A program made the translations under genes and the position numbers. A DNA stretch of 64,000 nt from Buxus sempervirens. Taxonomy: Eukaryota > Streptophyta > Magnoliopsida > Buxales > Buxaceae. Positions 1 through 64,000 of the stretch are shown here, piece by piece. Within the stretch, counting starts at the first letter, position 1, and each line of letters starts with the position of its first letter. The notes beneath the pieces were generated by a model, which had not been told where the DNA came from, searched no databases, and worked only from the letters and a program-made list of their open reading frames with translations. The stretch is taken from assembly GCA_947561395.2 (NCBI GenBank), contig OX387184.1:4836001-4900000 (forward strand), in the 5' to 3' direction.

Positions 1-1075
1 AATTCTGAACCTCCGAAGCAAATGGTAAGGTAAGAGCAATTGTTTGACAGATTCAGTATCTCCTATACAGAAAACAGATTTTTTTTGGGGAAGCTCTGGT
101 TTCCAGAAATTAAAAGATGAATTATTAAATCTTATTTATGGTAGCTATCAAAAGGAAGAAGGTACCTTGGTTGGAACTAGTATTCTCCATTTGAGCTTGT
201 AGGACAAAAGTAGGTTGATAGTCATAAGTATTTTGGTAAAAGGATCTGAGCAATAAAGAACATTTCTTGCTTCTCAACTTGGGGTGCGATGGGTTAGTTG
301 GGTTGAGTGCATATATTAGTAGGTCGTAGCCCAACTCACGTCCACATGTTTAGTAAATGGGTTGGAAAACAACTACCTGAACCCAACCCAACAAAAGGGT
401 TATTAAGCTAAACGCGCACCCTAAGCCACTCTGCTTTATTTTTAAGTTTGTATTCTAATTGAAATTGCTAAAATATGCAAAATAAACTAATTTCTTATGC
501 TTCCTTTTTTTCATTTTTCAAATTGATGATAATAAATCAACATGTTCGTTAACCGATATTCCAAATTGATGATAATTTAATAATTATATGGCATGTCTAT
601 CAAAGTAAGCCATGATAATTTAATAAATGTCTATCAAATTAAGCCATGTAGTTATCAATTAATGAAGTGTTACAAATTCAAAAATTTGAGACCTAAAAAT
701 AAGAAACAATCTAATTAGAAATGCCTTTTAATCTTATCTAATATCAGAGATGATCATTTGCATAAATGAACGGACCTTTTTATGGGATGATCACATCCAA
801 GAGTATCTGTTAATGGTATCATTTCTCTGATCAAATTCCTAGCATAAAAACCTCATAGGTATGATCTCCAATTTGGAATGCTTGGATTGCTGAGTCATGC
901 ATACTACATATTGTAGAATTTAGAGCTAATGGAAGTAGAGGGGGCTAATGCCCATGTTTACTTTCTTTATTTGTGTACTACCTTTTTTTTGCCTTCATAT
1001 ACAATTTGTCGATTGTTGAAACTAATATAACTGTAAGAGTCTATTGGACATCCTCTTATGTGGAGTTATTTCCAG
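1..1075. other. Non-coding stretch upstream of the TYW1 exons
   Basis: I see no convincing exon here. If the TYW1 gene is whole, this is intron, and its earlier exons lie before the window. The first 23 bases are followed by a GT (ggtaagg) and could be an exon end, but I could not match them to TYW1. Around 280-400 there are CAACCCAACCC and GGGTTGGGTTG-like motifs of the kind found in the hAT-like elements elsewhere in the window, probably a decayed copy. Confidence 0.4.
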
Positions 1076-1776
1076 GATTCACTGAAAGCTCTCAAGGAGA
1101 AAGAGCAGCGTACTGTTTATCGTTTGACTTTGGTGAAAGGATGGAATACAGAAGAGATAATTGCTTATTCAAACTTATTTAACATTGGGAAGCCTGATTT
1201 TATTGAAATCAAGGGCGTCACCTACTGTGGGTCGTAAGTTGCTCTCTGTCATGTCAGTTCACACAACGTGCAATTTAGAGTGCTTTTGATGGATTTATTT
1301 ACACGAGAAATTTTTCCTTAGGTCTACAACTTCAAAGTTGACAATGGAGAATGTTCCTTGGCATTCTGATGTGAAAGCCTTCTCTGAGGCCTTAGCCATG
1401 AAAAGCAATGGGGAGTACGAAGTTGCTTGTGAACATGTCCATTCATGTTGTGTCCTCCTGGCAAAAACTAGCAAGTTCAAGATTAATGGTCAATGGTATA
1501 CCTGGATAGACTATGATAAATTTCATGACCTGGTTGGTAACCTTCCTCATTTCAACTAATAACAAAGTTATTTGGGAGTTCGGATTGATAAATACTGTTA
1601 TCATAATCCAGGTGGCTTCTGGAAGTCCATTTAGTAGTGCAGACTACATGGCCTCAACGCCAACCTGGGCTGTCTACGGTGCAGAGGAAGGTGGATTCGA
1701 TCCAGATCAATGTAGGTACAGGAAGGAGAGGCACCACAAAGGAAGTCGGTTACTGTCGGGTGAGAGTTGCAAATAA
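1076..1776 (+). CDS. TYW1: tRNA 4-demethylwyosine synthase (TYW1), C-terminal exons
   Basis: TYW1 is a radical-SAM enzyme that makes the tricyclic base of wybutosine at position 37 of tRNA-Phe. Three exons can be joined in frame: 1076-1233, 1322-1532 and 1612-1776, each bounded by AG and GT. They encode about 177 residues, starting DSLKALKEKEQRTVYRL and including LVKGWNTEEI, FIEIKGVTYCG, LTMENVPWHSDVKAFSEAL, VACEHVHSCCVLL and WAVYGAEEGGFDP, which are hallmarks of the C-terminal half of the radical-SAM domain and the TYW1-specific tail. The flavodoxin domain and the CxxxCxxC cluster motif lie before the window, so the gene is seen only in part. The intron before 1076 must be at least 1 kb. The last residues (after KERHHK) differ from homologues I remember. 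A possible donor (GTGAGA, about 1758) and an acceptor near 2243 would give an alternative last exon. Confidence 0.88.
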
Positions 1777-2996
1777 TTCGGAGCATCCAATTCTTTCCTT
1801 CATCTTTCCCCATTTATTGAGAATTTTCTTAAATTATCTTTTTGGATGTATTTTAATACTTAATTTTTGTATTATATTCCTATGTTTTGTAAGAACTTAG
1901 GTCAGACTATTGACTGGGGGCTCAAATCCGCCAGTTGAAACAGAGTTAGGTGGGTGATTGAAATTTTTCCCTCTTTAGTCTCCTTAAATTTGCTTATGTT
2001 TTAAGCCGATTATTTAAGGCTTCTGAATGTTTTATATCTACGATTCAAAGGAAGATTGAAGTTACCTGGAACACCTAGTTATTTCGAATTGATTCATCCA
2101 ATTGTTTAGGAGTTACCTGGGTTGTCAAGCCAATGGCACTCAAATCCTCTTTTTTTTTTTTTTTCTGGATATCGATTGAGTTTTGCTTAACCACTCGTTA
2201 ATAGTCATTATGAGGGGTCTATAAACATAAATAATTTATGCAGGACTTGCGAAGGGGCACTGCGGGGAAATTGATATTGATGTCGACGCCAACCAGATAT
2301 AAATAATGCCATAGTTTGGGTTTGTGGTGGTCATCGTCTACATGGTCTATGGTTTTGGTATTTGGCGTAGGAGGGCTCATCCTCATACAGTCATACTGAG
2401 ATCAAGTTGATAGACAAAAAGATAAATATGTAGGTCAGGTGTGGGGACAAGAAGGGAAAAGCAAAAAAATGTAGCGATCGACATTCTTCGGCAATTTCAT
2501 ATTTGGATAGAATGGGATAACAAGATAAATATTTGGTCCTTTCTGTGCCCAAAATATCTCACAACCATACTTGTTAAAGCGATGCATGTCAATGACGAAA
2601 CAAAAGGATACGGAATTCGTATGAAACATGAAGAGAAAAAGCCATCTCGTTCAAACGAAAAAGGACGAAATTCATAGATCCTATAGCGATTCGCCCAACG
2701 GAAAAAGAGAGAAGAGAGAAGAGAGAGAGGAAATAAAGAAAATCGTAACAATTCATGAAGATCATCTGCTTCTTTTCTTTCATCGTAGTCAAATCCTGAC
2801 CTGCGAATTCCTTCTACACCCGCTACTACGAACGAATATGAGCACGATTACACCAATTCAAACAACAAACAAAAAATCTCTCCTTTCTTTTCAATGTTTG
2901 AATCAAAGTAAGGATGAAAAGCATGAAATATCAATTAACATAAGCAGGAAACTGTAAAAACGAGAATCAGTACCTGGAAAGCACAAGAAGGGTTCG
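1777..2996. other. Region between TYW1 and the AT-hook gene
   Basis: The two genes converge here, so this should hold both 3' ends. A pyrimidine-rich stretch and an AG before 2244 could open a short terminal TYW1 exon. On the minus strand, a CAG|GT just after the AT-hook stop codon (about 2971) suggests a 3'-UTR intron in that gene. Open frames at 2435-2957 have no recognisable content, and purine-rich GAGAGA sequence explains their length. Confidence 0.35.
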
Positions 2997-3353
2997 TCAG
3001 CTGCTCTTGCGAGGCTGGCTTTTTCGCTTTCCTCTGCTCCTTAGGGACCTCGTCGACCCCTCTTCTTCCTTCTTCACATCACCTGAAGCTGTAGGCGGTG
3101 GCTCAGTTTCCTTCAGCTGAACCTCCCCCTCGCTGCTTTTCATGCTCTTCGATTCCGCCTCTTTTGCGTCTCCTTGTTCGTCTTCTTTTGGTTGGCTTTT
3201 CTCCTTGCTTTCCGTCTTCTCAACGTTTTTGCGAGGTCGACCTCGTTTCCTAGAAGTTTGCGCTTGATGATGGCCTTCTTTTTCGGCTGATGAAGCTTCT
3301 GCCATTACTGCTGATAGCTCCTTTGATTTTTCCATGGACTTCTTCCTTCCCAT
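2997..3353 (-). CDS. Small AT-hook-motif protein
   Basis: A single open frame encodes 118 residues starting MGRKKSMEKSKEL. At residues 36-42 it has KRGRPRK, a textbook AT-hook core (RGRP flanked by basic residues) that binds the minor groove of AT-rich DNA. The rest is a low-complexity chain rich in K, E, S and P with an RSLRSRGKRK basic tail, typical of HMG-I/Y-like or uncharacterised plant AT-hook proteins and predicted to be disordered and nuclear. No PPC/DUF296 domain is present, so this is not a member of the AHL family. The start codon sits in a fair context, and upstream sequence on the minus strand is pyrimidine-rich leader. I recognise the motif, not a specific named gene. Confidence 0.7.
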   Translation of the reverse strand: MGRKKSMEKSKELSAVMAEASSAEKEGHHQAQTSRKRGRPRKNVEKTESKEKSQPKEDEQGDAKEAESKSMKSSEGEVQLKETEPPPTASGDVKKEEEGSTRSLRSRGKRKSQPRKSS

Positions 3354-4148
3354 CTAAATCAACGATCAATCAAAAAAAAAAAAAAATTCAACCAATTAAC
3401 GATCTAAATCACCCGAAATAAATCATGATTATCAGACTCTTATCACTTTTACTCTCTATTGAATTCCCAAACCAATCCAAAACCCACACAAATCCTAACA
3501 AGAAACAAGAAAAATAATCTCTTTCTCCCTTACAGATATTTCAGCAGCCAAGAAAATAAGCACACAGACAAAACATCACGCCCCGGATAAACCCTCCTGA
3601 TCAAAGCTGTTCCTTAATACCCACATCTTGAAATCACACCAAAATACCATTTCAATCCAAAACCAACAAAAGGAAAGACAGTTTGACGAGCTCTCTAAGG
3701 AAATCCACTCAAAACCTTCTTTCTTACACTCCCACAACCTATTTATTTTCTTCTGTTGCAGAAAAGAGAAGCGAGGAAGCAAATTCCGACCAGAGGGAGA
3801 AACCCTGGTTAAAATCGAACCGCGGTCGTCCCTGTTCAAAGTTCAACCAAAGCGGGCTTGCTTGTTGACGATTTGGGCACCCCAGTTTTCACTCATCCGA
3901 GCACGCACACGTCTTCCTCACGCGCTCCTATCTCCTTCTGTACCAGTTCCTGCCGTCGCCATTGGCTCCTTCTTATATCAAATCAAAAAAATAAAAAATA
4001 AATCATATGCTCTGGTGGAACCGTGGAATGATTTTCCAAAAATATTGGACCAATCACTGGAGCCCGGTGAATTATCGTAGTAACTACGTACGAGGTACAG
4101 TCCGTCGGTGGGAAAATTAAGGTAGTGCTCGTGTGATAAAAAAACATT
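3354..4148 (-). promoter_or_regulatory. Probable 5' leader and promoter of the AT-hook gene
   Basis: This is the sequence upstream of the minus-strand AT-hook start codon. It is rich in C/A-type tracts and contains open frames in both directions (3576-3839, 3628-4080) with no family resemblance. I see no second gene. The leader could include an intron; this cannot be resolved by eye. Confidence 0.35.
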
Positions 4149-5172
4149 GGGAAAATTGGTTTTTAGTTATATTTTTTTAAAATAATTTAGATTCAATCAA
4201 CAAATTCTTGAAAATTGAGAATTAATGATATTTTTTAAAATAATTAGGACTCAGTGTTATTTTACTATTAGCAAAAGATTTCTTCTAAAAATACCTTCAA
4301 AAGACTTGCAAACCTCACTTGTACCTAAAGGTGGCAATGGGTCAGGTTGATGTAGGGGGTTAACAAACAAAAGCTCAACCCAAACCCGTCCGTTTAATAA
4401 ACGGGTTGGAATATCCCAACCCTAACCCAACTTGCTCTAATCCACTTCAATCCGTCAACCTATTTAAATAATTTAAATTACTATTAAAAATTAAAAATTT
4501 TAATTCATTCTAATACCAAAGTCTATGCAAATTCTATTTTTTTTAATCCATTCTAATATCAAAGCACACCTAACAAGCATAATAACACAACAATCATTAA
4601 GATAGAACTAAAAGAACATGAAGAAAAGAACTGAAACATAATAATAAAGCCTTAAAAGACTTGATTTATTATCAATGCGTCAATTTATATTAATAGAGGC
4701 TAAGAAATTTGAAATATTTATATGTAGAAAATCTTTCTTCACCTTTATCTTTTGTCATTATTTATATTAAAAAAGGAAAGGTTGAATAACCATAACTATT
4801 GTTAGTATACTATAATGTTCCAAACTTATATTACACAAAAAAATAACCGGGTTGAGGAGTCAAACCTTAACCTAACCCGTTTATAATCGAGTTGAGAATT
4901 TATGCCCTGAACCCAACCCATGGGTTGAAACAGCCAACCCAAACTAGCTTAAGACTGGACGGGTTGGCGGGTCACAGGTCACAATTGCACGTCTACTTGT
5001 ACCTAAATAAGGAAGAGGGTTTTCGAAGTCTTTTGAGGGTATTGTTGGAATAAAGTCTTTATAAACATTAAAATGACATTGCTTCTCAATTATTTTAAAA
5101 AATATCACTAATTCTCAATTTTCAAGAATTGACCGACTAAATATGAATTATTTTAAAAAATTTTCACTACAA
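4149..5172. mobile_element. Foldback MITE (Mutator-like?) split by a hAT-like element
   Basis: About 175 bases at 4150-4325 are the imperfect reverse complement of 5004-5172. Shared landmarks are TTCTTGAAAATTGAGAATTA, TTTTTTAAAATAATT and ACCTTCAAAAGACTT against their complements. The left end begins GGGAAAATT, as does the MITE at 16615-17013, which also resembles it in layout. Without the inner insertion this would be an almost perfect hairpin of about 350 bp. I could not find a clean target-site duplication, so the family is a guess from the ends. Confidence 0.7.
4326..4995. mobile_element. hAT-like non-autonomous element, TSD CTTGTACC
   Basis: The 670-bp element begins TAAAGGTGGCAATGGGTC and ends with the near reverse complement (GACCTGTGACC... 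ATTGCACGTCTA on the + strand read outward). It is flanked by a perfect 8-bp direct repeat CTTGTACC at 4318-4325 and 4996-5003, the size made by hAT transposases. Subterminal sequence is built from CAACCCAACCC and GGGTTGG motifs on opposite strands. No transposase frame is present. It sits inside the foldback MITE described for 4149-5172, so it is the younger of the two. Confidence 0.88.
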
Positions 5173-5467
5173 AGTGGGTGCCTAAATTGCAAATCTATAA
5201 TGGACTTGGTTTGCAACACGATCTCTATACGGACTTATACTCAGGCCTCTGTGTGGATCAATCAGGTGGGCCCAATCCAGTTTGATCTGTGGGTCCAACG
5301 GTGAAATGCATCCAGCATATGAAGCTTCTGTCATCAACGGCTGCGGGCTTCGCATATTATTTTCATATCCAATATTCGAACATGAACCTCAATATTTTAC
5401 GACAAAATCCACGTTGGTCATTTTTTGACACGTGGACTATTTTGGATAACGATTACGACTTGCCATG
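5173..5467. other. Short intergenic stretch
   Basis: A reading frame at 5289-5498 runs into the MITE and has no recognisable content. I see nothing else. Confidence 0.3.
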
Positions 5468-5601
5468 GAGTGAGCATCGTCTACAGCGGGGGCTGTAGAC
5501 AGCCCCTCACATGTATGGTGTGGGGCCCCCCAAATGAATGGTGGGGCCCACACCGAATGTGAGGGGCTGTTTACAGCCCCTGCTGTAGAGGATGTATGCT
5601 C
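5468..5601. mobile_element. 134-bp palindromic MITE, TSD CTTGCCATG
   Basis: Nearly the whole element folds on itself: the left arm GCATCGTCTACAGC...GGCTGTAGACAGCCCCTCAC pairs with the right arm GTGAGGGGCTGTTTACAGCC...GCTGTAGAGGATG. A perfect 9-bp direct repeat CTTGCCATG flanks it at 5459-5467 and 5602-5610. Nine-base duplications point to Mutator-like transposition. Confidence 0.88.
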
Positions 5602-7325
5602 CTTGCCATGTTAACGGGTCCTACGGAACATCTTTTTTGCTTGGTACGGTATATTTTTTTATTTTATATATTTGATGATTAGATAATGTTTGTTATTTAA
5701 TTTCAGTTTTTTTTTTTTTTGGAATAAAAAAAAGATCCTGAAATCTAGGATGGATTTTTGAAATTAAAAAAAAGCCATTACTTTAGCATTCATTGCAAAT
5801 GTTATTTTTATGAATGATGTTTATCCACTAAGAGATGGTGGTCTCTTCATACGCTTTGTCGTGTCAAATTGTAGAACACAAGCACCTTTACGTCATATCT
5901 TTAAGCCCCCAGTCCCCAGATATTAAGCCCTAGCATCTTAAGAGCATCAATTACAATAGGTTTCGATCATTTTGGTTACGCATAGTTGAAGATTTTGGTT
6001 TACACTTGAAGATTTTGCCCTATGTTCTTCGGCGTTCATTCTTGCACTTTGAGAGAGATGTTGTTGCGTAGAGAATTTGGTTTAGAGTTTTTCCAATTAT
6101 AAAAAATCTTCAGCCAGATCAGGTAGTCCAACATGTTGGGTGTGTACATGTCAGCATCATTTATGAGCGTGTATAGTGTACACACCACTCATCATTAGAC
6201 CAGCAGATCTTTCAACGAGGGGTTCCAACCGATTTTGTTTCATTTATAACAGAAAGAAAAATTCTTGATTAATCCTCCACATGACAGCCTCTTTCGATGT
6301 ATTTTTTGGTTTGGAAGGTGAATCAATGGAGCATTTGTTTTTGAGGAATGCATTTCCTCTAGAGCGAGAATCCGGTGGTGCTGTCTTTTAGGAGATGTGA
6401 GCCTCCCTATTAAAAGGGGCATCCTTTTCCTTTGCTTTACACGTCTTGTAGCAAATATCCATTTCTGATTCCTCAACAGATAAAGAAAGGATCACAAAAC
6501 GGCAAATTCTAATGAGTTGGATTTTTGGTGTTCAAATTATAGGACTTACTTGGGATCCCTAAAAATTAAGTTAATTAGGGAAGGAGAACAAAGTGGTCAT
6601 TTATCATATCCTTTCTTAATCTACTTGATTGAAATTTGGTTCCACTGTTTAAGTCCAACTAAAATCTTGTCTGGGTATTCCATCGGGACCTCACGAGATT
6701 ATACTACATAATTTGACGCATCACTGGCCATTTCTCAAACCATCTCACGATCCAAATCTGAATCCAGACGATATCTTTTTGGTGGCTGTTGACTGCAACT
6801 TTAGACTGTTGGTATGTTTGACAGGTTATATCAATTTTTGTTTTTTCCTCTCCCTCTTCCTCCTAAAAATCCCATGTCTATCCCCACTCTGACCCATCAC
6901 TTCCCTTTTTTGTGAATTGATATGCCTTTTAGCCTCCTAGTATTTTTCTTTATTCGACTAATCAAGTGTTATTCAACGGCTTTGCTTGATTTAGGATTCG
7001 GATTAAATTTTTTTAATTAGTCTCTTCGTTCTTTTCATAATTCCCCTCCCCAACATGGGATTTGTATTACACTGAGATGAGAATTTGTATTTGAATTTGC
7101 AGACAATGACAGCCACTGAAAGAAAGGAAATAGTTTTTGCCTCAAGTAGTATTCGTAAGACAAAAAATATTTCTTATCTGAGGTACTGAACGTGACCGTG
7201 GATTCATCTTCCTTTGAAGATTTCTTTTCCGATATGCAGCGCTGCTTCATGATAGACGACGTTATCCTGTGCAGGTGCAACCCAACCAATGCAGAAATCC
7301 CCAATGCTGGCTCTTTCAAGAGGAC
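5602..7325. other. Intergenic region with a decayed foldback element
   Basis: At about 6113-6230 two arms containing GATCAGGTAGTCCAACATG and GACCAGCAGATCTTTCAACG are imperfect reverse complements. They resemble the hairpin at 60588-60700, so this is probably a MITE of the same family. A minus-strand frame at 7035-7319 (94 codons) has no recognisable domain. No gene is supported. Confidence 0.35.
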
Positions 7326-8062
7326 TACAGTTGCTTAACGGGCCGGCTTGACACGGCATGGGCATGATTAGCCTGTGCCTGGCGGGCAGCGGGCCAGCTC
7401 GGTTCTTTGACAGGCTGTGTCGTGCCGTGCTTGGCCCGCCAGAGAAAACCCAGGCATGGCCTAGTCCGTGGCATGGTTAGGGTTGGGCTGTGCTGTGCCT
7501 GGTGGGTTGGTGAGGCGCCTGGGTCCTTTTTTGTAAAAAAATTTTAAAAATATATGTTTATTATTCACAAAAATGTTTTGCTCAAATAAATTAATTATTA
7601 TAAGTACAAGTGTACAACTTTGCAAATACAACTATATTTATACATAATACACTTGCACAAATAATACTGTATCACTATAGTATAAGTACATCACAACTAG
7701 GTTGGCACTCATTTATCTTAACTAAGTTGGCACTCATCTATCCCAACTAAGTTATGGGGGGTAAAATTGTAAAAAAAAAAGGGAAAAAAAAACCACTTTT
7801 TGGGGTAAAAAGCTTGTGTGCCAGGTAGGCCGGCACGTGGGCTAGCACGCAGGCACGACTCAACTGGCCTGCTTGATGCAGGCTGTGTCGCCCGCGTGTT
7901 GGGCGGGACATGCCTTAACGGGCCCTTGCTCGAGCACCTAGGCACAGTACGGCCGGTTAGGAGCCACGGCCGTGTCATGCCGGCCCATTAGCGGGCCAGG
8001 CCAGGCACAGGCACGCTTTAAGCGTGATGGGCCTGTGCCGGCCCAGCCCAATAAGCAACCTA
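7326..8062. mobile_element. hAT-like non-autonomous element with GC-rich subterminal repeats
   Basis: The ends are inverted: left TACAGTTGCTTAACGGGCC against right, read outward, TAGGTTGCTTATTGGGCTGG. Flanks AAGAGGAC (7318-7325) and AAGATGAC (8063-8070) agree at seven of eight bases, as expected for an old 8-bp hAT duplication. The arms (about 230 bp each) are full of GGCCGGCAC, GGCACGGCC and GCCTGTGCC motifs, while the middle is AT-rich. No coding capacity is visible; the open frame at 7718-7978 is part of the arm. Confidence 0.75.
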
Positions 8063-9367
8063 AAGATGACGCCCTCCAATACTTGAATTCACCTTCTTTC
8101 TCTTCCCCTACAATTCAATTATTTGAGTTAGAAAAGACGGAATGGAAGATATTTGTGGTAAGTTTATTGGGGTAAAGGTTTTTGCGTTATTCCATAATTT
8201 CCATGGTTATGCTTACCAAAAAAAAAAATAATTTCCATGGTTATCATTTCGTCCGAGAGAGAGAGAGAGCGCTTTTGGGGTCCTTTGGCAGGTTTGTATA
8301 ATGCCTGTGCTACTGGCCTACTGCCCCAGCGCACAATTTTGGTCGAATATGGGCTTTTCTTTTCAGCTGCCCTTGTGAACAGAGAGTCACGCTACGATAA
8401 TTTGGGACTGATCTCAGATCCAAACTGGATCAAAACGTGAAAAATGCTTCTGTGCTTAGCCTGAGCCTTCTGGTGCTGCAGGAGTTGTGGGCAGCCTGAT
8501 CAACGCTGGGGTTCATGACTTCATGGTTCGCTCCTGTGGATTTGGACTCTGTTATACTTCTGATTAATTTAGATCTCATTTTTAGAGCTGCTTTTGCTTT
8601 CCATCTTTAACTAAATTGGGTTTCATATCATTTTGTCATCTTGAGCTGCAAAATTTTACTGCGGTTTGGAGCTGTTAAATTGAAATTTCAATTTACCCTG
8701 CATCCCATGTTTCGTTGTTCTTTCTTATCTTTTAATTTGATCACATGCTTGTGGCTTTTGTTTTCCTCAATTTTTTAATCTCCATTTTGATTTCTTCTAG
8801 CTTAATTAGAAGCTGGGGAAAAGAAAGTGTCAAGAGCACATCTTCTTCTCTAGGCTTATTCCTTGGTGGGTTTCTCTCCTGTTCAATTGAGTTTTTTTTC
8901 TTTTTATTATTTTTTTCATTCCTCTTTTCCTCTTAATATTTGCTTCTTTTGTGGGGTTCTGTTTTCTGCACTAGATTTCCTTCATATGAACAGAAAGTGT
9001 AACAGATGAGCAACATTTGCATACTTTTGATTCTCATATACCTTGGTTTTATCTCCTTTAAGTGGGTTCCTACGAGTTTTTATTTCATGAAAATGGGATT
9101 TCTTTACTCTTTTGGCAGCCCTCATCTTTCCCCGATGATGTGAACATGCCTCTGAAGCAATTGGGTTTCTGGGTTCTGTTCATTTCCTTTCCTTTTTTAT
9201 TATACCTCAAGTTCTTTGTACTTATTATATGATTTTATCTGTATGACATTGTAATGCTGTTTTTATCTGGATCCAGGTTGCTTCTACCCGTTTGATTTTC
9301 ACCATATCTATATCCATGTTGAAGCCTTGAAGGAGCTTAGTTAGGAGGAAGATTAAAGTCCAGGACC
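8063..9367 (+). promoter_or_regulatory. Promoter and intron-bearing 5' leader of the At1g01500-like gene
   Basis: A GAGAGAGAGAGAGC tract at about 8254-8270 is followed by leader-like sequence. A good acceptor (TCTGGATCCAG, about 9267-9277) precedes the last leader exon, which reaches the ATG at 9368. Between them lies a T-rich sequence typical of plant introns. The transcription start and first donor are not determined. The unit 2 copy of this gene lacks all of this. Confidence 0.45.
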
Positions 9368-10853
9368 ATGGAGTGGTCACAAGAGACTGTAAATGAGGAT
9401 GATCCTGTTGATCCTGGCCACAACATTATTAGGCATTCCCTTCACCAACACTGCAGCAACGTTTCATCGTCTTGGTTTGAATTGAGAGTTTTTTATGTAA
9501 GGATCAGCAAATACAAGGTTGACAGTTTGTCTCCTGAGTTTCTGACTCTCATTCATATCCCTGTGAACCCTGATACCCAGTTTGAAATTAATGGTGTCAG
9601 AAGTAGTATGCACTCCAAAGATTTCCCTTCCCTTCTCAGAAGAGACCGAGTGGATAAGAAATCTGAAGAAGCTACATTTGTAAGCACAGACAGTATACGA
9701 ACAACAGGAAATGTGAAGTTTGAGGTTTTTGCTAAAGATGATCTTGTACTTTCTGGTGTTCTGGAGATGTCTAACAATAGGGATCTTATCAGTGGGGACC
9801 TGGAAAACCATAGCAAGCGATGGAGCATGAATTGTGAAACAGAGATAACTATGGGCAGTGGCTTCTTAAAGGCCAATAAATGTGTAGGTCCTGAACGGCT
9901 TTCACCAACAATTGAAGTTTATGTTGCAGGTTGCTCCTTGGGCACTCCAATCATCTTAACAAAGACTCTGCAACTTGGTTCTCGAAAGAAACATGTGAAA
10001 AAGGGAACATCGGATTCTATATCTGAGTATGAAACAACCGAATATCAAAGAGATGCTCCATCTGGGCTTGCCTTGCAGGTACTTACATGCAGATTAGAAG
10101 CCATTAGATCTAGAAATTCAGGATGCTGTGTTTATTTGCTATTTAGTACTTCATTTATACTTAATATTCCTTTTTACTGGTTGCTACAAAGCCTTCCTTC
10201 TAGGAAACATGCTTCTTGTTAGATGGTGACGCTTGACTGTCAAATAGAATCTTATCCTTGATGGGTCAGGTGGGTATGGCATGGCACATGTTTCCAAGTC
10301 ATGGAATTATTCAATAATACCTTTTTGTTTTCAGTGACATTTTTTTCCCATCTCTCCCATTGCTTCCATGGCTCTCTCCATATCCAAGCATTTAGGTACA
10401 AAAAAACTATTGTAATCTGCTTGACTGACTGCATCTTTTAAGGAGTACGTAATTAGTTGCTTCATTTGCTCTCTTAAATAGTTAAATCCGAAATCAATTA
10501 GTTGCATCTTTATGAATGATTCTCTAAAGCCTTCTTTCATGTGAAGGAGTTGCAAAATTATCAGTTTGGTACTAAATATGCATTGTGTGTGCTGCTTCTC
10601 ATTCATTTTAAACTATTTCCAGATATCAGGATACGAAGGCTACAAATCGAAGAATGAAGAAGACTACAATACTTTGTTCTCAAGGACAGACTATATTGAT
10701 GGTGATGATGGAGAGCTCTCATGGTTTAATGCTGGCGTGAGCGTGGGCGTCGGGATTGGCCTTGGGATCTGTCTGGGAATTGGTATAGGAATTGGTTTGC
10801 TGGTCCGAACCTACCAAGCAACCAATGGAAACTTCAAAAGGCGGCTAACGTAA
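9368..10853 (+). CDS. At1g01500-like protein (unit 1 copy, intact)
   Basis: Two coding exons, 9368-10078 and 10623-10853, join in frame to give 313 residues. The product follows Arabidopsis At1g01500 along its length: SSWFELRVFYVRIS, a LTLIHIPVNPDT-like stretch, LLRRDRVDKKSEEATFVSTD, VKFEVFAKDDLVLSGVLE, MNCETEITMGSGFLKANK, GTPIILTKTLQLG and DGDDGELSWFNAGV. The C-terminus carries a glycine-zipper hydrophobic segment (about residues 274-298, alternating VGVGIGLG and LGIGIGIG) followed by a basic tail, so it is probably membrane-anchored. Arabidopsis annotation has called this family erythronate-4-phosphate dehydrogenase-like, but I see no dehydrogenase fold motif, so its function is unknown. 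It converges on the Sec14-like gene downstream, with 675 bases between the two stop codons. Confidence 0.85.
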
Positions 10854-11528
10854 TAGAGATGCCTGTTTGATATCCTCTCAAGGCCATCAACAGGTAACAT
10901 AAGTGGGGTTCCTGAGATTCATCCCCCATTGCGGATTGTTTTCTGAGTAGTTATCTTCATGTAGCTGACAGTGTCGTCCCCGGCCTTGTATTATGTTTTC
11001 TGTGCATTGTGTTGTTTAGTTGAAAGGGTGGAATAACAAATGACACACAAAACAATTGACAACCATAAATTTGAATTCTTCAAAAGTGCACAAAACATCC
11101 GCTTTAGTTATAGAAGCTAAATAGCCATCAAAGTTGCTTATTAGATAAATTGAAAAATAGACGCATATTTATTTATACTAATATAAAGCGAACTTAGGAG
11201 TTTCAGGCCTGACATTCCAGGCCTGAATCGTCACTTAGCTTTTTTTTCATTTGATAAATTTATTATGTCACATCAGCATAACTAACTAACATTATTTTTT
11301 CTAAGTAAGTCTTATGATTATATTTACAAATTAGGTTTTTTCTAAGTGGGTCTTACGATAATATTTTTCAAATTAGGTGTTATGTTATAGGCTAGTAGTC
11401 CCCTAGTTTACAAGTAATAGGAAATGGAACATGGAATCCACCATCTGTTTGTAGATATGATACCAAAAGAAAGATGTCCCATGTAATCCAGGTTTCGTTG
11501 AAAGCCTTCTGTTGTGTGGCAGTCCTTT
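10854..11528. other. Shared 3' region between convergent genes
   Basis: This holds the 3' untranslated sequence of the At1g01500-like gene (+) and of the Sec14-like gene (-). It is repeated with small differences at 20555-21153, and its second half reappears at 31128-31525. Nothing else is recognised. Confidence 0.5.
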
Positions 11529-13732
11529 TCAACTGGCTGGTGGTGCAAGCGGCTCCAGCTCTGGAGCCACCTCTGCTCCTGAAGACCCATCAGCAACGTG
11601 GTCTAGTTTATTTTCAAATCCCCATAAACAGGCAGTTTTCAAATCGTCCTGGACCATTAATCTAGAAAACTCCTCGTGATCATACTTCAATGAGGCTTTA
11701 CCACCGAACACAGTGGGAAGGTTTTCCACATCAAAATATGACTTCATGAGCTCCTCGCTTTCTTTGTTATTTGGATAGACAAATTTCGTCCCTTCCGAAG
11801 ATTTTTGATCTAGGAGGTATTTAGTAACCTGCTCAGAGTAATCAAATTCTTCTTGTTAGAAAGGATGGTCAAAGCAAACATGATCCAACACAACATAATC
11901 CCTGAAACACATCCACGGTCAACTTCTTCTTTTTTTCTTTTTTTTTTTACTGAAAGGTGGCCTTTGTGGCTCCAATTAGAATGAACAAGATGCTGTAAGG
12001 AGAGAGCAGAGTTCAAACCTTCCAAAACGCTCCCAAAATCCTTGGGGGGTTGTAAAGTAATGATACGGCAAGCCTCCCAGGGTAGTGATTCTGTAAAATA
12101 TTTGATGAATCCCGGCCTGCTTTGATGGACACACTGGTGTTCATTGAAAAACCAGTGAAGTCTATCAACCAAATCAATTGTTCTTGACCCTCTGGAAGGT
12201 TCAGGACAGCATTCTCCAAGAGATACACCAAATAGCGAAGGTGACCATCACTTGATGAAGTGTTCTACAAAAATTATACAATGGGTTTAATCTTCACACC
12301 TACCAGAACTAAATGCAACCCCTCCAAAAACTTAATTAACACATATACCTGCATTCCTGGTCTCAATATTAGAACTGTTTTCCCATGTCGATCTCGAAAA
12401 TCAGCTCTGTATGCTTTGCTGGTCTCACCTTCATGTCCAACTTCATGCTGACAGTGAAAGAAGTTTTTATGGTAAGTTCAAGTTTCACAGATCAGTCCCA
12501 AATATATAGAAAATGGTGCTACATTGCCCTCAATATTTTCAAACATGTTGAACAAATTTTAAAGTAGCTAACCATTTAGAGCAGCATCAATGCTTTTTGA
12601 TTGCCACATGAATTTGATGGATCAGATAGAACCCCAAACCTTAGGTAGAATGATTGCAATATCATGCCCACATTCACGTAGACCAATTGATTACTATATC
12701 ATCAATGCATACCCCAACAGAATGTTGAGGTTTGTGGAACCTGATAATATTGGACACTCAGCCACACCCTTTACGGGTTGAAGGGTATTTTGTATATTTC
12801 ACATTGTATTAGGGTTAAAACGTAAAAATCTGTGTGTTTTCTTCATTTCTTGTTCGATTCTTCTTCGTTTTTGCTCCTAGCAATCTATAGGAATCAGATC
12901 GGATTCTTATCACAGAAAGGTTGGAAATGGTTGCAACGACTACACAGTACTTTGTACAGATGGTGATGACTTTCAAGGAGAAAGACATTGAGTTCATGAT
13001 ATATATTACAGCATTCCAGCAACTTAGCATATACAAAAATTGAGCTGTTAGTAGGAACGGTGTTTGATATGTTAAGGAACATATTAAACATATAAAAGTT
13101 CGCCCTACCATCAGCTTGAGCTGTTAGTAGGAATGGTGTTATACACATCAAGCATGACCCAACCCAAAATTGAACATGCAATCTGAAAAAGATAACAACT
13201 AGATGGAATGGCTTATAATGTGTTGCAAGGATCGATGGTCTAACTTACCCAGCGGATTTCCTCAGGCTTATAAGTTGACCGCCATTTGAGCGTCTCTTCC
13301 AACATTTTCTTTGATTTGACAACATTCCAATTTTGAGCTGCCAGATATCTTCTCAAGCATGCGTCATTGCAGTACTGCAAACTACGTCCGGATAGTGGAC
13401 CAATTGCAGCCTTCAGCTCATTGACCTGCTTATAGAGTTGGATTAGGAATGTTTCAAACGCTTGAAACCCATTTGATATACATATTACATCTTAAAAAAT
13501 TAAGAGAACGAGGACAGAAAGCATATATCAATAAGCAACGAATTACAAAGCAATGGTAGTTACCTAGAGAAATGCAATTAAATCTCTTTAAATCAAACAT
13601 TATGAGTCACTGGTATAAAAGAAAATACGTCTGCAATTAGATTTTGTATCTTCAACTTGGTTTTACCTTTTCCTCTTGCTGGATTGAGTCATTCTCTTGG
13701 TGATTATGAGCATTTTGCCTTCTCCAAAACAT
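11529..13732 (-). CDS. Sec14-like CRAL-TRIO protein, unit 1 copy
   Basis: Five coding exons on the minus strand, 13732-13667, 13425-13249, 12447-12349, 12264-12019 and 11828-11529, give 295 residues with all phases preserved. The product starts MFWRRQNAHNHQEND. It has the CRAL-TRIO N-terminal helical part (CLRRYLAAQNWNV, MLEETLKWRSTYKPEEIRW) and then the lipid-binding lobe (FRDRHGKTVLIL, NLPEGQEQLIWLIDFTGFS, LLYNPPRI, KSYFDVENLPTVFGGKA). Family members carry phosphatidylinositol or other lipids between membranes. Two normally well-kept stretches have drifted: LQNHYPGRL instead of YPERL, and LLDQKSSEGTK instead of a FLDPKTF-type segment. An untranslated first exon lies at about 15750-15873, so the gene spans about 4.3 kb. 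Confidence 0.85.
13036..13145. mobile_element. TRIM LTR fragments in intron 2 of the unit 1 Sec14-like gene
   Basis: A full-length LTR-like copy at 13070-13145 (TGTTAAGGAACATATTAAAC... to ...ATGGTGTTATACA) is preceded by the tail of a second copy. Both match the 77-bp LTRs of the TRIM at 36478-36776. The insert is absent from the matching intron of unit 2, so it is younger than the unit 1/unit 2 duplication. It is a fossil fragment without coding capacity. Confidence 0.75.
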
Positions 13733-13898
13733 GGTGAAATATTTCTCAATCCAAAAAAGAGCACTCCCTGTAACAGCAAACCTCATATTAGACCATTTGA
13801 CAATTCTTTACCCCAATAATTGGATAAGCTGGATTCTATAAAGCAGTCGATATTGTGAAAAGAGCCAGAAAAAAAAAAAGGAATGAAAGAGCTTGATA

Positions 13899-14162
13899 TC
13901 TATACTATTAGTAAAGTCAACTGAGTGAATATTTCCCAGATTTTGGTTCTCCCTTTTTCTCTCTCATGAAATGCCCACGTTAATTAAAACGTGGTTTAAA
14001 TCAGGAAATCAATCAGTATTCATCCTCAATTAAAACCGGCAACTCAAATATTTTTAACTTGCCAAGTAATCACCTGTGTCTATTCTTCAAATTAAAAGAC
14101 TTACTCAAAAGGGCCCACGTTAACTATCTATATCAATGTGCATTAGCTCACGTGCCCCCTAG
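13899..14162 (+). mobile_element. Non-autonomous Helitron (H1, unit 1)
   Basis: The element begins TCTATACTATTAGTAAAG and ends ...CCCCCTAG. It sits between a host A (13898) and T (14163), the canonical Helitron target. The matching place in unit 3 (near 34157-34161) reads straight through, GCTTGATGTTGCAAATAAAAC, giving an empty site. The 264-bp element carries no gene. It lies in the 5'-leader intron of the Sec14-like gene. Confidence 0.88.
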
Positions 14163-14747
14163 TTACAAATAAAACAAACAGGATCGATCATGGCCTAGCA
14201 TTTTCGTTTAGTTCAATAAACTTCATTTCCATGGGAGCATCCAACATTCCAACAGCAGCTATAAGGTAGGTTGCGATGTAGTTCACCGCAAGTTTAAGCC
14301 AACTTTTAGTTTTAAATGAATCCTTAGGTGTCAAATATTAATTTCATCTTATACTCTACAAATTACTAAAATGATTCTTTCAATTTCAGTCACGTGATAT
14401 AGCTAATAGCACACCACAATTCTGAAAAGTTCATCAAGAACCACAATACAACACCAACTGCACTAGCATTTTCAAACTAGCTAGATTCAGAACCACGATA
14501 CAAGACAAACTGCATTAGTTCATCAAGAATCACGATACAACACAAGCTCATCAAACGATATAGGATCATCTACAACAAAAGTTGCATTAGTTCTTCAAGA
14601 ATCACGATACAACACAAGCTCATCAAACGCAAAACCACCACTTCCAATCTAGATTCATATACTCATATCATCCAAATTCAAGCTCAACAATTAGTCAAAC
14701 TGTACGGAGAATGAATCGTCAAAATTAAGCTCTATCCCAAGCAAGAG

Positions 14748-15119
14748 TGTTACGGTCCTAGATGTTAAGTGCGTAACCAGCGAAGTTTTCATAACCTTGA
14801 GGCTTTTGGAGCAACGATTAAGCACGTAACAAATGGTATTAGAGCTAACCACCATGTCCCGGGTTCGAGTCTCAAAGGGGGCGACCTATAGGCTGAATTA
14901 AAATTCCTCAATATTTTGTATGGGCATGGTGCTAAATCATTAAATTCTGATAAGTGAATGGAACTGCCAAAATAGAAAGGGCTACCATTGGGTCAATGTC
15001 AATTAAGTAGGCCGCTGTGAACGTTGGCTACGAAAGTGTGGTGGAGTGTTGTTAAATGCATAAGCAACGAGATTTTCATAAGCTTTGGGGCTTTTGGAGC
15101 AACGGTTAGGCACATAACA
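14748..15119. mobile_element. TRIM retroelement, unit 1 copy, TSD AAGAG
   Basis: A terminal-repeat retrotransposon in miniature: 5' LTR at 14748-14831 beginning TGTTACGG and ending GTAACA, followed by a primer-binding-like TGGTATTAGAGC (Met-tRNA type), and 3' LTR at 15047-15119. A perfect 5-bp duplication AAGAG flanks it (14743-14747, 15120-15124). The same insertion exists in unit 2 but not in unit 3. It has no coding sequence and is an old, inactive copy. Confidence 0.85.
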
Positions 15120-15168
15120 AAGAGCCTGAGTAAAAACTCAAACAGGTTAAAACACCGTTCTAGAAAGG

Positions 15169-15412
15169 CAGTGGCGAAACCAGGACTCCAAATCTGAGGG
15201 GGCAAAAAAAATTTTCAATTAATACTTCTCATGAAATATAGAAATTTCAATGAATTAGAAATGGCAAACCAGAAATTTCAGAGGAAGCAAAATATAAATT
15301 TCAATTAAAACATATAGAAAAAAATATACTTTTAATTAAAAAAATAAAAGTTCAGGGGGGGGGCCAATTCCCCCACCGCCCCCTCCCTAATTATAACATG
15401 GTTTCGCCACTG
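15169..15412. mobile_element. TIR element with CAGTGGCGAAACCA ends
   Basis: The 244-bp insert starts CAGTGGCGAAACCAGGAC and ends with the complement ATGGTTTCGCCACTG. Flanks TAGAAAGG and GAGATAGG agree at six of eight bases, which would fit a hAT, but the superfamily is uncertain. Both subterminal sides carry G-rich or C-rich blocks (GAGGGGGC; GGGGGGGGCC). It is present only in unit 1. Confidence 0.7.
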
Positions 15413-15749
15413 GAGATAGGGTAAAAAACAAAATAGAAGCAAAAATCACAGGATCAAAAAATCAGTTCACAATCCGTCAAAGAGAAGCAGCTTTCATATA
15501 TAATCGTTAAAAAATAAAACTGAATACGAACATATTAAACAACGAGCCACATATTTCCATCGCAAAACTTCACTAAAATCAGAGATAATTCGTAAAAAAA
15601 GAAAGAAGAGAGAGAGAGAGGGGTGAATAGAGTGACACCAAGTCCCAGAATAACTAACATGAAGAAGGTGTTTCTGAAAACATGAAGAAGCTGTTTCTTT
15701 TTCAGAAACACATGCAAAGAAAGGAGAACAGTTTTGCTAGTTAACGTAC

Positions 15750-15873
15750 CAGATGAGACAGTTGAGGTAGATACAAATGCTTGTGCTCTGTTTTGTGAAC
15801 ATAAAGCAAAGATGGAATTGAGATTTATAATTTGTTTCCGCTTGCAATGAGAGAAGAGGCCGAGTGGGGCCAA
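15750..15873 (-). other. Untranslated first exon of the unit 1 Sec14-like gene
   Basis: On the minus strand this sequence ends in ...GTCTCATCTG followed by a GTACGTTAAC donor. The same block is present before the other two Sec14-like genes (about 25440-25563 and 34877-35020), which supports a conserved leader exon. Its 5' boundary is approximate. Confidence 0.5.
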
Positions 15874-16614
15874 GTTATGGATTGATGTCTCGTGTGGTTA
15901 TCTTTCATTATCACGGGGTCAAGTCAAAAAGTCAAAAGGTCATTCATTTTAGATTGACAGAATGGGCATCGTGTACTTTATTGTGTTGGGCCCTCAAATA
16001 AATGATGGGACTCCCACTGAATACAAGGGGTGTATACAATGTAAGCTGTATGAAATGAGGGACTCTAGCTTTTATCTATAATGTTATTTGCAGCATATAT
16101 AGGATACTGTTCACTTATTGTTCATCCATTTTTTTAGGTTTTATTTTTTATGTACGACCCGCATTGAATGGTACTACTTTAAAGTTGTAAATAAAAGTGT
16201 AGATAGGAATGGTACAGTTTGCCTTTTGAAACTGTAGGGGATGCGATTCGAGACCGACAACCAGGTAGTTCTACGTAAGTGTCTCTAATAAATGCTCACG
16301 TTTGGCTTTGGAGTGTCAACGGCCCCAATTTGTGTGCTCAGGTAGAGTGCAGATGCAGGTATGTTGGTGGTGGCAATAGGTGCAGGTGGCCTCCTATTGG
16401 GCCAACTCATCACAGCACGTATGGTTGTTGACGTGGTACGTGAGTTTTGATGAGGTGGTCCAGTAAGAGGCCACTTGCCCATACCCGCACCACCAACTTA
16501 CCCGCATTTGATCTGCACCATCACAGGTGGGGCTCGTTTCTTTGATAAGCAAGAACCGACATTAGGTGGGTTACTTTAAAGCACGGCTTAATTATTTTGT
16601 ACTGGATTTGAAAA
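15874..16614 (-). promoter_or_regulatory. Upstream region of the unit 1 Sec14-like gene
   Basis: This stretch is shared in part with units 2 (25564-26110) and 3 (35021-35460), including a block rich in GGTGGTGG and GGCCACTTGCC. It should hold the promoter. I see no distinctive regulatory box I would defend. Confidence 0.35.
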
Positions 16615-17013
16615 GGAAAATTTAATTTTTAGTGGTATTTTATCAAACTATTTAAGATTTAGTGGTCAACGTTTTGAGTTTTGACTTTTAATACATTTTT
16701 ATCAAAATAATTAATTTTTAATGTCATTTCAATGTTACAAATAAATTCTTCTAAAAATACACTTACATCACTTATTCAAATGATTTGTACAAGACTTGTA
16801 CAAGTTTAAAATGGCTTGTACAAGTCAATTTATTACTTGTATAAGTCTCGGAAGTAAGTTGTATAAGAGTATTTTTGAAAACATTTATCTAAAACATTGA
16901 AATGACACTAAACATTAATTATTTTGATAAAGGTGTATTAAAAGTTAAAACTCAAAATTTTACTATCTAAATCTTAAATAATTTGATAAAGTACTACTAA
17001 AAATTAAATTTCC
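16615..17013. mobile_element. Foldback MITE of about 400 bp (MULE-like)
   Basis: The two halves are reverse complements: the left half (GGAAAATTTAATTTTTAGTG, TTTATCAAAATAATTAATTT) pairs with the right (AATTAATTATTTTGATAAA, AAAATTAAATTTCCC). Flanks share ATTTGAA (16606-16614 against 17014-17022, seven of nine bases), as expected for a 9-bp duplication. The central loop has repeated CTTGTACAAG motifs. Units 2 and 3 lack it. Confidence 0.82.
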
Positions 17014-17265
17014 CATTTGAATGAAAATGATACACAAAGATGGCGATGGAACCCTGAACCTGGGTAGGGTTTGGTATCGCATAAATCGGGTTAGGATATA
17101 GCCCGATCCACCTGAACTTGACATTAAGCCATTAAAATATATTTCACTTTATTTTTATATTAATAAATATATTATTAATTTATAGTATATATTTCATTTA
17201 AAAAAAATTCATACTTTTACATTTTATAGTATAATCAGATCGATCCTTACTCATTCTGTTACTAA

Positions 17266-18892
17266 GGTGGCATTTGGTGGGCATTGTAGAATCTGGATTA
17301 GGATTCTAATCCCAAATTCTATAACCCAGATTATATTTCCTCGATTTTAGAAAACCAAAATCCTATTTGGATGAGTTGGATTGTGAACTCACATTTTTCA
17401 ATTAGAATTTGGAATCTTGTTTGGTTGCCACCGATTATTGATATTAAATTTGGAGTTTTATTATTAAAAATTAAATAAAAATAATATAATATATATATAA
17501 AAAAATTAAAGTCGTATTTACATATATATTATTACGTGACATGTATATTTTTATATAATATATAAATTTATATATAACATTATAATAATAATATTATAAT
17601 AATATATAATATTATGATAATAATAATATTATTTATATTATGTACTACAATAACACTACTATTATTTTAATAATATATATTATATTATAATATTATATAT
17701 TATATGATATTATAAATATTATATAATATATATAATAGTATTATAATTTAGAATATAATATTATGTATATTATAATATAAACTAGATTATAATTTATAAT
17801 TTTATAACTTATTATAATATATAATTTTATAATAATATAATTTATGTTTATTATAACTCAAACTTTATGTATATTATATATAATATTATAATAAATTTTT
17901 GTTGTAACACTAAATTTAATAAAATATAATATATTATAATATTAAATTTGTTAAATATATTAATATATATTATTATGTTAATATTAATATAATATTAAAT
18001 TTGAATATTATTTTATTAAATATATATGTATATAATATGTTTATTGTAACAATATAACATTATTAATATTAATATATCAATTTGTTTAAAATATATAATA
18101 TATTAATATGTTTCAGATTATTATATAATAATATAATAATGTAATATTATAATATATAATATTATTATAATAATACTATAGTATAATTAATGTTTATTAT
18201 AAAATAAATTCTAATATAAGTTATATTATAATTTATAAAATATTATTATATTAAATATAATATATGTATTATAATATTAAATTTATTACAATATATTATA
18301 ATATATTAAATTTATTATGATATTATAATATATTAAATTTATTATATTGTTATATTATTATATTTTATGATATAATAATATGTTTATTATAATAATATAA
18401 TATTATTATAATAATAATGTAATATAAGTTTTATTACAATTTGTTGTTATTAAAATAATATATTATAATAATAATTATTATTTATAATGTACATTATATT
18501 GAAATTTATAATTTATTATATATAATATAATAATGTATAGTATTATTATAATAATGATATTTATATTACATGTAATATAATTTAATATTGTATTATCAAT
18601 TATATATCATATAACAGAATATATTATATTATAATACTTATAATGTTATTATTTATTATAATATGTTTTATATAATATGTCATACATAATCTCTAGAATC
18701 ACATGTTTTGGAAATATGAGCACCAATGTCCATAATCCCTATAATCACCAAAAAAGGAGATACTGATTATGGGCTTGATTATACAATCGGATAGTAGAAT
18801 CCGGCCTTAAAATCCCAACCAAACACACCTTTTGGATTATGGAATCGGATTCTACAAGAATTCAGATTCTATAATGCCCACCAAACGCCCCC
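17266..18892. mobile_element. Harbinger/Tourist-like element with AT-rich core, TSD TAA
   Basis: The left end GGTGGCATTTGGTGGGCATT is mirrored by the right end, read outward, GGGGGCGTTTGGTGGGCATT. Flanking TAA occurs on both sides (17263-17265, 18893-18895), and the GGGGGCGTTTGG-type end is typical of PIF/Harbinger MITEs. Between arms of about 190 bp lies roughly 1.2 kb of almost pure A/T (17450-18690), mostly variants of ATAATATTATAATAT. There is no transposase. Unit 2 has the uninterrupted site near 26325-26335. Confidence 0.85.
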
Positions 18893-19148
18893 TAAGTCGA
18901 TCGAGTTTGGAGCTGGTTTGGTATGGGCTAAACTCTTTAGACGTGTTTTATTTATTTTTGTATTTCTATTATTCCTCTCTTTTGAAAGTCTTGTGCAATC
19001 ATCAAAGAGACTAATATTTAATTTTGAACATCAAGGGGATGCAACAAATACATTAAATGGAGGGCCAGTATATTTAAATCTGCTGAGACATGAGAGCCTG
19101 AAGCTTAAACACCTCATTATTCTATAAAACATCATTATGATTGTGCAA

Positions 19149-20554
19149 TCATCGTCTTGGTTTGAATTGAGAGTTTTTTACGTAAGGATCAGCAATTACA
19201 AGGTTAACAGTTTGACTCCTGAGTTTCTGACTCTCATTCATATCCCTGTGAACCCTGATGCCGAGTTTGAAATTAATGGTGTCAGAAGTAGTATGCACTC
19301 CAAAGGTTTCCCTTCCCTTCTCAGAAGAGGCCGAGTGGATAAGAAATCTGAAGAAGCTACATTTGTAAGCACAGACAGTATACGAACAACAGGAAATGTG
19401 AAGTTTGAGGTTTTTGCTAAAGATGATCTTGTACTTTCTGGTGTTCTGGAGATGTCTAACAATAGGGATCTTATCAGTGGGGACCTGGAAAACCATAGCA
19501 AGCGATGGAGCATGAATTGTGAAACAGAGATAACTATGGGCAGTGGCTTCTTAAAGGCCAATAAATGTGTAGGTCCTGAACGGCTTTCACCAACAATTGG
19601 AGTTTATGTTGCAGGTTGCTTCTTGGGCACTCCAATCATCTTAGCGAAGACTCTGCAACTTTGTTCTCGAAAGAAACATGTGTAAAAGGGAACATTGGAT
19701 TCTATCTCTGAGTATGAAACAACCGAATATCAAAAAGATGCTCCATCTGGGCTTGCCTTGCAGGTACTTACATGCAGATTAGAAGCCATTAGATCTAGAA
19801 ATTCAGGATGCTGTGTTTATTTGCCATTTAGTTCTTCATTTATACTTAAATCTTCCTTTTTACTGGTTGCTACAAAGCCTCCCTTCTAGGAAACATGCTT
19901 CTTGTTAGATGGTGACGCTTGACTGTCAAATAGAATCTTATCCTTGATGGGTCAGGTGGGTATGGCATGGCACATGTTTCCAAGTCATGGAATTATTCAA
20001 TAATACCTTTTTGTTTTCAGTGACATTTTTTTCCCATCTCTCCCATTGCTTCCATGGCTATTGCTTCCATGGCTCTCTCCATATCCAAGCATTTAGGTAC
20101 AAAAAAACTATTGTAATCTGCTTGACTGACTGCATCTTTTAAGGAGTACGTAATTAGTTGCTTCATTTGCTCTCTTAAATAGTTAAATCCGAAATCAATT
20201 AGTTGCATCTTTATGAATGATTCTCTAAAGCCTTCTTTCATGTGAAGGAGTTGCAAAATTATCAGTTTGGTACTAAATATGCAATGTGTGTGCTGCTTCT
20301 CATTCATTTTAAACTATTTCCAGATATCAGGATACGAAGGCTACAAATCGAAGAATGAAGAAGACCACAATACTTTGTTCTCAAGGACAGACTATATCGA
20401 TGGTGATGATGGAGAGCTCTCATGGTTTAATGCTGGCGTGAGCGTGGGCGTCGGAATTGGCCTTGGGATCTGTCTGGGAATTGGTATAGGAATTGGTTTG
20501 CTGGTCCGAACCTACCAAGCAACCAATGGAAACTTCAAAAGGCGGCTAACGTAA
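19149..20554 (+). pseudogene. At1g01500-like pseudogene, unit 2
   Basis: Exons 19149-19763 and 20324-20554 are nearly identical to the unit 1 gene, and the intron is also conserved. The copy has lost its promoter, leader and about the first 33 codons because the duplication break falls inside exon 1. The sequence now fused upstream offers only an accidental ATG (19137) that would give MIVQSSSWFELRV. Further on, the lysine codon after SRKKHV is TAA (19682-19684) instead of AAA, a nonsense change well before the membrane segment. Splice sites and the exon 2 frame are still intact, so inactivation is recent compared with the unit 3 remnant. Confidence 0.85.
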
Positions 20555-21153
20555 TAGAGATGCCTGTTTGATATCCTCTAAAAGCCATCAACAGGTAACA
20601 TAAGTGGGGTTCCTGAGATTCATCCCCCATTGCGGATTGTTCTGGCAGTGTCGTCCCCGGCTTTGTATTATGTTTACTGTGAATTGTGTTCTTTAGTTGA
20701 AAGGGTGGAATAACAAATGACACACAAAACAATTGACAATTGACAAACATAAATTTGAATTCTTCCAAAGGGCGCAAAACATCCGCTTTAGTTATGGAAG
20801 CTAAAAGCCATCAAAGTTGCTTATTTGATAAAGTGAAAAATAGAGGCATATTTATACTAATATAAAGCGAACTAAGGAGATTCGGGCCTGGCATTCCATG
20901 CCTGAATCGCCTCTTAGCCTTTTTTTCATTTTACAAATTTATTATACCACATCTACATAACTAACCAACATTATTTTTTCTAAGTGGGCCTTACAATAAT
21001 ATTGTTATGTAATAGGCTAGCAGTACCCTAGTTTACAAGTAATAGGAAATGGAACATGGTATCCACCATCTGTTTGTAGATATGATACCAAAAGAAAGAT
21101 GTCCCATGTAATCCAGGTTTCGTTGAAAGCCTTCTGTTGTGTGGCACTCCTTT
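20555..21153. other. Shared 3' region of unit 2
   Basis: This is the counterpart of 10854-11528, with several small indels. Nothing coding is seen. Confidence 0.45.
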
Positions 21154-23327
21154 TCAACTGGCTGGTGGTGCAAGCGGCTTCAGCTCTGGAGCCACCTCTA
21201 CTCCTGAAGACCCATCAGCAACGTGGTCTAGTTTATTGTCAAATCCCCATAAACAGGCAGTTTTCAAATCGTCCTGGGCCATTAATCTTGAAAACTCCAC
21301 GTGATCATACTTCAACGAGGCTTTACCACCGAAAACTGTCGGAAGGTTTTCCACATCAAAATATGACTTCATGAGCTCCTCGCTTTCTTTGTTATTTGGA
21401 TAGACAAATTTCGTCCCTTCCAAAGATTTTTGTTCTAGGAGGTATTTAGTAACCTGCTCAGAGTAATCAAATTCTTCTTGTCAGAAAGGATGGTCAAAGC
21501 AAACATGATCCTACACAACATAATCCCTGAAACACGTCCACGGTCAAATTCTTCTTTTTTTCCGTTTTTTTTTTTTACCGAAAGATGGCCTTTGTGGCTC
21601 CAATTAGAATGAAAAAAGATGCTGTTAGGAGAGAGCAGAGTTCAAACCTTCCAAAACGCTTCAAAACCCCTTGGGGGGTTGTAAAATAATGATACGCCGA
21701 GCCTCCCAGGGTAGTGATTCTGTACAATATTTGATGTATCCCGGGCTGTTTTGATGGACACATTGGTGTTCATTGAAAAACCAGTGAAGTCTACCAACCA
21801 AATCAATAGTTCTTGACCCTCTGGAAGGTTCAGGACAGCATTCTCCAAGAGATACACTAAATGGCGAAGCTGACCGTCACTTGATGACGTATTCTACAAA
21901 AATTATAGAAGGTGCTTAATCTTCACACCCACCAGAACTAAATCAAACCCTCCAAAAGCTTAATTAACACATACCCGCATGCTTGGTCTCAATACTAGAA
22001 CTAATCTCCCATGTCGATCACGAAAATTAGCCCTGTATGCTTTGCCGTTCTCACCTTCATGTGCAACTTCATGCTGATAGTGGAAGAAGTTTTTACGGTA
22101 AGTTCAAGTTTCACAGATCAGTCCCAAATATATAGAAAATGGTGCTACATTGCCCTCAGTATTTTCAAACATATTGAACAAATTGTGAAATAGCTAACCA
22201 TTTAGAGCAGCATCAATGCTTTTTGATTGCCAAATGAATTTGATGGGTCAGATAGAACTCCAAACCCTCGGTAGAATGATTGCAATATCATGCCCGCATT
22301 CACATAGACTAATTGATTACTACATCATCAGTGCTTAACCCAACATCTTACCCCAACAGAATGTTGAGGTTTGTGGAGCCTGAAAATATTGGACACTCAG
22401 CCACACCTTTTGTGGGTGGAACGGTATTTTGGGTATTTCACATTGTATTAGGGTTAAAACGTAAAATCTGTGTGCATTCTTCTTTTCTTGTTCGATTCTT
22501 TTTCGTTTTTGCTCCTAGCAATCTATAGGAATCAGGTCGGATTCCTATCACAGAAAGGTTGGAAATGGTTGCAACGACTGCACAATGCTCTCTACAGATG
22601 GTGATGACTTTCAAAGAGAAAGACATTGAGTTCATGATATATAATACAGCATTCCAGCATCTTAGCATATACAAAAATTACATATACAGAGATAATGATG
22701 AACCAAGTCATATCCTAAAAGCATTTCTGTGAGCATCAAGCACCTGACCCATGCCAAAATTGAACATGCAATCTGAAAAAGATAAACTAGTAGATGGAAT
22801 GGCTTATAATATTGTGCCGCAAGGATCGATGGTCTTAACTTACCCAGCGGATTTCCTCAGGCTTATAAGTTGACCGCCATTTGAGCGTCTCTTCTAACAT
22901 TTTCTTTGATTTGTTAACATTCCAATTTTGAGCTGCCAGATATCTTCTCAAGCATGCGTCATTGCAGTACTGCAAGCTACGTCCAGATAGTGGACCAATT
23001 GCAGCCTTCAGCTCATTGATCTGCTTATAGAGTTGGATTAGGAATGTTTCAAATGCTTGAAACCCATTTGATATACATATTACATCTTAAAAAATTAAGA
23101 GAACGAGGACAGAAAGCATATATCAATAAGCAACGAATTAAAAAGCATTGGTAGCTACCTAGAGAAATGCAATTAAATCTCTTTAAATCAAACATTATGA
23201 ATCACTGGTATAAACGAAAATACGTCTGCAATTAGATTTTGTATCTTCAACTTGGTTTTACCTTTTCCTCTTGCTGGATTGAGTCATTCTCTTGGTGATT
23301 ATGAGCATTTTGCCTTCTCCAAAACAT
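21154..23327 (-). CDS. Sec14-like CRAL-TRIO protein, unit 2 copy
   Basis: The five exons 23327-23262, 23020-22844, 22073-21975, 21893-21648 and 21453-21154 have exactly the same lengths as in units 1 and 3 and encode 295 residues without a break. The product is closest to the unit 1 protein and shares its departures (YPGRL, YLLEQKSLEGTK). It also has its own changes, for example LRPSMR where the others have RPGMQ at the end of exon 3, DFTGFSMNTNVSIKTARD, and PPRGFEAFWK. A role in lipid transfer is inferred from the family. An untranslated first exon is at about 25440-25563, and the leader intron has collected a Helitron inside a Helitron and a TRIM. Confidence 0.83.
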
Positions 23328-23492
23328 GGTGAAATATTTCTCAATCCAAAAAAGACCACTCCCTGTAACAGCAAACATCATATTAGACCATTTGACAATT
23401 CTTTACCCCAATAATTGGATAACCTGGATTCTATAAATCAGTCATTATTGTGAAAAGGGCAGGAAAAAAAAAAGGAATGAAAGAGCTTGATA

Positions 23493-23918
23493 TCTATACT
23501 ACTAGTAGGGTGCATGTGCCGAACTGCACGTAAGGGAGGGAACAGTTGCAGGGTTTCAATTTAAAAGTGAGAGGTGGTTTGGGTGATTATATATTGGGAT
23601 TGTTTTAGTTGGGGAGGGTAATATTTGGAAGAAAAAAAATGGAGGCCAGAATCTGGAGGGAATATTCCCCCTTCTTCCCTTTATTAATAGTATAGATTAG
23701 TAAAGCAAATTAGGTGAATATTCCCCAGATTTTGGTTCCCCCTTTTTCTCTCTCGTGAAATGCCTTCCTCAAATCAAGAAATCAATTAGTATTCATCCTC
23801 AATTAAAACCGGTAACTCAAACATTTTTAACTTGCCAATCCATCAAATTAAAAGACTTACTCAAAGGGGCCCATGTTAACCATCAATATCAACGTCCAGT
23901 AGCTCACGTGCCCCCTAG
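23493..23918 (+). mobile_element. Helitron H1, unit 2 copy, interrupted
   Basis: This is the same insertion as 13899-14162, beginning TCTATACTA (23493-23501), resuming TTAGTAAAG at 23697 and ending CCCCCTAG. A second Helitron has entered after its ninth base. The two halves rejoin to the unit 1 sequence exactly, which fixes the boundaries of both elements. Confidence 0.88.
23502..23696 (-). mobile_element. Helitron H2 nested in H1
   Basis: Read on the minus strand it begins TCTATACTATTAATAAAG and ends with a hairpin around CGTGCAGTTCGGCAC, then CACCCTACTAG. Host A and T flank it (23501, 23697). Near relatives in the same family lie at 48804-48991 and 59013-59214. At 195 bp it is non-autonomous. 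Confidence 0.88.
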
Positions 23919-24489
23919 TTACAAATAAAACAAACAGGGTCGATCATGGCTTAGCATTTCGTTTAGTTCAATAAACTTCATTTCCATGGGAGCATCCAAC
24001 AGCAGCTATATAAGGTAGGTTATGATGTAGTTCGCCCCATGTTTAAGCCAGCTGTTAGTTTTAAATGAATCCTTACGTGTTATCTTATACACTACAAATT
24101 ACTAAAATGATTCTTTCAATTTCAGTCATGTGATATAGAAGACGAGCATGATAATCATCCACTGATATTGCTAATAGCACACCACAATTCTGAAAAGCTC
24201 ATCAAAGAACCACAATACAACACCAACTGACACCAACTGCACTAGCATTTTCAAACTAGCTAGATTCAGAACCACGATACAATACAAGCTCATCAAACGA
24301 TATAGGATCATCTACAACAAGAGTTGCATTAGTTCATCAAGAATCACGATACAACACAAGCTCATCAAACGCAAAACCATCACTTCCAATCTAGATTCAT
24401 ATACTCATATCATCCAAATTCAAGCTCAACAATTAGTCAAACTGCGGGGAGAATGAATAGTCAAAATTAAGCTCTTTCCCAAGTAAGAG

Positions 24490-24870
24490 TGTTACGGTCC
24501 TAGATGTTAAATGCATAACCAACGAAGTTTACATAAGTCTTGAGGCTTTTGGAGTAATGGTTTGACACGTAACAAATGATATCAGAGCCAACCACCACGT
24601 CCCGGGTTCGAGTCTCAGAGGGGACAACCTATAGGTTAGATTAAAATTCCTTGATATTATATATATATATATGGGCATGGTGGTAGATCATTGAATTCTG
24701 ATAGGTGAGTGGAGCTGTCAAAATAGAAAGGGCTACCATTGGGTCAGTGTCGATTAAGTAGGCCGTCGTAGACGTTGGCTACGAAAGTATGGTAGAGTGT
24801 TGTTAAGTGCTTAAACAACTAAGTTTTCATAAGCCTTGGGGCTTTTGGAGCAACGGTTAGGCACGTAACA
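24490..24870. mobile_element. TRIM retroelement, unit 2 copy, TSD AAGAG
   Basis: It is the counterpart of the unit 1 TRIM, with the same LTR ends (TGTTACGG... GTAACA) and the same AAGAG on both sides (24485-24489, 24871-24875). It is therefore one insertion copied by the later duplication. It is a non-coding fossil. Confidence 0.83.
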
Positions 24871-25439
24871 AAGAGCCTGAGAAAAAACTTAAACAGATTA
24901 AAACACCATTCGAGACAGGGTTCCTAGCATATATTTAGAGCTTTATAAATCATGCATTCATGTAATAAAGCTCACTATCACGTCGGGAAGTACTCTAATC
25001 TGTGAGAGAGAGAGAGAGAGAGATTGGAAGTTACAACACCAAGGGACCGATAAGTCTAGCATGTTATGTAGCTGATAACGTGTTATCTCTAATAGGAAGT
25101 TGACATCAGTAAAAAACAAAATAGAAGCAAAAATCACCGGAACAAAATATCAGTTCACAATCCGTCAAAGAGAAGCACCTTTCACTTATAATCGTTAAAA
25201 AATAAAACTGAATACAAACATATTAAACAACGAGCCACATATTTCCATCGCAAAAATTCACAAATAATTCGGAGAAAAAGAAAGAAGAGAGAGAGAGGCA
25301 CAAAGTCCCAGAATAACTAACATGAAGAAGGTGTTTCTTTTACAGAAACACATGCAAAGAAATAACTAACATGAAGAAAGCTGTTTCTTTTTCAGAAACA
25401 CACGCAAAGAAAGGAGAACGGTTTTGCTAGTTAACGTAC

Positions 25440-25563
25440 CAGATGAGACAGTCGAGGTAGATACAAGTGCTTGTGCTCTGTTTTGTGAACATAAAGCAAA
25501 GATGGAATTGAGATTTATAATTTGTTTCCGCCTGCAGTGAGAGAAGAGGCCGAGTGGGGCCAA
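25440..25563 (-). other. Untranslated first exon of the unit 2 Sec14-like gene
   Basis: It matches 15750-15873 and ends at the same GTACGTTAAC donor. The 5' limit is estimated. Confidence 0.45.
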
Positions 25564-25645
25564 GTAATGGATTGATGTGTCGTGTGGTGATTATTCCTTA
25601 TGATGGGGTCAAGTCGAAAAGTCAAAAGAATGTCATTTAATTTTA

Positions 25646-25762
25646 GATTCAGATCATCTATGGTTGAGCCCGTAGATTTTCGCTTTTTCAAGGAGTGTTG
25701 GCAAGCAATAATTGAGTACAGTTGAGCCCATTTACGAGCTCAACCTTAAATGATCTGAATCC
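25646..25762. mobile_element. 117-bp MITE private to unit 2
   Basis: The arms GATTCAGATCATCTATGG and CCTTAAATGATCTGAATCC are inverted repeats that continue through GGTTGAGCCCGTA / TACGAGCTCAACC. Flanks TTAATTTTA and TTCATTTTA agree at eight of nine bases, which suggests a Mutator-like 9-bp duplication. The site is empty in unit 1. Confidence 0.8.
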
Positions 25763-26574
25763 TTCATTTTAGATAGACAGCCAGGCAGTTCTATGTTACT
25801 ATCTCTATAAGTGCTCACTTTTGGCGTTGGAGTGTCGACGGCCCAGTCTGTGCGCTCAAGTGGAGTGCGGATGTAGGTATGTTGGTGGTGGGAATAGGTG
25901 CAGGTGGCCTCCTATTGGGCCAACTCATCACAGCACGTATGGTTGTTGACGTGGTGCGTAAGTTTGATGAGGTGGTCCAGTAAGAGGCCACCTGCCCTAC
26001 CCGCACCACCAACTTACCCGCATTTGATTTGCACCCTCACAGGTGGGGCTCGTTCCTTTGATGTTCAAGAACCGATATTAGGTGGGTTAGTTGAAAGCAC
26101 GGCTTAATTATTTTGTACTATAAAATCTGAAATGGAGATTTAAAAATGACACATAGAGATGGCGATGGAGCGGTTTTGCCCTGAACTTGACATTAAGCCA
26201 TTAAAATATTTTTCATTTATTTTTTATTAATAATTATATTATTAATTTATATTATATATTTCATTTAAAAATTTCGTACTTTTACATTTTATAGTATAAT
26301 CGGGTCGATCCTTACTCATTCTGTTACCAACTAGATCGTGTTTGGAGTTGATTTGGTATGGGCTAAACTCTTTAGACGTATTTGATTTATTTTTGTATTT
26401 CTATTATTTCTTTCTTTCAAAAATTTTGTGCAATCAACAAGACTAATATGTAATTTTGAACATCAAGGGATGCAACAAATACATTAAATGGAGGGCCAGT
26501 ATATATTAAATCTGCTGTGACATGAGAGCCTGAAGGTTAAACACCTCATTATTCTATAAAACATCATTATGATT

Positions 26575-26973
26575 GTTGCTTAATAAAAATAAGGATGGAA
26601 TATTTCCAAGTCTAATGATGTTTAATAAAAATAAGGAAGGAGTATTTCTAAATCCAATTTTTATGACTAGAAAATTAAATTCAATGAATATTATAAAGTG
26701 TAGAAGGAAAATCAACAAACACCGAAGAACCTCATATATTTAATTTGGTGGAATGAAATCATCTGTCATGTTTTCCTGAAGTGCTCCTTGATGTGGCCAT
26801 GAGATGCTACCATTGTTTTTTCATGTGGGACTCACTAGATATATTTATAACATATAAAAAAACAATGGCTGTGAGATTTTGAGTGAATAATGGAAGCATA
26901 ACTAACGATTTCAACTCTAACTTGGTTGTTGAGAATCAAGTCAACGTACATCAATCTATATATGCGTTTGTGG
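26575..26973. other. Right flank of unit 2
   Basis: Unique AT-rich sequence, part of which matches the tail of unit 3. At 26753-26835 a GAATGAAATCATCTGTC / CATGAGATGCTACC segment resembles one arm of the foldback elements near 39358. There is no gene. Confidence 0.4.
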
Positions 26974-27530
26974 TAGGGGTGCAACTCGGTCCGGTTAAAA
27001 CCGAACCCGAACCGACCCAAACCGACTTCGGTTCGGTTTTATAGTGGTTCGGTTCGGTTTCGGTCCAAAAATCCCTAAACCGAACTAGGTCGGTTCGGTT
27101 TCGGGTTTCATGTTCGATAAACCGAACCGAACCGAACCGAACCCGAACCAAAACCGAACCGAACCGAATTTATATATATATTATAAGATTATATATATAT
27201 TATAATATATAATATATGTTTTATATATATATATATAATATAATATATGTTAAACTTTTTAAAGTTTATATTTAAACTTAAATGATATTACAAAAAAACC
27301 TTTATTTGAGATAAAAATATATTGGTCCAACCCGAACCGAATAGTTTTCATGTAGTTCGGTTCGGTTCGGTTTGGGTTTTGGTTTTTTCATATATTTTCG
27401 GTTCGGTTTTCGGTTTAGTTAGTTCGGTTTTCAATTCGGTTCGGTTCGGTTCGGTTCAAGTATACATATTTTCGGTTTGGTCTTTGGGTTGACATCAACC
27501 CGGACCGAACCGAACCGAATTGCACCCTTA
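26974..27530. mobile_element. hAT-like element rich in CGGTTCGGTT, TSD GTTTGTGG
   Basis: The element begins TAGGGGTGCAACTCGGTCC and ends with the inverse ...GAATTGCACCCTTA. A perfect 8-bp duplication GTTTGTGG flanks it (26966-26973, 27531-27538). Both arms are made of repeated CCGAACCGAA or GGTTCGGTT around an AT-rich centre. Non-coding. Confidence 0.9.
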
Positions 27531-27552
27531 GTTTGTGGTACTATTCTGTGTC

Positions 27553-27772
27553 AGATAAACTTGACGAATGAGTGAATACACCAACTACCTTGACGCATGA
27601 TTTGAAAATAATTAATGATCTCTTAATCATTCGAAACTATTTGTATACTTATATGTCGTTAGAAATAAACTAGACGAATGAGTGAATACACCAACTACCT
27701 TGACGCATAATTTGAAAAGAATTAATGATCTCTTAATCATTTGAAACTATTTGTATAGTTGTATGACGTTAT
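27553..27772. repeat. Two tandem copies of a 110-bp sequence
   Basis: The block containing GACGAATGAGTGAATACACC and TGATCTCTTAATCATT occurs twice in a row with a period of 110 bases and only a few differences. No coding content. Confidence 0.85.
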
Positions 27773-27946
27773 TAGGTTAGATAAATATAGGCAACAATTT
27801 GAAAGATAAAAAGTGAATAGAGTAAAAATACGGATATTTTGGGAGTTCTCTTGATGTAATAGTCTAAATTATCTGGTCCTAAGAAGCCAATATGGTCACG
27901 CCCTAGGACAGATAATATTGATGGTGATGATGGAGAGCTCTAATGG

Positions 27947-29423
27947 TGATAAAGGCCAAATTAATCTGAAAGTGTCACTGAAGCCAGTTGACCGAGGGTT
28001 CCCTTCTCCGACGAACGAGGGTTTGACTGCCAGTTGAACGAGGGTTTCCTTCTGCAACGGAAGAGGGTTTACTTCTCTGAGGATTTTCATCAGCAACGAT
28101 AGGGTTTGCATCTCTGCAGATCGCTAAGGTTTCCATCTCCAGGCTACACTAAGGTTTTAACCGCCTTTGATTGTCCCTTGTTTCTTGGCGGTCGTTGTGT
28201 GTCTTGAGGGTTAGGGTGTATATCGAAGGTATCTTGTGGTCTTAGGTCGTCAACGCTAAGGTTCGGAATGGATGACAGCACGAGAGCAGAGGACAACAAA
28301 GATGATGACGGTGAGGCTCGGCGCCTGTTGGGTCACTGGTTGCCCAGAGAGCCCTTGGGTGTCCTCCTCAAGTTTTTTTCCTCCCCTCCTCTATTCTCAA
28401 CGATTTTGCTACCACACCGTTTCTGGCCAAACATATATAGATCCTTTCTCTACATCTGCTTCAGGTGAGTGGTAGGACTTCTTGCCGAGCAACAATGGTG
28501 GTTGGGTGGTCCGATCAACGAGCTTTGGTGGTGGAACATGGCGATGCCTTTTCATCTCAATAGGGTTTTTTTGGAGTTAGTCTTAAGGTTTACAGTTTCG
28601 GCGGCACGCCGCGAAATTTCGGTTTTTTGCCCCCAGCGATGCGTTTCGCTGGGGGAAATCGTTAATTTGTATCGTTGGTGAAACGGACCGAAATTTCGAG
28701 CGAAACGGTCGGCGTGCCGATCGAAACGGACCGAAACGGGCGAAAAATGTAATTTTTTAAAATTTTAAAAAAATTTTTTTTTAGCGAAACGGGCGGCGTG
28801 CCGGCGAAACGGAGCGGCGTGCCGTCGAAATTTCGCCGAAATCTAAAAAAACATAATTTTTTATTTTTTTTGCCATTAAAATTTGTCCGGCGTTTCAGGC
28901 CGCCAAAATTTAAAACCTTGGTCTTATGTGTCTTTGTTTTTGTTGATTGTGTTTATGTTTTGCTTTGGTTGTGTTTGTGCTTTGTTCTGTTTATCATTGT
29001 TTTGTTTGTGACAGGGTTTGGTGTGAATTCTCGGAACTCCTTCCTTCCCCAGTTTGATTATATGTGCACCGATCAAGAGAGTTTTGGTGTAATACCGACT
29101 CACCCTTCCATCATCATTTCGGTGATGATCTACCCTTTTTGGGGATTTGCAATCCGCTCTGCGGACCATGTATCAAGGAACCTCAATGGCCTTTCATTGA
29201 GTTCCTTGGCCCTTGTAGTTGGCCTTCTGATACATTATCTTTGCGCACTTGCTCATTTTCGGGTTGTATTTGGGTGTTCTGGTTATCTGCTTCTTGTATC
29301 CATCCTTCTTTATATTTTTTGTGTGATGTCTTATGTAATGGCGTTGGCCTTGGCTATCAATTGTGGAATATCCTTTTGTTTGAATGAAATGTGATAGTAA
29401 TGGGTTCTACCCAAAAAAAAAAA
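27947..29423 (+). mobile_element. Probable LINE-type retroposon with poly(A) end
   Basis: This sequence splits the exon 2 remnant and ends in a run of A (about 29411-29423) preceded by TTTGAATGAAATGTGATAG, the kind of tail seen on plant L1 elements. The 5' part has GAGGGTTT repeats and an ATG-started short frame (28268-28468) rich in D/E/R. No reverse-transcriptase motif is present, so if it is a LINE it is internally deleted or a non-autonomous relative. A clear target duplication was not found. A chimeric retrocopy of a cellular transcript is an alternative. Confidence 0.5.
28586..28918. mobile_element. 333-bp hAT-like MITE inside the retroposon
   Basis: The ends AGGTTTACAGTTTCGGCGGC and, read outward from the right, AGGTTTTAAATTTTGGCGGC are inverted repeats. 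Flanks TAGTCTTA and TGGTCTTA agree at seven of eight bases. The arms repeat CGAAACGG, GGCGTGCCG and CGAAATTTCG. It lies wholly inside the 27947-29423 insert, so it is younger than it. Confidence 0.8.
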
Positions 29424-29594
29424 GTGAGTGTAGGCCTCGGGATTGGCCTTGTATTGGCCTTGGGATCTGTCTTGGATTTGGTATAGGAATGGGTTTGCTG
29501 GTCCTATCAAACTATGCAACCGACAGAAACTTCAAAAGGCGGCTAACATATAATCGAGAAAAGCCTGTTTGTGATCCTTTATCTCTCCATTAGG

Positions 29595-31127
29595 TTTTAT
29601 ATTTTAATTTGGCTTAATTCAGTGTCAAAAAGTTTGTGCTTAAAGTGTTGCTAGTTGGTTGGAATAGGTTATATGAGTCGTGGTTCAAACGGTATCAAAG
29701 TCGGAGTCATATTGAAGAAATTATGATGAATGTTAGATAACGTTTGAAGCAGCATTCGACCGTTCAGTGCAAAGTTCAAATACAGTCAAAGTCGAGGATA
29801 GCGTTGGACAGCGTTAGAGGAAACGTTCGAACGTTCAGAAGTATGTAGACAAACCCCAGAGTTGCATTCGAGAGCGTGCGATGTGTTGTTCGAACGTTTA
29901 GTGCATACAAAGAAACCCGAGAATAGCGTTCACCAACGTTAGATTCAACGTTCGATTGTTTGTGTTGTTTAAACCGAACGTGAGGCTTTCGTTCGAACAA
30001 GAGGAGGTGAAGTAGTCTTATGTATTGAACGTTAGAGCCGCGTTCGATGAACGTTTGAACGTTCAATATGAAAAATCACTTATAAAATTCCGATCTTTTC
30101 TGATTTGTTTTCTATTCCTTCTCTACTTCTTTCTAACCTATATAAGGATTGTTTAGACGTTCATTTAGGATTACCTAAGTCGTTTTTGGAATCCTAGATC
30201 GTTGTGTGTGAGGAAGTGAAACTTCTTTCCTTCCTTTCTTTCTTTGAGCCATCAAACCTTCTATTCTTCCTTGTTCAAAGCCTTGGAGTTCCAGGTTGGG
30301 GAGAATGATCGTGGGGTTTCTACGGATACCAGGCAAGTTCGTTTGGGTAATCGTGTGAGAAGATCTTCAGAGTTTTGAGGTGTTGCTGTTGAGCAAATCT
30401 GAGGAGTTCCTCAGATACTTTCAAGTCTGTGAGTTGCAGAGTCTAGCATAGGGATGTTGAGTCATTTGAACTACATGTTGTAAGTCTTCTTTTCATATTG
30501 GATCTTTTAGGTGGCTCCTGTTGTATTTGTTTATGGACAAACACTACATTTGTCTATTGGGCCCATAATGGGATGGGCTATTTTCTTTTTAACACATGTG
30601 GAGGCCCCTACTCTCACCCCAATATAAATAGAACTAATCCATTGAGTTCTATTAAGGGGTTTGCATTTTGTTGTCTCTCTCTTTTAGGGCTTAAAGGGGT
30701 AGAGAGTAGTTTCTCCACACTCCATTTTTCTTTATTTTGCAGAAACCTAAAGCTTGAAATGGAGAACTCATCTTGCTCACAACCAGGTATGTGATATTTT
30801 CATCATTGAATAAAATATGCTATGTCTTAAGAGAAGTATTAATCTATCAGCTCTTGCATAACCCGGAGGGTTTTTCTCTAGTGAGAGTTCTCATAGAGTT
30901 TTCCCTTCGTCACCAAATTGTTTGTCTTGTTTATTTCTCTATATGCTTTATTTGTTTTGCAATTTGGGTGGCTTTCTACTTAATAATTATTTTTTGGAAT
31001 AGTTTTGAGGATTTGTTATGTCTATTAATTGAGGACTTGTCTTTAATTAATAGAATATTTTTAATTCTGCTGTGCTGCACCTATTCACCCCCTCTAGGTG
31101 TATTTAGAGTCAAAACCTTGTTTTGCA
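29595..31127 (+). mobile_element. Probable solo LTR of a Copia-type retroelement
   Basis: About 1.5 kb interrupts the similarity between unit 3 and unit 1 just after the exon 2 remnant. It holds CGTTCGAACG-type repeats (29740-30065), a TATA-like CCAATATAAATAG (about 30619), and near its end the hairpin CACCTATTCACCCC / CTCTAGGTG that is common near the 3' end of plant Copia LTRs. No gag or pol sequence was seen. Boundaries are approximate, and I found no convincing target duplication, so this is a fossil of moderate certainty. Confidence 0.5.
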
Positions 31128-31525
31128 CCTGAGATGCATCCCACATTGCGGATTGTTTGCTGAGTATTCTCTTCATGTAGCTGACAGTGTTGTTCCCAGC
31201 CTTGTATTATGTTTTTTGTGCATTAATGTGTTGTCTAGTTGAAAGGGTGGAATAACAAATAACGCACAGCATTACCCAAAAAAAACAAATAACGCACAGA
31301 ACAAGTGGCAAACATAAATTTGAATCCTTCAAAAGGGCACAAAATAGCCGCTTTAATTATTGAAACTAAATAGCCATTAAAGTTGTTTGTTAGATAAACT
31401 GAAAAATAGAGAGGTATGAACTAATAAGAAGACGCCATTCCCTTACCGAACAATGGAACATGGAATCCACCGTCTGTTTGTAGATATGATACCAAGAAAC
31501 AATACTGGGTTGTTGCCGGTGCATT
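31128..31525. other. Shared 3' region of unit 3
   Basis: This matches the second half of 10854-11528 (GCGGATTGTTT..., then GAAAGGGTGGAATAACAAAT) and leads into the Sec14-like stop codon. A short local repeat AACAAATAACGCACAG is private to this unit. Confidence 0.5.
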
Positions 31526-33577
31526 TCAACTGGCTGGTGGTGCAAGCGGCTCCAGCTCTGGAGCCAATTCTGCTCCGGAATACGCATTTGCAATGTGGTC
31601 TAGCTTATTGTCAAATCCCCATAAACTGGCAGTTTTCAAATCGTCCTTGGCCATTAATCTTGAAAACTCCTCGTGATCATACTTCAATGAGGCTTTACCA
31701 CCAAACGCAGACGGAAGGTTCTCCACATCAAAATATGACTTCATGAGCTCATCGCTTTCTTTGTTATTTGGATAGACAAATTTTATCTTTTCGAAAGTTT
31801 TTGGATCTAGGAAGTATTTAGTAACCTGCTCAGAGTAATCAAAATACTTCTTGTCAGAAAGGATGGTCAAAGCAAACATGACCCAACACAACACAATCCC
31901 TGAAACAGATCCCATTAGAATGAACAAGATGCTGTTAGGAGAGAGTAGACATCAAACCTTCCAAAATGCTTCAAAAATCCTTGGAGGGTTGTAAAGTAAT
32001 GCTACTGCGAGCCTCTCAGGGTAGTGGTTCTGTAAAGTGTTTGCTGAATTCCGGGCTGCTTTGATGGACACACTGGCGTTCAATGAAAAACCAGTGAAGT
32101 CTATCAACCACATCAATTGTTCTTGACCCTCTGGAAGGTTCAGGATAGCGTTCTCCAAGAGATACACTAAATGGCGAAGCTGACTGTCACTTGATGATGT
32201 GTTCTACAAAAATTATACAATGGGTTTAATCTTCACACCCACCAGAACTAAATGCAACCCGTCCAAAAACTTAATTAACACGTACCTGCATTCCTGGTCT
32301 AAATATTAGAACTGTTTTTCCATGTCGATCTCGAAAATCAGCTCTGTATGCTTTGCCTGTCTCACTTTCATGTGCAACTTCATGCTGACAGTGAAAGAAA
32401 TTTTTATGGTAAGTTCAAGTTTCACAGATCAGTCCCAAATATATAGAAAATGATGCTACATCGCCCTCAATATTTTCAAACATGTTGAACAAATTTTGAA
32501 GTAGCTAACCATTTAGAGCACCATCAATGCTTTTTGATTGCCAAATGAATTTGATGGATCAGATAGAACCCCAAACCTTAGGTAGAATGATTGCAATATC
32601 ATGCCCACATTCACATAGACTAATTGATCACTATATCATCAGTACTCGCCCCAACAGAAAGGTCGGAAATGGTTGCAAGAACTACATAATACTCTGTACA
32701 GATGGTTATGAATTTCAAGGAGAAAGACATTGAGTTCATGATATTACAAATTTGTATGTATTCCAGCAACTTAGGTTATACAGAGATATATAATGATGAA
32801 CCAAGTCATATCCTAAAAGCATTTCCGTGAGCATCAAGCATCTGACCCAAGCCAAAATTGAACATGCAATCTGAAAATTAAAGATAACAACTAGATGGAA
32901 TGGTTTATAATGTGTTGCAAGGACAGTGTAACCTACCCAGCGGATTTCCTCAGGCTTATAAGTTGACCGCCATTTGAGCGTCTCTTCCAACATTTTCTTT
33001 GATTTATCAACATTCCAATTTCGAGCTACAAGATATCTTCTCAGGCATGCATCATTGCAGTACTGCAAACTACGTCCAGATAGTGGACCAATTGCAGCCT
33101 TCAGCTCCTTGACCTGCTTATTGAGTTAGATTTAAGCATGTATCAAATACTTGACAAAATGTTAAATGTTTTGATATTAAAGAATAAAATATGAATGAGA
33201 AAGCTCAAAAAACAGGTGCTACTTAAGTTCGCCTTGCACAACAGACACTAATATAAATTAATTATAAGTAAATCAGTGAAGAGTATACACATATACAGAA
33301 GGGTAGATTACATTTTTACACAGGCTTGAAATCCATTTGATATACATATTACATCTTTAAAAAATAACAGAATGAGGACAGATAAATCAAAAGGCAATGG
33401 CAGTTACCTAGAGAAATGCAATTAAATGTTTTTAAATCAAAAATTCTGAATCACTGGTATAAACGAAAAAATACGTCTGCAATTGTATTTTGTATCTTCA
33501 AGTTGTTTTACCTTTTCCTCTTGCTGGAATAAGTCATTCTCTTGATGGTTATGAGCATCCTGCCTTCTCCGAAACAT
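31526..33577 (-). CDS. Sec14-like CRAL-TRIO protein, unit 3 copy
   Basis: Exons 33577-33512, 33113-32937, 32384-32286, 32203-31958 and 31825-31526 encode 295 residues (22+59+33+82+99) with every phase intact. The protein starts MFRRRQDAHNHQEND. It has VKELKAAIGPLSGRSLQYC, then CLRRYLVARNWNVDKSKKM, HEVAHESETGKAYRADFRDR, NLPEGQEQLMWLIDFTGFS, LQNHYPERLAVALLYNPPR and KYFLDPKTFEKIKFVYPNN. These match plant Sec14-like proteins better than the unit 1 and 2 copies do, so this is the best candidate for the conserved function (binding and transfer of phosphoinositide-type lipids at membranes). Exon 2 corresponds to the CRAL-TRIO N domain and exons 3-5 to the lipid-binding lobe. The untranslated first exon is at about 34877-35020. 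Confidence 0.88.
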
Positions 33578-34876
33578 GGTGAAATATTTCTCAATCCCAA
33601 AAGAGAGCAACTGTAACAGCAAACCTCATATTAGACGATTTGACAATTCTTTACCCCAAAATAACAGATGCCAAGTCATGCATTCAATAAAATCAGGTCT
33701 CTGTTATAATGGGTTGAATTTTCATAAAGCCATGATAAATTCATGATTTACAATCATCAAAATGGTAAATGGAAATCAATGCAGTTGATGATGCATTGAG
33801 TACAGCTAGAAACACAATAAGTTCTAAAATTGCTTTCAAAACTAACTACAAGCCGTGAGGAAACATTAACAAGCATAAGAATCAGCTTCAATATATTCTA
33901 AAACAAATACAGGAGGGTAAACTCCATTGGAAATGTCAGTGTTATTTTACACAAGTAAACTGAATATGTAACTCAAAAAAAATAAAAACAAAAACAAAAA
34001 AAGAGAGGATTTGCTTAATAAAAAACACGAATTCATAATTGGATAACTTGTGTTATTCAAAAATAGTAATAATAATAACAAATAATTGGATAACCTGGAT
34101 TCCATAAAGCAGTCACTGTAAACAGAGCAGAAAAAAAAAAGGAATGGAAGAGCTTGATGTTGCAAATAAAACAAACGGGATAATGGCCTAGCGTTTTCAT
34201 TTAGTCCAATAAACTTCATCTCCAATGGGAAAATCCAGCAGCAGCTAGATAAGGTAGGCTATGATGCAGTTCTCCTCATGCTTAATCCAGCGTTCAGTTT
34301 TAAATGAACAGTTAGATGTCTAAATTAGTTTCATCTTATATGGCGCAAATTACCAAAATTATTCTTTCAATTTCAGTCATGCGATATGGAAGGCCAAACT
34401 ATCACGATCATCAGCTCATCAAACGCCAAGCTATCACTTCCAATCTAGATTCAGACACTCATATCATCCAAATTCAAGCTCAACAATTAGTCAAACGGCA
34501 GGGACAATGAATCGTCAAAATTAAGCTCTTCCCCAAGCAATTAGAGCCTGAGTAAAAACCTAAACAGGTTAAAACGTACACCATTAGAGAAGACAGGGTT
34601 CCTTGCCTCCATTTAGATGCAAACAGGGACAATGCATTTCTGTAAAAGCTCACTAGCATATCGGGAAATTGTCGTCCGTCAAGAACAAAATAGAAGCAAA
34701 TTAAAATCACAGGATCAAATTATCAAAATATCAGTTCACAATCCGTCAAAGAGAAGCTCCTTTCACATAGAATCGTTAAAAATAAAACTGAACACAAAAA
34801 TATAGAACAACAAGCCACATATTTCCATCGCGAAATTCACGGAAAGAAAGGAGAACAGTTTTGCTAGTTAACGTAC
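33578..34876 (-). other. 5'-leader intron of the unit 3 Sec14-like gene
   Basis: This corresponds to the intron region of units 1 and 2 but without H1 (empty site near 34157-34161) or the TRIM (empty site near 34535-34545, CCCAAGCAATTAGAGCC). It has about 450 bases (33660-34080) of AT-rich sequence not seen in the other units. No coding sequence. Confidence 0.6.
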
Positions 34877-35020
34877 CCGATGAAGCAGTTGAGGTGGATA
34901 CAAGCGCTAGTTCTCTGTTTTGTGTACAGAAAGCAAGCAACGAAGGAGACGAGATTTGTACTTTTAATTTGTTTCGGACGGCAGAGAGAGAAGACGACGA
35001 GTGGCCAAGTAATGAATCCA
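34877..35020 (-). other. Untranslated first exon of the unit 3 Sec14-like gene
   Basis: It is homologous to 15750-15873 and 25440-25563 and is followed on the minus strand by a GTACGTTAAC donor. The 5' limit is estimated. Confidence 0.45.
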
Positions 35021-36477
35021 TTTATTTCTCTTGTGGTGAATATTGTTTAGCGTCGTGAGAAGGTTATTTCAAAATCGGGGGGGTGGGTGGTGTGGTGTTG
35101 TTGTCGAGAGAAGGTTATTCATTTTAGACAGCGAGGTGAGGCAGTTCTATGCAACTGTGTCTATTAAGTATTAAATGCTCACGTTTTTCGTTGGAGTGTG
35201 AACGGGGCCGAGCTTATGCGGCTCAGGTGTAGTGCAGACGCAGCTATGTTGGTGGTGGTGAGTCTGGTGACCTCCTATTGGGCCAACTCGTCAGACCACG
35301 TATGGTTGTTGACCGAGTTTGATGAGGTGGTCCAATAAGAGGCCACCATCCCCTACCCGCGCTCCGAACTTTCACGCATTTGATCTGCATGCGCAGAGGT
35401 GTGGGTCTCGTTTCTTTGATGAGCTGGCACCGATATTAGGTGGGTTAGTTCAAAGTACGGTTTGATTATTTTATTTTATTTTGTAATATGAAATCTGAAA
35501 TTTGGATTAAAAAATGATATATAGACATGGCGATGGAGTGGTTTTGCCCTGAACCTAATGGGTAGGGTTTGGTATAGGATAAATCGGGTTAGGCTATAGT
35601 CCGATCCACCCGAACTTGACTTTAAGCCATTAAAATATTTTTCATTTATTTTTTATTAGTAAATATACAATTAATTTATATTATATATTTCATTTAAAAA
35701 CATTCATATTATTAAATTTTATAATATAATCGGGTCAATCCTTACTCATCCTGTTACCAACCAACTCGATCGAGTTCGGAGCAGGTTTGATATGGGCTAA
35801 ACCCTTTATACGGATGGGTTAGGTGTGAATTAAAAAAATTGCTAAAAGTGATAAATAAAATGTATCTCGTGTTAGACGCGTTTTATTTATTTTTATATTT
35901 CTGTTATTCCTCTCGTTCGAGAATTTGTGGAATCAACATATTTTATTTTTAACGTCAAATGATGCCAAAAATAAGGAAGGAATATTTCCAACACATTTTA
36001 TGACTAGAAAATTCAATTCAACGAATATTATAAAGCGTAGAAGCGAAAATCAACAAACAGCGAAGAATCTCGTATATTTGGTTGTTTGAGAAGCCAAGTC
36101 AACGTACGTCGGTTTAGACTTTTCTATACGCGTAGGCCTGTGAAAAGCTCCAATTAAGGGTGTTGATAGACGCTCCAAATGATTTAAACCGTGATAATTG
36201 TACATATTTCAAATCCTCTTTTATGAAAGTATGATTCCTGAACCATACCTGATCCAAGTACAGGAACCACAGATCCATTCCCTTGACTAATCACTAACAT
36301 GATCAACGTCAATATAACCTTTCAATGACTCACTAACAGCTCCTTCCTTAGCTAACTAATTTGCAAAGGAATTTATCATTCTAGGTATGTGGCCCAATGA
36401 GATATTCAGCGAATGTACCAAGAAATGAACCAACCCCATAGTATGGTATAAAACCAAATGTATAGGGAACATAGATT
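35021..36477. other. Promoter side and tail of unit 3, then unique DNA
   Basis: To about 36130 this matches the tails of units 1 and 2 (for example GGCGATGGAGTGGTTTTGCC and GGTATAGGATAAATCGGG). After that the sequence is unique. No gene was recognised. Confidence 0.45.
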
Positions 36478-36776
36478 TGTTAAGGAATATATTAAATGTA
36501 TAAAGTTCGCCCCTTACTATCAGCTTAAGTTTTTAGTAGGAATGGTGTTCTTCATGGTATCGGAGCCTTAGGTAAATGCCAAGATCTTGGGTTCAAACCT
36601 CTACTCCACTCGTTGAGAAAAAAATATTCCACGTGTAAGATCTCCCTAAAATGGATCACCTAAAAATAGGTTTGAGTCCAGTCCAAACGTGAGGGGGAGT
36701 GTTAAAGAATATATTAAATATATAAAGTTCGCCCCTTATTATCAACTTGAGCTGTTAGTAGGAACGGTGTTCTACA
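36478..36776. mobile_element. Complete-looking TRIM retroelement, 77-bp LTRs
   Basis: The LTRs at 36478-36554 and 36700-36776 start TGTTAAGGAATATATTAAAT or a close variant and end in CA. The 5' LTR is followed by TGGTATCGGAGCC (Met-tRNA-type primer-binding site), and the 3' LTR is preceded by the purine tract GAGGGGGAG. Flanks AGATT and AGATC share four of five bases. There is no coding region, as is normal for TRIMs. Its LTR family also left fragments at 13036-13145. Confidence 0.88.
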
Positions 36777-37984
36777 AGATCCTCACCTGTCGAGTTGAAG
36801 AGTTAAACTTGAAACCAACCTGATTATTTTTGGGTTAACAATTCCAAACCCGAACTCAACTCACGTGTTGAAATAGTCAACCCAAATGCCACCTTAGACC
36901 AGTCGGGTTGCCTCGTACGTTATGGGTCACAATTGTCACCTCTCTGTACACATTTGTGTTTTGAAAATTATTTTATGCCCTAAATATTTATTAATGTTCC
37001 GTTTTCGTTTGGTTTCGTACAATACTAGATATTTACCTGTTAATAATCTGATGCCATTACCAGTTATACATCCCAAGTTGTTCATATTCTTGTATCATTT
37101 TTATTAAGAAACACAATTCCTCTAGTATGGTACCGTGGTACCACGGGCTTCTACTGTTTTTGGTGATCGTTTCCTATTGTCACGGAAACGTTGCAATGTT
37201 TCGTGGATGCAAGCTACCCCTATTAGCTTGCAAAATATGGTTTGTTCAGAGGCTTACATCGGTTGGCTCTCATGTTCACATTTCACCCCTGAGGCCCTTA
37301 TCATAACATTTGGAAGCTAGCCTTAGCCTCCGCGACCGTTAGGTTGATATATGCTTGGTCACCAAATCTGAAAACTGGGATTGGTCGACTCCAAAGCAAA
37401 CATCCATATCAATAACCGAACCGGTTTGTTTCACATGACCAGTCAACCTACGTTGACCATGTGCTCAACCCAATGGGATGAAATCAATTGCGGGGCCCTG
37501 CATTGCTTCCTGTTGGAGTAATTGGATTCTTCCACGTGTAGCGTCACATATGGTTAATGTTTTTTTTTCTTTTTCTGTAAATGCTTTATGGGGTCACTTG
37601 GAAAACACCGATAGTGGGATGTTACACGTGGAGGGATCCCACTTTTTTTTTTTTTTTTTTTCCATCGGAGACGAATCCGTCCCGTTTGGAATTTGGCACT
37701 GACGTCAGCGCTGGCCCACTTAAGGCAACATCCGAGGCATTGTGGCGCTCCAGGCTCCAGCTAAAATATTAGCGAGTTGAATAATAGCAATTTGGCTTTG
37801 ACGTCGCACGAGTTCCAAGAAATCACGAATTTCTCAAAAACTACCATAAATGCCTTTATGAATGAATGCTCCACGTAAGCTGTGGGACCCTTTTAAACAA
37901 ACAGCGAACACAAATGCCCCCTCTCCGAACGTATTCACAGAAAGCCCATCGTTACCCTCGCAGCCAAAATCCTTTCTCATTGTA
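36777..37984. other. Intergenic region
   Basis: Around 36800-36945 there is a decayed GGGTTGG/CAACCC hAT-like end. Two short frames around 37478-37772 span a T tract at about 37645-37664 and have no homologue I know. A palindromic GGTACCGTGGTACCACGG occurs near 37126-37145. No gene is supported. Confidence 0.35.
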
Positions 37985-38998
37985 TGGTTCCGTTTGGTAA
38001 CGTTTTTATTTTCTTGTTTTCAAAAGTAAGAAAACAAAAAGTACTTATCTGCTTTTCAGAAGATCTTTTGTTAAAACAAAGCTATTTGGTAAACTTTTGT
38101 TTTGTTACTAAGAAGCAAAAAATACATGTTTGATAACTACAGTAGCATGTAAATTGCTTTTATGCTATTATATAAAACTACTGTAAACAGTTGATGCATT
38201 CTACTTAAAAATATATTTGATGTATATTGTAATAGGTTGAGGCGTTGAGCAATAATCAGGTTGATTCAAGTTGAATCTGTTTATTGGTGGGTTGAGAAAA
38301 CCCAAAACCAAACCTAACTCACCAATAATCGGGTTCAACCCACCAACCCAATTAAATTTTTTTTATTTTTTAATTATTAAAAAATACACCAATAGAAAAT
38401 ACCATGAATTAATGATACAATTTAGGGTTAAATGGATCATTATCAGGTTAAACAAGTCATTATCAGTTAAACGGACCATTATCGAGTTAAACGTGTCAAT
38501 ATCAGGTTAAACAGATTATTATTAGGTTAAGCGGGTCATTATCGGGTTAAACGGGGCATTATCAGATTAAACGAATCATTATCATGTTAAACGGGTCATT
38601 ATTGTATTAAACGAGTCATTATCGGGTTGAACGGATCATTATCGAGTTAACCGGGTCATTTTCGAGCTAGATTCGAGTTGACCCGAATACGAAAGAATTA
38701 CTAAATCCCCAACTAGAAGCCGACCCAACTATTACACGAGTCAACCCAAACCTGTTTATTCAAGTTGGATTAGACATGATGGGTCAATTTTTTTTCAGTC
38801 TAGTTTTATGTTAAAGGTTAGAAGCAAGAAAGTAAATTTATGGTTAAAGTGAGAAGCAACATTTCTATGCTTATTTTGAAAAACAATGAAATTGCTTCAT
38901 GTGTGCATAACCAAACAATACTTTTGCTTTTGAAAACAATTTTTTTGCTTTCAAAAACAAAAAAAAACACTTCTAAAAAGCATTACCAAACAATACCT
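37985..38998. mobile_element. TIR element carrying a minisatellite-bearing insert
   Basis: The left end GGTTCCGTTTGGTAACGTTT and the right end, read outward, AGGTATTGTTTGGTAATGCT are imperfect inverted repeats, and both are followed by AAAACAAAAA and GCTTTT-type sequence. The GTTTGGTAAC motif recurs at 38088 and 38915. The middle (about 38225-38800) is a separate GGGTTGA/TCAACCC-rich insert that contains the 20-bp repeat array. Target duplication not resolved. Confidence 0.55.
38425..38663. repeat. Minisatellite: 12 copies of a 20-bp unit
   Basis: The consensus is close to GGGTTAAACGGGTCATTATC, repeated about twelve times with one to four differences per copy. One copy is 19 bases long and the rest keep a 20-bp period. 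The frame at 38271-38510 simply reads through part of it. Confidence 0.88.
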
Positions 38999-40558
38999 TT
39001 ATTAGTAGAGAGAAACCAAATACTGCATCTTTGCTTGCTTATCTCAAATGCTCCCTTGTTAAAATGAACTTCGAAAGAAACCAATTTGTTATAGAAAAGG
39101 ATCTGGAGCGGCTTCTACCTTCTACTGTTACTGTTCATGCCCAGAGGTTTTGCAGTAAAGGCGTGTACTTGGCAAATTTATTTTGGTTTACTAAGGTGTG
39201 GCCAAACCATAGATCGGATGTAACCTTCGTGTCTCATGTGATTTCTTAAAGTCACGTGACATGTGGGGTCACCCCATCTGAAAACCATTTTAAGAAAAAA
39301 AAATCTCTGAGTCCTCTCCTCCTCCCTTGTACCTTTCACTTCCGAACAAAAAATGAGGGGATGAAATCGTCTGTCTCCCTTTCATGAAATGGTTTTTATG
39401 GTACCTGAGATGCTGTCATGTGAAGCTTCTCATTACTAGTGTTTTGTCATGTGGGCCTCTATACCACAGCATCTCACAGTCGCATCAGGCCACAGACGAT
39501 TTCTTCCCTGCTACTACCATCATGTATAATGACACGTCAACACCATGCGAAGAGTGTAGAGGTTAAGAGTACATGCACCTGGCGACAAACTCAACGGTAC
39601 GCGCATTTGCGTATTAAGTCATGCTGTCATAGTCTTGAAAAAAATGGCCATTACGAACCGCGCTGATAACGGCATTACACCCGTTATTGTTTCATAGTCT
39701 ATTGCGTGTTTAAGAAGCAATCAGCTTCCTCTTAAATAACGTAGCTCGTTTTATGCCTTGAAAGCGATCATCCGATGACAGATTCCCCTTTCTGACGCAT
39801 ACTCGCTGTTGGAGTAATTGATTTACTCACAAAGTCGGTTTCTAGAAAACCATTTTTCTTCTTTATGTGTTCATTCCGAAAAAAGTGATTAAACGGACTA
39901 AACAAAACTAATTTTCAAATTGATTTAAGTTCTATTTTTTACTTCTTTTTTATTCTTATTTTTTAATTTTAATAATTTGTGTTATAGATAGAAAGGGAAT
40001 TTTAACAGCTAGCTTTATTTAGTTTACTTACCCAAAAAGAAATAGTGGCCTTAGTAGTAATTATGTGAAGAATCACGCTAAACCCGCATTAATTTTCTAA
40101 CTTAATACGGCATAATTTGTCTGATCCCTTACCAAACCTCATCCCTGAGCAAGTTAACTCCAAGGGTATTTCCGTCATAACGTGTGTTTTAAACAGTTGT
40201 ATAGTCTTGTAGACTAGGACTAGGAGTATCCGTTACAGTCCGAGTGGTATTTCCGTAATACTCGCATGGCCGCGACCCTGAAAGGAACAGCTTCGTCCCT
40301 TTCTTTTGGCCCTTTTTCTGCTTTTGTTTACTTTGTATCCGTTGAGAGCGCGTTCCATTCTCTCTGTAATCTTCAGTCTCCTCAAAGCACACTTCCAATG
40401 CTTCGCTTTTGACAAATGCAGAGATCCTTAGGGCTTTTTTCGTTTGCCGACACAGTCAATATCTTCTCTTACAAGAATACTTCTTCCGAAATGCTGGGAT
40501 TTGTATGGTCTATCTCACCGGAAAATTGATTCACTACTGTTCCGATACGACCAGAGCG
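38999..40558 (+). promoter_or_regulatory. Intergenic DNA, foldback element and kinase upstream region
   Basis: At about 39355-39518 the arms GGATGAAATCGTCTGT and ACAGACGATTTCTTCC, with GAGATGCTGTCATGTG / CAGCATCTCAC, form a foldback MITE. The last 300 bases before the kinase ATG form a TATA-poor, mixed-composition leader. The frame of the kinase stays open back to an ATG at 40409 with no stop between, so a 50-residue N-terminal extension is possible but unlikely. Confidence 0.45.
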
Positions 40559-41524
40559 ATGGCGTCGGCGTCGGAAGAACACTCCAGCGACAATGGAAGC
40601 TCGGTTAGTTCCATATCGCATAAGCTGACTACGAAAGTACCAGTGATCGGTCTCAAACTATACATTCTCATCATAATATGCGTTGTATGTGTGATCGCCA
40701 CTGGTTTATTGGTTCTTCTATGCTTACGTTGGAATCGGAACTCGAGAAAGCGTCGAATGCGTGTAAACCACACCTCAGGTTTAATCCCTCTGGTTTCTAA
40801 GGACATTGCCGAAATAAAAGCCACGGATCGGATGGCAAAAGATAAGATCGAAGCTACGGAGAAAAGGAAGAAAGACGAGAAAGGATTTGGTGTTGCAGAG
40901 ACAGATTATGCGGTCAATGCTGGAAAGAAGAGCTCGGAGAGTAATGTATCCGGTGGAAGTCAGACCTCGTCGTCGGGGGTGTCGGCGGAGGTTCAAAACA
41001 TCGGGTGGGGCCGATGGTACGCTTTGAAAGAGCTGGAAGTTGCGACCGGCGGATTTTCCGATGAGAATGTGATCGGAGAAGGTGGTTATGGAATTGTTTA
41101 CAGAGGAGTTTTGCCGGATTGTTCCATAGTTGCTGTGAAGAATCTTCTGAATAACAAGTGAGTATAACAAAGAATCAAAAGAGAAAAATTGAGCGTGTAC
41201 GATTGATCCGAGCCTCTCTTTTTCTCCCCCTAATTTTTATTACTTTATTGTAGTTTCCGAATTTTAAATTTTTTAACAAGAGAAATAACGTAAACATTGA
41301 AGCCTATGTCCGACCTGCCTTTTCTAGTTTGGCACTTTGGCTCCTGTTTGTGATGGAGTTCACTGGCGTCTGTTAGATCTGCACACGCTCCTCATGTTCT
41401 TAACTGCAAATGTCTTTTAAAAACTTGGAGAAAGAAAAACGAAAAACTTTAAATATTCATTCTACTAGGGCACATTAACCCTGAGTCAAAACGCTTGTCA
41501 TCTTATAAATATTTTCTTAACAAC

Positions 41525-41588
<64 letters not shown>

Positions 41589-44500
41589 TTCTCTCTCTCT
41601 GTCTGAAGCTTAAGGAGCCAATCTTTAATTTTAGAGTGTGGATTATCTTTATTTGACTTGTTTCCAATGGGACTAGATTATTTGCAAGTGCTGATAAAGC
41701 TTCTGATAATTTTGTGAATTGGGACACAATGTAGAATCTTACCTCGTTTGGAAAATTCTGGTTTTAATGGATTCATGTCGAATCAGGAACAAGTAAATAT
41801 TTTTATAATGGCAAAGAGGCTGATGTTGATTAAGCAAACATTTATATGCACATGAACAAGGACTGCTCCATTACATATTTTTAACTTTATTCAAGTATAG
41901 GAATAATTTCTACCATTCTGTGAAAGAGAAATTGATAAGCTCTGGTCAATTATATCTGGCTGAATCACAATGTAGAATCTTACCTCATTTGGAAAGTTCT
42001 GGCTTTAATGAATTCATGTGGAATCAGGAACAAGACAGATTTTTTATAATGGCAAAGAGGCTGATGTTGATTAAGCGAACATTTATATGCACATGAACAA
42101 GGACTGCTCCATTACATATTTTAACTTTATCCAAATATGAGGAATAATTTCTACCATTCTGTGAAAAAGAAATTGATAAGCTCTGGTCAACTGTATCTGG
42201 CTGAATCACATGTTATGTTTCTTTTAATTTCCTGCTATATTTTGGGGATTATATGATATGTTCAGTACAGTTTTGTTAAGAAACAAGAAAAAAAATGCAT
42301 GTTATGCGAATAGGTTTTTGGTCATTAAATTAAGCTATTTTTCCTCCTACCTTGAAAATTTATAGATATTATTCAGCATCCACTATTTTTTTCTTTTAGG
42401 GGTCAGGCAGAAAAGGAGTTCAAGGTGGAAGTTGAAGCCATCGGAAAAGTAAGGCATAAAAACTTGGTGGGCCTTATTGGGTACTGCGCAGAAGGACCTC
42501 AAAGGTTTTCTTTGTTTACTTTTGCCTTTTAGACCAATTTGTGTGTATGGAAACAAGCAAAGATGTTTAATTCTTTCTCATCTTAGACTTTCCGTGGAAA
42601 ATTTTACTGGCCATTCAGGATGCTTGTATATGAATATATTGACAATGGAAATTTGGAGCAATGGTTGCATGGTGATGTAGGCCCTGTCAGCCCTTTGACA
42701 TGGGATGTTCGGATGAAGATTGCCATAGGGACAGCAAAAGGGTATGGCATTTATTGAAACTTTTTTTTTTTCAATTTTAAGCAGCCATGGTTTTAAATTT
42801 CAAGTGGCAACTGAAATTTAACCCCTGGAATCAGAAACTTACAACAGAAATTTAACTTAATGCATAGGCCTTATTTATCTCATCCAGGCCATAATTAGTC
42901 AAAACAGAAGCTGAAGATACTCGGTCCTTCAGATGTATTATCGTGATTTAAGCTCATCAACCAATTTGTTTGAAGCTATAACCATGATTGTAACAAAGTC
43001 CAGTTGTCAGAATTATTGGACATAGTCTCTCTCGGGTAACAGATTACAAGAAAATGCTCCCAGTATCAAAATTTTGAGTTTCCTCACGCAGTTGCATATT
43101 GTGTTGCTGCTTTGTAATTGATATTATTTTGTACTTTTTGAATATTGTCCTTTTGAACGAGGTGGCTTCAAATCAATGATGCCCTCTACATTGATTCCCA
43201 GTTCAAATGACAACCAAGAAAACTCTTGCAGAACCAAACAATGGAATATTTTAAAAACTAAAAGTGATCTTTGTTTGTGACACTTTTAGAAATATAAAAG
43301 ATTGACACCTTTAATTTATAACATGTACGTCCGAAAGATAAAACTCAATAAAGTTGGAAGTCAGTTTTCAGAATTCAACCATGTCAAGATTTTCTGGACT
43401 CTACTGAGCCGCATTATAACTATTAAAATTTTATCTTTGCCAATTGCCACTTTATTGTCCAATTTCTGATTGTGATAAACATTTTCTGAAGTATGTACTT
43501 TGAGTGATTTGCCATTGGCAAAAGTTCAAGCTTTTCTTCCTGCCACTTAACCTATTTTCCTTGATCAGCTCCAAAGAAAGCTGTGGCTTTTTTCAACGTT
43601 CCTCATTTTTTTTAAATTGCTACTTTTCTTCTAATGTTTATACATTTTCTAGATCTTTCGTCTTTCTTGAAATGTTATATATCTCTTTACACCAGACTGG
43701 CCTATTTGCACGAAGGATTAGAACCAAAAGTTGTGCACCGTGATATAAAATCCAGCAACATACTTCTGGATAAACAGTGGAACCCAAAGGTATCAGATTT
43801 TGGACTGGCGAAGCTCCTGGGATCAGATGCTAGCTATGTGACCACACGTGTAATGGGGACATTTGGGTTTGTTCTTCACCAGTCTTAAATTTTGCATACA
43901 TCTTTCCACAATCCAACTTCAAAAAATGGATCACATGTGATCTTTAAATAGTCTTTTTCTTTCTGTTGATGTGTCACCATTTTTTATCTGCTGCAGATAT
44001 GTGGCTCCTGAGTATGCAAGCACAGGTATGCTTAATGAGGGAAGTGATGTGTATAGTTTTGGAGTTCTCCTCATGGAAATAATCTCGGGACGGAGTCCAG
44101 TTGATTATGCTAGACCAGCTGGAGAGGTAATAAAAGCATATTGTTTCCTTGTGTCCATTATCAGTGGAACATCAATAGCACAACTGAATTTCGTTGGATT
44201 TTTCCAGATGAATTTGGTTGATTGGTTTAAAGGAATGGTGGCAAGTAAGCGTGGAGAAGAAGTAGTAGACCCGCTGATTGAAGTCCATCCCGCCCCAAGA
44301 TCTTTGAAGCGGGTGCTGCTTGTTTGTCTGCGTTGTATTGATATGGATGCTAATAAGCGACCAAAGATGGGGCACATTGTGCACATGCTTGAGGCGGATG
44401 AGTTTCCTTTTCGTGCTGTAAGTCCTGTTCCCTTTAATTCTTATTTTGTGATCATGCATCTGCCCTTCATATGCATGCTTAACTGTGCTTAGTTCTTTTG

Positions 44501-45683
44501 GGTCATTTGTTAGATATTTCTCAAATCACTGGTTATATTAACTTCACAAATGAACTTTGGTATCTATAGTTGTCTATATGTGCACGTTTTAGGTTTCAAA
44601 GGTGAGGTGAAGGAATAAAGAGAGTATTTGATGATATTGGCAAAACAAATTTCATTGCCTTAGTTGAATTGGTGGTAAATTATCTCTTTTAAATGGGGAA
44701 TTAACATTGTGATGTGATTTAGCTAACCCAAATAACACAAAATATGGCAGATAATGTATGCAATATATCTAATAATTTGATTTGTCAAGATAATCTTATC
44801 ATATGTAGTGGCAATGATGGCAAACAAGAAGCATAACATGGTGGATTGTGCAATCAATGTGATTTACACAAACGCCACTTCTCGGATGCATCTATCGAGT
44901 ACAAAGATGGACCCATGACACTGATTTTTAGGCATGAAACTTCTGTGGTACTATAGTTTTATCCCCTAGCTCTTTCTTATTTATATGGTTACCACTTCTT
45001 AATAATTAAATCACAAGATTAATTATTTAGCATATTAATTGTAGTTATATTTAAAGATATTTTATTTTGAATTATTTTTTGTAATATCAAAAGAGTCTTT
45101 ATTATCATCAGGTCCTAGAATTAAATGATATGTTGGCCTTCTTGAAGTGTGATCTATTACAAAACGAAAATTTTATTTTGGCCCTTTTTTTGCTATAACT
45201 TTCAAAACTAAACTTGAATTACTTTTTTTTAATATCAAAAGAGTTCTTTATTACTTTCCAAGAATTCCAATGATTTATGCAAATTCATGTAGGAATTTTA
45301 GTAGATTTATAGTTCTTGTTTCAGATTTTGGATGTTTCTTTGTATATATAGTTACTAAGTTAAATTATATGTTGGCACTCTCGAACTGAAATCTTTGACA
45401 AAACCAAATTTTATTTTTTATTTTTTTATTGATTTCATCACTACTATTCTGATTTCAGGTTGGTAGTGAAAATCATAACATCAATTCTTTCGTGTGCTGA
45501 GCTAAGGATTTACAGGATTATTATTATTATTATTATTATTATTTTGAAAAGGATGTGAATTTTCATGTATCACAGGAGCAACGATCACCCAAAGATACAG
45601 AACCTCTTCATCCCCGTGCTACATATGCATTTCCTTTAAAGCATGCAAGGCGTGATGATCCAGATTGGTCAAAATGGAGATGA
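40559..45683 (+). CDS. Receptor-like serine/threonine kinase, At4g34500 type
   Basis: Seven exons, 40559-41157, 42400-42504, 42619-42741, 43696-43866, 43997-44126, 44208-44417 and 45576-45683, join in frame to 481 residues. A short extracellular N-terminus is followed by a membrane segment (about 31-57), a basic stop-transfer (NSRKRRMRV), a linker with [15 protein letters not shown], and the kinase domain: GEGGYGIV loop (173-180), VAVK lysine 194, HRDIKSSN (290-297, RD type), DFG (310-312) and VAPEYAS (335-341). All catalytic residues are present. Start, linker and [12 protein letters not shown] match the At4g34500 subgroup of plasma-membrane kinases without an ectodomain, whose ligands are unknown. 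Intron 1 (1,242 bp) holds a C63 tract and a 241-bp tandem repeat. Translation from 40559 puts the membrane segment where homologues have it. Confidence 0.9.
41526..41588. repeat. Homopolymer of 63 cytosines in kinase intron 1
   Basis: An uninterrupted C run follows CAACA and leads into TTCTCTCTCTCTG. On the minus strand it is G63. The long run of glycine codons in the minus-strand frame at 41503-41727 is only this tract. It could be a true microsatellite or a sequencing/assembly product. Confidence 0.95.
41724..42207. repeat. Two tandem copies of a 241-bp intron sequence
   Basis: The first copy starts ACACAATGTAGAATCTTACC (about 41724) and the second CACAATGTAGAATCTTACC (about 41967). They share AATCAGGAACAAG, TGGCAAAGAGGCTGATGTTG and AAGCTCTGGTCAA with about a dozen differences. 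They are wholly intronic. Confidence 0.85.
45519..45544. repeat. (ATT)n microsatellite in the last kinase intron
   Basis: About eight ATT units lie some 30 bases upstream of the final exon's acceptor. Confidence 0.9.
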
Positions 45684-46669
45684 TCTTTGTTAATGGCAGT
45701 CTATGAGAAGGTAACATAATTTTTTAGTTTGTAAAGTTCCATTTAAAAGATATCATTCATGCCCGTTTTGTTCTAGGTATTGTATTTCCTTTCATCATAT
45801 ATTACAGTGTCCTACCAGTACTTGTAAATATTATTCTATTTCCCCGACATTTAAGTTTATCTGACATCCATTTAGCTGAATACATAGCAAAACCTTCTAT
45901 ATTCAGTTTGGGATTTTGACATTCAATCTGCATGCATTGTCCTGATAGAAAGTGAGGATATTCCTTATCTCGACAGGGTTATGGAGCCGTAAAGAAGGAT
46001 GCCCGGTGAAAATATGATTCTATGGTTACTTCATTAATTTTACCCAAAATGCCAAGCTGCTTTTAACATCAACGCCTTGTTCAAATGTTTTGGTATTTTG
46101 ACATTCAAATATCTCCCTTTCCAGTTGCTCCCAATCTTTAGTACGAATGGCATTTCCCATGGGACTTTTGAAACCAGAAGAAGGATCTGGCAAGACGCTT
46201 CAATTGCAAAAAAATGGATTGAGGTCAGAAAAAGCAATTCATGAAGTGAACAGATTGAGTAAGTTGAACCATCGTCATTTCGGGGTTGCAGTATTTGGAT
46301 TTTTTTTTTTTTTTTAGAACTCAAGGTATCCATCCGGGCCGCATATGCTCAAGCGATTAAGCAATCAATCCTTAAGGGCCCATATAAGATCATGCAACCC
46401 GCAGACTAGGGTAAGTCTAAAGCCTATAGACCTTATGCATCCATAGGCTAGGGTAAGTCTAAAGCTTATAGACTTTATGCAGGTGGTCCCAAGAAATTGT
46501 CCTTAAGTATTGACCACAAGCCAACAGCCGGGTTACATCTCAAGGGAATTTTCTTCACCTAAAATCCTACACTGTCCCTGCATTGTCATTGGTGTAGAAG
46601 ATACATCTTATGGAAATTTTCTACACCTAAAATCCTACACTATCTCTACATTGCCATTGGTGTGGTAGA
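45684..46669. other. 3' region of the kinase gene and repeat-rich intergenic DNA
   Basis: After the stop codon come 3'-UTR-like sequence and a T tract (46300-46314). At 46408-46484 a GCTAGGGTAAGTCTAAAGC / TATAGAC motif occurs twice. At 46540-46665 a CACCTAAAATCCTACACT motif occurs twice, with a third copy beyond the hAT-like element (47438). No gene. Confidence 0.45.
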
Positions 46670-47406
46670 TAGGGCTGCAACTTGGTGCGGTTTGGTTTGG
46701 GATGATGGCCTTAACCCAAGACCAAACCAATGAGGCCAACCCAAACACTTATGGTCAGCCCAAAACCAAACCGAACCGACCTCAGAACCGAAATACCTTA
46801 ACCAAAAACCGAATCGATTATTTAAAGAAACCCCGTAACTTAACCCAAACCAAATTGCAAAATTTGGTTCTGTTTGGGTCATTTTCCCATACTTAAAACC
46901 TGTTATCAAGAGAGAGATTCCCACTTTTGCCCAAAAAAATTTTTAAAGAATACTCACAACAAATTTAAAGGATCATCAATTACATGCAATCCAATCCCTT
47001 AAAGTAATTTACATGTATAAATAAGATGGAGCAAAGAGCTTAAAATCCCAAATCATATGTTAATTGTTTTGGTTTCGCACTTTTGAGCTCATGAATCAAT
47101 TTAATAATTAACTACAAAGATTTATAAAATAATAATCTTATTCATTATTTTATAACTTATAATTTATAAATTATATTTTATTATTATAACTTTATCTATT
47201 ATATATTTTATATATATTATTATATTTTTGTTTGGTTCGGTTTGATTTTACACTCAGGAAATTCAGTTTGGTTTTCGATTCGATTCGATTAATCCGAGCC
47301 TTCAATCCAAAACCTACCCAAAGGCTATATAACACAAACCAAACCAACCCAAAGTCAGATTGGACCGGTTCGGTTTCAGTTTTAATTGATCCAACTTGCA
47401 GCCCTA
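46670..47406. mobile_element. hAT-like element, TAGGGCTGCAA ends
   Basis: The left end TAGGGCTGCAACTTGG and the right end, read outward, TAGGGCTGCAAGTTGG are inverted repeats. Flanks GTGGTAGA and ATAGTAAA agree at only five of eight bases, or TGGTAGAT and TAGTAAAT at six of eight with a shifted boundary, so the copy is old. The left arm holds AACCCAAACC and AAAACCGAA motifs and the right arm GGTTCGGTTT, around an AT-rich middle with no coding sequence. It landed inside the CACCTAAAATCC repeat block. Confidence 0.78.
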
Positions 47407-48803
47407 ATAGTAAATACATCGCAGGGGAATTTCCTTCACCTAAAATCCTACACTGTCCCTGCATGAGCATTGTCCTTTTTTTTTTGTTAAGATAATCTGC
47501 ATGAGCATTGTCATTGGTGCATTCGATAAAGTGACCCTTTTAATGTTTAAAAACCAATCATAACAGTGCTTCAAACATAAAAACCAATCATAGCAGCGCT
47601 TCAAACGGTTTGTTTGTTTCCGTCGGTGAAACGAAAAACAAAGTAAAAAAAGATGGAAAGGGCAAAAAAAGAAAAAAGAAAAAGCAGGTACTGAGTCTAC
47701 TGACCGTTCGGCGCGGGCAGCGGGGGTCGAAATTGAAGGGACGTGTAGAGAGCGTATAGTACGGTGTTGGGAGCAGAGGGAGAAGCTGTAGACGTGGCTG
47801 GTGATGGGACAAGTTTAGTGCTGACACGTAAAATTTTAGACGTCTGACGAGACGATGCAGATACGGACGATACAGACGCATCATATGTCACACACGTCCC
47901 TTTCTTTTCACATTTATTACAATTCTAAGAGGACAAAAGGACGACGCGCGCCTGCACAGTAAATATTGCACCGATATGACGATAATAACCTTAATGACTA
48001 AAGTCACGTTCGTGAGCTTTTTCTTCTCCATTCTGGTCCCATAGCTTTTAAAAAATCGGAGCCTTCAACATATTGAGTCCGTTTTTGTGGTCAAACGAAA
48101 CTGTCAGAAGTTAGAACGCTTCATCGGATTCTAGAGAGAGGAAAAATGTGAAAGAGAACTTTTTGAAATTGACGGGGATGGTAATATACATACAGAGTGA
48201 AAATCTTTTTGACTCCCGACTTTACTGGCAGTAAAATTGGATTTGGATAATGTACGAAACACAATTCTTAGCTTGATAAAATGACAACTGTTTTCAAAAA
48301 TTGATTAGTGGATAAGTTCAAAAAAAAACCACTCCCTTGACAAATTGAAGGAAGCCTTTTTTTTATATCAAAAGGTTGGCATTAGACTTCTAAGCAGTTA
48401 AATTTGTCCATGTATACCGTGAAGCTATAAGAGTGCAGCTGACTTCTTAGAAACTTTGCCACCAAACACTATTTTTGCTTCTAGTTAGTTGGGTTTAATC
48501 ACTCGGGTTGAAATCGTTTAGCCCAAGGTGGTGCGGCATACATTTGCAACCTCTGTGAGACGGCCTGTGTCTTTTCACAGTTTTTAATATGAAAAGACAC
48601 TTTAACATGAAAAATACAAGCCATGAGATGTTACACATGGCAATATCTCACTGTGCTGCAATATCTGCCGCACAATCTTGCGACAGACAATTTCATCCTA
48701 CTCCCTCTCTGTGAGCTGAGCTGGCAACCTCCTTTTTTTTTTAATCTATATGGTTGATCTACGATGTGTATTGTAATATTTTTAACCCTTTGTTTATAAT
48801 ATA
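47407..48803. other. Intergenic region
   Basis: At 47690-47890 there is a GC-richer stretch with open frames on the minus strand (47588-47891). The products are R/P/S/T-rich and unlike any family I know, so it may be a leader or promoter, or nothing. One arm of a GAGATGTTACACATGG-type MITE lies at 48605-48715. No gene is supported. Confidence 0.3.
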
Positions 48804-48991
48804 CTAGGGGGCTGCACGCGCTACGCACATAGAAAACGTGGGTCCACAAAGATAAACAATTCAAGGTAATTACAAGATGTTTAAAATAATGGGGGATTGT
48901 TTTATTTGGGAAATATAATGTTTAGAAAAAGAAAAGGGGGTCAAAATCTGAAGGGAATATTCCCTCATCTTCTCTTTATTAATAGTATAGA
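48804..48991 (-). mobile_element. Non-autonomous Helitron
   Basis: Read on the minus strand it starts TCTATACTATTAATAAAG and ends in ...GCAGCCCCCTAG between host A and T (48803, 48992). It belongs to the H2 family (23502-23696) but has a diverged 3' hairpin. No gene inside. Confidence 0.82.
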
Positions 48992-49453
48992 TGCATGTGC
49001 CTTTCACAGGAAAAAAAATTCAGTAATTCTTAAAGGAGACATGGGTGGTATCCTTTTTTCTTTATTTTCTTCTCAAAATTAAAAAAGACAAAAATTAAGG
49101 GTATTATTGTAATATTGCACATGGAGAAGAGAAGGTGAGCGATGGATAGATTTATGAGTTTCGTGCCATAGTACTAGAGAAAGTTTACCAAAAAATAGAA
49201 AAGCACCGGAGAAAGGCCCATCCCATGCTGTCGATGGAAGCTGGGACCAACCGACCGTCGTGGCAGAGGAAATGACGTCATAGGCATAGCCCAATCCCGC
49301 CAAGCTGTTTTCAAAATTCGTGCGCCACTGCGGCCACTTGCACCAAAAAGGCCCTATGAAGGGTCATCTCATCTCATCTCAATCTCATTTCAGCAGGACA
49401 GTGCACAAGCACAACCCCTCGTGAGTCGTTGGTTTTCTTCTCGCACCCCCTCC
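48992..49453. other. Short intergenic stretch
   Basis: A minus-strand frame at 49079-49303 (74 codons) has no recognisable content. A CATCTCATCTCAATCTCATT repeat is at about 49364-49390. Nothing else is seen. Confidence 0.3.
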
Positions 49454-49973
49454 TAGGGCTGGCAACGGGTCGAATACGGTACGGATCTGTCATGATCCGA
49501 ATCCAAACCGAAAATAAAAATCCGATATCCGAATTCGATCCGAAATCCGACGGATCTTTTATATGTGAATCCGAATTCGAAACCGAATTTATATAATGTA
49601 TCCGAATTTGAAATTCGACCGAATAAATAACCGAAATCCGAATTCGATCCGAATTAGATCCGATTTGAACTTAAAATTCAAAAGTTAAGTTTAACTATTA
49701 AAGCAAATTTTAATTATTAAAACTAATGAGCCATATAAATATTAAAGCAAGATATGAATATGGATAGTTCAACCATGGTTTATACAAAGTTTACCAATGA
49801 TTTAATGAAAAGTATATGTTGATTTCAGTTCGGATTTTTTTCGGATCGGATATGGACAGATTCGGATTCGGATCCGAATTCGGTCGGATCCGAAATCCGA
49901 TATCCGTATTCGAACCACGGATCTATATTTTCGGATCGGATTCGGATATATATCCGACCCATTGCCAGCCCTA
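49454..49973. mobile_element. hAT-like element rich in GGATCCGAATTCGG, TSD CCCCCTCC
   Basis: The ends TAGGGCTGGCAACGGGTCG and, read outward, TAGGGCTGGCAATGGGTCGG are inverted repeats. A perfect 8-bp duplication CCCCCTCC flanks it (49446-49453, 49974-49981). Both arms are chains of TCCGAATTCG and CGGATCGGAT motifs around an AT-rich centre. Non-coding. Confidence 0.9.
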
Positions 49974-51887
49974 CCCCCTCCCACATAATACTCTCTCAGC
50001 TGATGCGGAATTTATTTTGACAATTAAATTAAAAATTATATGCCGCAAATCATGATTCACTAACAACTATTTGTTCACATAAACAATTGAATTTATCTTT
50101 GTAGAAAAAACCAACAAACCAAGCAAGAAAAATAAAGTAGACAAAGACGCCAAATTGTAATATTTCTCCCCCTCAAAACCCAAAAACCTAATTTGAGTCC
50201 ATTTCAAAGAATATCTACATTTCAAAACTGCACCTATCCGGCAACTTGCAATAGGGTTTAAATACACAATAAAAAAAACCTGTATTGACTGAATACAAGG
50301 CACGTATGGACACGAATAGAATAGCTCGTTTGATATTGGTAAGAGTCGTAAGACTGGACAGACCATTTTAAACAATGGAAAGAGACAATAGAAGAAATGG
50401 GTATTGTAACTATCATAGATTTCCCAATCGTATCACTATCACAGCCAAGAAAAAAAATTTGACAAACATCCAAGGTACTTCTAAATCTAAAAACACTACA
50501 ATTTCATAAAACTGGAGTCTCAAAGGCAATATATTCTTTTCAGGCAAGTTGATGATTCAGTATACTATTGTATTGACAATTATATTTTTTTAACATCCTA
50601 ACCCAACGAGGCATTATCCACTTTTTATCACAAAAAAGCGTATTGCTAAATTAAATATTTTTTCCTGACTCTTATACCTTACCAGGTTTTCATTTCATCC
50701 ATTTTCCACTTTTTATCACAAAAAAGCGTATTGCTAAATTAAATATTTTTTCCTGACTCTTATACCTTACCAGGTTTTCATTTCATCCATTTCTGATGTG
50801 AGATCGGAATATAAAAATTTTACATTGAGTTAATAAATCCTGATATTAAACAACATATTGTAAAGTACCAAATCATGCATAATTCGAACCATTATTGCTT
50901 AATTAAGGCAAGTGATTTAAGAAGTACAGTGAGAAATGGAACACAAGATTTGCAAATATGAATCATAACTCGAAGTAGCAAGGTTCTGAGTGTGATAGAT
51001 CAAAGGACTTGTCCAAATAAAAGAAAGGTGATGCGGAGTAAAACGATGGTAAATTTACAGGGAAAGAAGATCGAATGGGCACGAATATTCGGTCCCGATC
51101 ATGATGGTCCGGCGTTTTCCATGGCAGAGTAAAAGGACGTCCATCAAGGTAGAGTTAAGAACGAAAGGGAAAGTAGAATAGAAAGAAAGGAAAGTTGAAA
51201 GCCGCAGAAGAGGAGACTCTTCCAAAACAGTCCATCTTTTTCTCTGCAATCCGGCTCTATACATGCATATGGAATCATGGATACGTCTTTATCTAAGCCA
51301 TTTAAAGACAGAGATTAAATGACGCGTTTCTATTTCAACGTCGTCTTCCTATATCAGCGAGTGACCAAGAAATGGTTGGAGCGAGTCAATCATAGAAACT
51401 GAAAACCATCCTCAGCCCCCTGATTAATGCATAGTGAATTCCATTGAAGAGACTCGGCAGAAGCTAAATTCGACTTCCTAATCGTTTTCTTTCACAAAGA
51501 GTATCAATAGATTCAAAGATTATATACATACAGAAAAGCAAACTCTCTCTTCTTTTTTGTACAATTTGTCTTACTCAGAGACCTGTGAGGATGAAAACAA
51601 AACAGAAAACAGAAACAAAGAAGAGAAGTAACAAACAGTTGTTATGACCAAAGAAGCTCCAAACTGAGTTCTCTAATGGCGAATCTACCACTCCAAGAGC
51701 AAGAACCCCAAAACAGGATCACCGAGATTTAAAACTGCAGCTTGTAATACGCTCAAAACTAAGATCTTCTAATTCGAGAAAACCGTTCATTAATGGTGGA
51801 ATTAAATTATATCCCACACCAGAGAAAAAACCCAGGTGGAATCTCCGAGGAAGTTATCTAATTGAGGTAAATGAAGGAAGAACTGTG
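49974..51887. other. Downstream side of the SCL4-like gene
   Basis: At 50618-50793 an 88-bp sequence (CCACTTTTTATCACAAAAAA...) occurs twice in tandem almost without change. Otherwise the region is AT-rich. Its part nearest 51888 should hold the 3' UTR of the GRAS gene. Minus-strand frames at 50067-50473 and 51055-51264 have no recognisable domains. Confidence 0.5.
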
Positions 51888-53714
51888 TCAGCGCCATGAC
51901 GAAACTGTGAGAAGTGGCACGTCGTTCCAGGCTAAAATCAGAAACCCAGGTGGAGATTCCCGTACAGAATACAAAGAACTGTAATTGTAGTCCCAGAGAA
52001 GGATCTCCGCCTGACTAATAGCGTAATGGCTGACGGCAACCGACTTGAAGCCACAAGCTTCCATGAAAGCCATCCATTGAGCTTTCTCCTCCATCCGTTC
52101 TCGCCCCACCGACCCTCCGTTCGCTCCAACGACGCTGGCGATCCTCCGACCAAGGAGTAAACTCTCGACCTGGAGCCGCTCCCGTGAGTCTCTGGAAAAG
52201 CTTGGCTCCAGCGATTCGAAAAGAGCCGAGTAGTACCTGAAGGCGTTCTTAAACCGCTCGAGGAAACCACCTTGGTTCAAACTCACTTCGTACTCCCCGA
52301 GTGTTACCACCCTCGGATTCAAAGATTTCGCCAAGCGCAGAGCGCTCTCCACCGCAACCGGCGTCTCATCCAACAGGTTATACAGTTGAAGCATGAAATT
52401 CACAGCCAACAACTCATCTGGGTCGACTCGGAAGCTCGTCTCGTTCAGCTCCTGAATCGGGGTTAAAACTGGCTCAAACTCAAAATTAAGATTGAGCTGC
52501 TTAGCGAAATCATGGAGCCTATTGCCAGTGGCAAACAGAGAGGCCCCCGGAGTTTTGCCTAGAGCTGGAGCAGGAATGCCAGATATTCGAATTCTAGCAG
52601 GTTTTCCGCCGGACCTAGTTGCCAGAGCTTGGAGAAGCGCCGCCCACTGAACTCCCTGAACGATCCCGAAATCGACGATGTGAATCTTAGTCGCTGACTG
52701 TGTCGCTTCTAGGATAGCTTGGTTCGCCGTTAAATTGGCGAATTTCAAATACGGGCAGCCGTCGTTTAAGGCCTTGTACGATAGAATGAAATCTTCGGAG
52801 GAGTTGTCGAATGCAGCTGGGGTTTCCCCAGATTTCAATGAAACCCGAGAATAAAGAGCTTCGGTGAAGTAAAACGCGACCCTTTCTGTTGGATCGCCAC
52901 AGTCGGACACCGTTTCCCGGAGTTGGGCCAGTAATTTCACAGCACGATCAGGTTCGGAATCGGCGGCTTGAGCACAGTCTAACAGAGATCTCAGCAGCGG
53001 TGAATCTGATTGGGTTTCCGGGGATTTAGGGGAGATTCGGCTCGACTCACCCTTCTGTTGAACCTGCGATGGAGGACTCAAAGGCGCAAAATTCTCCACA
53101 GCCGAAAGTGGCGGAAGCGGCAGCGGTGACGACACCCACGTGGGGATTTGCGAGTTCAGACTCTTATGACTATCGGAGAAAACAAGCTGGTTGAGATCGG
53201 ATGGAGAGGTGGAAAGGTTGAGTCGACTGGAGCAAGACACGAACGAGTCACTACCATAGAGAGAGAACTCGGTACTCCTTTGCCAAACATCGCAACCAGA
53301 GGGAAGCTCCGAGCTTTCCGTCGATTCCCCACCACCCATCAAGCTTTCCATCCACTCGTCCGAGTCGAACTCGCTACCAACGCTTCCTCCCAAATCAGAG
53401 AACCTGAAACCAGTGGAGTGGGGCTCCAGATGTGGAAAAGGAAGTGCAGCATCTCCGGTATCAGAACTACCGGGAACACCGGGAAAGGGATCGGAAAACC
53501 CCGCTCCGGAAACGCCGTATCCCAACGAGGAAGTACTGTTGACTGCACTCTGGTGGGAACTACCACCCCATGTGTTAAGCGAGAACGGATTCACAGCTAG
53601 AAGCTGCTGCTGCTGATGCTGCTGCTGCTGCTGCTTCTGCTGTTGCTGCTTCTGTTTGATGACTTGCTCAGCGATCGCCATGAGGTTTCCACTGTCGGCG
53701 CACATGTACGCCAT
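51888..53714 (-). CDS. SCL4: GRAS transcription factor, SCL4/SCL7 type
   Basis: A single intronless frame of 608 residues starts [20 protein letters not shown], the signature N-terminus of SCARECROW-LIKE 4/7, followed by a polyglutamine stretch (21-37). The variable region (about 40-235) carries SDEWMESLM. The GRAS domain runs from about 238 to the end: LHRI ([17 protein letters not shown]), the [11 protein letters not shown] motif, [11 protein letters not shown], the VHIID-like [14 protein letters not shown] (344-357), the PFYRE region ([16 protein letters not shown]) and the SAW end ([16 protein letters not shown]). It is a nuclear transcriptional regulator; SCL4/7 members are linked to stress responses. 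Length and motifs are complete, so it looks functional. The start is fixed by the conserved MAYM. Confidence 0.93.
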
Positions 53715-55263
53715 TCTCCGGGCAAGAACTCGCCGGGAAGTTCAAAAGCAGTTACGACAAAAGCATGAAGCTTTAGAAAGAGAAAGAGCGGAGGCGAAGT
53801 TGATCGGGAAAAAAAAAAGGATCAGCGAGAGTGAGAGGAAGCCTTTTTTAAAAGAGAGCTCAACCCCAAAAGGCCAGGGCCAACGGTGTGATCGGGTCAC
53901 GTCTAAACCAAACGAAAGTATCAAAAACCACAAGGGTCCCACCCTCTTAGAAGTAAATTTCTCCCCAAAAAATCAGGGAAAAAAAAAATTTTTTTTTGCT
54001 GATAAAAAAGGAGAAAAAGTAGAGAAAGAAAGGGCGCTTTGCGTTGCGTCTCTTACTTGTGCGGCGGGTGACGTGGCACCCATGCGGGCCCACAACTGCG
54101 AAATGACTCCACTAGGGCTCAGCAACACGTCGACTCCTACGGCTCCCGCACACTGCGGGACCTGCACAGTAGTGGGCCCAGGTGTCTGCTTTTTGCGACA
54201 CGTATTCTACGCTGCATCGGCGTCGCCGTCTTAAGTGACGTCACGCTGTGATATGTTGGGAATGGAAACCAATCTTCACCGCTCATTTCGGAGATATCCA
54301 GTCAAAAAGTCCTACTGGTAAAAAGTGGGAAAAAAGGTAAAAGAACACGATGCAGTAATAATAGCTTCATATCATGGGAAGAAAAAATTTTAAAAATTAA
54401 GAAAAAATCTAAAAAGCGGAGGAGGAGCGGTCCATTTGGAAAAGTTAGGGGAGGGTTGCCATCTCAGCCAGTCAGGCTGCGTTCTTTTTGGACGGTAAAT
54501 GGGCCCACTTGAGTCACGTGGGTCCCAGTGCCTGAGACTGAAACTATATGTGGCCCACCGGAGATGAAGCTAGAGCGACCGAAAGCGGAGGTGAAGGCCA
54601 TGGCTGACGCGCTTGAATTTGGCAGCACCGAGGAGACTGAGCAGGAAGGAAGCAAAGCAAAGCCACGCTCGCATGACGCCGGTGGTGTGACACCGGAGGA
54701 TGGCGACGCTACTCAACTGGGAAATTGACGAGCATGGCGTTGAATGATCAGACGCGCACTTCTTTTAGACACTTGGCGGGTTTGTGTCAATTAAGGGCCC
54801 ACCAGAAGAAGAAATGAATACTAATAATCTATCTTTCTTCTTCTTCTCGTAATAAGGACAAAATATAATAATGTAACGTTATTTTGCATTGATGGAACGT
54901 TTTCTATTCCACCTTGTTTCCTTCCTTCCGTCCATTGTTTCTCTTTTTGCTCTTGATTTGGGGGAGGCTTGAAGGCAGATCACAGTACAGTGCTTTGACT
55001 GTTTGTTGTGAATCCTATTTTAACAAAATAGCAATATGCATGCACAAGTGCCGTTCCTCAAATGTGTGTAGTTATTTAATAGTATCTTCAAAATCTTACT
55101 TTGTTAAAAAGATTGATGATGATGTAAGATTTTCATGGATGAGACTGTCCATGAAACCTAAGGACGTGAGCCCCATAGGGCCCACAACCAAAAGACAGTC
55201 GAAGCCCGCGGTTCGTGATACTGAGGAAATGCATTCGGTCATTTTTATCAAATATATTAAACA
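53715..55263 (-). promoter_or_regulatory. Leader and promoter region of the SCL4-like gene
   Basis: Immediately upstream (minus strand) is an untranslated leader rich in CTTTCTCT tracts. Further out are GC-richer segments with GGCCCACAACTGCG and GGTGTGACACCGG. Several open frames on both strands here lack family signatures and look like chance. At 54914-55285 a + strand frame of 123 codons is likewise unrecognised and crosses into the repeat at 55264. Confidence 0.4.
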
Positions 55264-58243
55264 ATCGTTGTACCTAAAAGTTTAAGCTGAGAGGTGAAAG
55301 TACAATTATAAATTAACAAATAAATGCTCAAGCAAACTCCCTCAATTATATTTATACTAGTCGAGTGCATGCACGGTACTGTAAGTATAAAGAAAGAGGT
55401 AGACGGAGAGGGAATGGTTTCGAAACTGATTATTAAATTTCAAAAAATTGAGGCATTTATGAATATTGTACCATTTTATTAATGAATCTTGACAATGATA
55501 TCCAAGGGCTTTTTTGAAAAAGTCTCACATTTTGGTTAGCGCGATTCCCAAGGGACACCTCGCGTTACATATAATATAAATAAAAGGGTCCAAATACAAT
55601 ATCTTAACAAGGATGGAGCCAAAATGTTCTAATTTATTATTTTGCGAGAGCAAAGCTTTATTAAATTAAAGATGTTGACAACTACTTTAAGGTTTATTTT
55701 TCATAATAAAAAGCAAAGAATAATAGAACTCTCATCCTAGTAGTTGCATCCATGGAGTCCCGAAGTGCAAATTTAATAGAAATGTGTCCTCCCTAATTAA
55801 ATTAATAGAAATGTGACCCGAAGTGCAAATTTAATTTTGCTTTGCCTAAAACTACATAGAATTAATATTTCGTATATAAAACTACAAATTAAGAGTTTAG
55901 AACTGACACTGCCAGTGCTCACTGGAGGGTTACACTCTGTATTGCGATATCGATATTATAATCATATTGTTTTTGACTGTCTCCTTCAGTTCTTCGAATC
56001 AGGTCTTCCCAAGTATTTAGGGTGTTAATGAAATGGAATTATTTAATACGGGTATTAAGTGAAAAGTCTATCCCTTTATAGTTATTCGCACGCTACAACG
56101 GTCAGATGCGGGCCATGCGGCATGAAAGCGAACCGCTTTTATTGGGCCCACATCCTTTGCAACTACGACAGCGTAGCGTGGGATGAAATCGTCTACGGCG
56201 GGATTCGATGTTGTAGATGCACCTGTAACATCCCACGGCTGTTGTTTTTTTATTTTTTATTTTTAAATGTAAATGTCACTTAACTTCATTTCAAATTGAA
56301 AAAATGTGAAACGTGTAGCAGCTGTGGGATGATATATGTGATAGCATCCATCTATATGTGATAGCATCCCATAGATGCTACAAGGTTTGTCGCAGAATCC
56401 ATGCGATGGACATTTTTAACCCGCACAATGTTACATACAACGTGCTCGTATCATTTAGAGTCGTGAGATGCTCCATGTGAAAGTATCCCACTTAAATAGC
56501 AGGTGATAATTCATTTGAAAATATATAGCTTTCATTTTGTACTATTTCCGTTAATTGTTTTCCTTAAAACTAATTAATAATTTTTTTACCTTTTTTTTTT
56601 TTTTGGTAACGAATTTTTTAAAATTTAGAAAGCTGTATACAACGATTAAAGACGATTTCTATCCCATTCTTAATAATTAATTAGTCCAATAATTTTAAAA
56701 ATAAAGGATATAATAAATGTTTTTAAAAAATTATTTTTAAATACAATGGGCGAGTCACAAGTCCAACCATTTTAAAGGATTTGCACCCAGCCAAAACTTA
56801 GTACCTTCTGTTCAAATACTTTACCAACCAATCGAACTAGTCTATCTTGATTTTCTATTACAAATTTTTAGTATCGATCGATTTCAACAATATCAATGTT
56901 ATTGAAGCTTATTCGAGTGAAGATATTGCATGCTAATCCGTTGAGTCAAGTATTGACGACTTCGAATGTTTTAAAACTTGCCATTATTACTTTATATTTT
57001 ACTTACTATCATATAATCCTGTCGTTTTAATAATAGTACTAGTTGTTGGTCAAAGGTTGCAATAAGTGGAGTTGCATGGGATATGGGATAGACCTAGAAT
57101 ACCTTTGTTTATTGGGATAATTATGGTTTATCCCCTTAAGGTTTCAAATAATCCCATTTTCTCCCTCAAGGTTTTTAAAATACCAATTTATCAACTTAGA
57201 GTTTGATGTGTGTAACAGCTTTCCCTTCGAAGAGTTTGATTGATGATATGGCAAGAGAAAGAACATGTCAAGTTTGTGCTTTTTATTCTAACCGATTGAA
57301 GGGTAGAATTTTAAATGGCCAAAGTTGTCGATATATGTTTTTTCTTTTGTCACTATATTAATCAAACCTTTAGAAGAGAGAAACTGTTACACACAACAAA
57401 TCTCAAGATGATGAAACGGTATTTCAAAAACTTCAAGGAAGAAAATAGGATTGTCTGAAATCTTAAGACGGTAAATTATTTATTTGTTATTTTTCTTTCC
57501 TTTCGGTAAGGACCGGTCTGCTACACCTGTAGTTATAATTAAGATCAAAATAACTACATTTACAGTGCTAAATATTGAGCTTATAGTAACATTTAATCTG
57601 CATGCTAAAGTAAATAAAATAAGCATTTTTTAATGAGTTTTCTACTTTTCCGAAATAATAATTATAACTACAATATTTAATTTTCTGCCATTCATATTAT
57701 ACTTACTTATGAAGGCTGTAGATCCGCATCATTATGAGTGCTTAGGATTCTGATTAACCGTCATAATCTTAACACGTGATAATTTACCAATTAATATTAG
57801 TAAAAATTTCTACTGTAAAAGCCTCGTGTGGAAGGGCGCAGATCTTCTACAACGAATATAATGCAATATAGAACAGGACCGTGATACGCTACTAACATTT
57901 TTTTTTTTTAAAATACAAAATATTTTCTCTTCTAAATTCCAAGGCCAATCATAGGCCAGATGTTCATGCAGATGTTGTAGAGGATTTCCATTAACTGAGT
58001 TTCATTTAGACAACAGAGAGCTAAAGCAGGATTGGATCCAAGGTTCCTCTGATAGCCCTGGGTATAAAAGGAAACCAAATGGCTTGGGCCTGCTTGGATT
58101 GTAGGGTCCGGCCTTGGGGGCCCAGAAAAGCTTTTCTATCTATCTTCCTCAGATGACCTCCATAACAATCACCAATTTGGCCTCATCTACAGCACATTCC
58201 GTCCTTTAACGAGATCGTCGGAGAGCACCCAAAAAAAAAAAAA
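55264..58243. repeat. Gene-free tandem duplication, first unit
   Basis: About 3 kb starting AATCGTTGTACCTAAAAG is repeated from 58244 in the same order and direction. Shared landmarks include the Helitron at 55357-55580, TGCACCCAGCCAAAACTTAG, GTTGTTGGTCAAAGG, AATTAATATTAGTAAAAATT and the closing GAGAGCACCCAAAAAA. I found no gene or conserved frame in it. Confidence 0.85.
55357..55580 (-). mobile_element. Helitron-like element in the first 3-kb unit
   Basis: On the minus strand it ends in GCATGCACTCGACTAG. Its 5' region, AACGCGAGGTGTCCCTTGG, resembles the start of the units in the 61.3-kb array. The 5' TC has decayed but is preserved in the duplicate at 58383-58605. Confidence 0.68.
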
Positions 58244-58382
58244 ATTAGAAAACCGTTGTACCTAAAAACTTAAGCTGATAGGTGAAGGCACAATTATGTA
58301 TGTAAGAGAACCCAAATAAGATATAAACATCTTGGAAATTAACAAATAAATGCCCAAGTAAACTCCTTCCATTATATCTATA

Positions 58383-58605
58383 CTAGCCGAGTGCACGTGC
58401 AATACTGCAAGTAAAGAAAGAGATAGACGGAGAGGAATAGTTTCGAAATTGATTATTAAGTTTCAAAAAATTGAGGTATTTAGGAATATTGTACCATTTT
58501 ATTAATGAATCTTAACAATGATATGCAAGGGTTTTTTTTTGAGAAAGTCTCACATTTCGGTTAGCATGATACCCAAGGGGCACCTTATGTTACATATAGT
58601 ATAGA
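58383..58605 (-). mobile_element. Helitron in the second 3-kb unit
   Basis: On the minus strand it starts TCTATACTATATGTAACATA and ends ...GTGCACTCGGCTAG, with A and T at the flanks. It is the better-preserved duplicate of 55357-55580. Confidence 0.8.
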
Positions 58606-59012
58606 TAAAAGGGCCCATATACAATATCTTAAGTCTTAACAAGGATGGAGCCAAAATGTTCTAATTTATTATTTTTGTGACAGCAGAGGTTTATTAAATT
58701 AAAGATGTTGACAACTACTCTCAGGTTTATTTTCATAATAAAAAGTAAAGAATAATAGAACTCTCATCCTAGTAGTCGCACTGCATCCATGGAGTCCCAA
58801 CTCACGTTGGCCAACTTGACTTCAACCCTGACCCAATTTGAGTTTATCTCATCATTCGTATCTTTAAATATGGCAAACTAGATACCATGTGGACCAAGCC
58901 GTTCTAAAAACACATGACCATCATACCTTGGAATATCGTCCTCTCTAATCAATTTCAATTGCTACTTTCTACACAGACAACTGTATAATCCATTTGTATA
59001 TGTTTCAAATAA

Positions 59013-59214
59013 TCTATACTATTAATAAAGGAAAGAGGAGGGAATATTTTTCAGATTCTGGCATTTCTTTTTTTTTTTTCCAAATATTATCCTCCTCAAC
59101 TAAAACAATCTTAACATATAACCACTACAGCCAGTCAACCACCTTCCACTTTTAAATTGAAACCTCGCAACTGTTCCCTCTCTTACGTGCAGTTCTGCAC
59201 GTGCACCCTACTAA
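59013..59214 (+). mobile_element. Non-autonomous Helitron private to the second 3-kb unit
   Basis: It starts TCTATACTATTAATAAAG, has the 3' hairpin ACGTGCAGTTCTGCACGT, and ends CACCCTACTAA (CTAA fits the Helitron CTRR rule) between host A and T. It belongs to the H2 family. The site lacks it in the first unit. Confidence 0.85.
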
Positions 59215-60587
59215 TAATAGAAATGTGAACCAAATCGAGAGTGAGATTACTAATCATCAAATTTAATTTTGCTTTGCTTAAAAGTACGTAGAAATATTTT
59301 GTATATAAAACTACATATTAAGATTTTAGTACTGTAACTTTGTCAGTGCGCACTGCAGGGTTACACTCTGTGGTGGCGATATTATAATCATATTGTTTTT
59401 GACTGTTCTCTTCAGTTCTTCGAATCATGTCTTCCAACTGTTTAGGGTCAAAATGAAATGGAATTATTTAACACGGGTATTAAGTGAAAAGCCATTCCGT
59501 TTATAGTTTCTTCGCACGGCACAACGATCAGATGCGGCATGAAACAGCAGCGCTTTTGTTGGGCCCACCGCCCGCATCCTTTGCCACGAGGACGGCGTAA
59601 CGTTACATGCGACGAGCTCGTAGTATCGGAGCATCCCACCGTCGGTGTTTTGTTATTTTTTATGGATGCTTTACATGAGAATAGCTTAAAAAAACACTAA
59701 CCGTATGATATTCCTGATATTCCACGTGGAAGCATCCAGCAACGACTATTCATCTGAAAATGGCAAACAAACTGTTTAGTTTATTGTTTTTTTTTTAAAC
59801 TAATTACTATTTTTTTTTTACTTTTTAAAATTTAGAAAGCTACATACAACGATTTCAGGGAATTTCTATACCATTTTTATAGATTTTTACTAATTAGTCC
59901 AATATATTTAAAAATAAAAGATTTAATAATTATTTTTTAAATACAGTGGGCAAGTCACAAGCCCAACCATTTTAAAGGATGTGCACCCAGTCAGAACTTA
60001 GAACCCTCAGTTAAAATACTTTACCAGCCAATCGAATTAGTCTATCTCGATTTTTATTAAAATCAATATGTTATTAAAGTTTATTCGAGTTAAAATATAA
60101 TATACATGGCTAATCCGTTAAGTCAAATCAGTCTATGTTTAAGAATGTTTTAAGACTCGCCGGTATTAGCCTGTATTTTCCATACTATCATAAATTTTTG
60201 TCGTTTTAATAATAGTAAGAGTTGTTGGTCAAAGGCTGTAATGAGTGGAGGTGCATGGGATATTTGATAGATCTAGAGTACCTTTGTTTATATTGCATAA
60301 TTTCAGTTTACCCTTGAGATTTCAAACAATCACACTTTTTCCGTTAAGGTTTTTGAAATACCAGTTTACTACCTACGAGTTTACTGTAGGTAACAAATTT
60401 TCTTTTCAAGAGGTTTGACCAATGATATGGGAACTAGGAAGAGACATGGGTAATGGGAGAATCCGTTCATTTATCGAACCAACCTATTCATTAAGATCAT
60501 AATAACTATATTTACAGCGCTAAATATTGTACTTATGATAACATTTAAGTTGCATGCTAAAGTAAGTAAATAAGGACTTGAAATCTG

Positions 60588-60700
60588 TTGGAGCCCTTCG
60601 AAAGATCTGCTGGTCCAATAATGATGTATGTGTTCACATAGATGCATGAAGCTTATGTATACATACCTTCCATCGTTGGACCAACAAATCTTTGAACATG
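60588..60700. mobile_element. Hairpin MITE private to the second 3-kb unit
   Basis: The arms AAAGATCTGCTGGTCCAA and TTGGACCAACAAATCTTT are inverted repeats about 65 bases apart. The first 3-kb unit lacks it. A similar, decayed hairpin is at about 6113-6230. Exact ends and family were not resolved. Confidence 0.6.
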
Positions 60701-61340
60701 AACGATCAGCTGATATGCTTTGTAAATAAGCATTTGGAGTAGATGGTTAATCTTTTTCCGTCATAAAGAGTTTTGGGAGATAATTTTAACTTTAATATTT
60801 AATTTTCTGCCATCCATATTATACTCACTTATTAAAGCTGTAGATCCGCGTCATTATGAGTCCTTACGATTCTGATTAACCGCCATGCTCTTGACACGTG
60901 CTAATCTGCCAATTAATATTAGTAAAAATTTCTACTGTAAAATCCTCGCGTGGAAGGGCGCAGATCCTCTACAGCGAATATAATGGAATATAGAACAGGA
61001 CTGTGATATGCTAGTCACACTTTAAAGATAAAATATTTTCTAAATTCCAAAGGCCAATCATAGACCGGTTGTTCATGCAGAGGCTGTAGAGTGTAGAGGA
61101 TTTCCATTAACTGAGGTTCATTTATTAGACAACAGAGAACTAAAGCAGGTTGAATCCAAGGTTCGTCTGATAGCCGGCCCTAGGTATAGAAGCAAACCAA
61201 ATGGCTTGGGCTTATTTGGATTTTGGGTGCAGCCTTGGGCTTGGACAAAGCCTAGAAATGCTTTTAACTTGTCCGTTGGAAAGCACGCAAAAAAAAAATC
61301 TATCTATATATTATATTATATTATATCTCTATTATATATC

Positions 61341-62853
61341 TCTACTATATATAAAGCGAGGTGCCCTTTTTGGAAATCGTGCCAAACAACAAGTTACAAC
61401 TTTCACAAAATGCCCATCTCTTGTATAGTTTAGTTTCAATAATACAGGGCTATACCTGTCTCAACTCAATATTTTCGTTCAAAAACAATTAGTTTGTAAC
61501 TACCCCACTTCTCCTCTCTCCCCACTTCTCCTCTCTCCACGTGCAGTTTTAAAACTACTCCCTTCCTTTTTTACGTGCATGTAGTACTACACGTGAGCTC
61601 TGCTAGTCTACTATATATAAAGCGAAGTGCCCTTTTTGGGAATTGTGCCAAACAACAAGTTACAATTTTTACAAAATGCCCATCTCCTGTATAGTTTAGT
61701 TTCAATAATACAGGGCTATACCTGTCTCAACTCACTATTTTCGTTCAAAAACAATTAGTTTGTAACTACCCCACTTCTCCTCTCTCCCCACTTCTCCTCT
61801 CTCCACGTGCAGTTTTAAAACTACTCCCTCCCTTTTTTACGTGCATGTAGTACTACACGTGAGCTTTGCTAGTCTACTATATATAAAGCGAAGTGCCCTT
61901 TTTGGGAATTGTGCCAAACAACAAGTTACAATTTTTACAAAATGCCCATCTCCTGTATAGTTTAGTTTCAATAATACAGGGCTATACCTGTCTCAACTCA
62001 CTATTTTCGTTCAAAAACAATTAGTTTGTAACTACCCCACTTCTCCTCTCTCCATTTTCTTTCTCCCCACTTATTCTCTCTCCACGTGCAGTTTTAAAAC
62101 TACTCCCTCCCTTTTTTTACGTGCGTGCAGTACTGCACATGGGCCCGCTAGTATATATAAAGCAAGGCGCCCTTTTTGGGAATCGTGCCAAACAACAAAT
62201 TACAACTTTTACAAAATGCCCATCTCCTGTATAGTTTAGTTCCAATAATACAGGGCTATACCTGTCTCAACTCACTATTTTCGTTCAAAAACAATTAGTT
62301 TGTAATTACCCCACTTCTCCTCTCTCCATTCCCTCTCTCCCCACTTATTCTCTCTCCACGTGCAGTTTTAAAACTACTCCCTCCCTTTTTTACGTGCGTG
62401 CAGTACTGCACATGGGCCCTGCTAGTTATATATAATGAAAAGAGGCCCCTTGAGAATCGTGCCAATCTTGATGTGCACATTTCCTAAAAAAAAACCCTTA
62501 CAAATCATTCTTAAGATTCTTTAATAAAGGGGTATAATGGTCATAATTGCCTAATTCCTTTAAAACCGAACTTGAGCAGTTTTATAATTGTTCCCTCCCT
62601 ATTTTTCTATATATAAATGCAATACTGAACGTACAATTTGCTAGTATATATATTAAGAAGACGTCCCTTGGGAACCGTATTAATCTTAATGTACTCCTTT
62701 CCTAAAAAACCCTTACAAATCATTGTTAAGATTCTTTAATAAAGGGGTATAGAAGTCATAACTGCCTAATTCTTTTAAAACTTCAACATTTGTACAACTA
62801 TTTCCTCCCTTATTTTTCTACAGACATGCAGTACTACATGTGAACTTTGCTAG
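61341..62853 (+). mobile_element. Head-to-tail array of six Helitrons
   Basis: Six units each end in CTAG and are followed at once by the next: 61341-61606, 61607-61872, 61873-62151, 62152-62425, 62426-62644 and 62645-62853. Units 1-3 start TCTACTATATATAAAGCG; unit 4 starts five bases later in the same sequence. Units 1-4 share GTGCCAAACAACAA, AATACAGGGCTATACCTGTC and CTCCACGTGCAG, and end in a hairpin (GTAGTACTAC in units 1-2, GCAGTACTGC in units 3-4) before CTAG. Units 5-6 are a second subfamily with CCTTACAAATCATT and AATAAAGGGGTATA. None has coding capacity. No host base pair separates the units, unlike independent insertions at A|T sites. Confidence 0.87.
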
Positions 62854-63789
62854 CTTAAATAAATAGATGTTCGCGGTTAGGATAAGTCATTTGTTGACCA
62901 TCATGAGAAAGCTGAATTTAAGGGGTGGATGTCTCCCGAAAACAGGGAAAAAATAAAAAGAAAAAACCAAGGAAAAATGGTAGCAGTCCTCCTCCAACAG
63001 ATAAAATTTTATTGCTTTATTTGTTGAACAACACCTGACCTCACAAATCAACTGAGACACATCATCCAGTGGCTTTAGGTTGGGATGCAATTTTCACCGA
63101 ACTTTTTTTCTAAAAAGAATCAATTATGACTTGGAAATCAGAATTCTGTTTAGCCCAAGTCATTTGATAAATCGAAGTCCTAAACATCTCACGCAGGCTT
63201 TAAAGTTTAAACTCTCTCCATAGTATCCATATTATATCCAAAAGATTATGGTGAAAAATGCTGCAGCGGAAGCTTCTTCATTGTCTATCATTTTGTAGGC
63301 AAAAATGCCATTCCGATAAAAAAAAAACCTACTCAACCCAAACCCATAAATTCCATCAAGAGATTTTATCTTCTTTTTTTTTTTTCCCTCTTACTTGGGT
63401 GTTCTTAAGTAGAGTTTGCCACCGCCAACCACTCACGCAGTTGTTATAATCTCCGCCCAAATTTGTCACGGGAAGACGTAAAACAATAAAGTCTGAAGAT
63501 GCGAATCAGAATCCATGAATAGATCCTGTGCCATGTTTCATGCAAATCTGGGCTGATCCGACCCACCTGTGCTTCAAACTTATGTACAAGAGTTAATTTG
63601 CTTCTCCCTGATTTAAGCAATTGTTACATCAAGGAAACTGCAGTCATGCAATTCGTGGGTTTACATTTGGATTGTTCCTATTGAATGCATTGCATTTAAG
63701 TTTAAGTCACAAGTAAAATATTTTAATGGAGTCTTCAAAGCAAACATTCCAATTAATCAAACTCGTCGGGAATACAAGGTACCTTGCAG
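62854..63789. other. Intergenic or intron sequence before the last exon
   Basis: Minus-strand frame 62887-63090 and plus-strand frame 63258-63449 have no recognisable content. The T tract and AG at 63370-63390 and the GGTACCTTGCAG at 63778-63789 could be splice acceptors. No gene is named here. Confidence 0.3.
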
Positions 63790-63987
63790 ACAACTTCTCA
63801 AGCGAGTGCTGACAAGGACATATTTGAAGTTTTTGCAGGACGCTTTGCAGCGAAGCCCCTGAAATCTGGCCTTGCTTGGATTACAATGGAAGTCAAGAGA
63901 CGCACTCAAGATATGGACAGCATAACTAACGTTCATATATCACTTCTTTTTGCTTTGGACATTGATTCCCACCTCGCCCTGCATTGA
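63790..63987 (+). CDS. Unidentified exon at the window edge
   Basis: After a plausible acceptor (ACCTTGCAG) an open frame encodes TTSQASADKDIFEVFAGRF, then AAKPLKSGLAWITMEVKRRT and so on, to a TGA at 63985-63987. The composition is that of an ordinary globular protein, unlike the chance frames nearby, so it may be a real exon whose earlier exons lie between 62.9 and 63.7 kb or are unrecognised. If it continues past the window, a donor must lie inside the open frame; I could not choose one. I do not recognise the family. Confidence 0.35.
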   Translation, partial: TTSQASADKDIFEVFAGRFAAKPLKSGLAWITMEVKRRTQDMDSITNVHISLLFALDIDSHLALH

Positions 63988-64000
63988 AATGACCATCCCA

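Follow-up and report, generated by a model that had tools for sequence, protein, structure and literature searches.

A head-to-tail array of six Helitron-like units in Buxus sempervirens, probably grown by serial insertion, and a candidate left-end-like target motif

The window, a 64,000-nt stretch of the 676-Mb Buxus sempervirens genome, carries six short Helitron-like units that abut head to tail on the forward strand at 61339–62853, as determined by direct reading of the assembly and by alignment. The six-unit array was confirmed as a real feature of the assembled sequence. All six units end with CTAG at the 3' end, and in all five junctions the following base is the start of the next unit. 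U1 (61339–61606) begins with a complete 5' end, TCTCTAC, right after a host A at 61338. U2 (61607–61872) also has a complete start, beginning with TC, and is discussed below as a hybrid, and U3 (61873–62151) has the complete 5' end TCTAC. U4 (62152–62425) is without the TCTAC tip and begins TATATATAAAGC, and both U5 (62426–62644) and U6 (62645–62853) are without the TCTATAC tip. The base after U6 is C, where T was expected. U1–U4 constitute family A, the dispersed copies of which begin A|TCTAC or A|TCTCTAC. U5 and U6 constitute family B, the dispersed copies of which begin A|TCTATACTATATATAATG; TCTATAC was carried by most of the 14 fetched starts of U6 relatives. In the alignment of the six units, identity was 96.6% for U1/U2, 96.6% for U2/U3, 96.0% for U3/U4, and 80.3% for U5/U6, while U5–U6 were 59–64% identical to U1–U4. 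Moreover, GCAGTACTGC and a 13-bp insertion are common to U3 and U4. The original prediction of six Helitrons joined head to tail was therefore borne out, as were the different hairpin sequence and small insertion that it described in units 3–4, the other subfamily in units 5–6, and the shortened starts in units 4–6. Its near-identity of the first two units also stood, but its array start at 61341 was placed two bases too far downstream.

Genome searches returned at least 59, 75, 43, and 42 matches for U1, U3, U5, and U6, respectively. With up to three mismatches, CTAGTCTACTATATATAAAG occurred twice in the window against 0.01 occurrences expected, and GCTAGTCTACTATATATAAAG occurred 14 times genome-wide, compared with 0 for its reversed control. 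Directly to the left of U1, 61299–61338 on the forward strand may hold a stack of 5' ends left by interrupted Helitrons, namely, TCTATCTATATATTATATTATATTATA at 61299–61325 and TCTCTATTATATA at 61326–61338. Each starts with TC after an A; the stretch is simple sequence and is only compatible with an origin from older elements. A search for an empty site of the window array found none, the left flank having one 84% paralogue approximately 3 kb upstream. In this region, 57658–58118 is repeated at 60780–61239 (84%) and 57004–57267 at 60183–60448 (79%), approximately 3 kb apart, and 57127–57475 is 74% identical to its own reverse complement. Elsewhere in the window, 41526–41588 is a run of 63 C, unusual in AT-rich sequence and possibly an assembly feature, and 16001–20000 comprises 4 kb at 26–28% G+C that is full of degenerate TA-rich repeats.

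Judged by sequence, the array units are supported as Helitron-like elements of the canonical, non-autonomous type. U1, U2, and U3 begin with TC and every unit has the Helitron end CTAG, the tips of U4–U6 being lost. Among starts in which TCTAC or TCTAYAC could be recognised, the base before the element was a host A throughout, both in family A (45 of 45, with 18 further starts that follow CTAG or CTAA set apart) and in family B (20 of 20). At the 3' side, 97 distinct junctions were collected, keeping only 3' ends with CTAG or CTAA near the end, and T followed the element in 96 of them; the exception was U6. Precise insertion at A|T with no target-site duplication was observed at one empty site, that of the dispersed family-A copy L053. 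The RepHel domain PF14214 gave 142 matches in the genome and none in any of 14 control genomes. The 3' palindromes GTAGTACTAC and GCAGTACTGC are visible in the units. When the folding of the last 45 bases was predicted, 22, 24, 56, 81, 69, and 63 of 200 shuffled sequences were at least as stable for U1–U6, respectively, and the predicted 3' fold is not clearly stronger than that of the shuffles. A search against Rfam returned 0 matches at the gathering score.

The second unit differs from its neighbours in its ancestry. Its 5' part showed no differences from U3 (0/168) and seven from U1 (7/168), while its 3' part showed two differences from U1 (2/89) and 14 from U3 (14/91). The bases that it shares are rare, as assessed against 68 other family-A units, a set from which family-B units, pieces <200 bp, and duplicates were left out. 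In three columns of the 5' part, the bases common to U2 and U3 occurred in 1, 4, and 1 of these 68 units, and in the 3' part, those common to U2 and U1 occurred in 4/68, 2/68, and 0/64, with 64 being the number of units that have a base there. U2 is thus, by its letters, a hybrid of a U3 5' part and a U1 3' part, which is the signature of unequal exchange. Such an exchange between U1 and U3 would give exactly the order U1, U3/U1 hybrid, and U3. The U1|U2 and U2|U3 junctions would then be copies of a single U1|U3 junction, and the window array would represent five inserted units, not six.

The original prediction had read the array as a likely rolling-circle concatemer. In that case, a single event running through the terminator would have inserted several joined copies, and the subfamily differences would have arisen later or from mixed templates. 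This agrees with the exact CTAG|TC junctions, where no host base intervenes, and the circles of Helraiser carry the same junction (PMC4778049, accessible text). Head-to-tail Helitrons have been cited as support for rolling-circle replication. However, insertion of a newcomer between a host A and the first T of a resident gives the same letters, so the bare junction does not discriminate between insertion and concatemer, and the junction alone does not support rolling circle here. As serial insertion and recombination also yield these letters, the relatedness of neighbouring units decides.

Units from one circle should be each other's nearest relatives. For U1, U3, and U4, a copy elsewhere matched over the whole length as well as or better than any neighbour. 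Among the matches listed, the nearest whole-length relatives of U1 were U2 and L003, tied at 9/257 differences, and the 5' part of U1 differed at 1/168 positions from a copy on C6, compared with 7/168 from U2 or U3. The nearest outside copies of U3 among the matches listed differed at 12/271, compared with 14/271 for U4; those of U4 differed at 6/269 (C11 and C12), compared with 14/271 for U3. The same was observed more widely, in a sample drawn from the top-scoring matches of U1 and U3 rather than from every copy. Here, 18 adjacent family-A pairs were readable, leaving out family B, units ≤225 bp or <88% identical to the query units, and pairs >8 bases apart. At least one unit had a nearer relative than its neighbour in 15 of the 18, and most sampled neighbours are of separate ancestry. 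The three mutual-nearest pairs were two of the five in L048, another six-unit array on C11 (G000:C11:23617137–23618808), and U1/U2, for which an outside copy is equally close and the hybrid nature of U2 provides the explanation. Since the sample lacks some copies, adding further relatives could reduce the number of mutual-nearest pairs but not raise it.

The concatemer reading is therefore unsupported, although the L048 pairs would suit it, and it is considered improbable; the mixture of two families in the window array, the shortened starts of U4–U6, and the recombinant U2 also stand against it. The alternative with which the original prediction closed, that units were captured repeatedly at one end or had recombined, fits better, and both processes seem to have occurred. 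Ordinary satellite growth, mainly by unequal crossover and with the Helitron ends irrelevant, would account for U2, which is such a product, and for L048, which looks locally multiplied and where local multiplication is likely. It is nevertheless hardly to be expected as the main process, as, for most units, closer relatives lie on other chromosomes; the many dispersed copies with clean A/T borders had already weakened this reading.

Accordingly, we consider it probable, at roughly three in four, that the array arose as non-autonomous Helitrons inserted one after another, each independently, at the 5' ends of resident Helitrons, with later unequal exchange producing U2 and with a probable target bias of RepHel. 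A newcomer landing at the A|T formed by a host A and a resident T would leave the host A, the newcomer, its CTAG, and the resident TC, with no extra base. Alternatively, it would enter a few bases inside the AT-rich head of the resident, and its CTAG would end against what is left of the resident. A downstream unit without its tip implies that the upstream unit arrived later, from which an order of insertion may be read for the units before U4, U5, and U6. At L021, L026, and L054, the lost tip of the older element was readable directly to the left of the newcomer. In these and other cases of a Helitron inside a head, the left and right leftovers together hold at least one TA beyond the standard head, reflecting either older length variation or a gain of TA at insertion.

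Several observations run against serial insertion. The mutual-nearest pairs of L048 and U1/U2 indicate that local multiplication also occurs. Moreover, the nested cases have at least one extra TA, U6 is followed by C, and there is no gradient toward younger units at the 5' end. Such a gradient was sought in the distances to the nearest outside copies, which showed no steady fall toward the 5' end, so an age order along arrays was dropped and no gradient is claimed.

The DNA immediately 3' of the insertions was biased toward T-N7-A-W-G-N-G-A-A-G, which matches the elements' own heads, C|T-N7-ATGAGAAG in family B and C|T-N7-AAGCGAGG in family A. A box test divided the 97 3' flanks into 48 recognisable Helitron heads and 49 non-heads. 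The non-head flanks were AT-rich for approximately 8 bases, followed by A, W, R, N, G, A, A, and G, with conservation stopping near position 16. The core AWGNGAAG at offset 8 scored a mean of 4.20 of 7 in the 49 non-heads, compared with 2.16 at 12,638 A|T sites of the same loci; none of 20,000 simulated sets reached 4.20, the highest being 2.80. In a stricter set of 54 flanks, from which 9 of 63 had been dropped because they resembled a unit or one another to any degree, the mean was 3.87 versus 2.15 and was highest at offset 8. By query, it was 4.33 for family A (n=21), 3.62 for U5 (n=21), and 3.50 for U6 (n=12, including L001 and L017, which were seen before the motif was defined). When AT-rich sites only were compared, 44 flanks averaged 3.73 and the controls 2.35.

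As the flanks from which the motif was first derived were themselves scored afterwards, the unseen material consists of 20 U6-family flanks fetched after the motif had been seen and three elements in the window. The 20 flanks scored a mean of 3.30, and the 14 that were not heads by the box test, three of which have one common flank, scored 3.57; the scores were highest at offsets 7–8, and the other six flanks were heads. The three solo elements belong to a third family, and their 3' ends were set where CTAG or CTAA first occurs before a T. The element at 59013–59214 on the forward strand ends with CTAA and has a flank matching 6 of 7. On the reverse strand, the flank of the element at 23502–23696 matches 5 of 7, as does that of the element at 48804–48991, the 3' end of which is placed at the first CTAG before T and confirmed by no relative, homology to the other two covering only its first ~100 bases. 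The chance of the summed scores of 6, 5, and 5 at offset 8 was 1.5e-5, with scores of at least 5 found at 2.6% of 11,998 A|T sites in the window.

The flanks of four insertions, L042, L044, L053, and L075, were searched genome-wide. The L053 flank occurs in local copies on C12, one of which (C12:38970740–38970880) is the empty site, 98.4% identical over 122 bases across the junction, with insertion exactly at A|T and nothing duplicated or lost. The empty site already has TCACTATTATAAGAAG, matching the box at 6 of 7, and no Helitron tip lies to its left. The motif might instead consist of remains of other Helitron heads, where most insertions happened to land without any target preference. That 48 of the 97 3' junctions adjoin a recognisable head and that a further repeat family starts at the L042 flank would be expected from such remains, whereas the genome-wide search gave no dispersed relatives of the L044 and L075 flanks at the junction, the empty site near L053 carries the box with no Helitron tip to the left, and conservation stops near position 16. 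With the repeat start at L042, some flanks classed as non-heads are heads; given also the pre-existing box at L053, the motif is partly, not only, the heads of other Helitrons, and an origin wholly from such heads is judged rather unlikely. Read-through, by which a short piece of the element's head would have been copied once more to form the 3' box, was ruled out by the degenerate flanks; family-A elements also adjoin B-type boxes, and the box predates the insertion in the one empty site.

It is thus somewhat favoured that transposases in this plant pick targets of approximately 16 bases that resemble the sub-terminal part of their own left end (T-N7-A-W-G-N-G-A-A-G) and are entered at the A|T just before. 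RepHel would recognise its own left end through the box T-N7-AWGNGAAG and take similar boxes as targets, so that a single DNA-reading step would serve both target choice and origin recognition. The heads of residents would then be good targets, with their exact 5' A|T as a second one, and each insertion would provide a better target than ordinary DNA, such that Helitrons stack. Homologous exchange would later reshape the arrays, as at U2 and L048. Some HUH enzymes, such as those of IS91 and IS200/605, choose targets related to their own ends.

Tandem and nested Helitrons are known from maize, bats, fungi, and plant centromeres, according to the accessible parts of the reports (PMC2267711, PMC5148889, PMC3288121, and PMC12628747). 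For the head-to-tail pair at maize r1, insertion at a host A and a resident T was proposed in 2008, in opposition to the concatemer interpretation by Pritham and Feschotte that is cited in the same paper (PMC2267711, accessible text). As in the window array, CTAG lies directly against the next TC and the neighbours differ, and consecutive insertions were favoured. Unlike the array, the maize pair consists of two long gene-carrying elements, and the accessible text mentions no hybrid unit or left-end-like target motif. The rolling-circle arrays of plant centromeres (Xiong et al. 2016, as reported in accessible parts of PMC12628747 and PMC5148889) are likewise tandem copies in plants; their copies are described as truncated, often with many 5' ends and a single 3' end, whereas in the window array CTAG is present in all six units and adjacent units are for the most part not sisters. 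In fungi, three tandem copies were described, for which 5'-end insertion and rolling circle were both offered, and one Helitron was inserted 2 bp upstream of another element; unlike the present units, these Helitrons are non-canonical, with a TNAT|A target (PMC5148889, accessible text).

The A|T target is shared with Helraiser, the AT-rich preference of which is strongest on the 3' side (PMC4778049), and with new insertions in wheat, where Helitrons prefer AT (PMC13286980). In contrast to the motif found here, the accessible text of these two papers does not say that the target resembles the left end of the element itself. A literature search, made mostly among papers available without subscription, found no statement of a left-end-like Helitron target. 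As far as these searches show, the array is of a known kind, and the target motif, if it holds, would be the new part. A transposase preferring origin-like targets would explain stacking and offer a simple reason for the clustering and nesting of Helitrons, and target choice by this little-understood enzyme would be directly testable with published insertion sets.

Two further arrangements were observed. At G000:C12:41024633–41025199, two family-A Helitrons (L006 and L018) are arranged head to head, separated by 21 bases. The repeat family starting in the L042 flank has five close copies at G000:C9:38303451–38304307, approximately 150–300 bases apart, and is perhaps another stacking Helitron-like family.
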